This document shows, in pieces, positions 1 to 64,000 of a stretch of 64,000 nt of DNA. The DNA comes from Planctomycetota bacterium. GTDB lineage: Bacteria > Planctomycetota > Planctomycetia > Gemmatales > Gemmataceae. The number at the start of each line of letters is the position of its first letter. Position 1 is the first letter of the stretch. The stretch is taken from positions 1 to 64,000 of the forward strand of contig JAIOPV010000056.1 in assembly GCA_021413735.1 (NCBI GenBank), written 5' to 3'. The notes beneath the pieces are model-generated. The model worked only from the letters and a program-made list of their open reading frames with translations, did no database searches and was not told the DNA's origin. Position numbers and translations under genes: made by a program.

Positions 1-515
1 CGTCCATGATCCCTGACCCCGGGTTCCTTCGCAACCTGCCGTCGCGGTACGCAACCACAAGCATCGCTGGAACAGTCGAACCCGGAAAGATCAATCGGTG
101 CGTCTACCGAACGACACCGATTTGTCGGACAGACTCCTAGATCGTCGTAAATGCCTTGTGCAATGGTCATGACCGTTGAAATGCGCCACGACAGTTTGCT
201 CACAACGCAGCGGAGAGGCGGATTGAATAACACCATCCGTAGTTTCGGACGCTCAGCAAGCCACCCAAAGTCGATGGCACACTCGATGCACCCCCGAGCG
301 ATTCGCGGAGTTACGAACCAATCAAACCCGAAGAGGTGACCACAACAGCCGTGGATCACAATGAGATGCCGGTTCGGATCTCGTTCGAGACGGACATGGA
401 GAAGAAAGTTTGATAGGTCGAAGTGCCCCCACATGAAGAGGTTGCCGCCTGGCTGCCAGTAGCAAACCTCGTCCGCGACAACGATCTTTCGCCAGCCCTT
501 TTTGCCGAACGCCAT
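1..515 (-). CDS. Partial hypothetical protein running off the left edge; possible chimeric or decayed paralogue
   Basis: Reading the minus strand from the ATG at 515, the frame stays open for 171 codons to position 1, so the gene continues outside the window. The first ~85 residues begin MAFGKKGWRKIVV and contain VTPRIARGCIECAIDFGW, which recalls small Gemmata proteins of the WRKI-V...W / VTP...I..A...GW type (from memory, not searched). Residues ~100-128 (NPPLRCVVSKLSWRISTVM, then TIAQGIYDD) instead match the C-terminal module of the paralogous family found at 9924, 40171, 57948, 58745 and 59541. The expected ILADALxDAGC segment that should follow is not readable in this frame, although fragments of it (CGTTCG, CCGATT, GATGCT, GGTTGCG) appear with small indels. 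I infer a fusion or a decaying copy. No function is assigned. Confidence 0.45.
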   Translation of the reverse strand, partial: MAFGKKGWRKIVVADEVCYWQPGGNLFMWGHFDLSNFLLHVRLERDPNRHLIVIHGCCGHLFGFDWFVTPRIARGCIECAIDFGWLAERPKLRMVLFNPPLRCVVSKLSWRISTVMTIAQGIYDDLGVCPTNRCRSVDAPIDLSGFDCSSDACGCVPRRQVAKEPGVRDHG

Positions 516-529
516 GTTTCGCCCTCCGG

Positions 530-1453
530 TCACTTGCTCGGCTGGATCACCTGATCGGCGAAGCGTTCCATTTCCTCCAGTTGCGGGCTGCACTGCAACA
601 GCAAGAGGTTCACGCCAACCGCCTCGAAGCGTTTCACCTGATCCAGCACCTGACCGGGCGTGCCCACCAAGCCCGCACGCAAGCCGCGATTCGACACCGA
701 GTAATCTTCCAGCGAGACCCGCTGTTCGAGTTGCGTGCCCGCGAGCCACTGCTGATAGTTGTTGTAACCCGCCTTCGATTGCTTCACGTCCGTGATGCGG
801 GCCAGTTCCGCCTTCGCCTCGGCATCTGTGTTCCGCACGATGCTGTAACCGGCCACGCCGTAAATCATCGGCCCCAACCCAAACCCCTCACGACGGCCGC
901 CCGCGTAGATGACGGGTCGCGGCCTGCTCACCGGCTTCGGTTGCAGCACGTTGTCGTGGACCTTGTAATACTTCCCCTCGAACGTGAAGTGATCCTGCTT
1001 CCAGACGCCATCGACGACCGAAAGCCACTCAGCAGTGCGGGCATAGCGGTCGTCGTGCTGCTCGAACTGCACGCCGTATTTCGTCGCCTCGTCCTTCCAC
1101 CAACTCGACACGACATTCAGCGATAGCCGCCCAGGGCCACCGATGTTGTCGATGTTGGCAGCTTGCTTCGCCAGCAGTGCCGGACTGTGGAACGTCGGCC
1201 GCACCGCGACCATCAGTTCCAGTTTGGACGTGACCGCCATGAGCGCCGCCGCCGTGCTCCACGCATCGAGCGACGGTGCCTCTTCGCCCTTGATGTCGTT
1301 GAGGTTCAGCTCCGCGACGAGCGACAGACTGTAACCGATCTGCTCGCTGCGAATGGCGAGTCGCTTCGAGTATTCCCACGTCGGGGTCATGTTCTCGTCG
1401 TCGACGTTGCGAAGCCAGCCGCCAAAAACTGGCATCCAGTAACCGTAGCGCAT
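530..1453 (-). CDS. LLM-class flavin-dependent monooxygenase (alkanesulfonate/dimethylsulfone monooxygenase-like)
   Basis: A 307-residue protein of the bacterial luciferase-like (LLM) fold. The start MRYGYWMPVFGGWL is the usual first beta strand. The motifs GRLSLNVVSSWWKDE and HDDRYARTAEWLSVVDGVWKQDHFTFEGKYY are characteristic of the SsuD/SfnG branch, which uses reduced FMN to oxidise sulfonates or sulfones to release sulfur. It is slightly shorter than typical SfnG (about 360 residues). It lies last in the bio-strand gene run, 52 bases after the ATP-grasp gene and separated from it by a short palindrome (1475-1501). No flavin reductase partner is visible nearby. The substrate cannot be told from sequence; a role in sulfur supply would fit next to biotin synthesis, but that is inference. 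Confidence 0.85.
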   Translation of the reverse strand: MRYGYWMPVFGGWLRNVDDENMTPTWEYSKRLAIRSEQIGYSLSLVAELNLNDIKGEEAPSLDAWSTAAALMAVTSKLELMVAVRPTFHSPALLAKQAANIDNIGGPGRLSLNVVSSWWKDEATKYGVQFEQHDDRYARTAEWLSVVDGVWKQDHFTFEGKYYKVHDNVLQPKPVSRPRPVIYAGGRREGFGLGPMIYGVAGYSIVRNTDAEAKAELARITDVKQSKAGYNNYQQWLAGTQLEQRVSLEDYSVSNRGLRAGLVGTPGQVLDQVKRFEAVGVNLLLLQCSPQLEEMERFADQVIQPSK

Positions 1454-1474
1454 GGGGTTCTCGTGTGATGGGCA

Positions 1475-1501
1475 GTCGTCCCGTTGGGACGACCGCTAAA
1501 C
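1475..1501. repeat. Short intergenic palindrome of the GCGG-hairpin family
   Basis: A GTCGTCCC / GGGACGAC hairpin with a 3-base loop followed by CGCTAAAC. The same arrangement (a CCCC/GGGG hairpin flanked by GTTAAGCGG or CCGCTAAAC) recurs at 3797-3859, 14584-14606 and 16942-16969. It lies directly after the stop of the ATP-grasp gene. Confidence 0.7.
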
Positions 1502-1505
1502 GCGG

Positions 1506-2459
1506 TCAGTTGGCGCGTGATTGCAGGTAATCGACGAGTCGTGCGAATGGGTCGAAGCCCACGACGTTTTTCGCGTCGGCCACGAAGTTCGACAACGCGT
1601 TGATGTCGTAATAGACGATCTTGCCGTCGCGGTCGTCGATCATGTACTCGATGCCGCCAACGTCGATGCCTGCCGTCTGCATGATGGACTCGCACGCCGC
1701 GATCACTTCCGGCGATGGCGTGTACCCTTCCACCTTCATGCCGGTCTTCGGGGCGTTCACCGGGCACGCACTGCGAACCAGCTCCACGCCATCAGCACGC
1801 TGGCAGATATCCGCCGGGCACAGGTTGAACGATTCGCCCGTCGTGAACACGTTGATCGCGTAGAGGTACTTGCCGCCGAGCGTTTCCACTCGTGTGATGT
1901 GCCCCCCGCGTGCTGGCACGAACTCCTGCACCAGAGCAGTGTGATCGACGCCGAAATCGAGCTGGTTCGCAGCAACCGCAGCAGCAAGAACTTCGCGGTT
2001 CTCGAACTTCACGATGCCGGCCCCGCTGCCGCCGATGTTCGCCTTCACCACGATCGGGAAGCGTAACCCCTCCGCAGCCTCCAATGCCTTCGACGCATGA
2101 TTGATGACGCGAGCCTTCGGATAACCGAGCCCCAGCGATTCGAGGAGGGTGAGTTGTCGCGCCTTCGAGAGTTCGATGCCGAAGCCCTGAAGCCCGTTCA
2201 CGACTGGCACGCCGAGCCGTTCGAGATGGGCCATGAAGCCGAGCGTGAAGAACATGCCCTGCACGCCGCCGCGGAGGTACGCCGACGGACTCATGCGGTT
2301 GAACACGAGCGAATACGGTGACTGTTTTTCGCTGGGGTCGTAGCAGTGAGCGCGAGGATCGAGCCGCACGAATGGGATTTCGCGGCGTTCGAGTTCGGCG
2401 AACAGCGGGCGAAACCAGTCGGGGTGTTCGTGGTAGATCGCGAACGGAAGGCGAGGCAT
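1506..2459 (-). CDS. ATP-grasp ligase, RimK/glutamate-ligase-like
   Basis: A 317-residue ATP-grasp protein. The central segment FPIVVKANIGGSGAGIVKF is the ATP-binding lysine plus glycine-rich loop. VQEFVPARGGHITRVETLGGKYLYAINV follows as the second nucleotide-binding strand, and IEYMIDDRDGKIVYYDINALSNFV carries the acidic and Asn metal ligands near the C-terminus. The family forms an amide or peptide bond between a carboxylate and an amine via an acyl-phosphate. The gene starts 46 bases after bioDA ends, on the same strand, so co-transcription is likely. The substrate is unknown. A link to biotin metabolism is possible but not shown. Confidence 0.8.
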   Translation of the reverse strand: MPRLPFAIYHEHPDWFRPLFAELERREIPFVRLDPRAHCYDPSEKQSPYSLVFNRMSPSAYLRGGVQGMFFTLGFMAHLERLGVPVVNGLQGFGIELSKARQLTLLESLGLGYPKARVINHASKALEAAEGLRFPIVVKANIGGSGAGIVKFENREVLAAAVAANQLDFGVDHTALVQEFVPARGGHITRVETLGGKYLYAINVFTTGESFNLCPADICQRADGVELVRSACPVNAPKTGMKVEGYTPSPEVIAACESIMQTAGIDVGGIEYMIDDRDGKIVYYDINALSNFVADAKNVVGFDPFARLVDYLQSRAN

Positions 2460-2505
2460 GGGTCATTCTCGGCGGGTGAGATGAACCGATTGTACCCGAG
2501 AGGAA

Positions 2506-4497
2506 TCACGTCGTCTGCGTTGCGGATTTGATCGCGTCGACGATTCGGTGCAACGACACGTCGGACGTGCAGAGCGGCGGCATCGCATACACCACCGAGC
2601 CGAGCGGTCGCAGCAACACGCCTGCTTCGATGGAGCGTTGTCGGATTCGCTGGCCGACGTCCGCGAGGTAGCCGCCTGCGACATCGAGTTCCACGGCCGC
2701 GATGGTGCCACAGATGCGGACGTCTTTCACGCCGGGCTGATGACTAAGCGGTTCAAGGTGCGTTCGCCAGAACGCTTCGATGCGGTCGGCGTTCGCTTGC
2801 CATTCGGGAGCCGCAAGCAGCTTCCAGTTCGCGACGCCGACCGCACATGCCAGCGGATTCGCGGTGAACGAGTGGCCGTGGAAGAAGGTCTTCGTGCGGT
2901 CGGGTGTGTTGAAGGCAGCGACGATTTCAGGCGCGGCGATTGTTGCGGAAATGGGCATCATTCCACCTGCGATGGTCTTCGCTGTGCAGATCAAATCGGG
3001 GGCGATGCCTGCGTGCGAGTGAGCCCAGATGCAACCCGTACGGCAACCGGTCATCACTTCGTCGGCGATGAACAGCACGCCATGTCTCTTGGCCACATCG
3101 AAGAGATCACGCAACTCTCGCGGCGAGTGCATTCGCATGCCGCCAGCACCTTGCACGAGCGGTTCGAGGATCACGGCAGCGACATGACCCGCATGTTTCT
3201 TCAGCGTGTCGTCGAGCTGGTCGGCAGACACCGGAATTTGCAAAGCCCGGAACAGCAGCGGCTCGAACGTGCCGAAAAACAGCGGATCGCGACCGACGGC
3301 CATAGCGCCGAAGGTGTCGCCGTGGTAGCCGTTCTCGAAGCCGACGAACAGCGTGCGGCTCGGTTCCCCGCGATGACACCAGAACTGATACGCCATCTTC
3401 AACGCGACCTCGACAGCCGTGCTGCCATTGTCGGAGAAGAACACGCGGCCGTTTGAGAGGCTCGCCCGATTCCTCGAAGACTCGGAATAGGCTCGCCCTT
3501 GCCACGGGACAGACGCCAGCATGCGTTCGGCGAGTTCGACGGCCGGCGGATGCGTGACCCCCGCGAACAGCACATGATCGAGCGTGTGCGCCGCTTGAGT
3601 GAGCGCATCGACGAGTGGCGGATGTCGGTGACCATGAAGGATCGTCCACCACGAAGAGATGGCGTCGATGAGCGTGCGGCCATCGGCGAGGTGCAGGAAC
3701 TCGCGTTCGGCGCTCACGACGGGCAACGGATCGACCGGATCACAGAGCGATGTGTACGGGTGCCATAACGCGGCACGATCACGTTGCACCAAATTTGTTA
3801 AGCGGTGTCCCCAACGGGGACATGTTGGGTTGGTGACTTCGCTGGGGTCACCGCTAAACGTTGATGCACTTTCTCGCAACGACGACGTGTTCCATTCGCC
3901 ATCGGGCAACCGCCACGACACCACTCGCAATCCGGTGTGCTTCGAGATCTGCGTTTCGGCGAACTCGTCACGTTCGCCCAACAGCACGACCGCTGATGCG
4001 TCCACGCCGGACATCGCTCGCAGCGCCGACAACACACGCCCAACAGCACCCACAGCCGACGACGCCACCAACACCACAGGCAGCCCGAACGCGCGGATGA
4101 GTTCAATTTGCAACACATCTTCGGTGAGCGGCGAGAGCGGCCCGCCGAACGTCTCGATCAGCAGCGGTTTCTCGGTGTGCGGAATTGCTGCGAGAATTTC
4201 CGCGACCCCCGGCATCACGCGGCCTTCGCGTTTTGCGGCAAGTGCGGGCGCGACGGGTTCAACAAAGCGTGCGAGTGGTTCGTGAACGGTGGCAGTGGGA
4301 ACGAGTCGACGGACGCGAAGCGAATCGGGGTCGCCGGTTTCGACGGGCTTCCAGTAGTCGAAAGGACAAGCCTGTTCCGAGTCTTCGAGGAACCGGGCTT
4401 GCCTCACGGATTGATCGCAGAACGCCGAAAGAAACAGCAACGAGAACGCGGTTTTGCCGGCGTCGGTGTCGGTGCCAACCACGACGAAGCCATTCAT
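2506..4497 (-). CDS. bioDA: Bifunctional dethiobiotin synthetase / DAPA aminotransferase (BioD-BioA fusion)
   Basis: A 663-residue fusion. Residues 1-210 are BioD, with P-loop GTDTDAGKT at 8-16 and the KPVETG substrate motif near 50. Residues 235-663 are BioA: a fold-type I PLP aminotransferase with HPYTS near the N-terminus, FFSDNGSTAVEVALKM, and the PLP lysine K507 in AKTIAGGMM. Together they convert KAPA to DAPA and then DAPA to dethiobiotin. The domain order is the same as in the plant BIO3-BIO1 fusion. The linker (about 213-234) is encoded by a palindromic element. Two further ~40-base related palindromes are inserted in frame at residues ~32-45 and ~334-347, lengthening loops where the families are normally shorter. 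The start ATG overlaps the bioF stop by 4 bases, indicating translational coupling. Confidence 0.95.
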   Translation of the reverse strand: MNGFVVVGTDTDAGKTAFSLLFLSAFCDQSVRQARFLEDSEQACPFDYWKPVETGDPDSLRVRRLVPTATVHEPLARFVEPVAPALAAKREGRVMPGVAEILAAIPHTEKPLLIETFGGPLSPLTEDVLQIELIRAFGLPVVLVASSAVGAVGRVLSALRAMSGVDASAVVLLGERDEFAETQISKHTGLRVVSWRLPDGEWNTSSLRESASTFSGDPSEVTNPTCPRWGHRLTNLVQRDRAALWHPYTSLCDPVDPLPVVSAEREFLHLADGRTLIDAISSWWTILHGHRHPPLVDALTQAAHTLDHVLFAGVTHPPAVELAERMLASVPWQGRAYSESSRNRASLSNGRVFFSDNGSTAVEVALKMAYQFWCHRGEPSRTLFVGFENGYHGDTFGAMAVGRDPLFFGTFEPLLFRALQIPVSADQLDDTLKKHAGHVAAVILEPLVQGAGGMRMHSPRELRDLFDVAKRHGVLFIADEVMTGCRTGCIWAHSHAGIAPDLICTAKTIAGGMMPISATIAAPEIVAAFNTPDRTKTFFHGHSFTANPLACAVGVANWKLLAAPEWQANADRIEAFWRTHLEPLSHQPGVKDVRICGTIAAVELDVAGGYLADVGQRIRQRSIEAGVLLRPLGSVVYAMPPLCTSDVSLHRIVDAIKSATQTT
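3457..3502. repeat. In-frame ~40-base palindromic insert in the BioA domain (copy B)
   Basis: The core TTCCTCGAAGACTCGGAA is palindromic and flanked by GGCTCGCCC-like arms. It is nearly identical to copy A at 4362-4405, in inverted orientation. It encodes the extra residues between VPWQG and NGRVFFSDNG (about 334-347), where BioA proteins normally have a short loop. Confidence 0.75.
3797..3859. repeat. Palindromic element encoding the BioD-BioA linker
   Basis: Outer inverted arms GTTAAGCGGT (3797) and ACCGCTAAAC (ending 3859) match at 9 of 10 positions. Between them are two separate hairpins, GTCCCC/GGGGAC and GGTGAC/GTCACC. The element is read through in frame and supplies the ~21-residue linker between the two enzyme domains of bioDA. 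Confidence 0.75.
4362..4405. repeat. In-frame ~40-base palindromic insert in the BioD domain (copy A)
   Basis: Contains TTCCGAGTCTTCGAGGAA flanked by CAAGCC and GGCTTG arms. It encodes residues ~32-45 (core RFLEDSEQA) between the first BioD helix and the YWKPVETG strand. It is the partner of the copy at 3457-3502. Confidence 0.75.
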
Positions 4498-5720
4498 CCG
4501 CGAATCGCCTCCGCGACGTGGTCCGCAAGCTGATCGAGCAACGCGGGCTCATGGTCTGCGTGAATCGAGATGCGGAGTCGTGCGGTTCCCTGCGGCACCG
4601 ACGGCGGCCGAATCGCACGGATGTCGTAGCCGCGTTCCTGAAGTGCCGTCGCAACTCGCACTGCGTTCACGTCGTCGCCGAGTACGACCGGCACAATGTA
4701 GCTGTCGCCGATGGTCGGCACGCCACGTTCCGCGAGCATCGCATGGAAACGCGTGGCGTTCGTGCGAAGAGCGTCGCGACCAGCGTCATCGGCACGCACT
4801 TTCGGCAGCATGTCGAGCCACCACTCGCCAATCGCGGGCGGCAGTGCTGTCGTGAAGATGAGGTGTCTGCACTTGTTCACGAGGTAGTCGCGAAGCAGCG
4901 CCGAACCGCAGATATACGCCCCGCTGACGCCGAGAGCCTTGCCACCCGTGTGAACCGTTGCCAGCACCCGCGACCGCAACCCGAGTTCGTCCACGATGCC
5001 CGACCCACCGCGTCCGAAGCAACCCGTGCTGTGCGCTTCATCAACGATGAGGTGTGCGCCGTACTGTTCCGCCAGCTCGACAATCGCCGCGAGCGGGGAA
5101 CGGTCGCCGTCCATGCTGAACAGCGATTCCGTGATGACGAACATCTCGCGGCCCGCCGGTCGCTGTGCCGCTTCCTTCCGCAAGCCTTCTTCGAGATGGG
5201 CCAGGTTGTTGTGCTGAAACGAGAACTTGCGGGGCCGACAGATTCGCAGCCCTTCCGCGATGCAGGCGTGGTTCAACTCGTCGGACGCCACCCAGTCGCC
5301 GGGTTCGATCACCGTCGAAATCAGTCCCTCGTTCGCGGTGAACCCGCTGTTCATCACGAGGCACGATTCGGCGTTGTGCCAGTCGCACAGTGCTGATTCG
5401 ACTGCATCCCAGATGGGATGATGCCCGCGAAGGAGGCGAGATGCGATACCAGAGGTGGAGTGGCGAACCCCGAGTGCCAGCGAGGGGGTGGCGTTCGCAT
5501 GGGTTGACGCTGAAACAGATTCCCCATTGCTCGCAGTGGGGCTATCGCCACCCCCTCGCTGGCACTCGGGGTTCGCCAACCGACCGTTGCCGTAGCCGAG
5601 ATAATCGTTCGAGGTGAAGTCGAGGCCACGCGGTGGCTTCAGCGACCGAAACCGGCCCTGCGACTTCAAGCCGTCGAGGGCTTCGGTCCAGCGTGCGAAG
5701 AGACTCTTTTGTTGAGTCAT
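4494..5720 (-). CDS. bioF: 8-amino-7-oxononanoate synthase with an in-frame palindromic insert
   Basis: A 408-residue alpha-oxoamine synthase that condenses pimeloyl-ACP/CoA with alanine to form KAPA using PLP. The motifs are [16 protein letters not shown] near the N-terminus, [33 protein letters not shown] and the PLP lysine K261 in TGGKALG. The ATG at 5720 overlaps the bioB stop in an ATGA, which makes it preferable to the in-frame GTG 6 bases upstream. Residues ~48-87 (starting [13 protein letters not shown], ending [10 protein letters not shown]) are foreign to the family: they are encoded by a perfect 32-bp inverted repeat and its loop. Without them the protein has the usual length of ~385 and the conserved SNDYLG...SGIASRL spacing is restored. 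Confidence 0.95.
5461..5578. repeat. Perfect 32-bp inverted repeat inserted in frame in bioF
   Basis: The left arm is 5461-5492 and the right arm 5547-5578, exact reverse complements over 32 bases. The 54-base loop contains a smaller hairpin (CCCCATTG/CAGTGGGG, 5522-5541). The whole element is translated without a stop in the bioF frame. Confidence 0.9.
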
Positions 5721-6664
5721 GCGCACCCGGCCGCGGTTGGAACCGGCAGCCCCATCGCACGGAACAGATTCGCATCAGCGGTTTCGTCCGGGTTGGGGGC
5801 GGTGAGCAACTTCTCGCCGAAGAACACGGAGTCGGCGCCCGCGAGGAAGCACAGGATTTGCAGTTCGCGGCTCATGCGATCACGACCGGCGCTCAGACGA
5901 ACGCGAGCCTTCGGGAATGCGATGCGAGCGACTGCGATCAGTCGCACCAACTCCACCGAATCCACGGGCGGAGCCATTTGCAGCGGCGTTCCCGTCGACG
6001 GCATCAGGCAGTTGATCGGCACGCTCTCCGGCGGCGTTTCGAGGTTCGCCAATTCCACGAACATCATGAGGCGGTCGTCTTCCGTTTCGCCCATGCCGAG
6101 GATGCCGCCACAACACACCGAGATGCCGGCCTTGCTCACGGCACGCAGGGTGTCGAGGCGATCATCGTACTTGCGGGTCGTCACGATCTCCGGATAGAAC
6201 CGCCGGCTCGTGTCGAGGTTGTGGTTGTACGCGGTGAGGCCCGCTTCCGCGAGGCGACGTGCCTGGTCTTCGCTCAGCATTCCGAGCGTCACGCACGCTT
6301 CCATATCGAGGCCGCGCACGACGCGAACCATGTCGAGAACGCGGTCGAACTCGGGGCCGTCTTTCGGTGATCGCCACGCAGCTCCCATACAGAAGCGGGT
6401 CGCGCCGGCGGCCTTCGCTTGCTCGGCCTTCTCACGCACGGCATCGACCGTCATCAGCGGATGGCGGTCAACGGGCGTGTCGTAGTGCGCTGACTGCGAG
6501 CAGTAGCCGCAATCTTCGGGGCAACCGCCGGTCTTGATGCTGAGCAATGCACAGCGCTGAACGTCGGCGTAGTTGCGGTATTGGCGATGCACTTCCGCCG
6601 CCCGAAGCATCAGCTCGGGCAACGGCAGGTCGTAAACCGCACGGAATTCGGTGAGCGTTTTCAT
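5717..6664 (-). CDS. bioB: Biotin synthase
   Basis: A 315-residue radical SAM enzyme that inserts sulfur into dethiobiotin. The radical SAM cysteines are C48, C52 and C55 in CPEDCGYC, followed by [61 protein letters not shown] and [12 protein letters not shown] are all BioB signatures. I chose the ATG at 6664 (MKTLTEF) because the upstream extension to 6721 has no family similarity. It is the first gene of the bioB-bioF-bioDA operon. Its upstream region carries the tandem CCGGAAYCAT repeats shared with the 46.7-kb locus. No biotin-repressor site was recognised. Confidence 0.96.
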
Positions 6665-6733
6665 CGGGGAAATTGTAGAGCAGCGCCGATTTCCGCCAAT
6701 GGCACCCGCAATCGGAATCAACGTTCACGACAA

Positions 6734-6968
6734 GTCAAGTGATCGGTGAGCTTCTCATTGATTCCGGACGACCTGCCCACCCCACCTCCGGAACCATGAT
6801 TTCAGACCCGGAACCATGTCATTCGCCTCCGGAACCAAATGATTCCGGTCCGGAACCAATCATTCCAGACCCGGAATCATCGTTTCAGACCCGGAATCAT
6901 CGTTTCAGCCCCGGAACCATCGTTTCAGCCCCGGAACCATGTCAGCCGACCGGAAGAAAGATCGTTAG
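6734..6968. repeat. Tandem CCGGAAYCAT repeat module in the divergent bioB / DUF1549 promoter region
   Basis: The intergenic stretch 6665-7114 holds nine CCGG-centred units at about 6788, 6808, 6829, 6850, 6871, 6891, 6911, 6931 and 6950. Spacing is 20-21 bp (19 for the last), with the consensus CCGGAAYCATNNTTTCAGNC. The left flank (TTCTCATTGATTCCGG, 6752-6767) and the right-hand CGGAAGAA also occur at the second locus (46677-46940). Two helical turns between units suggest a protein-binding array. The rest of this gap (6969-7114) shows nothing I recognise apart from the ribosome-binding GAGGGA before the DUF1549 start. Confidence 0.8.
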
Positions 6969-7114
6969 AGTATCTCGTCTCCTCCGAACGTGATTTCTCT
7001 CACACGTTGCCGGATTTTGGTGTTGTCGCGGTCGCAGATTCTGTAGAATCTGGAAGCACCCGCCTGCCGTCACCTACCGCCGCTGCACGAAATTCTTCAC
7101 TGAGGGAAACGGTG

Positions 7115-9907
7115 ATGCCCACCCGAATCGCGATGGCTGCCCTGCTTTTGACCCTCGCCGGAGTGGTGGCCGCGGAGCCTCCGGCCGAGAAGGGGCCGTG
7201 GTGGTCGTTCCAGCCGCTTTCGCGACCTGCCGTTCCGGAAATCCGAAATCCCATAGATGCTTTCATCCAAGCGAAATTGAGTGACAAGGGGTTGTCACTC
7301 AGTCCGGAAGCAGATCGCCGCACGCTCATTCGTCGCGTCACGTTCGACCTTACTGGACTCCCGCCGACGCCCGATGAAGTCGAAGCGTTCGTGAACGACA
7401 AGGCGGCTGACGCTTACGAGAAACTGGTGGATCGCTTGCTTGCGTCGCCTGCGTATGGCGAACGCATGGCTCGCTTGTGGATGGATGCCGTTCACTTCGC
7501 CGAGACGCACGGCCACGACCAGGACCGTGTTCGCCCGAATGCCTGGCGATACCGCGATTACCTCATCAACGCCTTCAACGCCGACACGCCATACAGCCGC
7601 TTCATTCAGGAACAGATCGCTGCCGACGTGCTGTTCGCCGACAAGCCGCAGTTGGTGCCAGCACTGGGATTCCTGTCTGCGGGTCCGTGGGATGAAAGCA
7701 CCCTGCGAGACATTCGCGAAGACACCATCGACCGCGAAGTGGGCCGTTACCTCGATCGCGACGACATCGTGGCGACCGTGATGAACACGTTCCAGGGGCT
7801 GACGGTACAGTGTGCCCGCTGCCACGATCACAAGTTCGACCCGATCACCCAGGAAGAACATTATCGCTTGCAAGCGGTATTCGCGGGCGTCGGTCGTGGT
7901 GACGTGCCGTTTGAGCTCGACCCCGTCGCATCGAAGAAACGGAAGGAGTTGCAAGCGACGCTGACGGCACTCGACAAAGCTGATCCTGCGTTGAAAGCTC
8001 GGCTCGAATCGGCTGAGTTGGTGAAGGCGGTGGCCGCGTGGGAAGTGCGACACGCCGGGGTTGGCGTCGCATGGGAAGTGGCAGAGTTAGCCCGCATTGA
8101 ATCGGCGAACGGCGCAAAGCTCACGAAGCTCGCGGGCGGCTCGGTTCTCTCGGAAGGTGCGCGACCCGAGAAGGACACATACACCTGCGCTGTTCGCGTG
8201 AAAGCAAAACGAATAACCGCTGTACGCCTCGAACTGCAATCCGACGACACGTTGCCGCACAAGGGGCCAGGCCGTCAGGACAACGGCAACTTGCACCTCA
8301 GCGAAATCAGCCTGACGACCGCAGCCGTGAAGGATGGCACCGTCGAGAAGGCGAAACCGATCGCACTTCGCAATCCGAGTTCCGACTACGATCAGTCTGG
8401 TTGGACGGTCGCCCACTCTGTTGACAAAGACCCGACGACCGCATGGGGAATTTATCCTCAAGTGGGCAAGTCGCACGAGGCGGTCTACGAGCTAACCGAA
8501 GCTGTGGGCAATGACGGCGAAACGGAACTCGTCATCAAGCTGGATCAACTCCACGGTGGCGGCCACCTCATCGGCAAGTTCCGGCTATCGCTCACGTCAG
8601 CGGCGGTGCCGATCAAGACTTCTGCGGTGCCCCCTGCCCTTCGCACGATTCTCGCCACGCCAGCCGACAAACGCACGGCCACCCAGCAAACCGAGTTGGC
8701 GAAGCACGTTCTGCGGGAGCAAACCACAGCCGAACTCGCGGCGTTGCCTGCTGCCGCGATGGTCTACGCAGCGGCTCCGAACTTCAAGCCTGATGGTTCG
8801 CACAAGCCAAGCATGGGGCCGCGGGAAGTTCGCATGCTGAAGCGTGGCGACATCCGCAAGCCTGGCGAAGTGGTGGAAGCGGGGGCGCTCGCGTGCATGC
8901 CGAAGTTCTCGGGCGAGTTTTCGCTGCCCAAGACGCACACGGAAGGCGACCGCCGTGCGGCGTTGGCAAAGTGGCTGTCTTCGACCGACAACCCGCTGAC
9001 GTGGCGAGTGATGGCGAATCGTGTCTGGCAGTGGCACTTCGGGTCGGGGTTGGTGAGCACGCCGAACGACTTCGGCAAGATGGGCGGCGCACCGACGCAC
9101 CCCGAACTGCTCGACTGGCTCGCGGCCGAGTTGAAGAACCCCTCCCCCAACCCCCTCCCCCAAGGGGAGAGGGGGCTAAATCCGGCTCCCCCTTCCTTCT
9201 TAGGGAAGGGGGTTGGGGGGTTAGGTTCTTCAGACGCTACCCCTTCCCCAACCGCGTCGGGCAGTCTGAAATCGCTCCATCGCCTGATCGTGACGAGTGC
9301 CACTTACAAGCAGGTTTCGACCTCGAGGCAGGAGGCTGCGAAGGCCGACGAGGACAACAAACTGCTCTGGCGACAGAACCGCGTTCGCCTGGACGCGGAG
9401 CAGGTTCGCGATTCGCTGCTGGTCGTGAGTGATCGCCTCGACCGCACGGCAGGCGGTCCATCGGATCGGCAGTTCGACATGAAACCCGGCATTCACGTCA
9501 CGCCGCTGGTCGATTACGGCAAGTTCGACTGGGACCGCCCGCAGGGTCACCGTCGCAGTGTGTATCGGTTTGTGTTCCGCACGCTGCCAGACCCGCTGGT
9601 GTCGTGCCTCGACGGTGCAGACGCTTCAACGCTGACGCCGAAGCGAACGGAGTCCGTGACGGCACCGCAGGCGTTGGCGTTGTTGAACAACGAGTTCGTG
9701 CTGGTCCACGCGAAGGCGATGGCGGCACGCGTGGCAAAGCAGTCGCCGGAGCAGTCGAAGCAGATCGAGTATGGTTGCCGGTTGGTGTGGGGTCGTGCGC
9801 CGACGCCGGAGGAGGCGAAGTTGTTCGCGGCGTATGCGGACAAGCACGGCATGGCGAACCTCTGCCGCGTGCTGTTCAACACGAACGAATTCCTCTTCGC
9901 GGACTGA
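7115..9907 (+). CDS. Secreted DUF1549/DUF1553 (PSCyt2-PSD1) protein
   Basis: A 930-residue exported planctomycete protein. The ATG at 7115 is preceded by GAGGGA and begins a signal peptide (MPTRIAMAALLLTLAGVVAAE). The N-terminal DUF1549 region includes DLTGLPPTPDEVEAF, the haem-like CARCHDHKFDPI and the sequence YGERMARLWMDAVHFAETHG. A central discoidin/NPCBM-like stretch (~270-420) separates it from the C-terminal DUF1553 (TWRVMANRVWQWHFGSGLV, FGKMGGAPTHPELLDWLA, LHRLIVTSATYKQ, ALALLNNEFVLVHA). The family is typically encoded with DUF1501 proteins, as here, and is thought to act at the cell surface; the reaction is unknown. Residues ~674-705 come from a palindromic element inserted inside DUF1553. 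Confidence 0.92.
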   Translation: MPTRIAMAALLLTLAGVVAAEPPAEKGPWWSFQPLSRPAVPEIRNPIDAFIQAKLSDKGLSLSPEADRRTLIRRVTFDLTGLPPTPDEVEAFVNDKAADAYEKLVDRLLASPAYGERMARLWMDAVHFAETHGHDQDRVRPNAWRYRDYLINAFNADTPYSRFIQEQIAADVLFADKPQLVPALGFLSAGPWDESTLRDIREDTIDREVGRYLDRDDIVATVMNTFQGLTVQCARCHDHKFDPITQEEHYRLQAVFAGVGRGDVPFELDPVASKKRKELQATLTALDKADPALKARLESAELVKAVAAWEVRHAGVGVAWEVAELARIESANGAKLTKLAGGSVLSEGARPEKDTYTCAVRVKAKRITAVRLELQSDDTLPHKGPGRQDNGNLHLSEISLTTAAVKDGTVEKAKPIALRNPSSDYDQSGWTVAHSVDKDPTTAWGIYPQVGKSHEAVYELTEAVGNDGETELVIKLDQLHGGGHLIGKFRLSLTSAAVPIKTSAVPPALRTILATPADKRTATQQTELAKHVLREQTTAELAALPAAAMVYAAAPNFKPDGSHKPSMGPREVRMLKRGDIRKPGEVVEAGALACMPKFSGEFSLPKTHTEGDRRAALAKWLSSTDNPLTWRVMANRVWQWHFGSGLVSTPNDFGKMGGAPTHPELLDWLAAELKNPSPNPLPQGERGLNPAPPSFLGKGVGGLGSSDATPSPTASGSLKSLHRLIVTSATYKQVSTSRQEAAKADEDNKLLWRQNRVRLDAEQVRDSLLVVSDRLDRTAGGPSDRQFDMKPGIHVTPLVDYGKFDWDRPQGHRRSVYRFVFRTLPDPLVSCLDGADASTLTPKRTESVTAPQALALLNNEFVLVHAKAMAARVAKQSPEQSKQIEYGCRLVWGRAPTPEEAKLFAAYADKHGMANLCRVLFNTNEFLFAD
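9136..9228. repeat. C/G-rich palindromic element inserted in frame in the DUF1553 domain
   Basis: Imperfect inverted arms 9136-9160 and 9203-9228 enclose two smaller hairpins (CTCCCC..GGGGAG and CCCCCTTCC..GGAAGGGGG). It encodes NPSPNPLPQGERG and a Gly-rich tail. The peptide NPLPQGERG is a familiar translated repeat in many bacterial genomes. It interrupts the conserved path from LLDWLAAEL to LHRLIVTSATY. Confidence 0.85.
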
Positions 9908-9923
9908 CCGGAGGCAACCGAGC

Positions 9924-10706
9924 ATGAGTCACACAGACCAACCGAAGCCGGACCAAAAGCAGGAAGAACTTCTTGCTCGGATTTTCGGTGGAGTTCCTGC
10001 CGATTACGCATCACCGAAGAAGAAGGAAATTGAGACGGAAGCGGACTGGCAATCGTCAACGGATTCCGGCGACATGCTTTACTTGCTCCAACCCCGAGTC
10101 ACACAACGACGGAAGCCGTTACTCTTTGGTGTCGCGTGCTGCCGCAGGATTTGGCATCGGATCACTGACCCGTTGTTGAGGAGAGTAGTTGATCTCGCCG
10201 AGAAAGTTGCTGACAGCAATGAGGCTGATCGCGAATACCGCAAAGCAGCGAGAGCAATTCGAAAAGGAACTGAAGGAAACTGGACGGGGACATGCTGGGA
10301 AACTGTATGTTGCCTTGCCTATCGTGACGGGCATCCCATCGGGCCAGCCAACGGGGTGAACAAGTACGGACCAATGGCGAGTTGCGGTGCGGACGACATT
10401 ATCTTCACTCCGGAAGGCCAAGCGATTCGCAAGGCGGAACAGGATGCCTATGTGCCGCTCATCCGCGAAGTCTTCGGCAATCCGTTTCGGCCCGTGACTG
10501 TCGATCCGGCGTGGCTCACGAGTGATGTGCGGTTGCTGGCGACCGGCGTCTACGACGAGAAAGCGTTCGACCGGATGCCGATTCTCGCGGATGCGTTGCA
10601 AGACGCGGGCTGCGACAACGACGACATCCTGAACCACCTTCGCGACACAGGTGCCACGCACGTTCGCGGCTGTTGGGCTCTCGATCTGGTTCTCGGCAAA
10701 GAGTGA
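9924..10706 (+). CDS. Gemmata-type paralogous protein (ILADALxDAGC / HVRGCW module)
   Basis: A 260-residue protein of unknown function with a GGAGG ribosome-binding site before the ATG at 9924. After a hydrophilic N-terminus it has LLFGVACCRRIWHRI, a Cys-rich helix common to the family, then the conserved C-terminal module: FGNPFRPVTVDPAWLTSDVRLLATGVYDEKAFDRMPILADALQDAGC and HVRGCWALDLVLGKE. I recognise the same module in the products at 40171, 57948, 58745 and 59541. It sits between a DUF1549 and a DUF1501 gene on the same strand and may be part of that transcript. No signal peptide or known catalytic motif is seen. It is probably cytoplasmic. Confidence 0.8.
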   Translation: MSHTDQPKPDQKQEELLARIFGGVPADYASPKKKEIETEADWQSSTDSGDMLYLLQPRVTQRRKPLLFGVACCRRIWHRITDPLLRRVVDLAEKVADSNEADREYRKAARAIRKGTEGNWTGTCWETVCCLAYRDGHPIGPANGVNKYGPMASCGADDIIFTPEGQAIRKAEQDAYVPLIREVFGNPFRPVTVDPAWLTSDVRLLATGVYDEKAFDRMPILADALQDAGCDNDDILNHLRDTGATHVRGCWALDLVLGKE

Positions 10707-10734
10707 ATGGTGTCTTGAGTCCCGGAGGGACGTT

Positions 10735-10920
10735 GGATGGTAGCCAGGGGTGAGCGAGCGAAGCGAGCGGAACCCCTGGTCCCGACGCCTCAAAAGGATG
10801 CAGCCCCGGAGGGGCGACGGACACCACGCACCGCGAAGGTGCCAGCGCCCCTCCGGGGCTTCGATCTTCATTGGCGACCGGACCAGGGGTTGCGCTTCGC
10901 TCCACCCCTGGCTACCATCC
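10735..10920. repeat. Nested palindromic intergenic element
   Basis: Perfect 17-bp outer arms (10735-10751 and 10904-10920) enclose a second stem at 10802-10816 / 10846-10860 (AGCCCCGGAGGGGCG and its complement). Smaller GAGCGAGCG hairpins lie near the arms. It fills most of the gap between the paralogous gene and the DUF1501 gene. Confidence 0.85.
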
Positions 10921-10969
10921 GTCGCCGCATCCGCGGCTACAAAGACGCTCACCGCTTTGGGGTTTCACC

Positions 10970-12400
<1,431 letters not shown>

Positions 12401-12401
12401 C

Positions 12402-14513
12402 TCACTTGGCCACTTCGAGGATGAACTTGTCGGCAGCCTTCGCGTCCTTGTAGGCGGCTCGCACGCCCTTGTACGCTTCCTCGGCCGCTTCCTTCGTGAG
12501 CGGCTTTCCAGCAGCATCGACGGGATTGCGGATCGTCAGCGGTCGCGGAGCGATGGCCGCCGCGAGATCGGGCAGGTCGTACAGCTTCAACGCCCCCGGC
12601 ACCACGTTTGCGAGTTGGTTGTGGCTGATCGGCGTGCGGAGAACGCTGTCCCACGAGACGAGACCGCCGTCGATCGTGACGGACTTCACACCGTCGTGGA
12701 GGACCGCAGCGTGCAACGCCACCAGCGCTGACGAGCCGACTGCGACCAACTCCACAAACGCGGCTTTCGGGCGGCGCGGCCCCATCGCCCACATGAGATC
12801 GTGCGTCTGCTGGCCGAGTAACGGTTTGCCCAGATGCAACGACAGAAACGATTCCTTGAACTCGACACCGAACGTCGACGTCTTGCCGTCCTTTGCGACC
12901 GCTGGAGCCGTCTCACCCCGCCCGCGAACATCCAGGGCCATTACCCACTTCCCGGACTTCGCGAGCTTTTCGATCGCTCCACCAGGCGCAGCATCGGCAT
13001 CCTTTCCGGCTTCATGCAGGTAGAACGTGACCGGATCTGGCCGATCATTACCGATGAATCCCAAAACCACCACGGGCACATTGGACCCAGGGACAAGCAT
13101 CTTCGTTTTGAGCATCAGGTACCCCGGTCGCACGATGTCGTCATTCGCAGTGAACGTCACGCCAGCGGGTGGCACGTCACCTAACTCACCCAGACCGATC
13201 AGGCGTTCTACCTCCTTGCGGAACGCATCCGGCTTCAGCTTCTCCGCGGCTCGCTTCTTGGCGAACTCATCCGCCAGGGTCGCGTTCAGATCGAAGACCG
13301 AGCGGCCCTTCAGGTCTTCCAGCACCTGCCCGCTACGGGTGCAGAGCAGGTCGGCGTCCTTCTCGATCGGGCAGTCGGCCTCCACGATCACCTTGTCCTC
13401 GCCCTTCAGGAATCGCGAGAAGAAACGTGCCATCGCCTCGCGGTGCGACTTCGGGTAGCCGTGTGTCGCGTCGGCCTCGATCAACTCGACCCGCTCAGGC
13501 AAGCCGAGTTTTGTGTAGACTCGCTTCGCCTCGCGGAAGCTATCCCACGTTCCCTGAATGTCGAAGAAGTCTCGCGTGCTTGCGAGCAGCAGCGTCGGCT
13601 TCGGCGCTCGCATGAAGATGTAGTCGGCGTGGTCGATGCCGAGCGCGACCTGCCCCGTGATGTTCTGTTCCGCGTCCTGCGGCCCGAGCGTGGCGAACAG
13701 CCGTTCGAGGCTCGTGATGTAGCACGACGGCGCTGCCGCCTCGATGCGATCGTCGAGGGCCATCAGGTACGACGTGAGCGTGCCGCCGCCAGAACAACCC
13801 GTGCAGCCGATCTTCTTCGCGTCAACTTCCGGACGCGACACGAGATAGTCGATGGAGCGAATACCGTCCCAGATGCGGTAACTCGCCGTGCCGCGGCCCA
13901 CGAGAATCGCCCCGACGCCAACCATCGTGTGTTCGCTGGTCGTGCCCTTGATCGCCGGGTTGCCGAGTTTGTCGAGGAGTTGACTGCGTTCGCCCTGCCC
14001 GATGGGGTCGTACACGAGCGCGACGAACCCGTTCTTCACGAGCAGCAGTGCGCCGCGTTGCATGTACTCGGCAGCCTTCCCATTGCTGCTGTGACCGATC
14101 GGCATGATGACGCCGGGAAACGGTCCTTTGCCCTCCGGGATGTACAGATTCGCCGTGACGTGATGCTCGGGCTGGCTCTCGTAGATCACCTTTTCGATGC
14201 GATAGCCGTCGCGTTTCAGCGTGCCGACAACCTTCGCATTCAGAGGCGTCTTTTCAGGGAAGCCGCCAATGGCTTGGATGAACTTCGCCTTGAGTGCTGT
14301 TTGTCGTGCTGCGATGTCGGCAGGCGTCTTGAGTTTCTCGACCTCGGCGTTGCGGGCGTCGAAGTGCTTCTGACACTCCGCGAGGAGCTGCGTGTGCAGG
14401 AGCTTTCGGGGTGGAGTGTCCTTGGGGCCGGGTTTCAGAACGGTGAGGTCTTCCGCGGCGAAGCCTAGCGTGGCGGTGGCGAAGAGACTAACCGCGATGA
14501 GTATGCGAGACAT
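12402..14513 (-). CDS. Secreted alpha/beta hydrolase (acetyl xylan esterase / dienelactone hydrolase-like)
   Basis: A 703-residue protein with a signal peptide (MSRILIAVSLFATATLGFAAE) and a CGGAG ribosome-binding site. The hydrolase core has HHVTANLYIPEGKGPFPGVIMPIGHSS, then the nucleophile elbow GCTGCSGGGTLTSY with serine in G-C-S-G-G. ADATHGYPKSHREAMARFF carries the likely catalytic histidine. The second half repeats a hydrolase-like region (ALDVRGRGETAP) without a clear nucleophile. Such double-domain esterases are frequent in planctomycete polysaccharide-degradation sets; the substrate here is not known. It is convergent with the DUF1501 gene (1 base apart). Confidence 0.8.
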   Translation of the reverse strand: MSRILIAVSLFATATLGFAAEDLTVLKPGPKDTPPRKLLHTQLLAECQKHFDARNAEVEKLKTPADIAARQTALKAKFIQAIGGFPEKTPLNAKVVGTLKRDGYRIEKVIYESQPEHHVTANLYIPEGKGPFPGVIMPIGHSSNGKAAEYMQRGALLLVKNGFVALVYDPIGQGERSQLLDKLGNPAIKGTTSEHTMVGVGAILVGRGTASYRIWDGIRSIDYLVSRPEVDAKKIGCTGCSGGGTLTSYLMALDDRIEAAAPSCYITSLERLFATLGPQDAEQNITGQVALGIDHADYIFMRAPKPTLLLASTRDFFDIQGTWDSFREAKRVYTKLGLPERVELIEADATHGYPKSHREAMARFFSRFLKGEDKVIVEADCPIEKDADLLCTRSGQVLEDLKGRSVFDLNATLADEFAKKRAAEKLKPDAFRKEVERLIGLGELGDVPPAGVTFTANDDIVRPGYLMLKTKMLVPGSNVPVVVLGFIGNDRPDPVTFYLHEAGKDADAAPGGAIEKLAKSGKWVMALDVRGRGETAPAVAKDGKTSTFGVEFKESFLSLHLGKPLLGQQTHDLMWAMGPRRPKAAFVELVAVGSSALVALHAAVLHDGVKSVTIDGGLVSWDSVLRTPISHNQLANVVPGALKLYDLPDLAAAIAPRPLTIRNPVDAAGKPLTKEAAEEAYKGVRAAYKDAKAADKFILEVAK

Positions 14514-14532
14514 GAGAAGGCTCCGAGAAAGT

Positions 14533-14606
14533 AGCCCGGCATGTACGCCGGGCTCGTGCAGATTCAAGAAAGGGATTCGCATGTCGCCCCGCTGGGGCGA
14601 CCGCTT
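14533..14606. repeat. Two small hairpins between the G8 gene and the hydrolase
   Basis: AGCCCGGC/GCCGGGCT at 14533-14554 and TCGCCCC/GGGGCGA at 14584-14600 followed by CCGCTTCAC. The second resembles the GCGG-hairpin family at 1475 and 3797. No T-run follows, so termination is uncertain. Confidence 0.55.
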
Positions 14607-14611
14607 CACGG

Positions 14612-16900
14612 TCACTTCACGGTCACCACGGCGGGCGTCTTCTCGACATTGCCGGCAGCGTCTTCGGCCTTCGCTTCAAGCCGTGCCACGTCTTCCAGCA
14701 CAATCTCCCATTCCGTGAAGTTGCTGCCAACCGACTTCGCTTCCTTGCCATTAACCGTCACCGTCTTCACGGTGCCGTTGTCGATGCAGGTGCCGCGAAC
14801 AGTCAGCTTGCCATCCTTGCGAATCGCACTCGTGATGACCGTCGCTGGCGGCAGATCATCGACCGCTTCGGGAGCTTTCGGGAACGCAACCTCCTTCACC
14901 TCCGCGACGCGAGACTCGTTGCCCGTCAGAGGTGCCTCTTCACGGAACTTCGCAGGGTCCGCCTTGAACTCGCCCGACTTCATGCTCACCACCATCGCCG
15001 TGCGGCCAGCACCGAACCAATCGTGGAAGTAAATCGGCACGCCCTTCTCGAACTTCGGTGTCGGTCGCGGGCCACCACCGAGGTTCGCGATCGCCTTCTG
15101 TTTCGTGGTGTCGGCCCAGTTCACGGTCTTCACGTTCCGCATGTGCGTGACCGCGGTGCCGGTCGGGTTGTCGTCCGAAATCTGAATCAACGGCATCCCA
15201 CCGGACCGGCAACCGTCGAACGTGAGGCCATCGACCACGAGCGGGCCGTATTGCACGCTCAGGTCGTCGTGGCCGCGGTTGAACGGTTCCGTGTTCGTCT
15301 GGCTGATGAGCACGTTCTTGTAGTAGTGGCCGTCGAAGTTGGGGTGGTACACGCCATACCCGACCTTGTGGATATTCAGGTTCTCGACGTGCAGGTTCGG
15401 CACCTGCGGGCGGAAGCCGTAATGCACGTCCCAGATTCGCAGGTTCTTGACGACGAACGGGTGCGACGAATCTGGCCCGACGCGGTTCACGCCTTCGCCG
15501 AGGTTCACGCCGTAGAGGCCATGACTGCTGTGAACTTCGTTGTCCTCGAACCGCACGAACGGCAGCGTTCGCGGGTCGATTTCCTTGCGGCTACCGTCGG
15601 GTTGGCGAATCGAGAAGTTCAGCTTCAGCGAGCTACTTGGCGTGGCTTCGTAGCGGAAGCCGTAGTTACCGCACTCGGCCGCGACGTTCCGCGTAAAGCT
15701 GTTCAGGCTGCACGTCCACCAGAAGCCCGCACCTTCGTTGCCGTCGAACGGCAGCACTTGCTTCGGCAGGCGTTTGCCGTGCTGGGCACCCACCGCGAGG
15801 TTGCGGTCGATGACGGTGTAAACTTCGGTGCCGTCTTCGAGGAAGAAGCCGTGACCGATGCTCTTGTAGCCGACGTTGTCGCGAACCACGAGATAGTCGG
15901 TGCCGTGAACCGTGACCCAGCGATTGTGGCTATCCCAGATCGAGTTCCCGACGACGAAACTGCCCCGCATGGTGTCGCGACAAAGATGAAAGTGAATCGC
16001 GTACTTGCCGAGCACGTCCTTCTTGCCGAGGTGGCGGAACTCGGAGTAAGAGAGCGAGCCCGCGCTGTTCTTGTGGTACATCGTGTGGCCGCGAATGCCT
16101 TCCGGGTTCGCCGACTCAACCACCACGTTCCGCGACAGGTTCGCGACCTCGCCGCGGTAGTCGCCGTCGGCGGTGTGCGGCATCTTGAGTGCTTCGTTCA
16201 ATGTGAGCTTGTCGCCGTCGATGGTGGCGATCGTGCGTTCTTCGGTGCTGGATTCGTCCTTCGCGGTGCCGTGCGTGCGAGTGGCTGTGAGAATGACGCG
16301 GTCACCGACCTTCCAGCCGGTCACGGGTTCAGCGAGTGACACTGCGGTGTCACCGGCCTTGGTGGTCGCGCCGAGCTTCACCCAGGTGCGGCTCATCGGC
16401 TGGCCGTGCAGGTCGAGCCTGCCGCCGCACGCGACAATCGCCGGACACTTCTCCTTGTCCATGCCTTCGACGAAATGCAGGCGAATCACGGCCGACTTGC
16501 CCGCCGCGATCGGCTTCTCCGACGTGCCGACGATCAACTCGGGCAGTGGCTTCGTTGGGTCGGACTTGGCAGCGTGGCCTTCGCAGTCGAAGCCGTCTTC
16601 GCTGAACTCGTCGCCAGCTTGAATCTTGATGAGGCCGACGTTCAGCACGGTGTCGGTGTCCGTAGCGAAGACCAGCGAGCCCGCGACATTGATGGCACGG
16701 ATGACGGCATCGGATTTGGTGTCGTACAGGATGCGGTGCCCGTCGCGGATCAGCACGCGGGCACCGGTCGCGGGAACTTTGTTGCCAGTCCAGGTTCCGG
16801 GCTCGGACCACGGACCGCTTTTAGCAGAGAGAATCACCGGATCAGCCGCAGATGCGACCGACGCGAATAAGAGTGTGGAGAGAATGGCAGCGAGTCGCAC
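14612..16900 (-). CDS. Secreted G8-domain right-handed beta-helix protein
   Basis: A 762-residue exported protein (signal MRLAAILSTLLFASVASAAD). Residues ~25-150 match the G8 domain found in the eukaryotic CEMIP/TMEM2/fibrocystin proteins: SGPWSEPGTWTGNKVPATGARVLIRDGHRILYD. The middle (~190-560) is a parallel beta-helix with repeated N-x-V/N-x-I turns and the conserved GKYAIHFHLCRD, FVVGNSIWDSHNRWVTVHGTD and GHGFFLEDGTE. The C-terminal ~100 residues look like an Ig-type domain (VTVNGKEAKSVGSNFTEWEIVLEDV). Relatives bind or degrade hyaluronan-like polysaccharides, so a polysaccharide-binding or lyase role is plausible but unproven. Confidence 0.82.
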   Translation of the reverse strand: MRLAAILSTLLFASVASAADPVILSAKSGPWSEPGTWTGNKVPATGARVLIRDGHRILYDTKSDAVIRAINVAGSLVFATDTDTVLNVGLIKIQAGDEFSEDGFDCEGHAAKSDPTKPLPELIVGTSEKPIAAGKSAVIRLHFVEGMDKEKCPAIVACGGRLDLHGQPMSRTWVKLGATTKAGDTAVSLAEPVTGWKVGDRVILTATRTHGTAKDESSTEERTIATIDGDKLTLNEALKMPHTADGDYRGEVANLSRNVVVESANPEGIRGHTMYHKNSAGSLSYSEFRHLGKKDVLGKYAIHFHLCRDTMRGSFVVGNSIWDSHNRWVTVHGTDYLVVRDNVGYKSIGHGFFLEDGTEVYTVIDRNLAVGAQHGKRLPKQVLPFDGNEGAGFWWTCSLNSFTRNVAAECGNYGFRYEATPSSSLKLNFSIRQPDGSRKEIDPRTLPFVRFEDNEVHSSHGLYGVNLGEGVNRVGPDSSHPFVVKNLRIWDVHYGFRPQVPNLHVENLNIHKVGYGVYHPNFDGHYYKNVLISQTNTEPFNRGHDDLSVQYGPLVVDGLTFDGCRSGGMPLIQISDDNPTGTAVTHMRNVKTVNWADTTKQKAIANLGGGPRPTPKFEKGVPIYFHDWFGAGRTAMVVSMKSGEFKADPAKFREEAPLTGNESRVAEVKEVAFPKAPEAVDDLPPATVITSAIRKDGKLTVRGTCIDNGTVKTVTVNGKEAKSVGSNFTEWEIVLEDVARLEAKAEDAAGNVEKTPAVVTVK

Positions 16901-16948
16901 GGGTAGACTCCGTTGAGGTGGGAATGGGGGTGGGGTGGGAGGTTAAGC

Positions 16949-16969
16949 GGCCGCCCCATCGGGGCGGCC
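16949..16969 (-). terminator. Strong GC hairpin after the sorbosone dehydrogenase gene
   Basis: Nine-base arms GGCCGCCCC/GGGGCGGCC with a 3-base loop, 13 bases downstream of the stop of the gene ending at 16982. No T-run follows, so it could equally be a palindromic element of the GTTAAGCGG family. Confidence 0.4.
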
Positions 16970-16981
16970 TCGCAGCGGGCA

Positions 16982-19237
16982 TTACTTCATCGCTTTGATC
17001 CAATCATGGATCAACTTCACGGCGGGCTCATCGACCACGTTCGACGCGATGTGCGGCATGCGACCCAATCCGAGCCGCGTCATTCGGTGGGCGATCATCG
17101 ACCGTTCGGGTTCGCCGGGCACGAGCAGCTTCGGGTCTTTCAGGTCGAACGTGCCCTGCTGCGGCTTCACATCAAGCAGACCGAGTTCCTTCACAGGCAG
17201 TGTCGTGAGCAGTTGGAACTCGGCGTTGCCGCCGCCCCACTTGCGATGGCAGTGACTGCAATTGGCGAACAGGTATGCACGGGCTCGCGATTCGAGGTCG
17301 GCCTTCGTGTCGCGGTAGTCGGCGATCTTTTCGAGCTTCTCCGGCTTGGCCGGCAGCTTCTTGTCAAACAGCCCGATGTGCTCGAACGTGGCCAGCTGGT
17401 TCGCGACAACACCGCTGTAATTGTGGTCGCGGTTCATCTGCGCCGTGTTCACGCCGAGGGCATACTTCGCTGTGGCCGTGTGGCACATGGTGCATTCCGC
17501 TCGGCTCGGGAAGTGCCAGTTCTGCTTCTTCTCGCCGGTCGCCGTCTTCAGGGTGAATTCGCGGTCCACGCCCTTGATGTCGGCGAGTTCCGCGTCGGTT
17601 TGTGCGTCGTTCCAGAGGTAGGTGTAGCCGCTCCAAACCTGGTCGCCGTACTCCTCGGTGCCGCCCACGTTCGACGCGACCAGCAAGCGAGTTTCGAGGC
17701 GACGCTTCTTGCCTGGCTCCGTTTCGAGCGAGAAGGTCTTCACCATCACGGTGCCGTCCGGGAAGCGCCAGCCTGGAACCGAACCCGGAGCCGGCTGCGG
17801 ATACGTTACTGTTTCGAACTCGATCTTCGCGTCACCGGGAATCGCGATGTACCTCTCCTTGGTCGCGCCGTCCGACCACAGTTCCGAGTTCACCGAATAC
17901 GGAATGAGGCCCTTCTCGGGGAGCAGCTTCGCCGTGTCTGCGAACAGCCCTGTTTCGCTGAGCTTGCGAGGGAAGTCCGGCTGATTCTTCGCAACTGGAG
18001 CAGGAGGAGCGAGTTCGTAAATGCCGCCGTCGATGAAGTTGAGAGCGTACACTTCGCCGTCCGAATCCTGGGCCCATGCCACGATGCGAAGGCGTGTCTT
18101 GGCGAGCTCCTTGTGTTCGGTCACCTTCTTCGCCTTGGCGTCGTAACGCAGCATCCACACGCGACCGGTGTCGTAGTCGCCGTAGATGTACGCACCGTTC
18201 AACTCGGGGTGCTTCTTGCCGTGATACACGAAACCGCCCGTCACCGAACGGAACTCCGAGTGGTTGTGTTCAACGATCGGCTTCAGGATCGGCGACGGGC
18301 CTGTTTTGCGTTCCGGACGGAACGGGTGATCGCCTTCCTTCACGCTCCAGCCGTAGTTGCCGCCCTTCTCGACGAGGTTCACCATCTCCCACAAGTCCTG
18401 ACCAACTTCGCCCGCCCACAGTTGCCCGGTCGCGGTGTCGAAGCTGATCTTCCAGCTCTGACGAATACCATAAGCCCAGATTTCGCCGCGTGCCCCTTTC
18501 GTCTTCACGAACGGGTTATCTTCGGGGATCGTGTACTTCTTGTCAGCCGCAGCGGAGTCCACGTCGATGCGGAGAATCTTGCCCAACACCGTTCCGAGAT
18601 CCTGACCCGTTTGCAGACCGTCTGCGATACCGCTGCCGTCACCGGTCGAGATGTACAACATGCCGTCGGGGCCGAACCGCAAACAGCCGCCATTGTGACC
18701 GCCGTTCGGCCACACGAAGATCACTTTCGCGCTGTCCACTTCTGCCGTCATCTTGGCACGGTCAACCGTGTACCGCACGACCCGCGTTCCATCGAGCGTT
18801 TCAGTTTTCCCGTCGGGCATCTCCGACAGGTAGATGAAGCCGTTCTCTTGGAACTTCGGGTGCAGCACGGCACCGTAGACGGTGTGCTTCACGTCGAGCA
18901 TCACCTTGGGTTCGGCCTTCGCGGGGTCAGCGTCGAACCAAATGATCTTGCCGGGCCGCTCGGCTACGACCCATGCCTTCTTTCCGGGCACGGGGCACAG
19001 TTCGAGCGCCTCGAAGAACTTCAGCTTCGGGTATGTCCGCGACACGGTGTACGGATCGGGCGGTTCTGGTGAACCCTTCACCTTGGAAGTCGTCCACAGT
19101 TCCCGCTTTTCGAGGCCGAAGTCTTTGCGAACCGGCTGCTTGTCCTCAGCCGCTACCGTTTCAGCGCTCGGACGCATGAAGTATGCTGTAGCGAGGCCAG
19201 CTATAACGATGGCGCTGGCCCAGAGTGTCAAACGCAT
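16982..19237 (-). CDS. Glucose/sorbosone dehydrogenase-like protein fused to a C-terminal dihaem cytochrome c region
   Basis: A 751-residue exported protein; the ATG at 19237 begins MRLTLWASAIVIAGLATAYF. Residues ~60-420 form a six-bladed GSDH propeller (VVAERPGKIIWFD, NGGHNGGCLRFGPDGMLYISTGDG, GEIWAYGIRQSWKISFD, GEVGQDLWEMVNLVEKGGNYGWS, GGFVYHGKKHPELNGAYIYGDY). The C-terminal part has two haem-binding motifs, CTMCH (C582, C585, H586) and CSHCH (C660, C663, H664), and a distal MPHIASNVVDEPA segment. Electrons from sugar or alcohol oxidation could pass directly to the fused cytochrome. PQQ as cofactor is the family expectation. The substrate is unknown. Confidence 0.85.
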   Translation of the reverse strand: MRLTLWASAIVIAGLATAYFMRPSAETVAAEDKQPVRKDFGLEKRELWTTSKVKGSPEPPDPYTVSRTYPKLKFFEALELCPVPGKKAWVVAERPGKIIWFDADPAKAEPKVMLDVKHTVYGAVLHPKFQENGFIYLSEMPDGKTETLDGTRVVRYTVDRAKMTAEVDSAKVIFVWPNGGHNGGCLRFGPDGMLYISTGDGSGIADGLQTGQDLGTVLGKILRIDVDSAAADKKYTIPEDNPFVKTKGARGEIWAYGIRQSWKISFDTATGQLWAGEVGQDLWEMVNLVEKGGNYGWSVKEGDHPFRPERKTGPSPILKPIVEHNHSEFRSVTGGFVYHGKKHPELNGAYIYGDYDTGRVWMLRYDAKAKKVTEHKELAKTRLRIVAWAQDSDGEVYALNFIDGGIYELAPPAPVAKNQPDFPRKLSETGLFADTAKLLPEKGLIPYSVNSELWSDGATKERYIAIPGDAKIEFETVTYPQPAPGSVPGWRFPDGTVMVKTFSLETEPGKKRRLETRLLVASNVGGTEEYGDQVWSGYTYLWNDAQTDAELADIKGVDREFTLKTATGEKKQNWHFPSRAECTMCHTATAKYALGVNTAQMNRDHNYSGVVANQLATFEHIGLFDKKLPAKPEKLEKIADYRDTKADLESRARAYLFANCSHCHRKWGGGNAEFQLLTTLPVKELGLLDVKPQQGTFDLKDPKLLVPGEPERSMIAHRMTRLGLGRMPHIASNVVDEPAVKLIHDWIKAMK

Positions 19238-19383
19238 GGAGAGGTTTCCTACTGGAATGCGAGAAGGTCTGTTCTGGTGGGATACACGAAATGTAACCGC
19301 GGAAGTGATGACGCTCAACGAGATTCGCGGCAGAACGCCCGGTTCGCCAGCGAATTGTAAATGTGGTTACTGTCGATTTTTGT

Positions 19384-19468
19384 GAGCGTCAGGGCGTGAG
19401 CCCGACGGTATTCTGCGAAATGCGACTGAATCGTAGAACTCAACCGTCGTGCTCACGCCCCGACGCTC
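19384..19468. repeat. Intergenic palindrome, 25-bp arms
   Basis: The arms 19384-19408 and 19444-19468 are near-perfect reverse complements. They share sequence with the element at 44115-44200 (GAGCGTC..GGCGT.AGCCCGACGG). It lies directly after the DUF11 gene stop at 19475. Confidence 0.85.
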
Positions 19469-19474
19469 AAGATG

Positions 19475-21160
19475 TCACTTCCCGCCGCCGGTGATGTCGA
19501 CCATCTTTTCGGTCGCTAGCGGACGCTCGCCCAGGCAATCGGCCGTCATCTTCAACTTGAACCATGCCTGCGTCGATTGCTTCGCCTCATACGTGATCGT
19601 GTACGTCGCGTCGCCGTAAGCCGCGATCGACTCCGGACCGAACACCAACTTGCCGCCCTTCGGCGACACGTTCGGCGTCACCTGCACCAAGTTCACCGCA
19701 TCCGGCAAATCAACCTCCACCTTCACGTTCCGAGCCACTTCGCCACCGCCGTTTCGCACTTTCACTGTGAACGTGCCCTGCCGTCCCACCGCCAGCGACA
19801 CTGGCTTTGGCTCCGTCTCCCACGACAGCGATGCTGTTCCCTGGAACACTGTCGCCAGCTCATCCGCGGCTCGCTGACCACGCGCATCCGCGATCGACGC
19901 AACCACCACACGCCGACCCGTCGTTGTTGCTTTCACCGCAAACCGAAAGGTCTGAGCTTCGCCTGGCTCAAGACGCGGAACGACCCACTGAATGGCGTCG
20001 CGGTAAAGCTGCCCACCTTCGGTCTTCATGGTTGGTTTGCAATCCGCGGGAAGCGTCCCCGTCACGCGAACATTCGTACTCGGCAACGTGCCCGTGTTCC
20101 GCACGGTGATCTCGTACTTCGCGGCCTCGCCGGGAGCCACCGGAGCGTTCGCCGTCGGGCCAACCAACTTCACCGTCAGACCAGGCACAAGCACAAGCGT
20201 TCGCGCCTCGGCACGGTCTGTCACGCCCTTGCCGGCCGACAAACTCGTCAGTGCGAAAACGTCTTTCGCTTCACGCGGGGTGACACGATACTCGAAAATC
20301 CTCCGCTCGCCGGGCATCAACTTCGGGATCTCCCACACCCACTGCTGCCCTTCGGGTTGCTGCGTCTTCTTCGCGCCCTTCGTGATCGGTTCGACTTCCG
20401 CGGACGCAGGCACGTTCTCAGCAAGGCGAATGTTCTCAGCGGCTACTTTTCCGGTGTTATCCACAGCCACGCGAACGGTGTACGTCTCATCCTGCACGGT
20501 CTGCTTTGGCGCTACCTTCGTGACCCGCACGGCCGGCTTGTGAATCTTCGTGGTCACTGCTTCGCCATGCTCGAACCGCACGTAAGCGAGGTTCTTGACC
20601 TCGGTCGCTTCTTTCTTGGGCCGCAACGTCAACTCGATGACCTTCGACTTCCCCGGAGCGAGTGTGCCGAACGACCAGACGAGTTCTTTCGGGTTTGGTT
20701 GCACCTTGTTCCACTCGGGCTCGGCCTTCACCGCTGCTTCGATCGCCTCCGGCAACGGATTGCGAACCGTGACGCTGTGAGCTTCAGCAGTCGAAGTGTT
20801 CTGCACGGTGATGATGTACTTGATGTCGTCGCCGGGCGGTGTGTGTGCGGGAACGCGAACCTGAATTCGCACAACTGGCGACGGCGGATCGGCTAACGCA
20901 GACCGCACTGGCTGAACGCTGCCGCTACTGCCTGCCACTGGAACACCCGGCGTGGTGAACTGAGCTGGCTGCACGTCGTCATCGTCGTCTTGGGAACGTG
21001 GCGGAGGCGGCAACTGAAGTTCGGGCGGGTTCGTGGTTGTCCGGACCGATGGCGGAAGCATCTCGGGTTCGGACTGCGCAGGGGCTTTGATCGCGAAAGC
21101 TGCCAAGCCAGCAATCGCTATGCTGATCGCGCCGATTCCAACCCAGAGTGACCTTCCCAT
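19475..21160 (-). CDS. Cell-surface DUF11-repeat protein
   Basis: A 561-residue protein. The ATG at 21160 begins MGRSLWVGIGAISIAIAGLAAFAI, a signal anchor or signal peptide. A Pro-rich, acidic linker (PPPPRSQDDDDDVQ) follows. At least four DUF11-like beta-sandwich repeats are visible, each with a Y-x-I-T-V-x-N-T/G core: IKYIITVQNTSTAEAHSV, YTVRVAVDNTGKVAAENI, AKYEITVRNTGTLPSTNV and GTFTVKVRNGGGEVARNV. DUF11 repeats are structural extracellular modules and appear in planctomycete cell-wall or surface proteins. No enzyme motif is present. It is probably a structural or adhesive envelope component. Confidence 0.8.
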   Translation of the reverse strand: MGRSLWVGIGAISIAIAGLAAFAIKAPAQSEPEMLPPSVRTTTNPPELQLPPPPRSQDDDDDVQPAQFTTPGVPVAGSSGSVQPVRSALADPPSPVVRIQVRVPAHTPPGDDIKYIITVQNTSTAEAHSVTVRNPLPEAIEAAVKAEPEWNKVQPNPKELVWSFGTLAPGKSKVIELTLRPKKEATEVKNLAYVRFEHGEAVTTKIHKPAVRVTKVAPKQTVQDETYTVRVAVDNTGKVAAENIRLAENVPASAEVEPITKGAKKTQQPEGQQWVWEIPKLMPGERRIFEYRVTPREAKDVFALTSLSAGKGVTDRAEARTLVLVPGLTVKLVGPTANAPVAPGEAAKYEITVRNTGTLPSTNVRVTGTLPADCKPTMKTEGGQLYRDAIQWVVPRLEPGEAQTFRFAVKATTTGRRVVVASIADARGQRAADELATVFQGTASLSWETEPKPVSLAVGRQGTFTVKVRNGGGEVARNVKVEVDLPDAVNLVQVTPNVSPKGGKLVFGPESIAAYGDATYTITYEAKQSTQAWFKLKMTADCLGERPLATEKMVDITGGGK

Positions 21161-21323
21161 GCTCCGCCTCCGCCGGAAGTTGCCGGCCTTCTCGACCTGC
21201 TGCGGGGGAATAGCGTGGGCGGTGAAGCTAGACAAGATCACTTGGTAGGGATCCAGCCGAAGAGGTATAACGAAGTGCGTAAGAGATGGTAGCGGAATGA
21301 GGTGTTGTCTTTCGTCTGTGGAA

Positions 21324-21353
21324 CGCAGGCGGCTCGCCGTCGAGTCGCCTGCG
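21324..21353 (-). terminator. Hairpin after the TIM-barrel isomerase gene
   Basis: CGCAGGCG/CGCCTGCG arms with an inner GGCTCG..CGAGTC stem, 9 bases beyond the stop of the gene ending at 21362. It may instead be a short palindromic element. Confidence 0.4.
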
Positions 21354-21361
21354 CTATTGCA

Positions 21362-22297
21362 TCACACGTCGCACAATTTCACCGCCTGCTTCAACCCCAC
21401 AAGCGGATCACGCGTCGGAATAAATTCCTGACCGACGTAACCGGTGTAACCGACGTCGAGGAGCTTCTTGATGACAGCGGGGTAATTCACCTCCTGGTTC
21501 TCGTCGAGTTCGCCACGACCCGGAACGCCCGCAGTGTGTATGTGCCCGATGATGTCCTTGTTCTGCTCAATCCGACGGATGATGTCGCCGTGCATGAGTT
21601 GAACGTGGTAGATGTCGAACAGCAGTTTGATTCGCGGCGAACCAACTTTGCGAATGATCGAAGCCACAAAGTCCAGGTCGTCGCCCTGATAACCGGGGTG
21701 GCCCTTCATGGGGTCGGAACTGTCGCGCGTGTTCAGATGCTCGACGCACACCGTAACGCCCTTTTTCTCGGCGTGCTTGGCGAGTTCCTTGAAGCCCTTC
21801 ACGCAGTTGGCAAATGCATCGTCGTTCGTGATCGCTGCGGATTTGGGATCCTCAGGATTGGTCCATTTGTACCCGACGAACGAGATGACGCTGGGGAACT
21901 TGGCCTCGGCGCAAGCGTCGATCATCTTGCCAGTGCGTTCGAGATTCTCGGCGTGGAACTGAGTGTTGTTGAAGCCCCGCATGAACGGCGCTCCGGGCAT
22001 TCCGTTCGGAGCGATGGCACAGATGAGCCCGTGCTTCTTCAGCGTTGGCCAGTGTTCAGGCCCGATGATTTCGACCGATGGGCACCCGAGTTCGACTGTC
22101 ACCTCGCAGGTCTTCTCGGCCGACCACTTATCACCGCGAGCGTTGAAACACCAGAACACGACGGACTGTTTGACTCGCCCCTTGAGCTTTGGATTTTCGG
22201 CGGCGGTTGCGGCCTGGATGAGCGGTGCGTGAATGCCCCCGGTTGCGACGGTGGCGGCCATTGCGACCCCTTTCAGGACAGTGCGGCGATTGGGCAT
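21362..22297 (-). CDS. Tat-exported hydroxypyruvate isomerase-family TIM-barrel protein
   Basis: A 311-residue protein beginning MPNRRTVLKGVAMAATVATGG, a Tat-type signal. The remainder is a xylose-isomerase-like TIM barrel of the Hyi branch: VELGCPSVEIIGPEHWPTLKKHG, VISFVGYKW, and the four metal-site strands CVEHLN, LLFDIYH, GHIHTAGVPGRGE and YVGQEFIP. The metal-binding Glu, Asp, His and Glu are all in place. Family members isomerise hydroxypyruvate or related keto-sugars. The exported version is common in planctomycetes, where the true substrate is not established. The gene is monocistronic or leads into the DUF11 gene about 200 bases downstream. Confidence 0.85.
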   Translation of the reverse strand: MPNRRTVLKGVAMAATVATGGIHAPLIQAATAAENPKLKGRVKQSVVFWCFNARGDKWSAEKTCEVTVELGCPSVEIIGPEHWPTLKKHGLICAIAPNGMPGAPFMRGFNNTQFHAENLERTGKMIDACAEAKFPSVISFVGYKWTNPEDPKSAAITNDDAFANCVKGFKELAKHAEKKGVTVCVEHLNTRDSSDPMKGHPGYQGDDLDFVASIIRKVGSPRIKLLFDIYHVQLMHGDIIRRIEQNKDIIGHIHTAGVPGRGELDENQEVNYPAVIKKLLDVGYTGYVGQEFIPTRDPLVGLKQAVKLCDV

Positions 22298-22336
22298 GGG
22301 AGCCTCGTGAGAGATTGAAGGATCGACCGAGTATTA

Positions 22337-22732
22337 CTATTCGTCTTTCTTTTCGGGCTTCACCCGCTCGAAGTCTTCTTGGATATCGTCGGGATCAACG
22401 ACATGTAGTTCGAGTTCCGTGAGCTTCTTGATCTTGAGCGTTTCCTTCTTCTCAAGACCGCCCGGCAACTTCAGCGTGTACGGCAATTCCTTCTTGTCGA
22501 GTTTGTATTCGCCTTCATAGATGCTCGTGACGCCATTCGAGGTTTGGCGAACGAACATCTTTCCGCTCGCTGTCAGTTCCAGCACCAGATCAACGACCTC
22601 GCCATCGGTCTGGTTGCTACTCTTGACGAGTTTCCACTTGCCGACGAGCTTTTCGGCGTCGGTCCGCTCTTTGGGTATTGGAGCCGTGGGAGCCGCGGCA
22701 AGGATCACGCACAGAATAGCGGTTGTGGTCAT
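22337..22732 (-). CDS. TIGR03066-type small secreted protein
   Basis: A 131-residue protein with a short signal (MTTTAILCVILAAAPTAP). The mature part is KLVGKWKLVKSS, then VDLVLELTASGKMFV, YEGEYKLDKKELPYTLK, KKETLKIKKLTELELHVVD and DFERVKPEK. This is the lipocalin-like pattern of the Gemmata paralogous family TIGR03066. The function is unknown. The ATG at 22732 is preferred over the frame's earlier start because the signal peptide begins there. Confidence 0.75.
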   Translation of the reverse strand: MTTTAILCVILAAAPTAPIPKERTDAEKLVGKWKLVKSSNQTDGEVVDLVLELTASGKMFVRQTSNGVTSIYEGEYKLDKKELPYTLKLPGGLEKKETLKIKKLTELELHVVDPDDIQEDFERVKPEKKDE

Positions 22733-22947
22733 GGGGCACCCGTGAAATGTGCAGAGAGGCAATCTCTGGATGATACCCGAGGCGATTGCGAAAAGAAAAC
22801 AGCGCAGCGAGCATTCTCTTCGTCGCTCAGGGACTGCGATTGCGACATGATTTGCAGACTGCGTCGAAACGGTGTCGGGCGTCGTCGGAAGTGAGCCGCG
22901 TGAACCACTGCTCGTCTCCCGATTTTCGGAGAGTTGTACTCAGAGTT

Positions 22948-22972
22948 CGGGAGGCTACACGGTCGCCTCCCG
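22948..22972 (-). terminator. Hairpin downstream of the DUF4132 gene
   Basis: CGGGAGGC/GCCTCCCG, 8-bp arms with a 9-base loop, 15 bases after the stop at 22987. No T-run is present. The rest of the 22733-22986 gap shows nothing recognisable. Confidence 0.4.
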
Positions 22973-22986
22973 GCGGACTGTCGGCG

Positions 22987-25900
22987 TCACTTCGCGACGA
23001 TCTGCTGAAGAATCGTCGGGTCCTGGATCTCCTTGTCGCGGGCGAGCAGGAGAACCTTCGACACGACCTCAGCGGTGCGGGGATCGTCGTCCGCGAACGG
23101 CAGGAACAGCCGCCCGCGATGTTGAGCATTCACCGGCACCACACACAGCGAGCCGCCGGGTTGCTTGTGAACCACGGCACTCCCGAGGTGAACCGAATAC
23201 TTGCCGTACTCGCCCTGAATCAGCACGTGCCGCCCCTCGATCTTCACGTTGGGCAGCTTCAGCAAACTGCACGTCGTCTCGAGCAGCGCCGCTCGCATCT
23301 CGGTTGTCGATTGCGTTGCTTCGGGGTCCACACCGCCGACGTGTGCCACGCTCACCACGAGGTCCAGGTCTCGCATGACCTCGCTGAAGATCACCGGCGG
23401 AACTTCGGTCAGCTTGAGCGGCTTCCAGTCGTCGCGCTTGCGGAAGATCACGTCACTGACGGCGGGAGAAGCGGCGTCAGCCGGCGTAGTGTAGCCGTGA
23501 TCGAACGACACTTCCACCATGAGCTTCGCGTCGCGGAACAGCTTGTCGATCCCCTCGCGGGTGGACCAGCCACGAGTCGCGAAGAGAGCGTTCCCCTGGC
23601 GTTCGTTCACCTGCTGACCGGAGTAACGGCGCGACCGATCGATATCTTCCAGCTCCGCCGCAGTCGGCACATACACCTCGCGGAAGACCTGCTTGAACGG
23701 CTGCACTCGCTCGACGCGGAAGCACTCGGCCTGCCACTCCGACCAGTCCTTGCTCGCCACGAAATCGAGCGGGTGCGCGATCGTCCATTCATCCGTCGCC
23801 TTGATCGCGGTGGACTTGCCGTCGTGAGATTTCAGCGTCGTGCCGGCCTTCGTCGGGTAGCCCATGACGGCCGCCGACTTCAGCACGAGGCGTTCGAGCA
23901 GTGGCCGCACCAGCGGGTGAGCCATGAGCGACTTCAGTTCCTCCCCCGTGAAGCGACTGCTCGCGCACATCGCCTGTTCGAGCGAACGCTTGCTGTGCGT
24001 CACCGTGCGGGCGAGTGCCTTCTTCCGATCGAGCATTGCCGCGACCTTCGGGTTCTTCTTCACGTCCGGCGGCAGTTTCAGCAGCGGGTTGCCGGCCTTC
24101 GTCTGCGTGATTTCCGGCTCGCCCTGCTCCGTCAACGCCAGTGAAACGCTCACCGGGCCAACCGAGACTTTCGCCGCTCCCGCCGCGAGATCAGCCACGT
24201 CGCTGGCAGTGACAGCCCACTCAAGCCGAACCGGATCGGGATAACCTGCCGTGACCGCGAGATTCTCCATCCCGAGGCGAGCCGCCTGCATCGCTGGCTC
24301 TTTCGACAGAGAACTCAACCGGCTCGCGTAACGTTCATATTCCTTCAGCACCTTGTAGCGGTCGATCAGTTCTTCCTGTCGCTTCGCAGCCTCAGTCGGC
24401 AGCGGCAGCAGCCCGAGCAGTCGCACCGATTCCTTGAGGAATTTCTTGCGGATGTTATCGACCAAGTCCTTCTTCTTCGTCTTGCCGAGGAGCACGTCCG
24501 CGAGCCGCATCGCCTTCTTGTGTTCCTGTCCGTAGCCCAGGAATTTCGCAGCCGCCTCGATCGCCTCCCAGCGTTTGTGATCGGCCACTGCCGCGTACGC
24601 CTTGTTGAACCACGCCACGTCGATCAGCCCGTCGCTGAGCTGCTCGCTCGTGAGGTTCGTTCGGGCCTTCACGATCGCACGCCACGGATTCTCTGGCTTC
24701 TCTTCCTTCGATTCCGTGTCGTCATCATCGTCATCATCGTCGTCTTCCTCATTGCTGAGTTCTTCCAGGGAGCTTCCGACGTGAGCGATGAACCAGTAAA
24801 CCGCCTCGTCGTAGCCCGGCCAGCCGATCGCCTCACTCACGTGAGTGACCCAGCGGGGATTCACCAGCCCCAACTCGGCGATGCGTTCAATCGGGAACAA
24901 TCCCTCGGCAACGGCAGCCTTGACGGCCGCTGTGAACGCGGCAGGCGTGTCGCTCTCACTCGGAATACAGTGGCGGATCAACTGCGTCAGCACGGCCGGC
25001 TTGTTCTGGCTCGGTGAGTAGCGAGAATTCTTGCCATACCCGTGATTGCCCAGCGCGGCGATGAGCTTGAAGAGCGTCGCCATGCCGTGAACCTGCTTGA
25101 TGTCGTTCGCGGCGGGCGTCAGCGGTGTTGGCGTTTCACCCCGGGTCAGTTCCGATTCGATGATGCGAGCGACGATTCCCTCGACAATGCCACGCAGCTC
25201 TGGCCGCTCGAACATCAGCGGGAAGTCTTTCGCGGCCGACGGTGAAGTGAGGGACTCCAGCGAATCGAACGACGCTCCCCAACTGTGGGTTTCTCGCGGC
25301 CCGATCACGTGATCGTAGATGTCGGCGAGCGTCGCGGCTCCGTTCTTGTATGCCGCGAGGATGACCTGCAACGCCGGCCGTTTGCGCACGCGGCCCATCG
25401 TCGGTTCATCGAGCCAGCGGGACAGCTTGAACAACCGCGTGGAATGTTCGGGTGTCCAATCGGCGGCTCCCGAAGTGCTGTTTGCCCGTTGAAGCCAGTC
25501 CGTGAAGGCGTCCTCGTCTCGCCACTCCCGAGTTTCGTAATCGAATTCCTCATCGTCGTCCTCATTGTCGTCTTCCTCGTCTTCGGGACGTGCCTTTTCC
25601 GTCTGCTCGACGACGATCGGCGGAACGTGTGCCAGTGCCGTCTCGGCTGCGTTCAGCAGAAACTCAGACACGCCAACCGGGGGATACAGTTTTTCAAACC
25701 ACTGTAACAACGACCCGATGAGGTCGTCGTATCGCAGGGGCACCGGCTTGGGCAACACCTGATTGCGAGCCTTTCGGAATGCCACGGCAGCAGGCGACTG
25801 GTTATCGTCGTCATCGTCGTCGTCGTCATCGTTGTTGTCTTCGCCTTCGCGGACCTCGTACTTCGGCATAAAGACCGCCCGCAGCAACTCGAAGCCGTCG

Positions 25901-28083
25901 GCGTCGCGGGTGCGTGCCGAACGGTTCTGCCACCACGCTTCCCAGATTTCGAGCAGCGGCAGGTTTTTGCGGTCTTGCTCGGCCGTGAGTTTGACGTTCG
26001 GGCTGGGGAACTCCCACGAATAGTTGATCGACCCGAGCACCTTCTCTTCCGGCTTCTCGTCATCGTCGCCCTTTGTCACGAACGTCTTGTCGCGGTGTTC
26101 GTGGATCAGGTCGTCAAGCTCTTTCAGCAACGCGATCGCAGCGGGGGTGCTGAACTTCACGTTTCGCTTTTTCGGTTCGACGACAGGGGTGCGTTCCTCC
26201 GGGTCGTACAGGCCCAGACCATCCGCGAGGGTCGGTGGTCGACTCGCGGGATTCAGCACGATCTCGATCGCATCGGCCTCGGCAGTCGTGAGACGCTTGC
26301 CCTTCTCCTCGCGGTAGTCACGCAACCGCTCGCGAATCGGTTCGGCCATGCGCTCGGCGTTGATCATGCGGCGAGCCAGTTCGATGCCCGCCCCGCGACG
26401 GTTCGCATCACCCGCGGCGAGCAAGCGGTCAATGCTGCCGACCACGAGTTTGTCCGATCGGTTGAGCAGCAACTCAAACACACTGCGGCGGAAGTCGGCG
26501 GTCTTGCGTGTGAGGTAACCTTCCAGCGTGGCGACTTCGTCCTCCGCGAGCTTGCACTTCTTGAGGTGCTTGAGTGCCGCTTCGCGGACGTAGGTGCTTG
26601 GCTCGCCCGCGATGGCAAGGAGCGTTTGGCGAACCTTTGTGGTGAGTGTCCGCGTCTCGCACAACTTCGCGAGCGCTTCCGCACGGCGGTACTCGTCCAT
26701 CATCGGCAGATACGGCAGCAGGCGTTCGGCCGGCAGTTTGCCGAGGCTGCTCAACAACAGGGCCGCTGCGTCGCTGCGGTCGAGATCAGGCAGTGTCCAC
26801 CCGGGCACCAACGGCTTCAGCGTCTTCGACTTGGCGGGCAACGACGGGATGAGCTTTTCGAGGCGTGCGAAGAGATCCTTCGGGTAACGATCTGCCTCGT
26901 CCTCTTCGTCGGGGCCGTCGTACGTCGGCATGTTCTCGAAGTGGTTGAGTGCCAGGCAGACGAGTCGTTCGTCTGTGTCTTCGAGCAAGGGCAACAGGAG
27001 TTTGTTTGCTTCCGGAAGACCAGATTCGGTGAGCAACTTCGCAGCGGCGAATCGACGGGCCGGTGCCTTGTCACGCAACAGCGGCGTGGCGGCTTTCACG
27101 GCCTCTTCGACATTCTCGAACGCGATGGCCCAGAGCCCTCGGTAAGCCCTCGCCGCGTCGCCCTTGGTGACGGCTTTCGTGCGAGCTGCGGAATCGCTGA
27201 GCATATCGCGGCACGCTTGCAAATCGGCCTTGAGCTTCTTCGGATTCTCAACCGCCTCCTCTTCACCAAACCAGACACTCGCAGCCCGTGCCACCGACGA
27301 AAATCGGATCAGGTTGTTATCGAGCACCACCCCGACCATCCGCTGAAACGCTTCCGGGTGAGCCTCATCGACCGCTTCGAGAATGCTCTGTCGCAAGCCT
27401 TCTTGCCGTTGTGCTGCGAGCAGCAGGTTCTCGGTGAACTCCCACGCTTCCTTGCGTCCGCAGCACAGAAGTGCCCGCGTCGCGTGACCGCCCGGACCGC
27501 CGATGTCGTGCCGATTCGCGGCGGAGTCCTTCACAATGGAGAGGACTTCGTCGCCATTTTCCCCACCCACGTCGATCACCCCCGCGAGAAGGTAGCCGAA
27601 CTCGTCCGTCTGGTAGCCGAGGTGGACCGCCCACGACGCGAGCCACGTGGCGGAGAGCACGTCGTCGGGGAAGTGGCCGACTTCGTTGACCAGACTTTCC
27701 AGATAGTTCTGTCGGCTGGCCGCGTAGACTGCGGGCAGTGCGGGGGCGCGAAACGCCCGCCGGTCGTAGTTCACCGTGTACGGCAGCCGACCCTTGAGCT
27801 GCCAGCCGGCTTCGACGTCAGCGTGCATCGTCGGGAACAGCGCCGCCAGGATTTTCGCACGTCCCTTGTCGTCATCACTGAGCTTGAGTGCTGAGGCTCG
27901 CTCAAGTTTGCGGCGATCCTTCCACTCGCTCGGACTCTTGCCGTTTGACAGCTTACCGAACACGCCGTGGCCGAGTTCGGCCAGCGCTCGTGGGAGCTTC
28001 TTCAGGCGTATGAACCGGGCCTGGAGGTGTTTCTTCGACTGGAGTTTGCCGATCTGTTCGCGTGCGGCTTCGGGCTTCAACAT
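22987..28083 (-). CDS. Giant DUF4132 protein with HEAT-like repeats and acidic tracts
   Basis: A 1698-residue protein. The N-terminal half has helical HEAT-like repeats (AARAYRGLWAIAFENVEEAVKAATPLLRDKAPARRFAAAKLL; EALAKLCETRTLTTKVRQTLLAIAGEPSTYVREAALKHLKKCK). Three Asp/Glu-rich tracts break it up (EDNNDDDDDDDDDNQ, EDEEDDNEDDDEEFD and EEDDDDDDDDDTESKEE). The last ~220 residues are the DUF4132 core as in E. coli MolR/YehI: WSEWQAECFRVERVQPFKQVFREVYV, YSGQQVNERQGNALFATRGW, LLLARDKEI. There is no WGR domain, unlike MolR. It starts 3 bases after its small partner gene, so the two are surely coupled. The biochemical activity of DUF4132 is unknown. No signal peptide. Confidence 0.85.
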   Translation of the reverse strand: MLKPEAAREQIGKLQSKKHLQARFIRLKKLPRALAELGHGVFGKLSNGKSPSEWKDRRKLERASALKLSDDDKGRAKILAALFPTMHADVEAGWQLKGRLPYTVNYDRRAFRAPALPAVYAASRQNYLESLVNEVGHFPDDVLSATWLASWAVHLGYQTDEFGYLLAGVIDVGGENGDEVLSIVKDSAANRHDIGGPGGHATRALLCCGRKEAWEFTENLLLAAQRQEGLRQSILEAVDEAHPEAFQRMVGVVLDNNLIRFSSVARAASVWFGEEEAVENPKKLKADLQACRDMLSDSAARTKAVTKGDAARAYRGLWAIAFENVEEAVKAATPLLRDKAPARRFAAAKLLTESGLPEANKLLLPLLEDTDERLVCLALNHFENMPTYDGPDEEDEADRYPKDLFARLEKLIPSLPAKSKTLKPLVPGWTLPDLDRSDAAALLLSSLGKLPAERLLPYLPMMDEYRRAEALAKLCETRTLTTKVRQTLLAIAGEPSTYVREAALKHLKKCKLAEDEVATLEGYLTRKTADFRRSVFELLLNRSDKLVVGSIDRLLAAGDANRRGAGIELARRMINAERMAEPIRERLRDYREEKGKRLTTAEADAIEIVLNPASRPPTLADGLGLYDPEERTPVVEPKKRNVKFSTPAAIALLKELDDLIHEHRDKTFVTKGDDDEKPEEKVLGSINYSWEFPSPNVKLTAEQDRKNLPLLEIWEAWWQNRSARTRDADGFELLRAVFMPKYEVREGEDNNDDDDDDDDDNQSPAAVAFRKARNQVLPKPVPLRYDDLIGSLLQWFEKLYPPVGVSEFLLNAAETALAHVPPIVVEQTEKARPEDEEDDNEDDDEEFDYETREWRDEDAFTDWLQRANSTSGAADWTPEHSTRLFKLSRWLDEPTMGRVRKRPALQVILAAYKNGAATLADIYDHVIGPRETHSWGASFDSLESLTSPSAAKDFPLMFERPELRGIVEGIVARIIESELTRGETPTPLTPAANDIKQVHGMATLFKLIAALGNHGYGKNSRYSPSQNKPAVLTQLIRHCIPSESDTPAAFTAAVKAAVAEGLFPIERIAELGLVNPRWVTHVSEAIGWPGYDEAVYWFIAHVGSSLEELSNEEDDDDDDDDDTESKEEKPENPWRAIVKARTNLTSEQLSDGLIDVAWFNKAYAAVADHKRWEAIEAAAKFLGYGQEHKKAMRLADVLLGKTKKKDLVDNIRKKFLKESVRLLGLLPLPTEAAKRQEELIDRYKVLKEYERYASRLSSLSKEPAMQAARLGMENLAVTAGYPDPVRLEWAVTASDVADLAAGAAKVSVGPVSVSLALTEQGEPEITQTKAGNPLLKLPPDVKKNPKVAAMLDRKKALARTVTHSKRSLEQAMCASSRFTGEELKSLMAHPLVRPLLERLVLKSAAVMGYPTKAGTTLKSHDGKSTAIKATDEWTIAHPLDFVASKDWSEWQAECFRVERVQPFKQVFREVYVPTAAELEDIDRSRRYSGQQVNERQGNALFATRGWSTREGIDKLFRDAKLMVEVSFDHGYTTPADAASPAVSDVIFRKRDDWKPLKLTEVPPVIFSEVMRDLDLVVSVAHVGGVDPEATQSTTEMRAALLETTCSLLKLPNVKIEGRHVLIQGEYGKYSVHLGSAVVHKQPGGSLCVVPVNAQHRGRLFLPFADDDPRTAEVVSKVLLLARDKEIQDPTILQQIVAK

Positions 28084-28086
28084 GGC

Positions 28087-28512
28087 TCACCCCCCCGCCA
28101 AAAGGGTGAGGCGAACGAACATCAACTTGGTGTTCGCTGTGAGCGGCACCACCGCATCCAGCTCCTTCACCTCGTTGCCATCGACGATCACGAGGAACAT
28201 CCCATCCGCGAACGCTTCGAGTGCAGTCGCGACAGCTTGATCTGCGTCTACCTTTTGATCGAGTGGACTGCCGCCGGCCGAGACTTTGCCGCCGGCGAGT
28301 CCTTCGTCGATTTGCTTTGCGGTGAGCACTTTCACGAGCCGACTCTCGGCCTGTCGAGTCTTGAACGCTTCGACTTCGACCCGCACAACATGGCCGAGCA
28401 GTTCGCGGAGGGTGACGGGGTTCCCCGTTGCGACTCCTGCGGGTGGTGGAACGGTGAAGTCGTCGCAGATTGGTTTCTTGCGACCAATCGCTTGAGCGGA
28501 GACCGTGAGCAT
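28087..28512 (-). CDS. Small hypothetical protein paired with the DUF4132 gene
   Basis: A 141-residue soluble protein that I cannot place in a named family. I chose ATG 28512 (MLTVSAQAIGRKKP) because GAGGA lies just upstream; the frame extends 12 codons further without homology signs. Visible features are LRELLGHVVRVEVEAFKTRQAESRLVKVLTAKQIDEGLAGGKV, a helical stretch, then DADQAVATALEAFADGMFLVIVDGNEV and a closing strand KLMFVRLTLLAGG. The stop is 3 bases before the giant DUF4132 gene, implying a two-gene operon and perhaps a physical complex. Confidence 0.7.
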   Translation of the reverse strand: MLTVSAQAIGRKKPICDDFTVPPPAGVATGNPVTLRELLGHVVRVEVEAFKTRQAESRLVKVLTAKQIDEGLAGGKVSAGGSPLDQKVDADQAVATALEAFADGMFLVIVDGNEVKELDAVVPLTANTKLMFVRLTLLAGG

Positions 28513-28687
28513 GTCAGAGTCCTCGGAATGGAGATTTGTTGATGGCAATATTACGTTACCGATGGAGGAGATTGATGCCCAAAGGCAGCAAAAACCGCCA
28601 CAACTGAATTAGTTGGGTATCACTATGGTTCGCGCCAAGAAGGTGAGCCATCTCAGTTGTTGCCGGGACACTCAAAACGCTGGGAAC

Positions 28688-28715
28688 TTGACTTTTCCGA
28701 CAGACATCGGAGAAT
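28688..28715 (+). promoter_or_regulatory. Possible sigma-70 promoter for the ECF sigma gene
   Basis: TTGACT at 28688-28693 and GAGAAT at 28710-28715 are separated by 16 bases, about 30 bases before the ATG at 28746. The -35 matches 5 of 6 consensus bases and the -10 matches 4 of 6. Planctomycete promoters are poorly defined, so this is tentative. The rest of the 233-base gap shows nothing else. Confidence 0.3.
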
Positions 28716-28745
28716 CGCACCAATCCTCCACCGTGCCAGCCCAGC

Positions 28746-29300
28746 ATGCACACAACCTCCGAAACTCTCCTCGGTCAACTCAAGCGATCGGGTGGGAACG
28801 CTGCATGGTCCCGCTTCGTTCACCTTTACAGTCGGCTCATCTACTCTTGGCTGCGGAAAGCTGGCCTACAGGATTCCGACGCAGCCGATGTGACGCAGGA
28901 CGTGTTTGTCGTTTTGGTGCGTGAACTGCCCAAGTTCGAGTACGACCAGAACAAGAGCTTCCGGGGCTGGCTCCGGACAATCACGCTCAACAAGTGGCGG
29001 GACCACTGCCGACGGCGTGGGCTGCCAATCAACGCCTACGTTGAACTCGCCGAACTCCACGAACAGCCCGACCTGTTTGCCGCACGCGAATACCGCAGCC
29101 ATCTCGTGGAACAGGCTCTGGGCCTGCTCCGGCCAGAGTTCCGCTCAGAGACCTGGGATGCGTTCATTCGGCACGGGGTTCAAGGTCTGCCGGCGAGTGA
29201 CGTTGCTCGCGATCTGGGCCTGACGGTCGGTGCCGTCTACGCTGCCAAGTGCCGCGTATTGGCGAGATTACGCACCGATCTGCGTGACGTTCTCGACTGA
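28746..29300 (+). CDS. ECF RNA polymerase sigma factor
   Basis: A 184-residue sigma-70 family ECF factor. Region 2 spans ~20-90: FVHLYSRLIYSWLRKAGLQDSDAADVTQDVFVVLVRELPKFEYD, then FRGWLRTITLNKWRDHCRRRG. Region 4 is the C-terminal helix-turn-helix WDAFIRHGVQGLPASDVARDLGLTVGAVYAAKCRVLARLR. There is no C-terminal extension. It is followed 85 bases later by a membrane Ser/Thr kinase that carries an anti-sigma-like zinc motif, the arrangement reported for planctomycete ECF-kinase groups. It probably directs transcription in response to a signal sensed by that kinase. Confidence 0.93.
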   Translation: MHTTSETLLGQLKRSGGNAAWSRFVHLYSRLIYSWLRKAGLQDSDAADVTQDVFVVLVRELPKFEYDQNKSFRGWLRTITLNKWRDHCRRRGLPINAYVELAELHEQPDLFAAREYRSHLVEQALGLLRPEFRSETWDAFIRHGVQGLPASDVARDLGLTVGAVYAAKCRVLARLRTDLRDVLD

Positions 29301-29385
29301 CTCCAACGAATTCTTTCATTTCTTGCGTCAGGATTTCGCTTGAAGAGCGTAATCTGTGCGATCCCTTCCCAACGAGACTCGCCCC

Positions 29386-31887
29386 ATGCCCCCAACCACC
29401 GGTTGTCCTGCCGTTGCCGAATATCTGCAACTCCTGAACGGAGAGGCATCGCAAGCCGTCGTATCGCAACTTGCCGAGCATCTGGAAACCTGCGACCGGT
29501 GCGCGGCAGCGGTCCAAACCCTGTTGAACGAGGATACGCTCGGGGACAGCATTCGCGAAGCGAACCGGGCACCCGCTCTTGCTCACCTCCCGCCCTCACT
29601 CGTGAGCAAGTTGCTTTCGCTCACCGATTCAGCACAGGAGCCTCGACTTGAGAGCTTCGGCACACAACCTGAGACTGGCGAAAGGCCGTTCGCTGGAGAT
29701 GTGACCGCTCGCGTTTCCGTTGTCGGGGCAGGCCATGGCGAGATCACTCGCATTGGTGGATATCAGGTTCTCGAACTCCTCGGCGAGGGCGGAATGGGGA
29801 TCGTGTATCTTGCCGAAGATAGCCAACTCCAGCGCCGGGTTGCTCTCAAGGTCATGAAGCCAGACCTCGCCCGCATCGACACGGCCCGACAGCGGTTTCT
29901 AACTGAAGCGAGAGCAGCAGCTCGGATCAAGAGCGATCACGTTGTCACCATCTATCAGACAGGAGAAGACGGTGGAACGGTGTTCGCCGCGATGGAACTG
30001 CTCAAGGGTGAATCACTCGATTCGTGGCTGAAATCGCACGGCAACGCGCCGATGAGTGAACTGATCCGAGTTGGACGTGAAACCGCACTCGGCCTGGCTG
30101 CGGCACACGATGAAGGACTAATCCACCGCGACATCAAGCCCGCGAACATCTGGGTCGAGACAGGTGGTCGCGTGAAGATCCTCGACTTCGGGTTGGCTCG
30201 CAGCGTCGAGGGCAACGTCCAACTGACCAACAGTGGAGCAGTGATCGGCACGCCTGCGTATATGTCACCGGAACAAGGCCGCGGGGATAGAGTCGATCAC
30301 CTAGCCGACCTGTTCAGCCTCGGCTGCGTGCTGCATCGTATGACCACCGGGCAGTTACCCTTCAAGGGGAATTCGGTGATGAGCATGCTCAGCGCTCTCG
30401 CTCTCGAAACGCCAACTCCCGTTCACCAACTTAACCCGGCAGTGCCACGGCAACTGTCGAATCTGATCGCCCGACTGCTCGCGAAAGATGCGTCACAACG
30501 GCCGCAAACCGCTCGTGCCGTCGCTGAGGAATTGCAGGCGATCCTCACGGATGACATCAGCCCGAAGGAGCCCGCCACGCTCACATACACGCCCGAACAC
30601 GCCTCCGCCATGCCAGCGAAGCAATCACGCCGACCGCTCGTTTTCGTGGCAGTCGCCGTGATGTTTCTCGTTGTCGCGGCTGTCGCGGCCTCGCAGTTCG
30701 TCTTTACCACCAACGATGGGACACTGATCGTCGAAGTTGACGATGATGCCGACGTGCGGTTCAAGAATGGCAAGCTCGAAATCTACGACGAGAAGGGCGT
30801 ACTGAAGTACACACTTGCCCCGAGCGAGAAGAACAAGACGCTGCCGCCGGGTAAGTATCTCGTGAAGGTGGTCGGTGCTGACGGCGTGAAGATCGAAACC
30901 GACGCCTTCGACATGGAACGCAAAGGTAAGAGTTACATCAGGGTAAAGGCAATCAACTCGACCACCATTGCACCGACCCTTAAGAAAGACCCGCCGCCGA
31001 ACGCAGACGGAACCGCAACCGCCGAGGAAATCATCGCGGCCGAGTGGGTACTGAGCAAGAACGGCTTCGTGACCATTCGCATCGACGGTAAGGATCAGGT
31101 GGTAAACAAGACCAAGACCGGGACCGACATCGTCGAGTTGCCGAAGGCGAAGTTTGCGATTGTCGGCCTGAACCTCAGCCCGGTCAACGCCCCAGTCCTC
31201 CAGGTGAACGACCACGACCTACGTCAGCTTGCGTGCCTCAAGCAACTTGAGTCGCTAAATTTGGGCCGTCAAGAACAGGTCACGACCGCTGGCCTGTCGC
31301 ACTTCGCGGGGTGTTCGAAACTGAAACGGTTGGGGATCTTTGCCACTCAAATCGGAGGCGATGGAGTTCCGCTTCTGAACAAGTTTCAACGCCTGGAGCA
31401 GTTCCAATTCAATGTTGGGGACAGCGACAAGTGGGCCGAGGGACTTGCCAAGATACCGACAATGCGTGAGGTGCATGCCTACCGGAGTGATCTGTCGGAT
31501 GAGGGAGTGAAGCACCTGACCAAGTTGCCGAACCTGGAAATCGTCACGTTCAGCGATTTAAGGATTACTGATTCGAGTCTCAAGAGCCTTACGAGTTGCA
31601 AGTCGCTGCGAAGCGTCAATCTGGATAGCGGACTCCCTGTGACTGACGCAGGGTTAGTACATCTAAGCAAGGCACCGAACCTGGAAAACCTGCGGATCCT
31701 TCAACTGGACGTGACCGACGCGGCGCTCAAGGAATTTGCCAACTGCAAGACGCTGCGCACTCTCGACGTTCGAGAGTGCAAGAAGGTGACACTCGGCGAG
31801 ATGCAAAAACTCAAGCAAGCGCTGCCGAAGTGTGAGATCACTTTTGAAAGAAACCCCGTACTTGCGCCGGGGGTAAAACAACCTTGA
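29386..31887 (+). CDS. Membrane Ser/Thr protein kinase with N-terminal anti-sigma zinc motif and C-terminal leucine-rich repeats
   Basis: An 833-residue protein. The ATG at 29386 is chosen over a GTG 30 bases upstream. Residues 32-39 (HLETCDRC) form the H-x3-C-x2-C motif of zinc anti-sigma domains. Residues ~124-385 are a Hanks-type kinase: GEGGMGIVYLA, VALKVM, HRDIKPANIWV, ILDFGLARS and GTPAYMSPEQGRGD, so all catalytic residues are present. One membrane span (~417-440, VFVAVAVMFLVVAAVAASQFVF) separates the cytoplasmic kinase from an outer part with a PEGA-like stretch and ~8 leucine-rich repeats (LKQLESLNLGRQ, SLRSVNLDSGL, TLRTLDVRECK). It likely senses an outside ligand and controls the adjacent sigma factor. 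Confidence 0.9.
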   Translation: MPPTTGCPAVAEYLQLLNGEASQAVVSQLAEHLETCDRCAAAVQTLLNEDTLGDSIREANRAPALAHLPPSLVSKLLSLTDSAQEPRLESFGTQPETGERPFAGDVTARVSVVGAGHGEITRIGGYQVLELLGEGGMGIVYLAEDSQLQRRVALKVMKPDLARIDTARQRFLTEARAAARIKSDHVVTIYQTGEDGGTVFAAMELLKGESLDSWLKSHGNAPMSELIRVGRETALGLAAAHDEGLIHRDIKPANIWVETGGRVKILDFGLARSVEGNVQLTNSGAVIGTPAYMSPEQGRGDRVDHLADLFSLGCVLHRMTTGQLPFKGNSVMSMLSALALETPTPVHQLNPAVPRQLSNLIARLLAKDASQRPQTARAVAEELQAILTDDISPKEPATLTYTPEHASAMPAKQSRRPLVFVAVAVMFLVVAAVAASQFVFTTNDGTLIVEVDDDADVRFKNGKLEIYDEKGVLKYTLAPSEKNKTLPPGKYLVKVVGADGVKIETDAFDMERKGKSYIRVKAINSTTIAPTLKKDPPPNADGTATAEEIIAAEWVLSKNGFVTIRIDGKDQVVNKTKTGTDIVELPKAKFAIVGLNLSPVNAPVLQVNDHDLRQLACLKQLESLNLGRQEQVTTAGLSHFAGCSKLKRLGIFATQIGGDGVPLLNKFQRLEQFQFNVGDSDKWAEGLAKIPTMREVHAYRSDLSDEGVKHLTKLPNLEIVTFSDLRITDSSLKSLTSCKSLRSVNLDSGLPVTDAGLVHLSKAPNLENLRILQLDVTDAALKEFANCKTLRTLDVRECKKVTLGEMQKLKQALPKCEITFERNPVLAPGVKQP

Positions 31888-31914
31888 GAACCCCGGAGCT
31901 TCACGCCTGCGGAA

Positions 31915-33087
31915 TCACTCTTTCGATGCTTCCTTCGGGGCGATGAACACGTCCTTCTTTGGGAACTTGTCGAACAGCGCTGCGGGTTTACCGAAGTTCG
32001 TGGCCAGCACGTCAGCGGGATTGCCGGCGATCCATTGAGACAGGTCGATCGTTTCGTATGTTCCAGAATTCAACCCAATCAGAACGCGACACGGCTTGTC
32101 ACCGATATTCTCGATCGAATGCCCATATCCTTGCGGGATGTAGCCCACGTCGCCCTTGCCCATTGTCTCGGTTCGGTATCGACCGTGCGAACCGAACATC
32201 GTCACGCTGATCGTTCCCTCGATCACATACTCCCACTCGTCCGCGTTCGGATGCCAGTGCAATTCCCGCAATGCTCCTGGATCAAGGTCAAGAATGACCC
32301 CCGTCATGGTCTTCGAGATCGGGAACCGACTCGAATCCACACGCCATTCCCGACCGCCCTTGAACGTCGCGTGTGGGGCTTGTCCGAGGAGTTCGTACTT
32401 GTGGGTCAGGGGGGGCAGTTTGCGTCCTTGAAGCGGAACCGATTGCTCCGCAGGCGGCACAGCACCACGGGCGAAGTAGACTTCTTCCTTCGGGAACCCG
32501 TCGAAAGCCGACTCCGGCAGGCCGAAGTTCTTGGCCAACAGCGCCTTTGGAACATGGCCAATCCAATCCGTGATGCTGAACGTGCCGAACTCCGAAAAGT
32601 AACCGTTGTCGAAAATCAGGATGAAGTAGCACGGCTTGTCGCCAAGGCACTCAAGCATGTGCCCGTGACCACGCGGGAAATACCACACATCACCCGGCCC
32701 AAAGTCATTCGTCTCGGCGTAACCCTGTGGCCCGATCACCGTCGTCCGCACCTGCCCGTTCAGCACGAACGCCCACTCTGCCGCGGTCGCATGCCAGTGA
32801 AGCTCTCGCATGACTCCGGGTTCGAGTTTCATGGAGACGCCAGCGATTCCCTTCGAGATCGGCAACTGCTCGACGGTCGCTTCCTTTCCGAAGCTCTTGC
32901 CGCTCACCTTCCCCTCTGACTTCTCAAGTGCGAACTTGAACGTCGGCAATTCCTTGCCGGCGAGCAAAGGGTCGGGAACATTGTTCATGAAGGTTGGATC
33001 ACCTGCCACGGCCCCTGCACCGCACTGAGTTGCCGCGGCGACCGCGAACGCCCCGACCAGAAAATCTCGGCGCTGAGGGTTGGACAT
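31915..33087 (-). CDS. Bicupin oxalate decarboxylase-like protein, Tat-exported
   Basis: A 390-residue protein with an AGAGGAG ribosome-binding site and Tat signal NPQRRDFLVGAFAVA. It contains two cupin domains. Manganese ligands are in ELHWHATAAEWAFV plus GHGHMLEC (domain 1) and ELHWHPNADEWEYV plus GYGHSIEN (domain 2). The overall sequence, including GYAETNDFGPGDVWYFPRG and STFQ/TDWI-like segments, follows OxdC, which converts oxalate to formate and CO2. The flexible lid, SENST in Bacillus OxdC, reads SEFGT here, keeping the glutamate that acts as general acid. It lies convergent with the kinase gene (27 bases apart). Confidence 0.85.
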   Translation of the reverse strand: MSNPQRRDFLVGAFAVAAATQCGAGAVAGDPTFMNNVPDPLLAGKELPTFKFALEKSEGKVSGKSFGKEATVEQLPISKGIAGVSMKLEPGVMRELHWHATAAEWAFVLNGQVRTTVIGPQGYAETNDFGPGDVWYFPRGHGHMLECLGDKPCYFILIFDNGYFSEFGTFSITDWIGHVPKALLAKNFGLPESAFDGFPKEEVYFARGAVPPAEQSVPLQGRKLPPLTHKYELLGQAPHATFKGGREWRVDSSRFPISKTMTGVILDLDPGALRELHWHPNADEWEYVIEGTISVTMFGSHGRYRTETMGKGDVGYIPQGYGHSIENIGDKPCRVLIGLNSGTYETIDLSQWIAGNPADVLATNFGKPAALFDKFPKKDVFIAPKEASKE

Positions 33088-33195
33088 GGTAACTCCTCTG
33101 TGAAGGACGCTTCTAGCGATCTGAGATATGGTTTTGGCCGAGAGATGAGCAGACGAAGGCAGAGAGCCGGACAACCAAGGAACCCGCTGACCAAG

Positions 33196-33227
33196 ACGTG
33201 AACCCCTACATTTTAAGGGGTTCACGT
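33196..33227 (-). terminator. Hairpin between the DUF1549 operon and the oxalate decarboxylase gene
   Basis: Perfect 12-bp arms (ACGTGAACCCCT and its complement) with an 8-base A/T-rich loop, 12 bases after the stop at 33240. There is no downstream T-run. It probably ends the operon transcript. Confidence 0.5.
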
Positions 33228-33239
33228 TCATTTTCACTG

Positions 33240-35885
33240 CTAGTGGTTGAAAGTGAACTCGGTGGAGTTGAACAATCCCCACAGGATGTCGCCGTACACC
33301 GTGATTATCGCAGCAGCCTCGACACGTTTACGAATCGCGGCCTGTTGTTGCTCGAGCGTTTCGAGTTGCTTCGCAACCGAAATCGCCTCCTTGCTGCCCT
33401 TCGGGAGCTTCGCCAGTTCTGCCCGTAACACCCCAAGCCGTTCCTCGGACTTTGCATAATTCGGGTCGGCCTTCGTTTGGATGGCCACTAACTCGCGAAG
33501 TCGCTGCGGTTCGGTCGTCTCGCGACGAACGATGTCGGCGAGCTTCTTCTTCTCGTCGGCGGTCGGCTTGCGGCACAGCGTCCGCACATACAGCTCCTCG
33601 ATCACGTCCTCGGTCGATTTCTTGTCGGCGAGCAACCCCGTGATGAGTTTGCTCTGTGCGATCTTCTGCGTAATCGTGTCGCCGTTGACGAGGTGCAACG
33701 CCTGCGACAGATTCGCTTCGAGATTCACTTCGCACGAACACGCACTTTCACGCGGTGCTCGGCCGAACGTCGTGAGGAAGTAGTTCGTCACTTCACCCGT
33801 GTGAATCTGCACGGCACGCGTGCCCGCTGGCGAGAGATTGAATCGATCCTCTGTGCCCGTCACGCGAGTGATCGTGTCGAGCAGCACTTCTGCCCGCAAA
33901 CGGCGAACGTAACTGTGCGAGAAGTTCGTTTCGTCGAGATCGTTGGTCGCGTTCGGTGTCGCGGATAGTTGATATGTCCGCGAGTTGCAGATGTCACGCA
34001 CGAGCTTCTTCTTGTCGAAGCCGTAGCCCGCGAGCTTCTTGCCGAGTTCCTCGAGGAGTTCCTTGTTGCTCGGCGGGTTGCTGATTCGCACATCATCGAC
34101 CGGTTCAACGATGCCGCGACCGAAGAAGTGCGACCAGATGATGTTTGCCTGGGTTTGCGCGAACGCCGAATTCTCAGGCGACGTGAGCCACGCTGCGAGC
34201 GCCTTGCGGGGGTCCTGGCCTTCGACTTCGGGCACCGCACCACCAAGGAACTTCGGCTTCATCCGGCGACCATCCACCGGATGCGCCACGGTGTTCGCGG
34301 CGTTATTGTTCGTGACGACCACCTCGCGACCTTCGACGCCACGCTTCATGTTCACGCCCGCGAAGAACGCCGCGAAGCCGTAGTAATCGTCGAGTGTCCA
34401 GCGGTCGAACGGGTGATTGTGGCACTGCGAACACTGAATGCGGGTGCCAAGGAACACCTGTGCGATGTCTTCGCCAGTCTTCTCGGGCGTGAGCCGTTCG
34501 GACGATGTGTAGAGGTTCGCAGGAGGCGAGCGGAAGTTACTGCCCGACCCCACCAGCAACTCCGCAGCGAACTCGTTCAGGGGCCGATTCTTGGCCATCT
34601 GCTCTTTCACCCACGCGGCATACGAGAACATTGCCTTCGCATCACGGCCATATTGCGGGTTGTTGTTGGCAGCTCGGATACGAAGCAGTTCGCCCCATTT
34701 CATCGTCCACATGTCCACGAACTCGGGTCGTTCAAGCAGCGTGTCGATGAGCTTGGCCCGCTTCTTGGCGTCCTTGTCCGCGACGAAGGCATCGTGTTCC
34801 TCACGCGACGGCGGCAAGCCGATCAGGTCGAGGTACACGCGGCGAAGGAACGCTTCATCCGTCGCCAGGTCCGACGGCGCGAGGTGGAGTTTCTTCAGCT
34901 TGTCGAAGACGAGGCCGTCGATGTAGTTGAACTCGGCAGCCTTCGGCCACACGAAATTGTCGCCGGTCGGCAACACGATCACTTCCGAACCAACCGTGAA
35001 CTTCCCGAAGCGTGCGAAGACGAATGCACCGCCACGACCACCACCCTTCACAACGCCATCCTTGCCGATGGCCGCAATCGCCTCGTTGTTAGTCATGTAC
35101 AGAGCGAGCCGCGTGACATCACGCACCGAGCCGTCGGAATACTTCGCGAGCACGACCGTCTTTTGAATCTGATCCTTGCCAGCGAACACGACCTTGCTTG
35201 GGAGCAACTCCACACCGGTGGGTTCGGGCGTGTTGGCACCGTCATCGGGTGCGCCGGCTTTCAACCAACTGAGCAGCGTCTTGTAATCGTCGTGTTTGGT
35301 GTCGAAAAGCTTGCCACCGGTGTGGGCCACGGTTGCGGTCGTCTTTTCGAGAAGCAGACTCTTCTCTGGGGCGGCCAAGTCAACGCGGCGACCAACGATC
35401 GCACGAGTGAGGCGGTAGTAGTCGCCGGCGGGATCGTAGCCGAACAGCGACAGCATGAAACCGTCTTTGCCGCGAGCCGCCCCGTGACAACTGCCGTTGT
35501 TGCAACCGTGCTTCATGAACACCGGCATCACGTCGAGCCGAAAGCTGACTGATCGCGCCTTCGCTGCGTCCTTCACGACCAACGGCACTTCGATCTTCAG
35601 TTTGCCGGACTCGATCAGCAACTTCGTGCTGCCGTCTTTCTTCGGGGCTAAAGTTTGCCCGCTCAAGGTTGCCAGCGTCCCATCGGCGAGGGTGAACTTC
35701 GCGGTCGTGGTGACATCACGTGTCACACCCTGATCGTCCACTTCCTGAACGATCAGCGATTGGCGATCCTCCTGGCCTTCGAGTTCTACGCTCGAAGGAA
35801 ACACCTTCAGCGTGGATGCAGCATCGGCCGCGCCCGGCAACAGGAAGAACGCAGCGAGTGCGAGGAGTTTATGTGTGTATCGCAT
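33240..35885 (-). CDS. Secreted DUF1549/DUF1553 protein with bacterial Ig-like and cytochrome-like motifs
   Basis: An 881-residue exported protein (signal MRYTHKLLALAAFFLLPGAADAA). An Ig-like (BIG2) region is followed by CNNGSCHGAARGKDGFMLSLFGYDP, a CxxxxCH motif typical of these proteins. A second Ig-like stretch precedes DUF1549 (RRVYLDLIGLPPSREEHDAFV, GTRIQCSQCHNHPFDRW with CSQCH). DUF1553 follows (NIIWSHFFGRGIVEPVDDVR, LVRDICNSRTYQLSA, RRLRAEVLLDTITRVTG, VNGDTITQKI). It is the last gene of the DUF1501/PPC/DUF1549 operon. Haem binding is likely from the CxxCH motifs; the reaction is not known. Confidence 0.92.
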   Translation of the reverse strand: MRYTHKLLALAAFFLLPGAADAASTLKVFPSSVELEGQEDRQSLIVQEVDDQGVTRDVTTTAKFTLADGTLATLSGQTLAPKKDGSTKLLIESGKLKIEVPLVVKDAAKARSVSFRLDVMPVFMKHGCNNGSCHGAARGKDGFMLSLFGYDPAGDYYRLTRAIVGRRVDLAAPEKSLLLEKTTATVAHTGGKLFDTKHDDYKTLLSWLKAGAPDDGANTPEPTGVELLPSKVVFAGKDQIQKTVVLAKYSDGSVRDVTRLALYMTNNEAIAAIGKDGVVKGGGRGGAFVFARFGKFTVGSEVIVLPTGDNFVWPKAAEFNYIDGLVFDKLKKLHLAPSDLATDEAFLRRVYLDLIGLPPSREEHDAFVADKDAKKRAKLIDTLLERPEFVDMWTMKWGELLRIRAANNNPQYGRDAKAMFSYAAWVKEQMAKNRPLNEFAAELLVGSGSNFRSPPANLYTSSERLTPEKTGEDIAQVFLGTRIQCSQCHNHPFDRWTLDDYYGFAAFFAGVNMKRGVEGREVVVTNNNAANTVAHPVDGRRMKPKFLGGAVPEVEGQDPRKALAAWLTSPENSAFAQTQANIIWSHFFGRGIVEPVDDVRISNPPSNKELLEELGKKLAGYGFDKKKLVRDICNSRTYQLSATPNATNDLDETNFSHSYVRRLRAEVLLDTITRVTGTEDRFNLSPAGTRAVQIHTGEVTNYFLTTFGRAPRESACSCEVNLEANLSQALHLVNGDTITQKIAQSKLITGLLADKKSTEDVIEELYVRTLCRKPTADEKKKLADIVRRETTEPQRLRELVAIQTKADPNYAKSEERLGVLRAELAKLPKGSKEAISVAKQLETLEQQQAAIRKRVEAAAIITVYGDILWGLFNSTEFTFNH

Positions 35886-35909
35886 GGCAGTGTGTGTTTG
35901 AGGTTTTGC

Positions 35910-35968
35910 CGCGTAGCCGCGACCGGAGGGAGCGTTCCAATCACGCTCCCCCCGGTCGCGGCTACGCG
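35910..35968. repeat. Intergenic palindrome, 26-bp arms (CGCGTAGCCGCGACCG family)
   Basis: Arms 35910-35935 and 35943-35968 with a 7-base loop, nearly perfect. It is almost identical to the element at 60659-60718. It lies between the PPC gene stop and the DUF1549 start. Confidence 0.9.
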
Positions 35969-35975
35969 AGAGTGA

Positions 35976-38453
35976 TTATTTCTTCGGGGAAACGCCGCGT
36001 TCCGCGTCGACTCGCAGCACGCCGCTGCCGCTCAGTTGCCGCACGGATTGCCCGTTGTCGGTCACCGTCAGATCGAGCACGATGCCCTGATAGTTGCCGA
36101 CGAGCGCATCGCCAGTTGCTCGCAACGTGAAGGTCACTTCCTTGTCCTTCGATGTGATTTGCTTCGTGGCTTCCACCAACTCGATGCCGCGAGGCAAACG
36201 GGCGAGTGTCGCGGTGGCCGTGCCCTCGAACGACTGCAAATGGTTCAGCTTGCACACCAGCGTCGCGGTCTTGCCGCGTTCGATCGAGAGGCGTGCAATC
36301 TTCGCGTCGATGTGTGGTTCCGCTACGGTCATCTTGAACGGCTGCGACGAGACGTAAGTGCGGTTGCCGGTTTCGGAGTAGCCTGCCCGTGCTCCGCCGC
36401 TTGCTGCTGTCAGCGTGATCTGGTGAGCCGCTGCTGTTGCGTTGCGAGCAGCCCCGAGCAAATACGTTCCTTCTGTCTGGTCAGCGGGCACAGTCACCGG
36501 CGTCGTGGTGCTGATGCCGGTCGGCTTCCATTCCATCTGAACGGTCACTGGACCTTCAAAGCCCGCCTCGCGGATCACCTTGAACTTGAGAGCCATTTCG
36601 CCGTTCTGCACGAGCGCCGACTTCGGTTCCTCGACCTGCACGCGGAAGTGTGCCGCATCGGTCACCGCCAACGCGAGCTTCTCGATGCTCGTGTGCAGAT
36701 AGTAGTCGTTGTTGCCGTAAGCGTTCATGCAGATCGACTGGCGATACCCGCTCGGCATCGGATCCTTACCACCAACCGGCCGCACAATCAGATCAACGAG
36801 TACCGCTCCGGGTATCGCATCTGCGGAAGATTCAAACACCACTGGAACGCGAGTCAAGCCTGGAGTGAGTTTCGGAGCATGGAGAGTCACACCCTTCGGC
36901 ATGTTCACGCCGACGAGTTCGAGTTCACCGGTGAACGGTCGGCTCGTCGTGAACACTGCGACCTGCACCGTCGTGCGATTGCCGACCGGCACCGAGATGC
37001 TCTGGCGAGCCTGCGGTTGGAACTGGTTCTCGGCTTCCGGAGCGATGTACGTGTACACGGCGTTCTGGTCGGGCTTCGCCTCGACGCGGTACACGTAATC
37101 GGCCCCGCCCTCCCCGCGTTCGTCCTCAATGCCCAGGATGTACTCGCCATCAGCGGGGGCTGTGAATTCCAGCACCGGATCGTGCGTGTCGCGGTTCAAG
37201 CCGCCCGCCGGAGCATACCCGAGTTGGTTCGGTCGCGAGTCGCTTACTCGCTGTGCGGGCGTGTTCGGCTTCGCGTTCGCGGCCTTGATCCAGATCACCG
37301 CATCGAGCGGCGAACCGAGTGCCTGAGCCATCGCGTGGAAGCGGAACTGCTCGCCCTTCTTCGCACGGAAGCGGAAGCAATCAACATCGCCTGGCTTCTC
37401 GATGATGCCGTTGAACGCAACCGGCAGCGTGGCGACCGGTGCCGACGAAATCGCTTCAGGCGTGTCGTTCGGCTCCGCTTCGAGCACGTTCGGGAACGGC
37501 GACACTCGTAACCGGTTCGGTGACGGCGTCTGGACGCCATCGACCACCGCCGCGAATGCAAAATCGCCAGGATTCGCAGGCAAACGAACGGTTTGTTCCG
37601 TCACGCCTTTGGGGTCGCCGAGGAACCGCACTTTCAGTTCTTCGCCAGCAGCGCCACCCGCCGGGTAGATTGCCGTGGGTCGCGAGAACGTGCCGACGTG
37701 CAGCCGATAGACATCGCCTGCCCCGTTGAACATGCTGTGCCGCACTTCGACGTAATACGCTCCGTCGCGATCTGCCACCACTGAGAGCACAGGGTCTTGC
37801 ACGTAGAGCGCCGAATCATCGGCCGCCGCGAGCTTCTTGCCATCGGCGTCGTAGATCGTCAGGTGAAGATCTGGGATACCGCGCTCGACGCCGAGCCGTG
37901 CCGCCTCGATCTCAGCCGACACTCGCTGGCCGCGTTTCACTTCGACGCGGTACATATCGACGTCGGTTGCGTCGTTGAGCTTGCCGTGAACGGTCGTGTT
38001 CACAGGTACCGTTAGCGCCGTTTCACGTTTATCGTTGCGGCTCTTGTTGATGACCTCGTTTTCCTCAACGGTCGGGAACGGCCCCACAAAGAAGCGGTGG
38101 TATTCCGTGAGGCCCGTACTCGTGCGAAGTCGCAGGCCGTGGGCTCCGAGTGGGCAATCGGCTGCGATCTTCAGTTTGAGGCGAACCCGCGTGCCTGGCT
38201 CGACAGGCTGCGCCTTGCCAGTCGGCCCCGTCACGTTCAGAAGCGGCTCGAGAGCTTCGACCGCGATTCCGGGCTCGTAGAAGAGCACTTCCCGCGGCTG
38301 TTCGAGATACTTCCCGGTGATTTCGACTTCAACGCTCGTGCCGGTTTGACCGCCGGGGGGATACATGCGAGCGAGTTTTGGGGTGCCAGCGTCGGCGCTC
38401 GCAAGGCACAACAACAGCCCCGCAAATGCGAGGATCGGATGCAAAGAACGCAT
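35976..38453 (-). CDS. Secreted multi-domain protein with PPC (pre-peptidase C-terminal) domains
   Basis: An 825-residue exported protein; ATG 38453 begins MRSLHPILAFAGLLLCLASADA. IPT/TIG-like strands come first (YPPGGQTGTSVEVEITGKYL). At least two PPC-type beta-sandwiches follow, recognised by VDMYRVEVKRGQRVSAEIEA...DPVLSVVADRDGAYYVEVRH and VDCFRFRAKKGEQFRFHAMA...DPVLEFTAPADGEYILGIED. Ig-like strands fill the C-terminal third. No catalytic site is seen. It sits between the DUF1501 and DUF1549 genes of one operon, a standard planctomycete arrangement, and may form a surface complex with them. Confidence 0.85.
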   Translation of the reverse strand: MRSLHPILAFAGLLLCLASADAGTPKLARMYPPGGQTGTSVEVEITGKYLEQPREVLFYEPGIAVEALEPLLNVTGPTGKAQPVEPGTRVRLKLKIAADCPLGAHGLRLRTSTGLTEYHRFFVGPFPTVEENEVINKSRNDKRETALTVPVNTTVHGKLNDATDVDMYRVEVKRGQRVSAEIEAARLGVERGIPDLHLTIYDADGKKLAAADDSALYVQDPVLSVVADRDGAYYVEVRHSMFNGAGDVYRLHVGTFSRPTAIYPAGGAAGEELKVRFLGDPKGVTEQTVRLPANPGDFAFAAVVDGVQTPSPNRLRVSPFPNVLEAEPNDTPEAISSAPVATLPVAFNGIIEKPGDVDCFRFRAKKGEQFRFHAMAQALGSPLDAVIWIKAANAKPNTPAQRVSDSRPNQLGYAPAGGLNRDTHDPVLEFTAPADGEYILGIEDERGEGGADYVYRVEAKPDQNAVYTYIAPEAENQFQPQARQSISVPVGNRTTVQVAVFTTSRPFTGELELVGVNMPKGVTLHAPKLTPGLTRVPVVFESSADAIPGAVLVDLIVRPVGGKDPMPSGYRQSICMNAYGNNDYYLHTSIEKLALAVTDAAHFRVQVEEPKSALVQNGEMALKFKVIREAGFEGPVTVQMEWKPTGISTTTPVTVPADQTEGTYLLGAARNATAAAHQITLTAASGGARAGYSETGNRTYVSSQPFKMTVAEPHIDAKIARLSIERGKTATLVCKLNHLQSFEGTATATLARLPRGIELVEATKQITSKDKEVTFTLRATGDALVGNYQGIVLDLTVTDNGQSVRQLSGSGVLRVDAERGVSPKK

Positions 38454-38491
38454 GGCAAACACCTGACGGAATTGAATTGGGGGGTGGGAGA

Positions 38492-38573
38492 GTTTTTCCT
38501 GGGACCGCGGCCATCTTGGCCGCTCTTCGGTTTTCAAAGCAGCGGCCAAGATGGCCGCGGTCCCAGGAAAAAC
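38492..38573. repeat. Perfect 33-bp inverted repeat between two operon genes
   Basis: Arms 38492-38524 and 38541-38573 are exact reverse complements over 33 bases with a 16-base loop. The palindrome begins 23 bases after the DUF1501 stop (38596). Confidence 0.92.
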
Positions 38574-38595
38574 CACAAACGTGTCAAGCCACGGA

Positions 38596-39942
38596 TCAGC
38601 CGATCAGGTCTTTCACCACTTCGCCGCCGTCGATGATCTCGATCGGGCGACCACCCGGAGCCATCAGCTCCTTGTCGACGTTGATGCCGAGTTGGGCGTA
38701 CACCGTGCTCAGCACATCCTCGACACGGACCGGGTTCTCTTCTGGTTCGGACGCGGTCGAGTTCGACGAGCCGTAAACCAGGCCACGCTTGAAGCCGCCA
38801 CCAGCCACCGCGTGCGAGAACACTCGTGGGAAGTGATCGCGACCAGCCGAGGCGTTGATCTTCGGCGTGCGGCCGAACTCGCTCGTCACCAGCACGATCG
38901 TCGAAGCCAACAGACCGCGTTCGTCGAGGTCGTTGATGAGCCCGGCGAGAGCCTGATCGAGCCCCGGAGCCTGTCGCTTCATGGCATTCTCGATGCCCGC
39001 GTGCATGTCCCAGCCGCCGTAGCTCACTGTCACGAATCGCACCCCCGCTTCCACCAACCGCCGAGCCAGCAAGAACCGAGGGCCGGCGTCGGATGTGCCG
39101 TACTTGGCCCGAGTCGCAGCGGTTTCCTTGTCGATATCAAACGCCTCGCGAGCGGCCTGCGAGCTGATAAGGGCGTAGGCTCGCTGGTAGAACGAGTCCA
39201 TCGCCCCGAGGGCTTCCGCGCTGCCGGCCTGGTAGCGGAAGTGATCGTCAACCAGACTGCGAATTTCGCGGCGGGTCGTGAATCGGCGGTCATCGACGCC
39301 CGCAGGCAGCGACAGGTCGCGAACCTTGTAGCCACTCGTGCGGGCGGGGTCGCTGCCGATGCCGAACGGACCGAATTGCGAGCCGAGGTAGCCGGTGCCA
39401 CCGTATTCCGTGGCGCTCGGCACCGCAACGTATGGAGGCAGATCGCGACGCGGGCCGAACTCGTGCGACACGACCGAACCGAGGCTCGGGTGCTCGATGG
39501 CCGGGCTCTTGCGGTAGCCGGTGTACATCGTATACGTAGCCCGCCCGTGGTCGGCTTCTTTGCCGGCGATCGAGCGGATGATCGTCATCTTGTCGACAAC
39601 GCCCGCGAGGTGCTTGAAGTTCTCGTTGAACACGACCCCCGGCAGTTTCGTCTTGGCGACGCCGAACGGCCCGCGATATTCGAGCGGAGCTTCGGGCTTC
39701 GGGTCCCACGATTCTTGGTGAGCCATACCTCCGGGCAGCACGATCTGAATGACGCTTTTCGCGACACCTTCCTTGCTGACGAAATTCTTCTGGTCGCCGC
39801 GAGCCTGCATTGCGAAGAAATCGCCGAGCGTGAGGCCGAGGCCGCCGACCACGCCGACACGCAGAAATTCACGGCGTCCGGGCTTCTGGAAGTGAGCGGG
39901 GTCTTCGTTCCAGGTCACGACGTCAGCGTTCTTGGCGGACAT
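38596..39942 (-). CDS. DUF1501 protein, first gene of a PPC/DUF1549 operon
   Basis: A 448-residue protein with an internal Tat motif (GRREFLRVGVVGGLGL) after a ~22-residue lead. DUF1501 signatures: VIQIVLPGGMAHQESWDPKP, HPSLGSVVSHEFG, FLLARRLVEAGVRFVTVSYGGWDMH, VLVTSEFGRTPKINASAGRDHFPRVFSHAVAGGG. It heads an operon followed by the PPC-domain and DUF1549 proteins. The 228-base upstream gap (39943-40170) shows no recognisable site. Confidence 0.92.
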   Translation of the reverse strand: MSAKNADVVTWNEDPAHFQKPGRREFLRVGVVGGLGLTLGDFFAMQARGDQKNFVSKEGVAKSVIQIVLPGGMAHQESWDPKPEAPLEYRGPFGVAKTKLPGVVFNENFKHLAGVVDKMTIIRSIAGKEADHGRATYTMYTGYRKSPAIEHPSLGSVVSHEFGPRRDLPPYVAVPSATEYGGTGYLGSQFGPFGIGSDPARTSGYKVRDLSLPAGVDDRRFTTRREIRSLVDDHFRYQAGSAEALGAMDSFYQRAYALISSQAAREAFDIDKETAATRAKYGTSDAGPRFLLARRLVEAGVRFVTVSYGGWDMHAGIENAMKRQAPGLDQALAGLINDLDERGLLASTIVLVTSEFGRTPKINASAGRDHFPRVFSHAVAGGGFKRGLVYGSSNSTASEPEENPVRVEDVLSTVYAQLGINVDKELMAPGGRPIEIIDGGEVVKDLIG

Positions 39943-40170
39943 GGCAGTGTCCCTTTCTTCGGGGTGTGTGCAAGCAACGTTCCGGTGCTTGCGGCTGATT
40001 AAACCATTCTGAGTGACGAAAGTTCCGGCGGGAAAGTATCAGAAATCGGCGGTTTTCTGGCGGGTACGAGTTTGTCTCGTGTTTTTGTATCTTGATCGAC
40101 AGACGATTCCGACGCAACATCTTTTTTCTTCAGATTCTCACCCGCCGAACCGTCGCAGAACACGAATTTA

Positions 40171-40845
40171 CTACCTCCCCAAGAGAAGGTCGATCACCCA
40201 GCACCCTCGACAGTGTGGACCATCCCCGCGAAGATGGCCCAAAACGTCTCCGCTCTCGCAGCCGGCATCTTGAAGGGCGTCCGCCAGAATGGGGAGCCGA
40301 TCGAAAGCACGGTCAGCGTAAATATCTTTCGCCAGACTTCCGACGGTGGACGTTAGCCAAGCCGTGTCCAGAACGACTGGCCGAAAGGGATTCCCGACCA
40401 CATCCCGAAGCAGCTGACAGTGTAGATGCTGGGCTTGCTTGTAGGCTCGATCGAATGACTTCCCCCGATCCGATTTGGCTTCCGCTGCAACCGCGGCAAT
40501 ACCACCCGCCGACCCAGAACCCATCGGGAATGAAGGGGCTCGCTCGCAGAGCGCCGTTATCGCAATTGCACTGTGGTCAGCAATGATGTCACCAATCCCC
40601 TCGTAGGTGCCATCTGCCCGATCACGAGCCGCCTTGAGTTGCTTCGCTGTCGCCAAGCCATCTGCATACTTTTCACACGTCTCGATTGCTTGGCGAAGCA
40701 CATCGTGCGGGAGATCATCCCAAACATCCCGCACACAGGCACAACCGAAGAGGCGTAGTTTCCGCTCCCCAAGCAACCCGCGTTCATCCAGGAACAGTTC
40801 CAATTCACTTGGGTTTTTGCAGGCGAGCCACTGCTTTTCGGTCAC
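40171..40845 (-). CDS. Gemmata-type paralogous protein (ILADALxDAGC / HCRGCW module), GTG start
   Basis: A 224-residue protein whose GTG at 40845 overlaps the preceding stop by 4 bases (GTGA), which fixes the start. It begins VTEKQWLACKNPSELELFLDERGLLGERKLRLFGCACVRDVWDDL, the full-length N-terminus of the family: WLxCxxP followed by a Cys-containing LRLFGCAC helix. It ends GNPFRPVVLDTAWLTSTVGSLAKDIYADRAFDRLPILADALQDAGCESGDVLGHLR...GCWVIDLLLGR. Function unknown. Its coupling to a catabolic enzyme gene is probably chance insertion at the end of the operon. Confidence 0.82.
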   Translation of the reverse strand: MTEKQWLACKNPSELELFLDERGLLGERKLRLFGCACVRDVWDDLPHDVLRQAIETCEKYADGLATAKQLKAARDRADGTYEGIGDIIADHSAIAITALCERAPSFPMGSGSAGGIAAVAAEAKSDRGKSFDRAYKQAQHLHCQLLRDVVGNPFRPVVLDTAWLTSTVGSLAKDIYADRAFDRLPILADALQDAGCESGDVLGHLRGDGPHCRGCWVIDLLLGR

Positions 40846-41963
40846 TGTTTGGCCCCGAACCGTTTCAGGGCGTCGCGGTTCAGCTCGATGCCCAGGCCGG
40901 GCTTGTCGGGCAGCGTCAGCAGGCCGTCGGCGTCCGGCTTGAACGGGTTCAGGATCAGGTCGTCGATGTACGGCGACGGCGACAGAAACTCGACGTACTT
41001 CGCCACGGGCATCGCACACGCAAGCTGAATATCCGCCGCGAGGCCGATCGCCGTGTTCCAGCCGTGCGGAACCCACTGAACGTTGTGTTCGTAGGCCATC
41101 CACGCGATTCGCCACGCTTCGGTGAGTCCCCCGCACTTCGTGCAATCGGGCTGCACGATATCGACGCACTTCTGCTCGAACAGCGGCCAGAAGCTCTGTC
41201 GGCGTGTGAAGCACTCGCCCGTCGAAATGGGCAGCGGCGCGTGCCGTCGCAGTTCCGCGAACCCAGCCAGGTCGTCTGGGGGCAGCGCTTCTTCGAACCA
41301 CACCACGTCGTACTCGGCGAGCATCTGTGCCGTGCGAAGTGCCCACTTGTAGCCGTGCGGCCAGTAAGCGTCGCTGCCGCCGGCATCCACCATGATTTCG
41401 ACGTTCGGCCCGACGGTGTCGCGAGCCGTGCGAATGAGCAGTTCGTCGGTTTTCGCGTCGCGGCGACCGAACGGCTTCCACCCGAGCTTGATCGCCTTGA
41501 AGCCGCGTGCCACGGCTTGTTTCAACTTCTCCCGCAGCGGCTCGACCTCCGCGAACAGCAGCGACCCATACGGCTTGATTTTGTTGCGATAGACGCCGCC
41601 AAGCAGCCTCGCGACGGGCTGGTTCGTGAGCTTGCCGAACAGGTCCCACAGGGCGATGTCGATGCCGCTGATGGTGTGCTCGACGCTCCCGCCGCGGCCC
41701 TGCCAGAACGTGTTCTGTCGCAACTTCTCACTGACGCGGGCTGGCTCGTCGGCACGTTCGCCGATGAGGAACGGCCGCAGCAACTTCAGCGACGCCCCGA
41801 CGAGTTGGCTGCTCGTGAAGACGCCGCCGATGCCGATGAGGCCTTCGTCGGTGATGACCTCGACGACCGTATGAACGTCGTCGTTGGGGGTGAGTTCTTC
41901 GGCCCAACCACCCTCGACGGTGCCGCCCGTTAAGCCGGTGAATTTGATGTCAGCGATCTTCAT
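40842..41963 (-). CDS. Mandelate racemase / muconate lactonising enzyme family protein (1)
   Basis: A 373-residue enolase-superfamily enzyme starting MKIADIKFTGLTGGTVEGGW. The N-terminal capping domain is followed by the barrel with FKAIKLGWKPFG, the metal ligands IMVDAGGSDAYW (Asp), VWFEEALPPDD (Glu) and PISTGECF (Glu), and the C-terminal acid/base QWVPHGWNTAIG (His). This is the mandelate racemase/sugar-acid dehydratase subgroup. The substrate cannot be assigned. It belongs to the minus-strand catabolic cluster 40.2-46.6 kb and follows the creatininase-like gene after a palindrome. Confidence 0.88.
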   Translation of the reverse strand: MKIADIKFTGLTGGTVEGGWAEELTPNDDVHTVVEVITDEGLIGIGGVFTSSQLVGASLKLLRPFLIGERADEPARVSEKLRQNTFWQGRGGSVEHTISGIDIALWDLFGKLTNQPVARLLGGVYRNKIKPYGSLLFAEVEPLREKLKQAVARGFKAIKLGWKPFGRRDAKTDELLIRTARDTVGPNVEIMVDAGGSDAYWPHGYKWALRTAQMLAEYDVVWFEEALPPDDLAGFAELRRHAPLPISTGECFTRRQSFWPLFEQKCVDIVQPDCTKCGGLTEAWRIAWMAYEHNVQWVPHGWNTAIGLAADIQLACAMPVAKYVEFLSPSPYIDDLILNPFKPDADGLLTLPDKPGLGIELNRDALKRFGAKQ

Positions 41964-41974
41964 GCAGAAGCCTC

Positions 41975-42068
41975 GTAGGGTGGGTCGAGTCACGCTTCGC
42001 GACGAGCCCCACCATTTTCGTAGGTAGTGGTGGGGCTCGACCGCAAAGCGGGTCTCGACCCACCCTAC
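41975..42068. repeat. Intergenic palindrome between creatininase-like and enolase-family genes
   Basis: Perfect outer arms 41975-41989 and 42054-42068 enclose a second stem (GAGCCCCACCA/TGGTGGGGCTC, about 42004-42036). It occupies essentially the whole 108-base gap. Confidence 0.88.
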
Positions 42069-42071
42069 AAA

Positions 42072-42944
42072 TCACGCCAGCGGTCGTTGTCCCCACGGGA
42101 TCGGCATCGTTGGCGGTTTGCGGTGGCGGTCCTTGCGAACGTCCTTCGGCCTATCCTTGTACCACGTCACGTACCGCACGAGTTGCTTCACCGCTTCCTC
42201 GTAGGCTTGTCGGCCCTTCTCGGGCGTCGCGAGTTCGGCCTCGCCCAGCACGCCCGTGTCGGAATAACTGCTCGTCCACGAGACGACCGTTGCCGGACCA
42301 GCCGCGAATAAATCGACCCAACTAAACGGGCTGTTATCTTCATTGAAGCTGATGACGCCATTCTTGATAAGATCCTTGCGAACGTTATCACCATCGAGAT
42401 ACATATACAGGCTAGTTTCCAGTTCGCAGGCGTGGGCACAGCCGCCGGGGAATTTACTCTGCCGCCACTTCGGAAGGAATGTCTTGTCGACAGTGAGCAG
42501 GTTCCACCACGCAACGAGCGAGCACTCGGCATCCGTTTCGAGGTTCGTGCGACGAGCCACGAGATCGAGGTTGGGCATGTTCGAACCGTGCCCGTTCAGC
42601 AGGATGATCTTCTTGAAGCCGTGATACGCGAGCGACTTGGTGATATCGAGCACATGGTGCATGAAGTGCTCGAAATCCTGGTTGATCGTGCCAGGGAAGT
42701 CCATGACGTGCCCGGTGTAGCCGTAGGCCACGATCGGCAGCACGAGCAACTTATCGGGTATCTCTTTGCCTGCCCCCGCGGCGACCCCGCCAGGGCACAC
42801 GAGATCGACGTCGAGCGGCAAGTGCGGTCCGTGCTGCTCCACCGCCCCGCACGGCACAATGCACACTTTGCCGAGATCGACCGCGTCGTTAATTTCGGGC
42901 CATGTCAGCTTTTCGTATCGGTATTCAGTCTTCGCACGGCTCAT
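42072..42944 (-). CDS. Creatininase-family amidohydrolase
   Basis: A 290-residue protein with the metal-binding hallmarks of creatinine amidohydrolase: CGAVEQHGPHLPLDVDLVCP (Glu, His and Asp), YGYTGHVMDFPGTI, KIILLNGHGSNMPNLDL and GGCAHACELETSLYM (His and Glu). Members hydrolyse creatinine, creatinine-like cyclic amides or 3-dehydro sugar amides. It lies 12 bases after the second enolase-family gene, so it is co-translated with it. The true substrate depends on the pathway of this operon. Confidence 0.88.
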   Translation of the reverse strand: MSRAKTEYRYEKLTWPEINDAVDLGKVCIVPCGAVEQHGPHLPLDVDLVCPGGVAAGAGKEIPDKLLVLPIVAYGYTGHVMDFPGTINQDFEHFMHHVLDITKSLAYHGFKKIILLNGHGSNMPNLDLVARRTNLETDAECSLVAWWNLLTVDKTFLPKWRQSKFPGGCAHACELETSLYMYLDGDNVRKDLIKNGVISFNEDNSPFSWVDLFAAGPATVVSWTSSYSDTGVLGEAELATPEKGRQAYEEAVKQLVRYVTWYKDRPKDVRKDRHRKPPTMPIPWGQRPLA

Positions 42945-42956
42945 ATCTAGCTCCCG

Positions 42957-44075
42957 TTATTTTGATTCCGCCACCAGATATTTCTGCACGAACTTCTCAT
43001 CCAGCGTAACGCCCAAACCCGGACGGTCGGGCACTTCCATCCAGCCATTCACTGATTGCATTTTCTCAATGGTCAGGTCATTTCTCAGTGGCGAATCCTC
43101 AACGCAATCCTCGAACACGAACGCATCCCGGCACGTGCTCAGCCAGTGAATACTGGCAGCAACCGTTAATGGGCTTGTGTAACAGTGATTGCAAAGTCTC
43201 GCGCCAATCTCTTCCACACGAGAGCGAATATATGCAGCGTCAGTGAACCCACAGCGGGATAAATCGACTTGATACACATCGAGTGCCCGGCGGTCGATGA
43301 ACGGCCGGAAAGACTCGCGGCCGCACTCCCCTTCCCCGGCCGCGATCGGAATTGGCGACCGATCCCGCAGCCAGACGTAACCCTCGATGTCGTCTTCTCG
43401 CAGCGGCTCCTCGAACCATTCCGGCTTGTATTCCGCGAATGCGTGTGCACGTCGCAGAGCTGTGCGAGCATCGTAAACGCACCCCGCATCGATGAGCAGT
43501 GTCGCGTTGCCGAGCCCCTCGCGAGCCCCTTTGATGAGGTCGATGTCCACCGCCTCGGACGAGCCCATCGGTTCCCAACCGAACTTCACCGCCGAATATC
43601 CTGCTGCGACCCACTTGCGGGCAATATCGCCAGTCTCCTTACCATCACGACCAAATAATATAGATGCATACCCGCGAATCTTATTGTGATGTTTGCCGCC
43701 TAATAACCGGTGAATCGGCTGGCCAAATGCCTTACCTTTCAGATCCCATAACGCCATATCAACGGCGGCCATGGCCGTAATGCCGACAGCCTTGCGGCCA
43801 AAGTACATCGTTCGGCGATACATCTTTTCCCAGAGACGTTCGTTCTCCAGCGGGTTCTCGCCGATGAGCAGTTGTCGCAGGCCGCACGCGATGTTGTGGC
43901 TGAACGGTGCGTCGATGATGGCTTTTACCACCTCGGGCGACGAATCAGCCTCGCCAACGCCTTCGAGGCCGTCGTCGGTGCGTATGCGAACCAGCACCGA
44001 ATCCTGGCTGCTCGCGGTCTTCGCCGTGATGTTTGGAATGCGAAGGATCTGGCAGATAACCTGAGTGATCTTCAT
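42957..44075 (-). CDS. Mandelate racemase / muconate lactonising enzyme family protein (2)
   Basis: A 372-residue enolase-superfamily enzyme. Metal-site strands are TLLIDAGCVYD, EWFEEPLREDD and PIAAGEGECGRESF. The acid/base positions are YSAVKFGWEP (Lys side) and ARLCNHCYTSPLT (His). It starts MKITQVICQILRIPNITAK. It is about 26% similar by eye to gene (1), so the two probably act on different intermediates rather than being a recent duplication. It follows the AstE-like gene after a 28-bp-arm palindrome. Confidence 0.87.
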   Translation of the reverse strand: MKITQVICQILRIPNITAKTASSQDSVLVRIRTDDGLEGVGEADSSPEVVKAIIDAPFSHNIACGLRQLLIGENPLENERLWEKMYRRTMYFGRKAVGITAMAAVDMALWDLKGKAFGQPIHRLLGGKHHNKIRGYASILFGRDGKETGDIARKWVAAGYSAVKFGWEPMGSSEAVDIDLIKGAREGLGNATLLIDAGCVYDARTALRRAHAFAEYKPEWFEEPLREDDIEGYVWLRDRSPIPIAAGEGECGRESFRPFIDRRALDVYQVDLSRCGFTDAAYIRSRVEEIGARLCNHCYTSPLTVAASIHWLSTCRDAFVFEDCVEDSPLRNDLTIEKMQSVNGWMEVPDRPGLGVTLDEKFVQKYLVAESK

Positions 44076-44114
44076 GGTGGGTCTCGGCGGGACAGAAACA
44101 GAACGCAGAACCAG

Positions 44115-44200
44115 GCGAGCGTCGAGGCGTCAGCCCGACGGTACTGTTGCAGTCGAGTCACGCTCGCGGAGGACCGTCGGGCTGACGCCTCGACGCTCGC
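44115..44200. repeat. Perfect 28-bp inverted repeat in the catabolic operon
   Basis: Arms 44115-44142 and 44173-44200 are exact reverse complements. The 30-base loop contains a small TCGAGTCACGCTCG motif. The stem shares GAGCGTC..GGCGT.AGCCCGACGG with the element at 19384-19468. Confidence 0.9.
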
Positions 44201-44228
44201 GGTACCATCCGCGTTCCGATCCTTGTAT

Positions 44229-45254
44229 TCAAGGTAATCGGCGGGGGTCAACATCGTGAGCAATGCACGCAACGCAATCGCCTTGCGCCACGATCGACGG
44301 AGCACGAGTCGCGATCAGCACACCAGCGGAGAGAGCAATAACCTCGACCGGTTCGCGGTCGGGGCGTTCGAGGAAGTGAATCGCGCCCACCGGCTGGTTC
44401 GCTTCCACTTCCTCACCGAGCGGCACCAGGTTTTCGTACACACCGGACTCGGGTGCGAAGCGATAATCTTCCCAGCTCAATGCCTGCACCCACCGGGTTG
44501 GCCCCAAGCCGAGCGATTCGCGAGTCACCGCTTTGCCTTTCAAAACGCCAAGGTGCGTCAGCACGTTTCGCAGACCGAGTTGCGTCGTTGCGTGAACTGT
44601 GGCCGTCACGTTCTCGCTGCCGCCCATCTCGGTCGTGATGACGATTTTGCCCTGATTCTCAGCCTCGACGGGCAGCAAACCCGTACCCGCGACGTCGGCA
44701 TACAGGAAGCAGAAGTCGGTGTTCCACGCTTCGGTGCCCGCGAGCATCGCGTCACGCTGTGGCCCCTTCGGCAGAAGGTGCATGTGAGCGCACGGCTCGA
44801 AATCCACGCTGCGGCCGCCGGTGTGAATGTCGATCACAATGTCGCTCAGCGGGAATAACACCGTGGTGAGATAATGCGCGAGCACTTCGCTAGGCGTGCC
44901 GGTGGGGTTGCCCGGGAAGCAGCGGTTGAAGTTCTTGCCGTCGAGGGGGGAGAGGCGGGTTGAAGCCTTCGCGGCCGGCATCGTCAGCGTCGGAATCAGG
45001 ATGAGCCTGCCGTTCACATGCTCGGGTTGCAACTCGCGGAGCAGTCGCATCACCGCGACCTGGCCAGGGTACTCGTCGCCGTGGTTGCCTGCCAGCACGA
45101 GAGCGGTCGGGCCCGTGCCGCGAGCAATGACGCAGATGGGCAGCATGAGGTTCGCCCAGCCGCCGAGGTTATACGAGTACGGCACATACAGATGGCCGTA
45201 TTGCTTGCCGGATTTAGTGAAATCGACGGACGAGCGAATCGGGGAACCACTCAC
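44229..45254 (-). CDS. Succinylglutamate desuccinylase / aspartoacylase family protein, GTG start
   Basis: A 341-residue zinc amidohydrolase. The GTG at 45254 overlaps the preceding DUF1501 stop by 4 bases; the longer upstream frame is a shadow of that gene. The zinc site is LAGNHGDEYPGQVAVMRLL (His and Glu) plus IVIDIHTGGRSVDFEPCAH (His). TEMGGSENVTATVHATTQLG holds the likely catalytic Glu. Members remove acyl groups from N-acyl amino acids or amides. Its position with two enolase-family enzymes and a creatininase suggests a small carboxylate/amide degradation route. Confidence 0.87.
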   Translation of the reverse strand: MSGSPIRSSVDFTKSGKQYGHLYVPYSYNLGGWANLMLPICVIARGTGPTALVLAGNHGDEYPGQVAVMRLLRELQPEHVNGRLILIPTLTMPAAKASTRLSPLDGKNFNRCFPGNPTGTPSEVLAHYLTTVLFPLSDIVIDIHTGGRSVDFEPCAHMHLLPKGPQRDAMLAGTEAWNTDFCFLYADVAGTGLLPVEAENQGKIVITTEMGGSENVTATVHATTQLGLRNVLTHLGVLKGKAVTRESLGLGPTRWVQALSWEDYRFAPESGVYENLVPLGEEVEANQPVGAIHFLERPDREPVEVIALSAGVLIATRAPSIVAQGDCVACIAHDVDPRRLP

Positions 45255-46645
45255 GCAATCATCTCCTTCACCACGCGGCCATGCACATCGGTCAGGCGGA
45301 AGTCGCGGCCGGCGTATCGGTAGGTGAGTTTTTCGTGATCGAAGCCGAGCAGGTGCAACATCGTCGCATGAAGATCGTGAACATGCACCTTGTTTTCCAC
45401 CGCGGCGAACCCGAATTCGTCCGTCGCTCCCACCACGCTGCCACCCTTCACGCCGCCGCCCGCGAGCCAGCAAGTGAAGCCGTAATGGTTGTGATCGCGT
45501 CCATTGAGTGCCGGCAACTCTGCAACCGGCGTGCGACCGAACTCGCCGCCCCACTGGACGAGCGTTTCGTCGAACAGGCCGCGTTGCTTCAAATCGCTGA
45601 GGAACGCCGCGATCGGCTGATCCCACTGTGCCGCGAGGTTCTTGTGTGCCGCCGCGATGCCGTCGTGGTTGTCCCACGGCTGCCCGCCGCCGCTCCACAG
45701 TTGCACGACCCGCACGCCGCGTTCGATCATTCGCCGCGCGAGCAGCAGTTGCCGACCGTGAACCGTGTCGCCGTACATTTCGCGGATACGCTTCGGCTCG
45801 CGGGTCAGGTCGAACACGTCAGCCGCTTCCGACTGCATCCGGAACGCCAGCTCGAACGTGCGGATGCGTGCCTCAAGCTGTGCATCGTTCGCCCGTTCCT
45901 TGAGGTGCTTCTCGTTCAGTGCCGCCACGAGATCGAGCTGTTCGCGTTGCTTGTCGAGCGGCAGTTCACCGTTGCGAATATATGAGATGAGCTTATCAAC
46001 CTGCGTATGTTGGCTGTCAATGTACGTGCCCTGATAGACGCCTGGCAGGAACGCCGATCGCCAGTTCTGCGTCGTGACGATGGGGTAGCCGCCCGGGCAC
46101 ATCACCACGAAGCCGGGCAGGTTGCGGTTCTCGCTGCCGAGGCCATACGTAAGCCAACTTCCGAGGCTCGGACGTGGTTGCCGCCCTTCGCCGCAGTTCA
46201 TCAGCAGCAGCGACGGCTCGTGGTTCGGCACGTCGGCATACATCCCGCGAATCACGCACATATCGTCGATGTGCGCAGCGGTCTTCGCGAAGATCTCGCT
46301 GACTTCGATCCCGGATTGGCCGTACTTCTTGAAGCTGTATGGCGACTTCATCGCCGCGCCGGTCTTGCGTTCGGTGCGGAGGTTGCCGGTCGGAATCGGC
46401 TTGCCGTGGTACTTGTCGAGCATCGGCTTCGGGTCGAACGTATCGACCTGCGACGGCCCGCCGTTCATGAACAGGTGAACGACGTGCTTGGCCTTCGCCG
46501 GGAAGTGCGGCGCCTTCACCGCGAGCGGATCGACGACTTTTGGCGTGTCGGTGGCGTGTGCGTCCGCGAGAACGCCAGCGAGTCCGATGGTGCCGATGCC
46601 GGTGCCGCAGCGTGCCAACATTTCACGACGCGAAAGCGGAAACAT
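45251..46645 (-). CDS. DUF1501 protein heading the catabolic operon
   Basis: A 464-residue protein. GGAGG lies 7 bases before the ATG at 46645, so this start is preferred to a GTG 6 bases earlier. The Tat signal is SRREMLARCGTGIGTIGLAG. DUF1501 motifs are VVHLFMNGGPSQVDTFDPKP, RPSLGSWLTYGLG, LLLARRMIERGVRVVQLWSGGGQPWDNH, VQWGGEFGRTPV and GRDHNHYGFTCWLAGGGVKGG. Its upstream region carries the second copy of the CCGGAAYCAT tandem module. It is translationally coupled to the AstE-like gene. Confidence 0.92.
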   Translation of the reverse strand: MFPLSRREMLARCGTGIGTIGLAGVLADAHATDTPKVVDPLAVKAPHFPAKAKHVVHLFMNGGPSQVDTFDPKPMLDKYHGKPIPTGNLRTERKTGAAMKSPYSFKKYGQSGIEVSEIFAKTAAHIDDMCVIRGMYADVPNHEPSLLLMNCGEGRQPRPSLGSWLTYGLGSENRNLPGFVVMCPGGYPIVTTQNWRSAFLPGVYQGTYIDSQHTQVDKLISYIRNGELPLDKQREQLDLVAALNEKHLKERANDAQLEARIRTFELAFRMQSEAADVFDLTREPKRIREMYGDTVHGRQLLLARRMIERGVRVVQLWSGGGQPWDNHDGIAAAHKNLAAQWDQPIAAFLSDLKQRGLFDETLVQWGGEFGRTPVAELPALNGRDHNHYGFTCWLAGGGVKGGSVVGATDEFGFAAVENKVHVHDLHATMLHLLGFDHEKLTYRYAGRDFRLTDVHGRVVKEMIA

Positions 46646-46676
46646 ACTCACTCCTCCAACCGATCAGAATCGTGAA

Positions 46677-46940
46677 GTCAAGCGATCCTGACGCTTCTCA
46701 TTGATTCCGGCCGACACGCATACCCCACGCCCGGAACCATGATTTCAGACCCGGAACCATCATTTCAGGCCCGGAACCATGTCACCTGTCCGGAAGAATG
46801 AACGTTCAAGCAATTCGATCGGAGTTCTTCTGACGCATTCTCTATTCCCCGTGGTTCTTACGGCGACGCTTGAAAACGTTCTTCTCGACAAGGTGAAAAT
46901 GCTCCTCCGGAACCAATCCTTCGCCAGAACCGGAACGAAA
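46677..46940. repeat. Second CCGGAAYCAT tandem module, between divergent DUF1501 genes
   Basis: The 463-base gap 46646-47108 contains CCGG-centred units at about 46731, 46751, 46771 and 46790 (spacing 20, 20, 19), plus separate CCGGAACC-like units near 46907 and 46930. The left flank GTCAAG.GATC and TTCTCATTGATTCCGG (46677-46710) and the right CCGGAAGAA are shared with 6734-6968. Outside these units the gap has no recognisable gene or site. Confidence 0.8.
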
Positions 46941-47108
46941 AAGCCTTGACCCTTCGACGTTCACGGGCGAGCATAGAACAAGGTGAATCGCGGAGATGAC
47001 ACATCATCGACGACGGTTCGCCAAAACACAATGACCTGCCTGCCGAAGTCGATATTCTGACTCTGCCGCTGCCTGCCCCCGCCTGTTCACTCTTCCCGTG
47101 AGCTGCTC

Positions 47109-48512
47109 ATGATGTCTGCCCAGGTTCCGTCTCGCCGCGACATGCTCAGACTCGGCGCCGCAGGCGTCATGGGTTGGTCGCTGCCGCAATGTCTCGCACT
47201 CGCGGCCGCTGGCAAAAACAACCCGAAGGCCACCGCGAAGAACGTCCTCGTTGTACTCGAACAGGGCGGCCTTTCGCACATGGATACCTGGGATCCCAAG
47301 CCCGAAGCCATCGCCGAACACCGCAGCCCACACAAGCCCATCAGCACGAATGTTGTCGGCATGCGGTTCACGGATCTGCTCACCGAAACGTCGAAAGTTG
47401 CCGACAAGCTCGCAGTCGTGCGGTCGATGTGGCACCAGAAGCCTGGAGCCAGCGGCCACCCCGACGGCACGCAATACGCCCTCTCGGGCTCACACCCGAG
47501 CAGCACCATTCCGATGCCCGACATCGGTTCAGTCGTGTCGCAGATCCTCGGCACCGCGTGCCCGTATTTGCCGCCGTACATCATGGTGCCGGGCAACCAC
47601 GAACAGGCGGCAGTCACGAGCACGGGCTTCCTTCCGGCGGGCACGAAGGTCTTCAAAACCGGCGGCTCAAACCTTGCTGATCCGAAGTGGAAAGTCGGTG
47701 GGCTCGAACCGCGACCGGAAACGCCAGCCGATCGACTGGCCGCACGCGAACAGCTCCTCAGCGGCATGAACGCCCACTTCTCGCAGGGCAGTGGCAGCAC
47801 GGCGTTTGGCGGCATGGATCGCTTCTACGAACAGGCGTTCGACACGCTCACGAGCCCGAAGGTGGCGAAGGCGTTCGACTACCAGGGCGAACCGCTGTCG
47901 GTGCGGGAGCGATATGGCATCGGTCACCGCGGGGCGTGCTACCTCGTGGGGCGGAAGCTCATCGAGGCTGGCGTGCGGTTCGTCACTGTGGATACACGCT
48001 GGCCGTTGATGCCGGATCTGCCGGGCGGCTTCAACTTGAACTGGGACCACCACGACGCCATTTACTCGAAGGGTTCGTGCGGCACGATTCGCGACAAGGC
48101 TGGCGGCGAGGGTCGCTACGGGATCGGTCACTGGGTGATGATGGGTTCGACCGACCGTGCGTTTGCGGCGTTGATTGCGGACATGGATCAGCGTGGCTTA
48201 CTGGCGGAAACGCTGGTGTGCTTCGTGACTGAGTTTGGACGCACGCCGAAGCTGAACAAGTTCGGCGGTCGCGATCACTGGACGGGTGCGTATTCGATTG
48301 CGTTTGCGGGAGCGGGCGTGCGTGGCGGTCAGATCATTGGCTCGTCGGACAAGGACGGCGGCCACGTGACGAACGACCCGTACACGCCGGAGGCGTATGC
48401 CGCGACGATTTATGAGAAATTGGGCATCGACCGCTCGAAGCCGTTGTACATGGCGAACAACCGACCGATTTTCATCGGCCACGACGCCGACCCGATCCCG
48501 CAAGTGCTGTGA
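47109..48512 (+). CDS. DUF1501 protein
   Basis: A 467-residue protein with Tat signal PSRRDMLRLGAAGVMGWSLP. Motifs: VLVVLEQGGLSHMDTWDPKPEAI, MPDIGSVVSQILG, FYEQAFDTLTSPKVAKAFD, CYLVGRKLIEAGVRFVTVDTRW, VCFVTEFGRTPKLNKFGGRDHWTGAYSIAFAGAGVRGG. The family is of unknown reaction, with an alkaline phosphatase-like fold. It is followed after 4 bases by the GyrB-like gene and is divergent from another DUF1501 gene. Confidence 0.92.
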   Translation: MMSAQVPSRRDMLRLGAAGVMGWSLPQCLALAAAGKNNPKATAKNVLVVLEQGGLSHMDTWDPKPEAIAEHRSPHKPISTNVVGMRFTDLLTETSKVADKLAVVRSMWHQKPGASGHPDGTQYALSGSHPSSTIPMPDIGSVVSQILGTACPYLPPYIMVPGNHEQAAVTSTGFLPAGTKVFKTGGSNLADPKWKVGGLEPRPETPADRLAAREQLLSGMNAHFSQGSGSTAFGGMDRFYEQAFDTLTSPKVAKAFDYQGEPLSVRERYGIGHRGACYLVGRKLIEAGVRFVTVDTRWPLMPDLPGGFNLNWDHHDAIYSKGSCGTIRDKAGGEGRYGIGHWVMMGSTDRAFAALIADMDQRGLLAETLVCFVTEFGRTPKLNKFGGRDHWTGAYSIAFAGAGVRGGQIIGSSDKDGGHVTNDPYTPEAYAATIYEKLGIDRSKPLYMANNRPIFIGHDADPIPQVL

Positions 48513-48516
48513 TCGC

Positions 48517-49671
48517 ATGAGTCCAGACGGACGCCACAGACTCGACGATTACACTGCGGAGGAGATTCGTGTATCCCGTCCGTATGTGCAGCACATCCGT
48601 GACAACCCAGGGATGTATATCGGAAATGTGCGGTCGTCTGGGCTTCATGAGATGCTCTTCATGTTAGTTCGTGAGGCTCTTGTGGAAACGAGTGAAGGTT
48701 TTTGCGACTCTGTCCGATTAGTAACAAATCTCGATGGATCGATCACAATTTCTGACGATGGCCGTGGTTTCGCGGTCATTGGCCCACCAGATCTTGAAGC
48801 CGCTTTCACTCAGGTTCCCCCATGGCGAAGCCCGTACCGTTTTAATCAACTCAGCTACATCACGGCCAACGCCCTTTCAGAGTGGTTGTGGGTCGAAACT
48901 CAGCGAAACGGGGAAAGTCATGAGTTGACCTTCGAACGCGGCGAAGCAACTGGGGTACCTCGTGCAACTGAGCCAACGCCGCGTTCGGGGATAACCGTGA
49001 TGTTTCTTCCCGACCCGACTCTCTTCGGCGATGAGCGGTTCAATCCAGATACCATCCGTGAGCGACTTCGCGAATACGCCTACCTGAACTCGGGCGTCCG
49101 GCTCTCGTTCACTAATCGCACCACGGGAACCGAAGACGTCTACGAGTTCTCAGATGGCATTCGCTCATACGTGGAATGGCTCAACGTCGGCCGTCAATCG
49201 CTGAACCCCGAGGTGTTCATCACCCGTGGCGAAGCAGAAGGCGTGCAATACGAGATTGGGGTTCAGTGGTGCCGAGAAACCGACGATATCCTCGAGCGGT
49301 TGTACGTCAACAATCTGTTCGTTCCGGTGGGAGGCACGCCGCTCAACGGTCTGCGTGCAGCCGTAAGGGTTGTCGTGAATAACTTCATCCTCGAACACTT
49401 GCCGAGCGAAGATCAGGTGAAGACCAACCACATTCGGGAAGGCATGACCGCCGTGGTGTTCGTACGAATCGAAGATCCACAATTCGAGGGCGCGGTGAGA
49501 GGGAAGTTGATTAACCCCGAAGCCGAGCGCGTACTTGCTGCGGGTGTGGGTGAATTCTTGCGAAACGAGTTTGAGGCGAATCCTGCTGTTGCGGAAGCGA
49601 TCGCACGACATGCCATCGCGGCTGCAGAAGCCGAAGCCAAGTTTCGTGAGGCACGCAAACGGAAGAAGTGA
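48517..49671 (+). CDS. GyrB-like protein (ATPase + transducer domains only) lacking catalytic residues
   Basis: A 384-residue protein that aligns along its length with the first ~390 residues of DNA gyrase B: GMYIG...GLHEMLFMLVREALVETSEGFCDSV, DGSITISDDGRGF, NALSEWLWVE, FERGEATG, GITVMFLPDPTLFGDERFNPDTIRERLREYAYLNSGVRLSF, and the transducer LYVNNLFVPVGGTPLNGLRAAV through REGMTAVVFVRIEDPQFEG. TOPRIM and the rest of GyrB are absent. By the E. coli pattern, the general base Glu42 is Met49, Asn46 is Glu53, the GGLHGVG lid is missing and the QTK loop reads AVRGK. It is probably an ATPase-dead paralogue. The ATG at 48517 lies 4 bases after the DUF1501 stop. Confidence 0.88.
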   Translation: MSPDGRHRLDDYTAEEIRVSRPYVQHIRDNPGMYIGNVRSSGLHEMLFMLVREALVETSEGFCDSVRLVTNLDGSITISDDGRGFAVIGPPDLEAAFTQVPPWRSPYRFNQLSYITANALSEWLWVETQRNGESHELTFERGEATGVPRATEPTPRSGITVMFLPDPTLFGDERFNPDTIRERLREYAYLNSGVRLSFTNRTTGTEDVYEFSDGIRSYVEWLNVGRQSLNPEVFITRGEAEGVQYEIGVQWCRETDDILERLYVNNLFVPVGGTPLNGLRAAVRVVVNNFILEHLPSEDQVKTNHIREGMTAVVFVRIEDPQFEGAVRGKLINPEAERVLAAGVGEFLRNEFEANPAVAEAIARHAIAAAEAEAKFREARKRKK

Positions 49672-49692
49672 ATCAGTAATGTGAGCGTTGCT

Positions 49693-49925
49693 GGTTTTCA
49701 CCCCGAAGGGGTGGGACAACCTTAGCCCAGGGCAAGACAGCGAAGCTGTCGCCGCCCTGGGTTGCGGCACCATAAACCGACCGCACCCTGAAGGGGTGCG
49801 ACGCGGGCGAGCGTTGCATTGTCACACCCCTTCAGGGTGCATTTCTGTTTCTGGACGTTACCCAGGGTGCACCGCAAAGCCGGCGACCCTGGGCGATGTT
49901 GTCCCACCCCTTCAGGGTGAAAACC
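49693..49925. repeat. Large compound palindromic intergenic element
   Basis: Near-perfect 28-bp outer arms (49693-49720 and 49898-49925) surround further stems built on CACCC(T)GAAGGGGTG and CCCAGGG motifs. It fills the gap between the GyrB-like gene and the kinase gene. No open frame of interest. Confidence 0.85.
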
Positions 49926-49943
49926 AAGACGCCTGACCTGCGA

Positions 49944-51962
49944 TTATTTCTTCTCGATCAGTTCCTGAACTTCGGCGGTGTCGATGCGAATGTTGCCGCC
50001 TTCAGCGGAAATCATCACGACGTGTTTGTTCAACGTGCCTGCCGTGTCGATGCTGCCTAACGGCGTGCCCAGGAAAAAGGCCCGAATCTTCCCGCCCGCA
50101 CGCTCGTATCGCACCTCTCCGTAACCCGCCTTGTCGGCATTGTCCTCTTTCGTCGGCGTCGGGATCACCACATCGAACGGCTTGAAGATCCCACGCGGCC
50201 CCTCGCGCGTGCCCAGTGAAGTCCCCTTTTCGGCGTCAATCCGAATCGACCACTGGAGAGCCGTATCCGTTGGGCCCTCCGCAGTCGCGATCACCACCTC
50301 GGCCCGCTTCGCGCCGTTCAGATCGAGCCCGAGAACGACCCGGTAATCCGACCAATCGAAGAACTCCCGACTGACTGTCCCCACGCCCGTGAGAAACGGC
50401 CCGTTCTCGTTCTTGTCAATCGTCCATTGCTCGCCACGGGTCGGACGCCAGACCGTCGCATCCTTTCCGTCAAACAACGCCACCGTATTGCGGGGCACAT
50501 ACTCCACCTGCGGCGTTGCCGGCTTCGCGATCGGTTCCGGTTGCTTCTCGCCCGTGAACTTCAACCCGATCGCAACAGCAGCAGCCAGCGCCAACCCGCC
50601 CAGCCCCGCGAAGATAAACAGCTTCGTCTTGTTCTTCGGCTGCGGCTTCTGCCACTCACCCGAAGAGCGTTCGCCGTCGAATCCGTCCTCGACTTCTCCG
50701 ATGTGCGTGGCCTGCAACGCGGGTGGGTTCGTCCTCGATTTCGGGGTGACCGGTTGCAGTTTCGATTTCGAGATCGGCGTGATTCGCACCGACGGCGACG
50801 ACGCCGTTGTGCCTTGCATGAACGGCAGCGAGTCGATGCGGTCGAGGAAATCGCGGTACGTTTGAATGCGGTCTGCCGGGTTCGCTGCCATCAGCGTTTC
50901 GATAAGATCAGCAGACTCTTCGGACACCTTCCCACCGAGGCGAGGCGTCGGCTCCGTCTTCTTCACCATCACGTCCCAGATGCTCGCCCCGTTGAACGGC
51001 GAGTCGCCCGACAGCATGTGAAACATCGTCGCGCCGAGCGCGTACAGGTCGGCGCGGTGGTCGATGTCGGAGCCTTTGAACTGTTCCGGGGGCATGTAGG
51101 CGGGGGTGCCAAGCACGACGCCCGCAGCGGTGAGTCGTTGATCGGTCGATTCGTCGCTGGCTTGCCGGGTGAGGGCGAGGCCGAAATCGGTGACCTTCAC
51201 GAGCGGCACGCCCGGCGGCAGAGGGTAGCCGGTCGGTGGTGGCGTCAGGAAGAGATTCGCAGGTTTGATGTCGCGGTGATACACGCCCAGATCGGCAGCA
51301 TGCGCGAGCGCCGCGGCGGTCTGGCGGGCGATGTGCCAGGCGGTGAACTCGTCCATCGGTCCGCCGTTGTCGAGACGGTTGCCGAGGTCTTCGCCTTCGA
51401 GGAGTTCCATCGCGAAGAACGCTTGCCCGTCGTGGTGACCGCAGTCGTGGACGCCGACGATATTCGGGTGGCGGAGCTTCGCGAGCGACACCGCTTCTTT
51501 CCCGAAACGAGCGAGTGCCGCAGCCGTCGGCTTGCGATCGCTCAGTACCATCTTCAATGCGACAACACGATCAAGCTTGATTTGCCTGGCTCGGTAAACA
51601 ACGCCACACGCCCCTTTGCCGAGAACGCCGGTGATTTCGTACCCCGGAATCTGATCAACCTTCGTTTCGGTCGTTTCGAGTCCGGACTGTGACTGGTTGT
51701 TTTGCTGTGTGGGGGCGGTCGGTGCAGCGCCTGAAGCAGGTGGCATCGCAACGGTCGCGGCAACCGTGACGACAGGCTGTTGTGAAACGGTGTCCGAGAA
51801 CGTGAGCCCCTTGATCTTCGAGGCGGGGGCCCACTTTTGACCATCCGGACTGACTTTGTCGTTTGGACGCAGCTTGCCCGCTGCCGCGCGATCACGCAAC
51901 TCGCGCGAAGTCAGTGGTCCCTCCACCCGGCCATCAGTCTCGGTGTACCAGTTCTGGGACAT
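49944..51962 (-). CDS. Membrane Ser/Thr protein kinase with N-terminal GYF-like and C-terminal DUF1080-like domains
   Basis: A 672-residue protein. Residues 1-55 (NWYTETDGRVEGPLTSRELRDRAAAGKLRPNDKVSPDGQKW) resemble a GYF_2 domain, a short protein-interaction fold. The kinase domain (~105-370) has GKGACGVVYRA, VALKMVL, HRDIKPANLFL, VTDFGLALT and GTPAYMPPEQF, so it should be active. A membrane span (LFIFAGLGGLALAAAVAIGL, ~452-472) leads to a C-terminal LamG/DUF1080-like sandwich (VALFDGKDATVWRPTRGEQWTI, FFDWSDYRVVLGLDL), common in planctomycete kinases. It is preceded by the redoxin lipoprotein gene. Confidence 0.88.
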   Translation of the reverse strand: MSQNWYTETDGRVEGPLTSRELRDRAAAGKLRPNDKVSPDGQKWAPASKIKGLTFSDTVSQQPVVTVAATVAMPPASGAAPTAPTQQNNQSQSGLETTETKVDQIPGYEITGVLGKGACGVVYRARQIKLDRVVALKMVLSDRKPTAAALARFGKEAVSLAKLRHPNIVGVHDCGHHDGQAFFAMELLEGEDLGNRLDNGGPMDEFTAWHIARQTAAALAHAADLGVYHRDIKPANLFLTPPPTGYPLPPGVPLVKVTDFGLALTRQASDESTDQRLTAAGVVLGTPAYMPPEQFKGSDIDHRADLYALGATMFHMLSGDSPFNGASIWDVMVKKTEPTPRLGGKVSEESADLIETLMAANPADRIQTYRDFLDRIDSLPFMQGTTASSPSVRITPISKSKLQPVTPKSRTNPPALQATHIGEVEDGFDGERSSGEWQKPQPKNKTKLFIFAGLGGLALAAAVAIGLKFTGEKQPEPIAKPATPQVEYVPRNTVALFDGKDATVWRPTRGEQWTIDKNENGPFLTGVGTVSREFFDWSDYRVVLGLDLNGAKRAEVVIATAEGPTDTALQWSIRIDAEKGTSLGTREGPRGIFKPFDVVIPTPTKEDNADKAGYGEVRYERAGGKIRAFFLGTPLGSIDTAGTLNKHVVMISAEGGNIRIDTAEVQELIEKK

Positions 51963-51980
51963 TCTTACCTCGGCTTAGGC

Positions 51981-52056
51981 CGGGCCGCCACAGAGGGCTG
52001 CCCCTACAAACCAAAGGCGTTTTCGCTTGTAGGGAGCCGCCCTCTGTGACGGCCCG
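51981..52056. repeat. Intergenic palindrome upstream of the kinase gene
   Basis: Arms 51981-52009 and 52027-52056 (CGGGCCG.CACAGAGGGC.GC and its complement) with a short loop. It lies between the redoxin gene stop (52064) and the kinase start (51962). Confidence 0.87.
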
Positions 52057-52063
52057 CACCCAC

Positions 52064-52744
52064 TCACTCTTTCGCGGCCTTCTTTTCGTTCAACTTATCG
52101 AGTTGGCCAAGAATCGCCTTGACCGATGGGCGGTCGGTGGTGTGTTCACCCACATAAGCGTACACCACGTTCCCCTTGCGGTCGAGAATGTATGTCGAGG
52201 GCTTGGCACGGTCGCCGTTGATGCCAAGGAGCGTGACGGCTGCCATGTCTTTGTCGAGCAGTAACGGAATCGGAGATGGTTTGTCGGCTTCGCGTGCTTT
52301 CGCCGTGATGAGGAAGTCGTTGGCCTTCTCGGATGGGCCAGGGAACACGACCAGAACCTCGGCGTCGCGTTTCTTGAACTCGGCGGCGTTGGCCACCATC
52401 GCGTTCATCTGAGCAAGACACCCCGGACAGAAAGCCCCATTGTAGGCTTGCGGCATTCCCTTGGTCATCACCAACACGACGTTTGACTTGCCCTTGAAGG
52501 CTGAGAGATCGACCTTCTTGCCGTCGAGGTCAACGAACGTCAACGGCATCTTGTCTGAGGCAACGGTTCGGGTTTTGGCTTCGGGTGGGTTGTCGTGGAA
52601 TTGTTTCGCGACCGCGATGAGATCGACCGGCCCATTGTAGTCGTACTTCACCGGCTTGAATTCTTCGACATCTTTGCCGCACCCCGCGAGTCCGATCATT
52701 GCCAGGAGTGCGAAACCGGCCAAACGGAAACCGAGACGGGACAT
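52064..52744 (-). CDS. Redoxin (AhpC/TSA-type) lipoprotein
   Basis: A 226-residue protein. ATG 52744 starts MSRLGFRLAGFALLAMIGLAGC, with lipobox LAGC and lipidation Cys22. The thioredoxin-like fold has VDLSAFKGKSNVVLVMTKG, then AFCPGCLAQMNAMV with a CxxC, VLVVFPGPSEKANDF and RAKPSTYILDRKGNVVYAYVG. It is probably a membrane-anchored peroxide- or disulfide-active protein at the cell surface or periplasm. The upstream gap (52745-52981) contains a palindrome at ~52864-52958. Confidence 0.85.
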   Translation of the reverse strand: MSRLGFRLAGFALLAMIGLAGCGKDVEEFKPVKYDYNGPVDLIAVAKQFHDNPPEAKTRTVASDKMPLTFVDLDGKKVDLSAFKGKSNVVLVMTKGMPQAYNGAFCPGCLAQMNAMVANAAEFKKRDAEVLVVFPGPSEKANDFLITAKAREADKPSPIPLLLDKDMAAVTLLGINGDRAKPSTYILDRKGNVVYAYVGEHTTDRPSVKAILGQLDKLNEKKAAKE

Positions 52745-52863
52745 GACAATACCCTCGATTGAAGGTGAATACAGGGAGCTGGCATGAAGTGGTCCCTGCT
52801 CATCATACGTCCCGGAGGGCCGATTGGTTGCCCCGTTGATGAGAACGTCAGCTGGTTGTGATT

Positions 52864-52958
52864 GTGGTCCGCTCACGGAGCGAGCGGCTCGCGAGCCAGA
52901 TCGCTATTATTGCTCACCCAAATGCCGGGGAACCGCTCGCTGAGCGAGCGGACCACAC
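52864..52958. repeat. Intergenic palindrome after priA
   Basis: GTGGTCCGCTC and CGAGCGG arms at both ends (about 52864-52887 and 52932-52957), with an inner GGCTCGCGAGCC hairpin. It lies just past the priA stop at 52982. Confidence 0.78.
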
Positions 52959-52981
52959 TAAACGCGATGCGTCGGGAATTG

Positions 52982-55357
52982 TCACAACATGCTGAACGGG
53001 TCGATATCCACCTGGAACTCGACGCCGCTCGGCGGTTTCGCGATGGCGAGAACATCGCGAAGCACGGAATGCAGGACGCCGCTGTCTGCGGACTGCACCT
53101 GGAAATGGAAGCGATAGAAGTTGTTCAGGCGAAATACCGGGCACTCCGCCGGTCCGAGAATGCGCACGGGGTTTGCGTTGGTTGGTGTCGGATTCGCACC
53201 GAGTGCCCGTTTCGTCGCTTCGTTGAACGCATTCGCCAGCGTCTCCGCGAACTGAGCGGCCGCTTCTTCCTTTTCGCTGCGAACGATGAGCCGAGCCATG
53301 CGGTGAAACGGCGGGTACTGGTGCTCTTTGCGGTGTGATAGCTCCTGCCCCGCGAACGTCACGTAGTCGTGGTTCGCGGCGAGCGTGATGCACGGATGCT
53401 CGGGCGTGAACGTCTGCACGAGGACGTTGCCGCCTTTGTCGCCACGACCGGCACGACCCGCGACCTGTGCGAGAATCTGGAACGTGCGCTCGGCGCTGCG
53501 GAAGTCCGGCAAGTGCAACCCGACGTCCGCGTTCACCACCCCCACGAGTGTGACGTTCGGGAAGTCGAGCCCCTTCGCGATCATCTGCGTGCCGACGAGG
53601 ATGTGAACGAGGCCATCGCGGAACGCATCGAGTACCCGCTGGTGGCTCCCAGGCTTCGACATCGTGTCAGAATCCATTCGCTGAGTCACATAGCCCGGGA
53701 ACTTCTCCTCGATCTCCGTGTGCAACTTCTCGGTTCCGATTCCCTGATACCGCATCCCGGGCTGCGTGCAACTTGGACATTTCTGGAAGGGTGCCGTCTC
53801 GAAGCCGCAGAAGTGACACACCAATGCTGCCTTAGAGCGGTGGAACGTCAGCGCGAGATCGCAGTTGGTACATTGAGCGACGTGCCCGCACGCCTGGCAG
53901 TGAACGTGAGTGCTGAACCCGCGTCGATTCAGCAGCAGAATGATCTGTCCCTTGGCCTTCAGCGTATCCCGCATCGCGGCTTCGAGTGTCGAGCCGATGG
54001 CGAAGTGCTTACCGCTTGGTTTCGGTTCGTTTCGCAGGTCGATGATCTTCACCGCTGGCATCGGTCGGCTTTCGACACGGTTCGGCATACTCAGCAGCGT
54101 GTAGTTGCCGCGTGCGGCGTTCGACCAGCTTTCGAGACTCGGCGTTGCGGACCCCATCAGAATCGGGATGCCTTCGAGCCGTGCCCGCATGACGGCGACA
54201 TCGCGAGCGTGATACCGCGGCGTCGCTTCCTGCTTGAAGCTGTTCTCGTGTTCTTCGTCGATGACGATGAGGCCGAGCTTTCGTGTCGGTGCGAAGACCG
54301 CACTTCGCGCACCGACAACAACCTGAACGTGCCCGGTTGCGACTCGCCGCCAGTAACCGCCACGCTCGGCGTCGGTGAGGTGACTGTGCAGCACCGCGAC
54401 GTTTCCGCAACGCCCCGAGAACCGTGCCAGAGTTTGCGGCGTCAGCGAGATTTCCGGAACGAGAACGATCGCTTCCTTGCCCTGCTTCACCGTCTCCTCG
54501 ATGGCCCGCAGGTAAACTTCCGTCTTGCCGCTGCCGGTGACGCCGTGCAGCAGGAACGGCTTGTATCCGCCCTCCGAGTGAAGAGCAGCACGAATCTGTT
54601 CCCAGACGCGAAGCTGATCGCCGTTCAGCTCAATGGGTGCCGACGGCACAGGAACTTCGCCGTCTGTGTCGGGCTTTGCCGCGTCCGTCTCGATTCGTTC
54701 GCTGAACTTCCGCAGAAGCCCCTTCTTGACCAACCCCGAGATGATGCCAGTCGTGCATTTGGCGATGCGGGCAAGCTGGAGAATTTCGAGCGGTCGCCCT
54801 TCCTTCTTGAGCTTGTCGAGGGCGGCTTTCTGCTGCGGGCTGACGCTCGGAAGCGGATTCGGGAGCTTGTCTTTCGCGACAGGTTCGACGAACGCCGCTA
54901 CGCGAGTGCCAGCATTTTCGCGCACGCCCGCAGGCACAACAGCGTGCAGAACCTGACCCCACCCGCACAGGTAGTAGTCGGCGATCCACCGCGTCAGTTT
55001 CATGAGGTGATCGTCGATGATGGCGTCTTCGTCGACGACGCGAACGAGCGATTTGATCTCGAAGCTGGTGGTCGGCACTTGATCGGTGACGCGAACGCAG
55101 AAGCCGATGGTGGTTTTGCCGCCTTTGCCGAAGGGAGCTTCGACGCGTTTGCCGACGCCGATTTTGGCGACGAGATCGGTGGGAATGGCGTAGGTGTATT
55201 CGGTGTCGAGGGGTCGGTCGAAGACGATGCTGGCGAACAGCCCAGAAGCGGGGCCTGTGGCAGCGGGTAGTTCAGCTTTGCGACGTTTGTTGGTGTCGAA
55301 GAGACTGGGGGCCGTCATGGCCTTGTGCTCCGGTGCGTTGGGCATGATAGTGTTCAT
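52982..55357 (-). CDS. priA: Primosomal protein N' (replication restart helicase)
   Basis: A 791-residue SF2 helicase that reloads the replisome at stalled forks. Walker A is GVTGSGKT, Walker B is VIDEEHE, and helicase motifs GSATPS, GTQMIAKGLDFPNV and QVAGRAGRG are present. Eight zinc-binding cysteines occur between motifs IV and V (CQACGHVAQCTNC...CHFCGFETAPFQKCPSC). The N-terminal DNA-binding domain begins near FASIVFDRPLDTEYTYAIP after a ~40-residue Ala/Pro-rich lead. The ATG at 55357 is preferred to a GTG 6 bases before. It is a housekeeping gene, which supports a chromosomal location for this region. Confidence 0.96.
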   Translation of the reverse strand: MNTIMPNAPEHKAMTAPSLFDTNKRRKAELPAATGPASGLFASIVFDRPLDTEYTYAIPTDLVAKIGVGKRVEAPFGKGGKTTIGFCVRVTDQVPTTSFEIKSLVRVVDEDAIIDDHLMKLTRWIADYYLCGWGQVLHAVVPAGVRENAGTRVAAFVEPVAKDKLPNPLPSVSPQQKAALDKLKKEGRPLEILQLARIAKCTTGIISGLVKKGLLRKFSERIETDAAKPDTDGEVPVPSAPIELNGDQLRVWEQIRAALHSEGGYKPFLLHGVTGSGKTEVYLRAIEETVKQGKEAIVLVPEISLTPQTLARFSGRCGNVAVLHSHLTDAERGGYWRRVATGHVQVVVGARSAVFAPTRKLGLIVIDEEHENSFKQEATPRYHARDVAVMRARLEGIPILMGSATPSLESWSNAARGNYTLLSMPNRVESRPMPAVKIIDLRNEPKPSGKHFAIGSTLEAAMRDTLKAKGQIILLLNRRGFSTHVHCQACGHVAQCTNCDLALTFHRSKAALVCHFCGFETAPFQKCPSCTQPGMRYQGIGTEKLHTEIEEKFPGYVTQRMDSDTMSKPGSHQRVLDAFRDGLVHILVGTQMIAKGLDFPNVTLVGVVNADVGLHLPDFRSAERTFQILAQVAGRAGRGDKGGNVLVQTFTPEHPCITLAANHDYVTFAGQELSHRKEHQYPPFHRMARLIVRSEKEEAAAQFAETLANAFNEATKRALGANPTPTNANPVRILGPAECPVFRLNNFYRFHFQVQSADSGVLHSVLRDVLAIAKPPSGVEFQVDIDPFSML

Positions 55358-55460
55358 GCGCACATTTTAGCAGCGAGCGTGTCCCGACAACAAGGACGGT
55401 TGCCCACACGGTAATATCGGCAAAATCGGGGATTGGGATGAGCCGGAAGCCTGGTTCTGT

Positions 55461-55721
55461 TCAATGCCTACGTGCCGGGGCGACAGTGAGAATCTTCACC
55501 GTCATCGCGTCATCATCAACGCGATACCAGACGCCAAGCGAGTCAGCATACCACAGACGGTCGGAGCCTGAACGCGATTCACCCATTGAGTGCGGATAAC
55601 GGCGTAAGAGCGAGTCGATCCACACAGCTTCCCGATCAACCGCGTCTGGATCGGCATGAGCCCCGATAATTCGGGCGAGTTCGAGAGTCGCTGCGAGGGA
55701 CCAAGTGACAATGTAGGTCAT
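55461..55721 (-). CDS. RelE/ParE-like toxin candidate
   Basis: An 86-residue protein resembling ParE/RelE-fold toxins in length and layout: MTYIVTWSLAATLELARIIGAHADPDAVDREAVWIDSLLRRYP, then GSDRLWYADSLGVWYRVDDDAMTVKILTVAPAR. The helix-helix-sheet order and the closing V-x-I-L-x-V strand fit the fold. It overlaps the upstream gene by 4 bases, the arrangement usual for type II toxin-antitoxin pairs. Confidence 0.6.
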   Translation of the reverse strand: MTYIVTWSLAATLELARIIGAHADPDAVDREAVWIDSLLRRYPHSMGESRSGSDRLWYADSLGVWYRVDDDAMTVKILTVAPARRH

Positions 55722-55990
55722 GCCCAGCCCAACCGTTTGCGAACTTCTTCGATTGTGAACCCCGGTTCAGCGGCACGACGGTTAAGCTCTTCAAGGGTGA
55801 TCGTCGGATCCCACGGAACGAGCGGTTCACCCGGCGCCAGCGGCGGTGGTTCCGGAGCGATCGTACAAAGACGATTTCCTGTGTCATCGCGAAGTTCCGC
55901 TGCCTGCCGCTTCGCTGACAACTCGGGCAACAGCCTCTCCAGATCGGCGAGAGTGCCGACTTTCTCCCCACCGACGTACAGCGCGACCAT
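55718..55990 (-). CDS. Putative antitoxin partner of the ParE-like gene
   Basis: A 90-residue protein with AAGGAGG 8 bases before the ATG at 55990. It contains ALYVGGEKVGTLADLERLLPELSAKRQAAELRDDTGNRLCTI, a Pro-rich middle (PEPPPLAPGEPLVPWDP) and the C-terminus TLEELNRRAAEPGFTIEEVRKRLGW. The last segment resembles the toxin-binding tail of Gemmata-type antitoxins. No clear DNA-binding domain is visible. It is paired with the overlapping toxin-like gene. Confidence 0.55.
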   Translation of the reverse strand: MVALYVGGEKVGTLADLERLLPELSAKRQAAELRDDTGNRLCTIAPEPPPLAPGEPLVPWDPTITLEELNRRAAEPGFTIEEVRKRLGWA

Positions 55991-56052
55991 GTGCAATTCC
56001 TCCTTGCTGACAATTCTACTTCAGTCCCCATATCGTCGCCAGACAATCGCAT

Positions 56053-56988
56053 TCACACCCACTTCCAGTTGTGGCGGGTGAAGGGATTCATGTCCTCGTC
56101 CGCGATGAAGTCGAAGCTCCAGCCATCAGCGGTTTGCTCCAGCACGCCCACGCTCCCCGTCTCCGGATGGCCCTCTCGCGTTCGCAACTCGAAGCCCGCA
56201 AGGTGATAGATTTGCGTCTCGCCCGGCTCGCCATCGACCCAGGAGCCGTCGCCGCCGTAGTGACCGAAGAACGCATACTTCGGCTTCGCCACGCCAATCA
56301 ACGCTCGCAACGCCTCGCTGCCGTAACCGACTCGCTTCGCATCCTTCGGGGCGTCGTGCGATAACAACACGTCGAACTCTTCCCACGCGAGCCGATCAAC
56401 CGCCCGATGGTCGATGTATCCCCGCGGCGGCAGGTTCTTCCGGCCGTTCGGCCCGTCGCCGTCAACGCCCCAGATCGCACCAACACGCAACTCCGGCAGC
56501 GGTTTTGCCGCAGCCTGTGCCAGCAGTTCCGGCGGCGGCTCGATGACCCACGTCGAGCGTTCAGGTAGCGATTTCACCTGGCCGTCCTTGATGCCACGCA
56601 CGCGGCAATACGCATCGGCCACGAAGTCGGGCTGCTTGCCGCTGGCGTCCGCGAGCCGTTCGAGTTCCTTGAAATCCTCGTGATTGCCTGCCGTGAACCA
56701 CAGTCCTGGCGGACAGTGCGGGTCATCTTCGAAGACAGCTTTCGCGAGCGGATTTGTCTGAACGATGTCGAATGTGCCGAGTTCGAGAGGGTCGTCTTTG
56801 GCGTGGCGAATCGTGGCCTTGTCCATCGTGGCGGGGTTGGGAAAATAACCCATGTCGCCGACTTGCAGGAGGCCGTCGAGCCTGCGTTTCGTGCGTCGCG
56901 ACCAGTACGACGCGAAGCGGAACGCCGGCAAGACTCTGCCGTGCAGGTCGCCAAAGACGAGGAACGTTGTGGGCGCGGGTGTGTCCAT
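56053..56988 (-). CDS. Metallophosphoesterase (calcineurin-like)
   Basis: A 311-residue protein with the complete dinuclear metal-site signature: FGDLHGR (Asp and His), QVGDMGYFP (Asp), TAGNHEDFKEL (Asn and His), LLSHDAPKDAK (His) and FFGHYGGDGSW (His). Members hydrolyse phosphoesters; the substrate is not predictable. It starts 40 bases after the rph stop and is probably co-transcribed with it. Confidence 0.88.
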   Translation of the reverse strand: MDTPAPTTFLVFGDLHGRVLPAFRFASYWSRRTKRRLDGLLQVGDMGYFPNPATMDKATIRHAKDDPLELGTFDIVQTNPLAKAVFEDDPHCPPGLWFTAGNHEDFKELERLADASGKQPDFVADAYCRVRGIKDGQVKSLPERSTWVIEPPPELLAQAAAKPLPELRVGAIWGVDGDGPNGRKNLPPRGYIDHRAVDRLAWEEFDVLLSHDAPKDAKRVGYGSEALRALIGVAKPKYAFFGHYGGDGSWVDGEPGETQIYHLAGFELRTREGHPETGSVGVLEQTADGWSFDFIADEDMNPFTRHNWKWV

Positions 56989-57028
56989 AATGGGATGGAC
57001 AGACGAAGCGTGCCGACGGTTCAGGGGA

Positions 57029-57760
57029 TCAGAACGGCCAGGCTTTGCCGAGGGCGGTTTTCTGTGCGGCGGTGATCGCCTTGATGCCGACTTCCCCCAG
57101 CCCCAGCAGCGTGTCGAGTTGTTTGCGGGTGAAGGTCGCTTCCTCGCCGCTGCCCTGCACTTCGATGAACTTGCCGCTGCCCGTCATCACGAGATTGGCA
57201 TCCACTTCCGCGTCGCGATCCTCGACATATTCAAGATCGAGTCGTTCCTCACCGGCCACAATGCCAACGCTGATCGCCGCGAGGCTATCCGTGAGAATCG
57301 CGTCGATGCTGTGCGGCAGTTCCTTCTTGATCGAATTGAGCGCATCGACCACCGCGACGAACGCCCCGTTGATGCTCGCCGTGCGGGTGCCGCCATCAGC
57401 TTCGAGAACGTCGCAGTCGATCCAGAGGGTGCGTTCGCCGAGCTTTTCGAGATCGACGACCGCACGCAGGCTGCGTCCGATGAGCCGTTGAATCTCGACG
57501 CTGCGACCATCAACCTTGCCAGCTTTGTCGCGGGGCTTGCGGCTGTTCGTGGACCCCGGCAACATGCCGTACTCGGCGGTCATCCAGCCCTTGCCTTTGC
57601 CGACCATCCAGTCGGGCACCTTCTTCTCGACGCAGCAGGTGCAGAGAACCGTTGTGCGGCCCATTTTGACGAGCACCGCACCCGGGGCGTTGCCGGTGTA
57701 CTTTCGCTTGAAGGACAGCGTGCGAAGTTCGTTCGCTTTGCGATCATCGGGACGGGGCAT
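57029..57760 (-). CDS. rph: Ribonuclease PH
   Basis: A 243-residue phosphorolytic exoribonuclease that trims tRNA 3' ends. MPRPDDRKANELRTLSFKRKYTGNAPGAVLVKMGRTTVLCTC is the standard N-terminus. GWMTAEYGMLPGST, GRSVEIQRLIGRSLRAVVDL, LWIDCDVLEADGGTRTASINGAFVA and DLEYVEDRDAEVDANLVMTGSGKFIEVQG follow. The length is almost exactly that of the E. coli enzyme. I took ATG 57760 rather than longer starts because the conserved N-terminus begins there. It is divergent from the paralogous cluster at 57948. Confidence 0.96.
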   Translation of the reverse strand: MPRPDDRKANELRTLSFKRKYTGNAPGAVLVKMGRTTVLCTCCVEKKVPDWMVGKGKGWMTAEYGMLPGSTNSRKPRDKAGKVDGRSVEIQRLIGRSLRAVVDLEKLGERTLWIDCDVLEADGGTRTASINGAFVAVVDALNSIKKELPHSIDAILTDSLAAISVGIVAGEERLDLEYVEDRDAEVDANLVMTGSGKFIEVQGSGEEATFTRKQLDTLLGLGEVGIKAITAAQKTALGKAWPF

Positions 57761-57947
57761 GAGGTATCCACACCTGGGCAGGAACGGGACATTGTTACAC
57801 TTGTGCTTCACCAAGTTGATGTCAGGATACGCTTGATCTCGAATGATTGCACCCCGAGTCAAAGAGGCGAGTTGCCGTTGCGGGGAAGTCTGTTGGTAGA
57901 ATGTGGCGAGTGCCAATAGCACACTTGAAGTGCCAGCGGAGGCGTTA

Positions 57948-58748
57948 ATGGCTGCCAAGAAGACGACAGAGACAACGACTCCGAAGGCAATGACCGAGCA
58001 GCAGTGGTTGAAGAGCGGTAACGCAGAAGCGATGAACGACTTCTACGCCCAGCGGCACACCGAGCGAAAAGCTCGACTACTCATGCTCGCGAGTTGCCAG
58101 CGACACCCGGAACACCTGGAACACCCATCCATTCGGGGAATGGTCGATTTGCTGATCGCCCATTACGCCGATCCGCGAAAACCAGACGTGCCGTTCGGCG
58201 GTAAACCAATTGTCGCTGCGTATCGGAAACTCGAACGCTATGCTTTCTCAACCGAGGATCTCAGGCGGGGAGTCGCGTTCGGCATGGTCGCGGCCGCGGA
58301 GCCTGTTTCGGCCATGAAACGGCTGGAGGAAGACTTCCGATATCTGGTGTACAGTTGCTTGCACGATGTCGCGTTCGGTGTGACCGCGAACGCGAAGAAG
58401 GAATCGAAACTCCAGGCGGGACTCGTCCGCGAGGTGCTGGGCAATCCGTTTCGTTCCGTGACAGTTGAACCGCCGTGGCTCACGGATACGGTCGTCTTGC
58501 TCGCTCGCCAGATCTACGAAACAGAAGACTTCAGCCTCATGCCGATCCTGGGCGACGCCCTTCAGGATGCAGGTTGTGAGAACGTCGATGTGCTGGAACA
58601 CTGCCGCGACGAATCGCTGCCGCACGTTCGCGGCTGTTGGGTGCTCGACCTGATTCTTGAAGGCTCAATTGCCCGCGAAACTGAGCCGAAGTCGAAGCCA
58701 AAGGCGAAGCGGAAGAGTGCTCCGCGACCACGGAAGGCGAAGTCATGA
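57948..58748 (+). CDS. Gemmata-type paralogous protein, tandem copy 1
   Basis: A 266-residue protein with GGAGG before the ATG at 57948. MTEQQWLKSGNAEAMNDFYAQRHTERKARLLMLASCQRH matches the family N-terminus. The C-terminal module is LGNPFRSVTVEPPWLTDTVVLLARQIYETEDFSLMPILGDALQDAGCENVDVLEHCRDESLPHVRGCWVLDLILEG. A basic tail (PKAKRKSAPRPRKAKS) follows, absent from other copies. Its stop overlaps the next start by 4 bases. Function unknown. Confidence 0.8.
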   Translation: MAAKKTTETTTPKAMTEQQWLKSGNAEAMNDFYAQRHTERKARLLMLASCQRHPEHLEHPSIRGMVDLLIAHYADPRKPDVPFGGKPIVAAYRKLERYAFSTEDLRRGVAFGMVAAAEPVSAMKRLEEDFRYLVYSCLHDVAFGVTANAKKESKLQAGLVREVLGNPFRSVTVEPPWLTDTVVLLARQIYETEDFSLMPILGDALQDAGCENVDVLEHCRDESLPHVRGCWVLDLILEGSIARETEPKSKPKAKRKSAPRPRKAKS

Positions 58749-59500
58749 CTTCCGGGCAGTGGTTCGCGGCGACCAATCCCGATCTCCTGCTTCGGATGAT
58801 TCATCCGCAGTGGTTCGATTCGTTTGGGAGCTATGGTCAACGCCTGGGATACACAGTCGAAGCTCGGCTAAGATTATTCGGATGCGCTGCTGCCCGGATG
58901 GTGTGGGAACTGCTTCCGACTGACGCCCGTAGTGCTGTGCTGATCTCCGAGCGTGTCGCGAAATTTCCTGGCGAGGTAGCCAACCTGCAAGCGGCAGCGG
59001 TCCGAATTGTGGAAGGTCCGACGAGTTTCCAGCAATTGGCAATCAACGCGGCCGGGTGGGCATCGGGCGGAACCGCTCCGAACCACTTGGGCCGACTCAT
59101 GTACGATCCCTTCGAGGCAGGTCGCAGTGCCGCACGCGCTATTGCCGCACGAGCGGTAGGCCCGGCGCCAGCCGGCGCCAGTCGAAAGACTGATCGCTGG
59201 CATGTTGCCTGGACCCAGGTTTACAGCGAAGTTCGTGCAACACAGACGCACTTCGTCCGGGATATCTCCCCACCTCCGGAATATACGCTGCAGTTCGATC
59301 CGAGTTGGCTCACGTCCACGGTTGTTGCCTTGGCACGGCAAATGGACGAATCAGGCGATTTCTCGATCGTGCCGATTCTCGCCGACGCACTGCAAGATGC
59401 CGGGTGTAACGATGATGCGTTGCTACAATGCTGTCGAGTGCCCGGTAACGTCCACGTCCGGGGAAACTGGGTAGTAGATTTGGTGCTGGGCCGCGAATAG
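58745..59500 (+). CDS. Gemmata-type paralogous protein, tandem copy 2
   Basis: A 251-residue protein beginning MTSGQWFAATNPDLLLRMI and with VEARLRLFGCAAARMVWELLP, the LRLFGCA helix of the family. The C-terminal module is FDPSWLTSTVVALARQMDESGDFSIVPILADALQDAGCNDDALLQCC and HVRGNWVVDLVLGRE. In place of the usual GC it has RGNW. It is coupled to copies 1 and 3 (40 bases before copy 3). Confidence 0.8.
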   Translation: MTSGQWFAATNPDLLLRMIHPQWFDSFGSYGQRLGYTVEARLRLFGCAAARMVWELLPTDARSAVLISERVAKFPGEVANLQAAAVRIVEGPTSFQQLAINAAGWASGGTAPNHLGRLMYDPFEAGRSAARAIAARAVGPAPAGASRKTDRWHVAWTQVYSEVRATQTHFVRDISPPPEYTLQFDPSWLTSTVVALARQMDESGDFSIVPILADALQDAGCNDDALLQCCRVPGNVHVRGNWVVDLVLGRE

Positions 59501-59540
59501 GGTAATAGTTCTCGCGAACCCGCCCGCTGCAGAGTCCCCC

Positions 59541-60653
59541 ATGAATGAAACGAAATGGCTGACCGGCGTCGATGGGGAGGCCATGCTCGAATATGTGGTC
59601 GAGCGACTCTCAGCCCGGCAGTGGGTGCTGCTCTCGGCCGCGTTCACGCGCAGACTGTGGGACCTGTTGCCACCCGGCGTGTTGCGAGAAGCCGTCGATT
59701 TCGCCGAGAAATCCGCACATCCGCTCTCGGAAGCTGTTCGGAATGAGTGGACCACCAAAATCGACGCGGCCGTGCTGAAATCGGTCAGCGCCGCGGAAAT
59801 GGCTCAGCGGGAAATCGTGCGATCGTGCGATCCCGATGCTGCCGACCTCGACGCACCCGTTCTGTCGCGTCCGAACCAAATCGCGCCGGCGTTCCCACTG
59901 TTCCAGGCCGCCAGCCGTAACGCCCGCAATTCAATCGAGTGGATCGCGAACGCCCTCACTGAAGCGGTGCAGGCGGTGCGTGTCCTGTTTGTGGAGCCAA
60001 ACGAGGAAATGTTCTCGCTCGTCCGGCAGCGTGTGGACGAAGCCTCCGAGACGCGAACGCAGGCGAATCGGGCTGCTAACAATGCTCTGCGGTTGAAGGC
60101 GAGAGGCGACGAAATCGCGGACGAGGCCGCCGGAGCGAAGAACAAGCGACTCTTCGAGTCGATCGCGGTTGAAGAGGTTCGGAAGGTCGAAGAAGGTGCC
60201 AGAGAACGTGGCGGCAACTTCGACGCGGAAGACAAGCGTGATCGTGCCGCCCGGAAGTTGCTGGCCCAGAATCTTCGCGAGATCGTCGGCAATCCGTTCA
60301 CGGTCCCGCGGTTCGAGGCCGCATGGCGAACTTCAACCGTGGTTCAGCTCGCACAGGGAATCTTCGAAGATCGTGCCTTCGACCGCATGGTAATCCTCGC
60401 CGATGCGCTGCTCGATGCCGACTGCGACGAGGAAGCCGTGTTGCGGCATTGCCGAGGCACAGAATTGCACACGGCGAAGGAACCTGTGCTGCACGTTCGC
60501 GGTTGCTGGGTCATCGAGATGATTCTGGAGCGCTATGAACCGCTGCCGCCCGAGAAGCCTGCGGGGAAGAAGCCACGCCCACGCCGCCGAACTCGCCTCG
60601 AAGACCTCGACCTCGGATTCCCGCTCGATCTCGGCGACGACAAATTAGCGTAA
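59541..60653 (+). CDS. Gemmata-type paralogous protein, tandem copy 3 (long form)
   Basis: A 370-residue protein. After MNETKWLTGVDGEAML it has a ~170-residue Ala/Arg/Glu-rich helical insertion (residues ~90-260, e.g. ASETRTQANRAANNALRLKARGDEIADEAAGAKNK), probably coiled coil, that the others lack. The C-terminal module is VGNPFTVPRFEAAWRTSTVVQLAQGIFEDRAFDRMVILADALLDADC...VLHVRGCWVIEMILER. The module is followed by a basic/acidic tail (KKPRPRRRTRLEDLDLGFPLDLGDD). Function unknown. Confidence 0.8.
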   Translation: MNETKWLTGVDGEAMLEYVVERLSARQWVLLSAAFTRRLWDLLPPGVLREAVDFAEKSAHPLSEAVRNEWTTKIDAAVLKSVSAAEMAQREIVRSCDPDAADLDAPVLSRPNQIAPAFPLFQAASRNARNSIEWIANALTEAVQAVRVLFVEPNEEMFSLVRQRVDEASETRTQANRAANNALRLKARGDEIADEAAGAKNKRLFESIAVEEVRKVEEGARERGGNFDAEDKRDRAARKLLAQNLREIVGNPFTVPRFEAAWRTSTVVQLAQGIFEDRAFDRMVILADALLDADCDEEAVLRHCRGTELHTAKEPVLHVRGCWVIEMILERYEPLPPEKPAGKKPRPRRRTRLEDLDLGFPLDLGDDKLA

Positions 60654-60658
60654 TCCAC

Positions 60659-60718
60659 CGCGTAGCCGCGACCGAAGGGAGCGTTCCCGCACACGCTCCC
60701 TTCGGTCGCGGCTACGCG
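60659..60718. repeat. Intergenic palindrome, perfect 26-bp arms (CGCGTAGCCGCGACCG family)
   Basis: Arms 60659-60684 and 60693-60718, with an 8-base loop. It is nearly the same as 35910-35968. It directly follows the stop of the third paralogous gene. Confidence 0.92.
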
Positions 60719-60740
60719 AGTCCACTATCACGGAGTCTCC

Positions 60741-61652
60741 ATGTCGATTCCCACGCGGCCGCTTGGCAAGACCGGCGCGAACGTCTCCATTCTCTGTCTT
60801 GGCGGCTGGCACATCGGTCAACCCGCCATCGACGCCGATGCGGAACGCATCATGCACGCGGCAATCGACGAAGGCATGACCTTCTTCGACAACGCCTGGG
60901 ACTACCACGAAGGTCGGTCCGAGGAGATCATGGGCAAGGCTCTCGCCATCGGCGGGCGACGGCAAAAGGTCTTCCTCATGACGAAGAACTGCGGCCGCGA
61001 TGCTGCCACGAGCAAGCAACACCTCGAAGACAGCCTGCGCCGCCTTCAGACGGACGTGATTGATCTGTGGCAATTCCACGAGATCAATTACGACAACGAC
61101 CCGGAATGGCTCGTCGAACGCGGAGCGCTCGCGGCGGCTCTCGAAGCTCAGAAAGCCGGCAAGGTGCGGTTCATCGGTTTCACCGGGCACAAACACCCGG
61201 ACATCTTCCTGAAGATGCTTCCGCTGCACACATGGGATACGTGTCAGTTGCCGGTAAATGTGTGTGACTACTTCTACCGCAGCAGCATCCACGAAGTGAT
61301 TCCCGAACTGAAGAAGCGGAACATCGCGCCGATCGGCATGAAGAGCCTCGGCGGCGGCAACCTCGAAGGTGGTGGGCGAATCGTGGCGGGTGGTGTGGCG
61401 AGCGCCGAGGAGTGCATCCGGTTCTCGCTGTCGCAGGATGTGGCGAGCGTCGTCGTTGGCGTCGATTCGATGAAGGTGCTGATGCAGGATATCGCGATCG
61501 CTCGCAACTTCACGCCGATGCCGAAGGCTGAAACCGAAGCGTTGCTCGCTCGTGTGAAGCCGGTCGCGACCGACGGGCGTTTCGAGTGGTCGAAGTCGAC
61601 TCAGAACTTCGACGGCCCATACCACCGCCGACAGCACGGATTCGCGGAATAA
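60741..61652 (+). CDS. Aldo/keto reductase
   Basis: A 303-residue NAD(P)H-dependent oxidoreductase. The catalytic tetrad is Asp50 and Tyr55 (FFDNAWDYHEG), Lys82 (LMTKN) and His113 (LWQFHEI). The start RPLGKTGANVSILCLGGWHIG and the cofactor-binding GMKSLGGGNLEGGG and SLSQDVASVVVGVDSMKVL segments complete the fold. The substrate is not predictable. It stands alone between two palindromes. Confidence 0.9.
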   Translation: MSIPTRPLGKTGANVSILCLGGWHIGQPAIDADAERIMHAAIDEGMTFFDNAWDYHEGRSEEIMGKALAIGGRRQKVFLMTKNCGRDAATSKQHLEDSLRRLQTDVIDLWQFHEINYDNDPEWLVERGALAAALEAQKAGKVRFIGFTGHKHPDIFLKMLPLHTWDTCQLPVNVCDYFYRSSIHEVIPELKKRNIAPIGMKSLGGGNLEGGGRIVAGGVASAEECIRFSLSQDVASVVVGVDSMKVLMQDIAIARNFTPMPKAETEALLARVKPVATDGRFEWSKSTQNFDGPYHRRQHGFAE

Positions 61653-61654
61653 TG

Positions 61655-61722
61655 GGCGAGCGGGGGACGTCAGTCCCTGATGTTCCCGAACCGCAATCAG
61701 GGGACTGACGTCCCCGCTCGCC
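61655..61722. repeat. Intergenic palindrome after the aldo/keto reductase gene
   Basis: GGCGAGCGGGGGACGTCAGT-type arms at 61655-61680 and 61697-61722, one base out of register. It starts 2 bases after the stop. Confidence 0.88.
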
Positions 61723-61733
61723 GAGGGCAATGA

Positions 61734-62933
61734 ATGTCCATCCGTCTTTCCTGTTCGACGTGCAACACTGCATTCACGTTGCCTGAGGTGCCAGCCGATC
61801 GGCGAGCGTTGTGTCCTCGGTGTGGCGAAATGTTCCCGGTGCGTGCGTGGCAGGAAGAATCCGCAGCCGGTTCGCTCCCGCCGAGTATTCCCGCCGCAGC
61901 ATCAACCTCAGTTCGTCGTTCGCCATCACGCCAGATGATGCTGATTCCATTTGTGGCGGGCTTGATCGGTCTCGGCGTCGCGCTCTGGATGGCACGAATC
62001 CATCCGCCGATGCCACAGCCCAACCCGGAATCGCCACGACCCGAAGGGGCCGTTGCGTCTGCGGTGGAACTCGCCGGACTCAGATATCTTCCCGCCGACA
62101 CAAACATCGCTTTTGCGGCGCAGCCGGGCGCGATTCTGGCCTATGCCACGCGAACAAATCAAGACGCTCGCGAACTCATCCTCAAGGCTGGCATCCCCGC
62201 GAAGGTTCTCGATTCGCTCACGACCCTCGGACTCACGCTCGCTCAGATCGACTCGCTCGTCGGGGGCACTTTCGTCGGGGATCGCGCCGTTGAGATCCGA
62301 CTCACACTCGTGCTGACGCTTCGCACGCCACCCACGGACGAAGACGACTTCTTGCGTCGATTGAAAGCGAAAAACCAACCCGGCGGGAAGGGTCACCACG
62401 ATGTCGAATTCGCGGGTTTCCCGTTTACGCTGGGTCGTGTGTCGCCGACCGTGTGGGTGTTCGGCTTTGACAGCAAGAAAGACATGGAGGCGGTCGAGCG
62501 GGGCGGGTACGTTGCGGGCGGCAGGCAACTCGCGGGTGGGCTTCAGGACATGCTTTCGCAGCAGGTGCCAGCGGATGCCGCTGCGTGGATCGCGACGAAC
62601 AACGAACGCTGGGCGGAGAAACCCGGCGTCAAGTTATTACTCGAAACAGAAACACTTCTGAAGAAGCCGGAGTGGCTGCCGACGTTGGCGAAAGGACGTG
62701 CGGGCATGGCCTCGCTGAGTTTCGGCGACACGCCGCGAATTCGGCTCTTCGTGAAGGCATCGAACGCGGCGAACGGCCAGCAGGCCCGCAACTACTTCGC
62801 GGAACGAGCGGCGACCGACGCCAAGATTCAGCACGGGGGCGAGGGCGAAGCGGCTTTCTTTGAGGCACCCATCGACCCCGCCACGGCATTCGCCACGCTT
62901 CAGAAATTCCTCGGCGACACCACCAAGAAGTGA
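61734..62933 (+). CDS. Zinc-ribbon membrane protein of unknown function
   Basis: A 399-residue protein. An N-terminal zinc ribbon (CSTCNTAFTLPEVPADRRALCPRCGEMFPV) is followed by a basic linker and one membrane span (MMLIPFVAGLIGLGVALWMARIH, ~63-86). The large C-terminal part contains LRYLPADTNIAFAAQPGAILAYA, then a ~300-residue globular domain typical of planctomycete exported proteins, with no recognised catalytic motif. Such CxxC-ribbon plus membrane proteins are frequent in this phylum. It is convergent with the rhodanese gene (4 bases apart). Confidence 0.72.
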   Translation: MSIRLSCSTCNTAFTLPEVPADRRALCPRCGEMFPVRAWQEESAAGSLPPSIPAAASTSVRRSPSRQMMLIPFVAGLIGLGVALWMARIHPPMPQPNPESPRPEGAVASAVELAGLRYLPADTNIAFAAQPGAILAYATRTNQDARELILKAGIPAKVLDSLTTLGLTLAQIDSLVGGTFVGDRAVEIRLTLVLTLRTPPTDEDDFLRRLKAKNQPGGKGHHDVEFAGFPFTLGRVSPTVWVFGFDSKKDMEAVERGGYVAGGRQLAGGLQDMLSQQVPADAAAWIATNNERWAEKPGVKLLLETETLLKKPEWLPTLAKGRAGMASLSFGDTPRIRLFVKASNAANGQQARNYFAERAATDAKIQHGGEGEAAFFEAPIDPATAFATLQKFLGDTTKK

Positions 62934-62937
62934 CTGC

Positions 62938-63522
62938 TCACCTTCCCTGCGGGATCTGTTGCGTCGTGGACTCGAACGTCAGCTTCGATTTCGTGGGATC
63001 GAGTTGCGGGGCGAGTTCGTAGACGTTTTCGTAACCGTAGTTGTAAAGCGTGATGTACGTCGAGAGGTTCAGCGAGGCAGTTGGCATTTTGCTGGCGAAC
63101 GCAATTTCGTTGTTCTTGAAGTTGTTGTTGCAGTAGATCAGGATGCGAGCCTTCTTATCTGGGAACATCCGCTTCAGGCTCTCAATCGAGATGTCCGAGA
63201 AGTTCAGGTGAACCGCTCCCTTGATGTGCAGCAGATCGAACTTGTCCTTACTGCGGGCATCCAGAACGATGGTGCCTTCTTCGGCGCTCATGCGAATGAA
63301 GTCCGCTTCAGAAACACGTCGCGTCTTTCGGTGTTCGGCAGCTTGTTGAGAGACTTTCAGAAACCCGTTCATGTCGATTGCGGGGTTCGCAAGAGCGGCA
63401 ATCGCGGCGTTTGGTGGAACAGGAGTCGGCGCTGGTTTCGGGTCTGCGGCGAGAGTGGAGTTCACGAGTGTCGCAACAAGACAACCCGCACCGAAGACGA
63501 AGGCATACGCGATGTATTTCAC
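62938..63522 (-). CDS. Exported rhodanese-like protein, GTG start
   Basis: A 194-residue protein. The GTG at 63522 follows GGGAG and begins KYIAYAFVFGAGCLVATLVNS, a signal peptide or anchor. The rhodanese domain has GTIVLDARSKDKFDLLHIKGAVHLNFSDIS and the active-site loop ILIYCNNNFKNNE, with catalytic Cys131. It probably handles sulfane sulfur or acts as a phosphatase-like loop in the periplasm. The physiological partner is unknown. Confidence 0.83.
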   Translation of the reverse strand: MKYIAYAFVFGAGCLVATLVNSTLAADPKPAPTPVPPNAAIAALANPAIDMNGFLKVSQQAAEHRKTRRVSEADFIRMSAEEGTIVLDARSKDKFDLLHIKGAVHLNFSDISIESLKRMFPDKKARILIYCNNNFKNNEIAFASKMPTASLNLSTYITLYNYGYENVYELAPQLDPTKSKLTFESTTQQIPQGR

Positions 63523-63627
63523 GGCAAGGCTCCCGTTGGAAGGAACACGATCGTGCTCCACATCCAACGGAACTATAGCGAGCATCCGCCGAAACCGGCG
63601 CAACAACTGAGTAACGACTGAACGGCG

Positions 63628-64000
63628 TCACTTCTTCCGTTTGTAGGCGATTGTGAACGTCGGCTCCTTCACGTCGCCGATGTACATGCTGAAGTTGATG
63701 GTGTTGTCGTCCGGCATCACGGACACCGATTTGTACTTGGTTGGCTTGCCGTCCATGCCAGGGCCATCACCGCTCATCGTCATCGTCTTCGTTGCCTTGT
63801 CGTAGCTGCCCTCCAACATCATCGGCATCGTGCCCATGCTGTCGGCCCACACACCGATGTACTTCTTCTTCGCGGCGTCGTAAGTGTCGAGGCTCTTGCC
63901 AGAGAACTTCGCGCCGAGCAGTTCACTTTCCAGCGAACCGACCAGCCACAACCCACCGAGTTCCATCTTGTACGTTACGGTCCCCTTGGACTCGTTGGTC
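63628..64000 (-). CDS. DUF1579 family protein, truncated by the right edge
   Basis: The frame is open to the window edge, so the N-terminus is missing. The visible 123 residues include TNESKGTVTYKMELGGLWLVGSLE, LDTYDAAKKKYIGVWADSMGTMPMMLEGSYDKATKTMTMSGDG and the closing strand PTFTIAYKRKK. This is the lipocalin-like pattern of DUF1579. Function unknown. It probably starts just outside the window. Confidence 0.82.
   Translation of the reverse strand, partial: TNESKGTVTYKMELGGLWLVGSLESELLGAKFSGKSLDTYDAAKKKYIGVWADSMGTMPMMLEGSYDKATKTMTMSGDGPGMDGKPTKYKSVSVMPDDNTINFSMYIGDVKEPTFTIAYKRKK

Follow-up and report, generated by a model that had tools for sequence, protein, structure and literature searches.

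The nearest studied analogue of the gene described here is GyrB3 of Arabidopsis, which neither bound GyrA nor self-associated, and for which its authors found no homologues (PMC2845627). The K337Q substitution in E. coli GyrB has been reported to abolish ATPase activity, K337R lying outside that report (PMC2845627). On the DNA side, K291 and R321 of pneumococcal topoisomerase IV ParE are required for strand passage (PMC6030046), and gyrase is commonly targeted by protein inhibitors (PMC10886550). Topoisomerase-derived pseudo-enzymes in bacteria appear little described, and our search of the open-licence literature found no bacterial study of a stand-alone, nucleotide-blind GyrB N-terminal half. 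Here we describe such a gene in a member of the Gemmataceae, within a stretch of 64,000 nucleotides that was analysed as a whole and is called the window below.

A stand-alone GyrB N-terminal half

The gene begins with an ATG at 48517 and its stop lies inside the 49671 end, giving a product of 384 aa. Extension of the ORF upstream to 48397 would overlap the preceding DUF1501 gene, and the choice of ATG agrees with the homologue in G013, which begins at the equivalent place, 4 nt past its DUF1501 stop. The gene and its main parts are as follows.

48517..49671, forward strand: gyrB-like pseudo-ATPase gene, 384 aa, GHKL and transducer domains, no TOPRIM
48517..48579, forward strand: N-terminal arm region, with the equivalents of GyrB Tyr5 and Ile10 (Y12 and I17) retained
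49156..49668, forward strand: transducer domain, matching Pfam DNA_gyraseB; R280, R307 and R380 of the cavity retained

The window protein matches NCBIfam NF011501 (E=1e-73) and TIGR01059 (E=2e-72), the GyrB match spanning residues 9-381, and almost all of the protein aligns with the N-terminal 43-kDa half of GyrB (T. thermophilus GyrB, E=6e-55). The NCBIfam GyrB models reach E=1e-73 to 1e-71, yet their scores are about one third of the model cut-offs or less; the equivalog cut-off of TIGR01059, 882.4, was not reached at 244.5 bits. The ParE cut-offs were missed as well (136.8 and 180.3 bits for TIGR01055 and TIGR01058 vs 723 and 900). The Pfam transducer family DNA_gyraseB was matched at E=8e-32 and 110.6 bits against a cut-off of 27, and Pfam HATPase_c gave no match in the protein even when E up to 1 was allowed. 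There is no TOPRIM domain in the 384 residues, the C-terminal GyrA-binding region is also missing, and a tblastn search of the window and related loci with residues 401-853 of the host's own GyrB returned no TOPRIM remnant.

An AlphaFold2 model was built from an alignment of three sequences, which is shallow and leaves loop details untrustworthy; it has a mean pLDDT of 67 and a pTM of 0.64, with the N-arm and residues 57-62, 82-110 (lid), 271-275 and 324-331 (QTK loop) below 50. Its best full-length matches in the PDB are all GyrB/ParE N-terminal halves, with Z of about 24-31 (about 30 to GyrB43). Profile matches, predicted fold and tblastn thus bear out the first-pass annotation, which had seen in this ORF a GyrB N-terminal half with GHKL and transducer folds and no TOPRIM. 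Paralogues are indeed present in the host genome (9.8 Mb), which also encodes a full GyrB of 853 aa and a ParE-like protein of 650 aa; the window protein is 34% identical to Gemmataceae GyrB (L002) and 29% to ParE (L003). By function-defining tests it is neither GyrB nor ParE, and is a GyrB-derived pseudo-enzyme.

Selective loss of the ATP pocket

Eight family members were compared residue by residue with 43 control GyrB/ParE sequences, E. coli GyrB among them. Against these controls the window protein carries E42->M, N46->E, D49->V, T165->I, Q335->A and K337->R and is missing the GGLHGVG lid; D73, D74, G75, R76 and G77 are retained. The corresponding stretches of the gene are these.

48658..48690, forward strand: catalytic helix, with the changes at E42, N46 and D49
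48754..48771, forward strand: DDGRG motif, intact in the window member and eroded in several homologues
48760..48867, forward strand: ATP-lid region, about residues 82-117, shortened and without GGLHGVG, with pLDDT below 50 at residues 82-110
49486..49509, forward strand: QTK loop, now A-V-R, with the changes at Q335 and K337

Across the family, none of the eight members retains K103, I78, G117, G119, T165, Q335 or K337, and K337 is replaced by arginine every time. N46 and D49 are each lost in seven of the eight and E42 in five, while D73 is retained throughout. GyrB-invariant columns are retained by the majority of members at 4/20 positions in the ATP site compared with 48/61 elsewhere (Fisher p=4e-6; the members are related, so the value describes the concentration of loss in the pocket and not independent events). 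A sequencing error or hidden motif can be ruled out because the pocket loss is conserved family-wide, with identical losses in eight genomes and no remnant. Of the ATPase site, the general base and Mg ligand are thus erased as described earlier, and so are the lid and QTK loop, whereas the window member retains the adenine-side DDGRG motif. We infer that the window protein lacks productive ATP binding or hydrolysis; nor would it join GyrA through TOPRIM, and it would function by contact.

Outside the pocket the fold is preserved, key T-segment cavity residues included. In that cavity, the K291 equivalent is arginine in 9/9 sequences and the R321 and R396 equivalents are arginine in 7/8 each. 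The RPGMYIG region is 88% retained and the Tyr5 equivalent is kept in 7/8 members; the N-arm as a whole, at 44% vs 51% for the rest, is no better kept.

Distribution and evolution of the family

Of the 19 genomes of the genus, 8 carry an intact stand-alone homologue, the window included. The other seven are in G002, G006, G007, G009, G010, G012 and G013 (the G006 copy ends at a contig end), mutual identity among the eight intact ORFs falls to about 35-50%, and decayed or divergent copies occur elsewhere, which is how far conservation in Gemmataceae extends. About half of the genus has either no copy or a broken one. It has been repeatedly lost, as in G008, where a clean empty site places the DUF1501 stop within about 20 nt of the convergent kinase stop, or broken, as in G015 and G016 (truncated copies) and in G116. 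The last of these is a sister-genus member (L150; G116:C330:1079-1929) that is split by a frameshift and has lost E42 and N46 too; the family thus probably predates the genus.

The remaining genomes of the taxonomic family and a phylum-wide sample gave no match above the GyrB score band. A search of the genome contigs with the single window protein found no relative, and a DNA pattern scan recovered only three true members. Separately, G035 encodes a distant stand-alone GyrB N-half (L033:599-1819) in which E42 and K337 are retained and N46 and much of the lid are missing, possibly an independent or earlier-stage pseudo-GyrB.

Phylogenetically, the members form a clade of their own (support 99/96) on long branches, separate from Gemmataceae GyrB and ParE. 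A recent duplication of the host gyrB is unsupported, as the family falls outside the Gemmataceae GyrB clade, the exact root being unsafe on such long branches. The PriA tree groups the window with G008 (98/96), which is without the gyrB-like gene. We also rejected a mobile or phage gene: there are no viral relatives, and the gene tree broadly agrees with the PriA tree. In close pairs dN/dS is 0.30-0.31 (95% CI within 0.20-0.44), compared with 0.02-0.14 for most neighbours; one metallophosphoesterase is similarly fast, as is the kinase in the window-G013 comparison. Between the window and G013 this protein is 48% identical and the neighbouring DUF1501 protein and PriA 86-87%. The gyrB-like gene is under purifying selection, yet evolves faster than most of its neighbours.

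Genomic neighbourhood

The typed neighbours in the window are DUF1501, kinase, redoxin and PriA genes, two of which flank the gyrB-like gene.

47109..48512, forward strand: DUF1501 gene, ending 4 nt 5' of the gyrB-like ATG; the pair recurs in G013 and the other members are without it
49944..51962, reverse strand: Ser/Thr kinase gene (GYF_2 and Pkinase), convergent; it directly adjoins the DUF1501 gene in G008

Because the gene starts 4 nt past DUF1501, co-translation of the two is plausible in the window and G013. The locus differs by sub-clade: G000 and G013 share the DUF1501-kinase locus, in G012, G009, G007, G002 and G015 the gene is divergent to a different DUF1501 gene, and in G010 and G016 a histidine kinase adjoins. 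Among the member loci there is neither a family-wide conserved neighbour nor an adjoining gyrase gene, and none of the neighbours points to a pathway. DUF1501 was rejected as a general functional partner: the two DUF1501 genes involved are distinct, with about 32% identity, and each genome carries very many of the kind. The window itself holds three divergent DUF1501 genes (38596-39942, 45251-46651 and 47109-48512), and first-look candidates number dozens per genome of the genus.

Just 3' of the gyrB-like gene, at 49699-49919, a palindromic CACCCTGAAGGGGTG unit occurs four times (three exact) in both orientations. Genome-wide there are 20 exact copies, most of them paired in inverted orientation some 40 nt apart, and the reversed control gave 0; the unit is a REP-like hairpin repeat. 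None is present at the G013 junction. Near the G010 member, L046:5250-12113 carries five similar ORFs of roughly 420-495 aa in tandem, several of which start with MSDRDALIAAIC.QPDEDTPRLAFADW.

Possible roles

We tentatively favour a GyrB N-gate paralogue that has no catalytic activity, is accessory in Gemmata-type bacteria and tunes gyrase or topoisomerase IV by contact. The likeliest contact would be the N-gate of either enzyme: the protein may form a hetero-dimer with the GHKL-transducer unit of a catalytic GyrB or ParE, or may occupy the T-segment cavity, and strand passage would be damped or tuned upon its expression. This role is consistent with the GyrB43 fold, the selective pocket loss, the retained RPGMYIG, Tyr5 and cavity arginines, a dN/dS of about 0.3, and catalytic GyrB and ParE residing in the same genome. 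Against it count the N-arm, no better kept as a whole, the lack of an adjoining gyrase gene or conserved partner, and the behaviour of Arabidopsis GyrB3, with neither GyrA binding nor self-association. It also counts against this role that about half of the genus lives with no intact copy, so that gyrase does not depend on the gene. It is rather doubtful that a lineage-specific, nucleotide-blind pseudoparalogue enters mixed N-gates with GyrB or ParE, or holds the T-segment cavity, and tunes DNA topology as an endogenous dominant regulator. Gemmata-type bacteria are known for highly condensed nucleoids. The gyrase regulator put forward in the first-pass annotation is thus retained as a candidate, short of an established function.

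An ATP-independent DNA-binding or architectural protein, acting through the transducer cavity or surface and leaving gyrase untouched, seems unlikely. R280 and R307, equivalents of T-segment-contacting residues, are retained, the proteins of G006, G007 and G009 have a basic transducer half (pI 8.7-9.6), and the extra arginines R181, R195 and R237 are invariant or nearly so in the family; however, the window member is acidic (net about -15, with a transducer-half pI of 5.4 vs 9.1 in its own GyrB), as are those of G002 and G010, and a clamp's hold on DNA normally requires ATP-driven dimerisation. The DNA scaffold proposed earlier consequently loses ground through the acidity of the window protein and keeps some through the K291 and R321 equivalents. 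A decoy or immunity protein titrating gyrase-targeting toxins, peptides or phage proteins would fit the conflict-gene pattern of fast divergence and patchy presence, and the frequency with which protein inhibitors target gyrase, but we consider it improbable. Tyr109, the FicT target, is unconserved in the family, and the aminocoumarin contacts N46, R136 and T165 are not retained across it; with these target residues gone, the toxin decoy of the first-pass annotation is weakened, as is an aminocoumarin decoy. Nor does the window protein (P0001) match any PADLOC model for anti-phage defence or have viral relatives, and its typed neighbours include no defence or toxin-antitoxin genes.

Just as improbable, in our judgement, is that the gene is what remains of an ancient gyrB duplication, now decaying under residual constraint only. 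The truncations in G015 and G016, the frameshift in G116, the clean loss in G008 and a seemingly progressive erosion of the pocket, in which E42 remains in G006, G002 and G010, would suit decay, but eight ORFs stay intact despite their low mutual identity, the confidence interval around a dN/dS of 0.30 excludes 1, and C252, Y245 and R328 are among the invariant residues specific to the family. That the remodelled pocket binds a ligand other than ATP is very improbable: D73 is kept in 8/8 members, and the family-specific L159 (I in the window) and F97 are located at the former pocket, but conservation of the lid is poor and the model has low confidence there.

With its pocket lost and its strand-capture residues retained, the family offers a natural means of telling ATP-gating apart from the binding of DNA or partners at the N-gate, and it might uncover a new kind of gyrase or topoisomerase IV regulator in planctomycetes. 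As such genes match gyrB models, they may also be mis-annotated as gyrB fragments and cause confusion in gyrB-based typing.

Comparison with known systems

The window protein shares with the N-terminal 43-kDa fragment of GyrB (PDB 4wub, 1ei1, 6enh) a common two-domain fold and length, at about 27-31% identity and Z of about 30; unlike that fragment it is a natural stand-alone gene product, and the lid, T165, K103 and Q335/K337 are lost. The structural analogue is PDB 3CWV, annotated as 'DNA gyrase, B subunit, truncated' from Myxococcus xanthus (369 aa), likewise a stand-alone N-half of the same length class. The family profile matches it at E=2.5e-44 and ranks it below true GyrBs; Z is 25.5 and identity 22%. 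Its loops also look shortened, since it exceeds the profile by about 6 residues, compared with 19 in true GyrB. Arabidopsis GyrB3 resembles the window protein in being GyrB-derived, not a gyrase subunit, with K337 replaced and ATPase activity unlikely, but it is eukaryotic, has wholly lost the GHKL domain and possesses a SANT-like domain (PMC2845627). Closest to home, the Gemmataceae GyrB and ParE proteins (L002, L003) have homologous N-terminal halves, but theirs keep both the pocket and TOPRIM.
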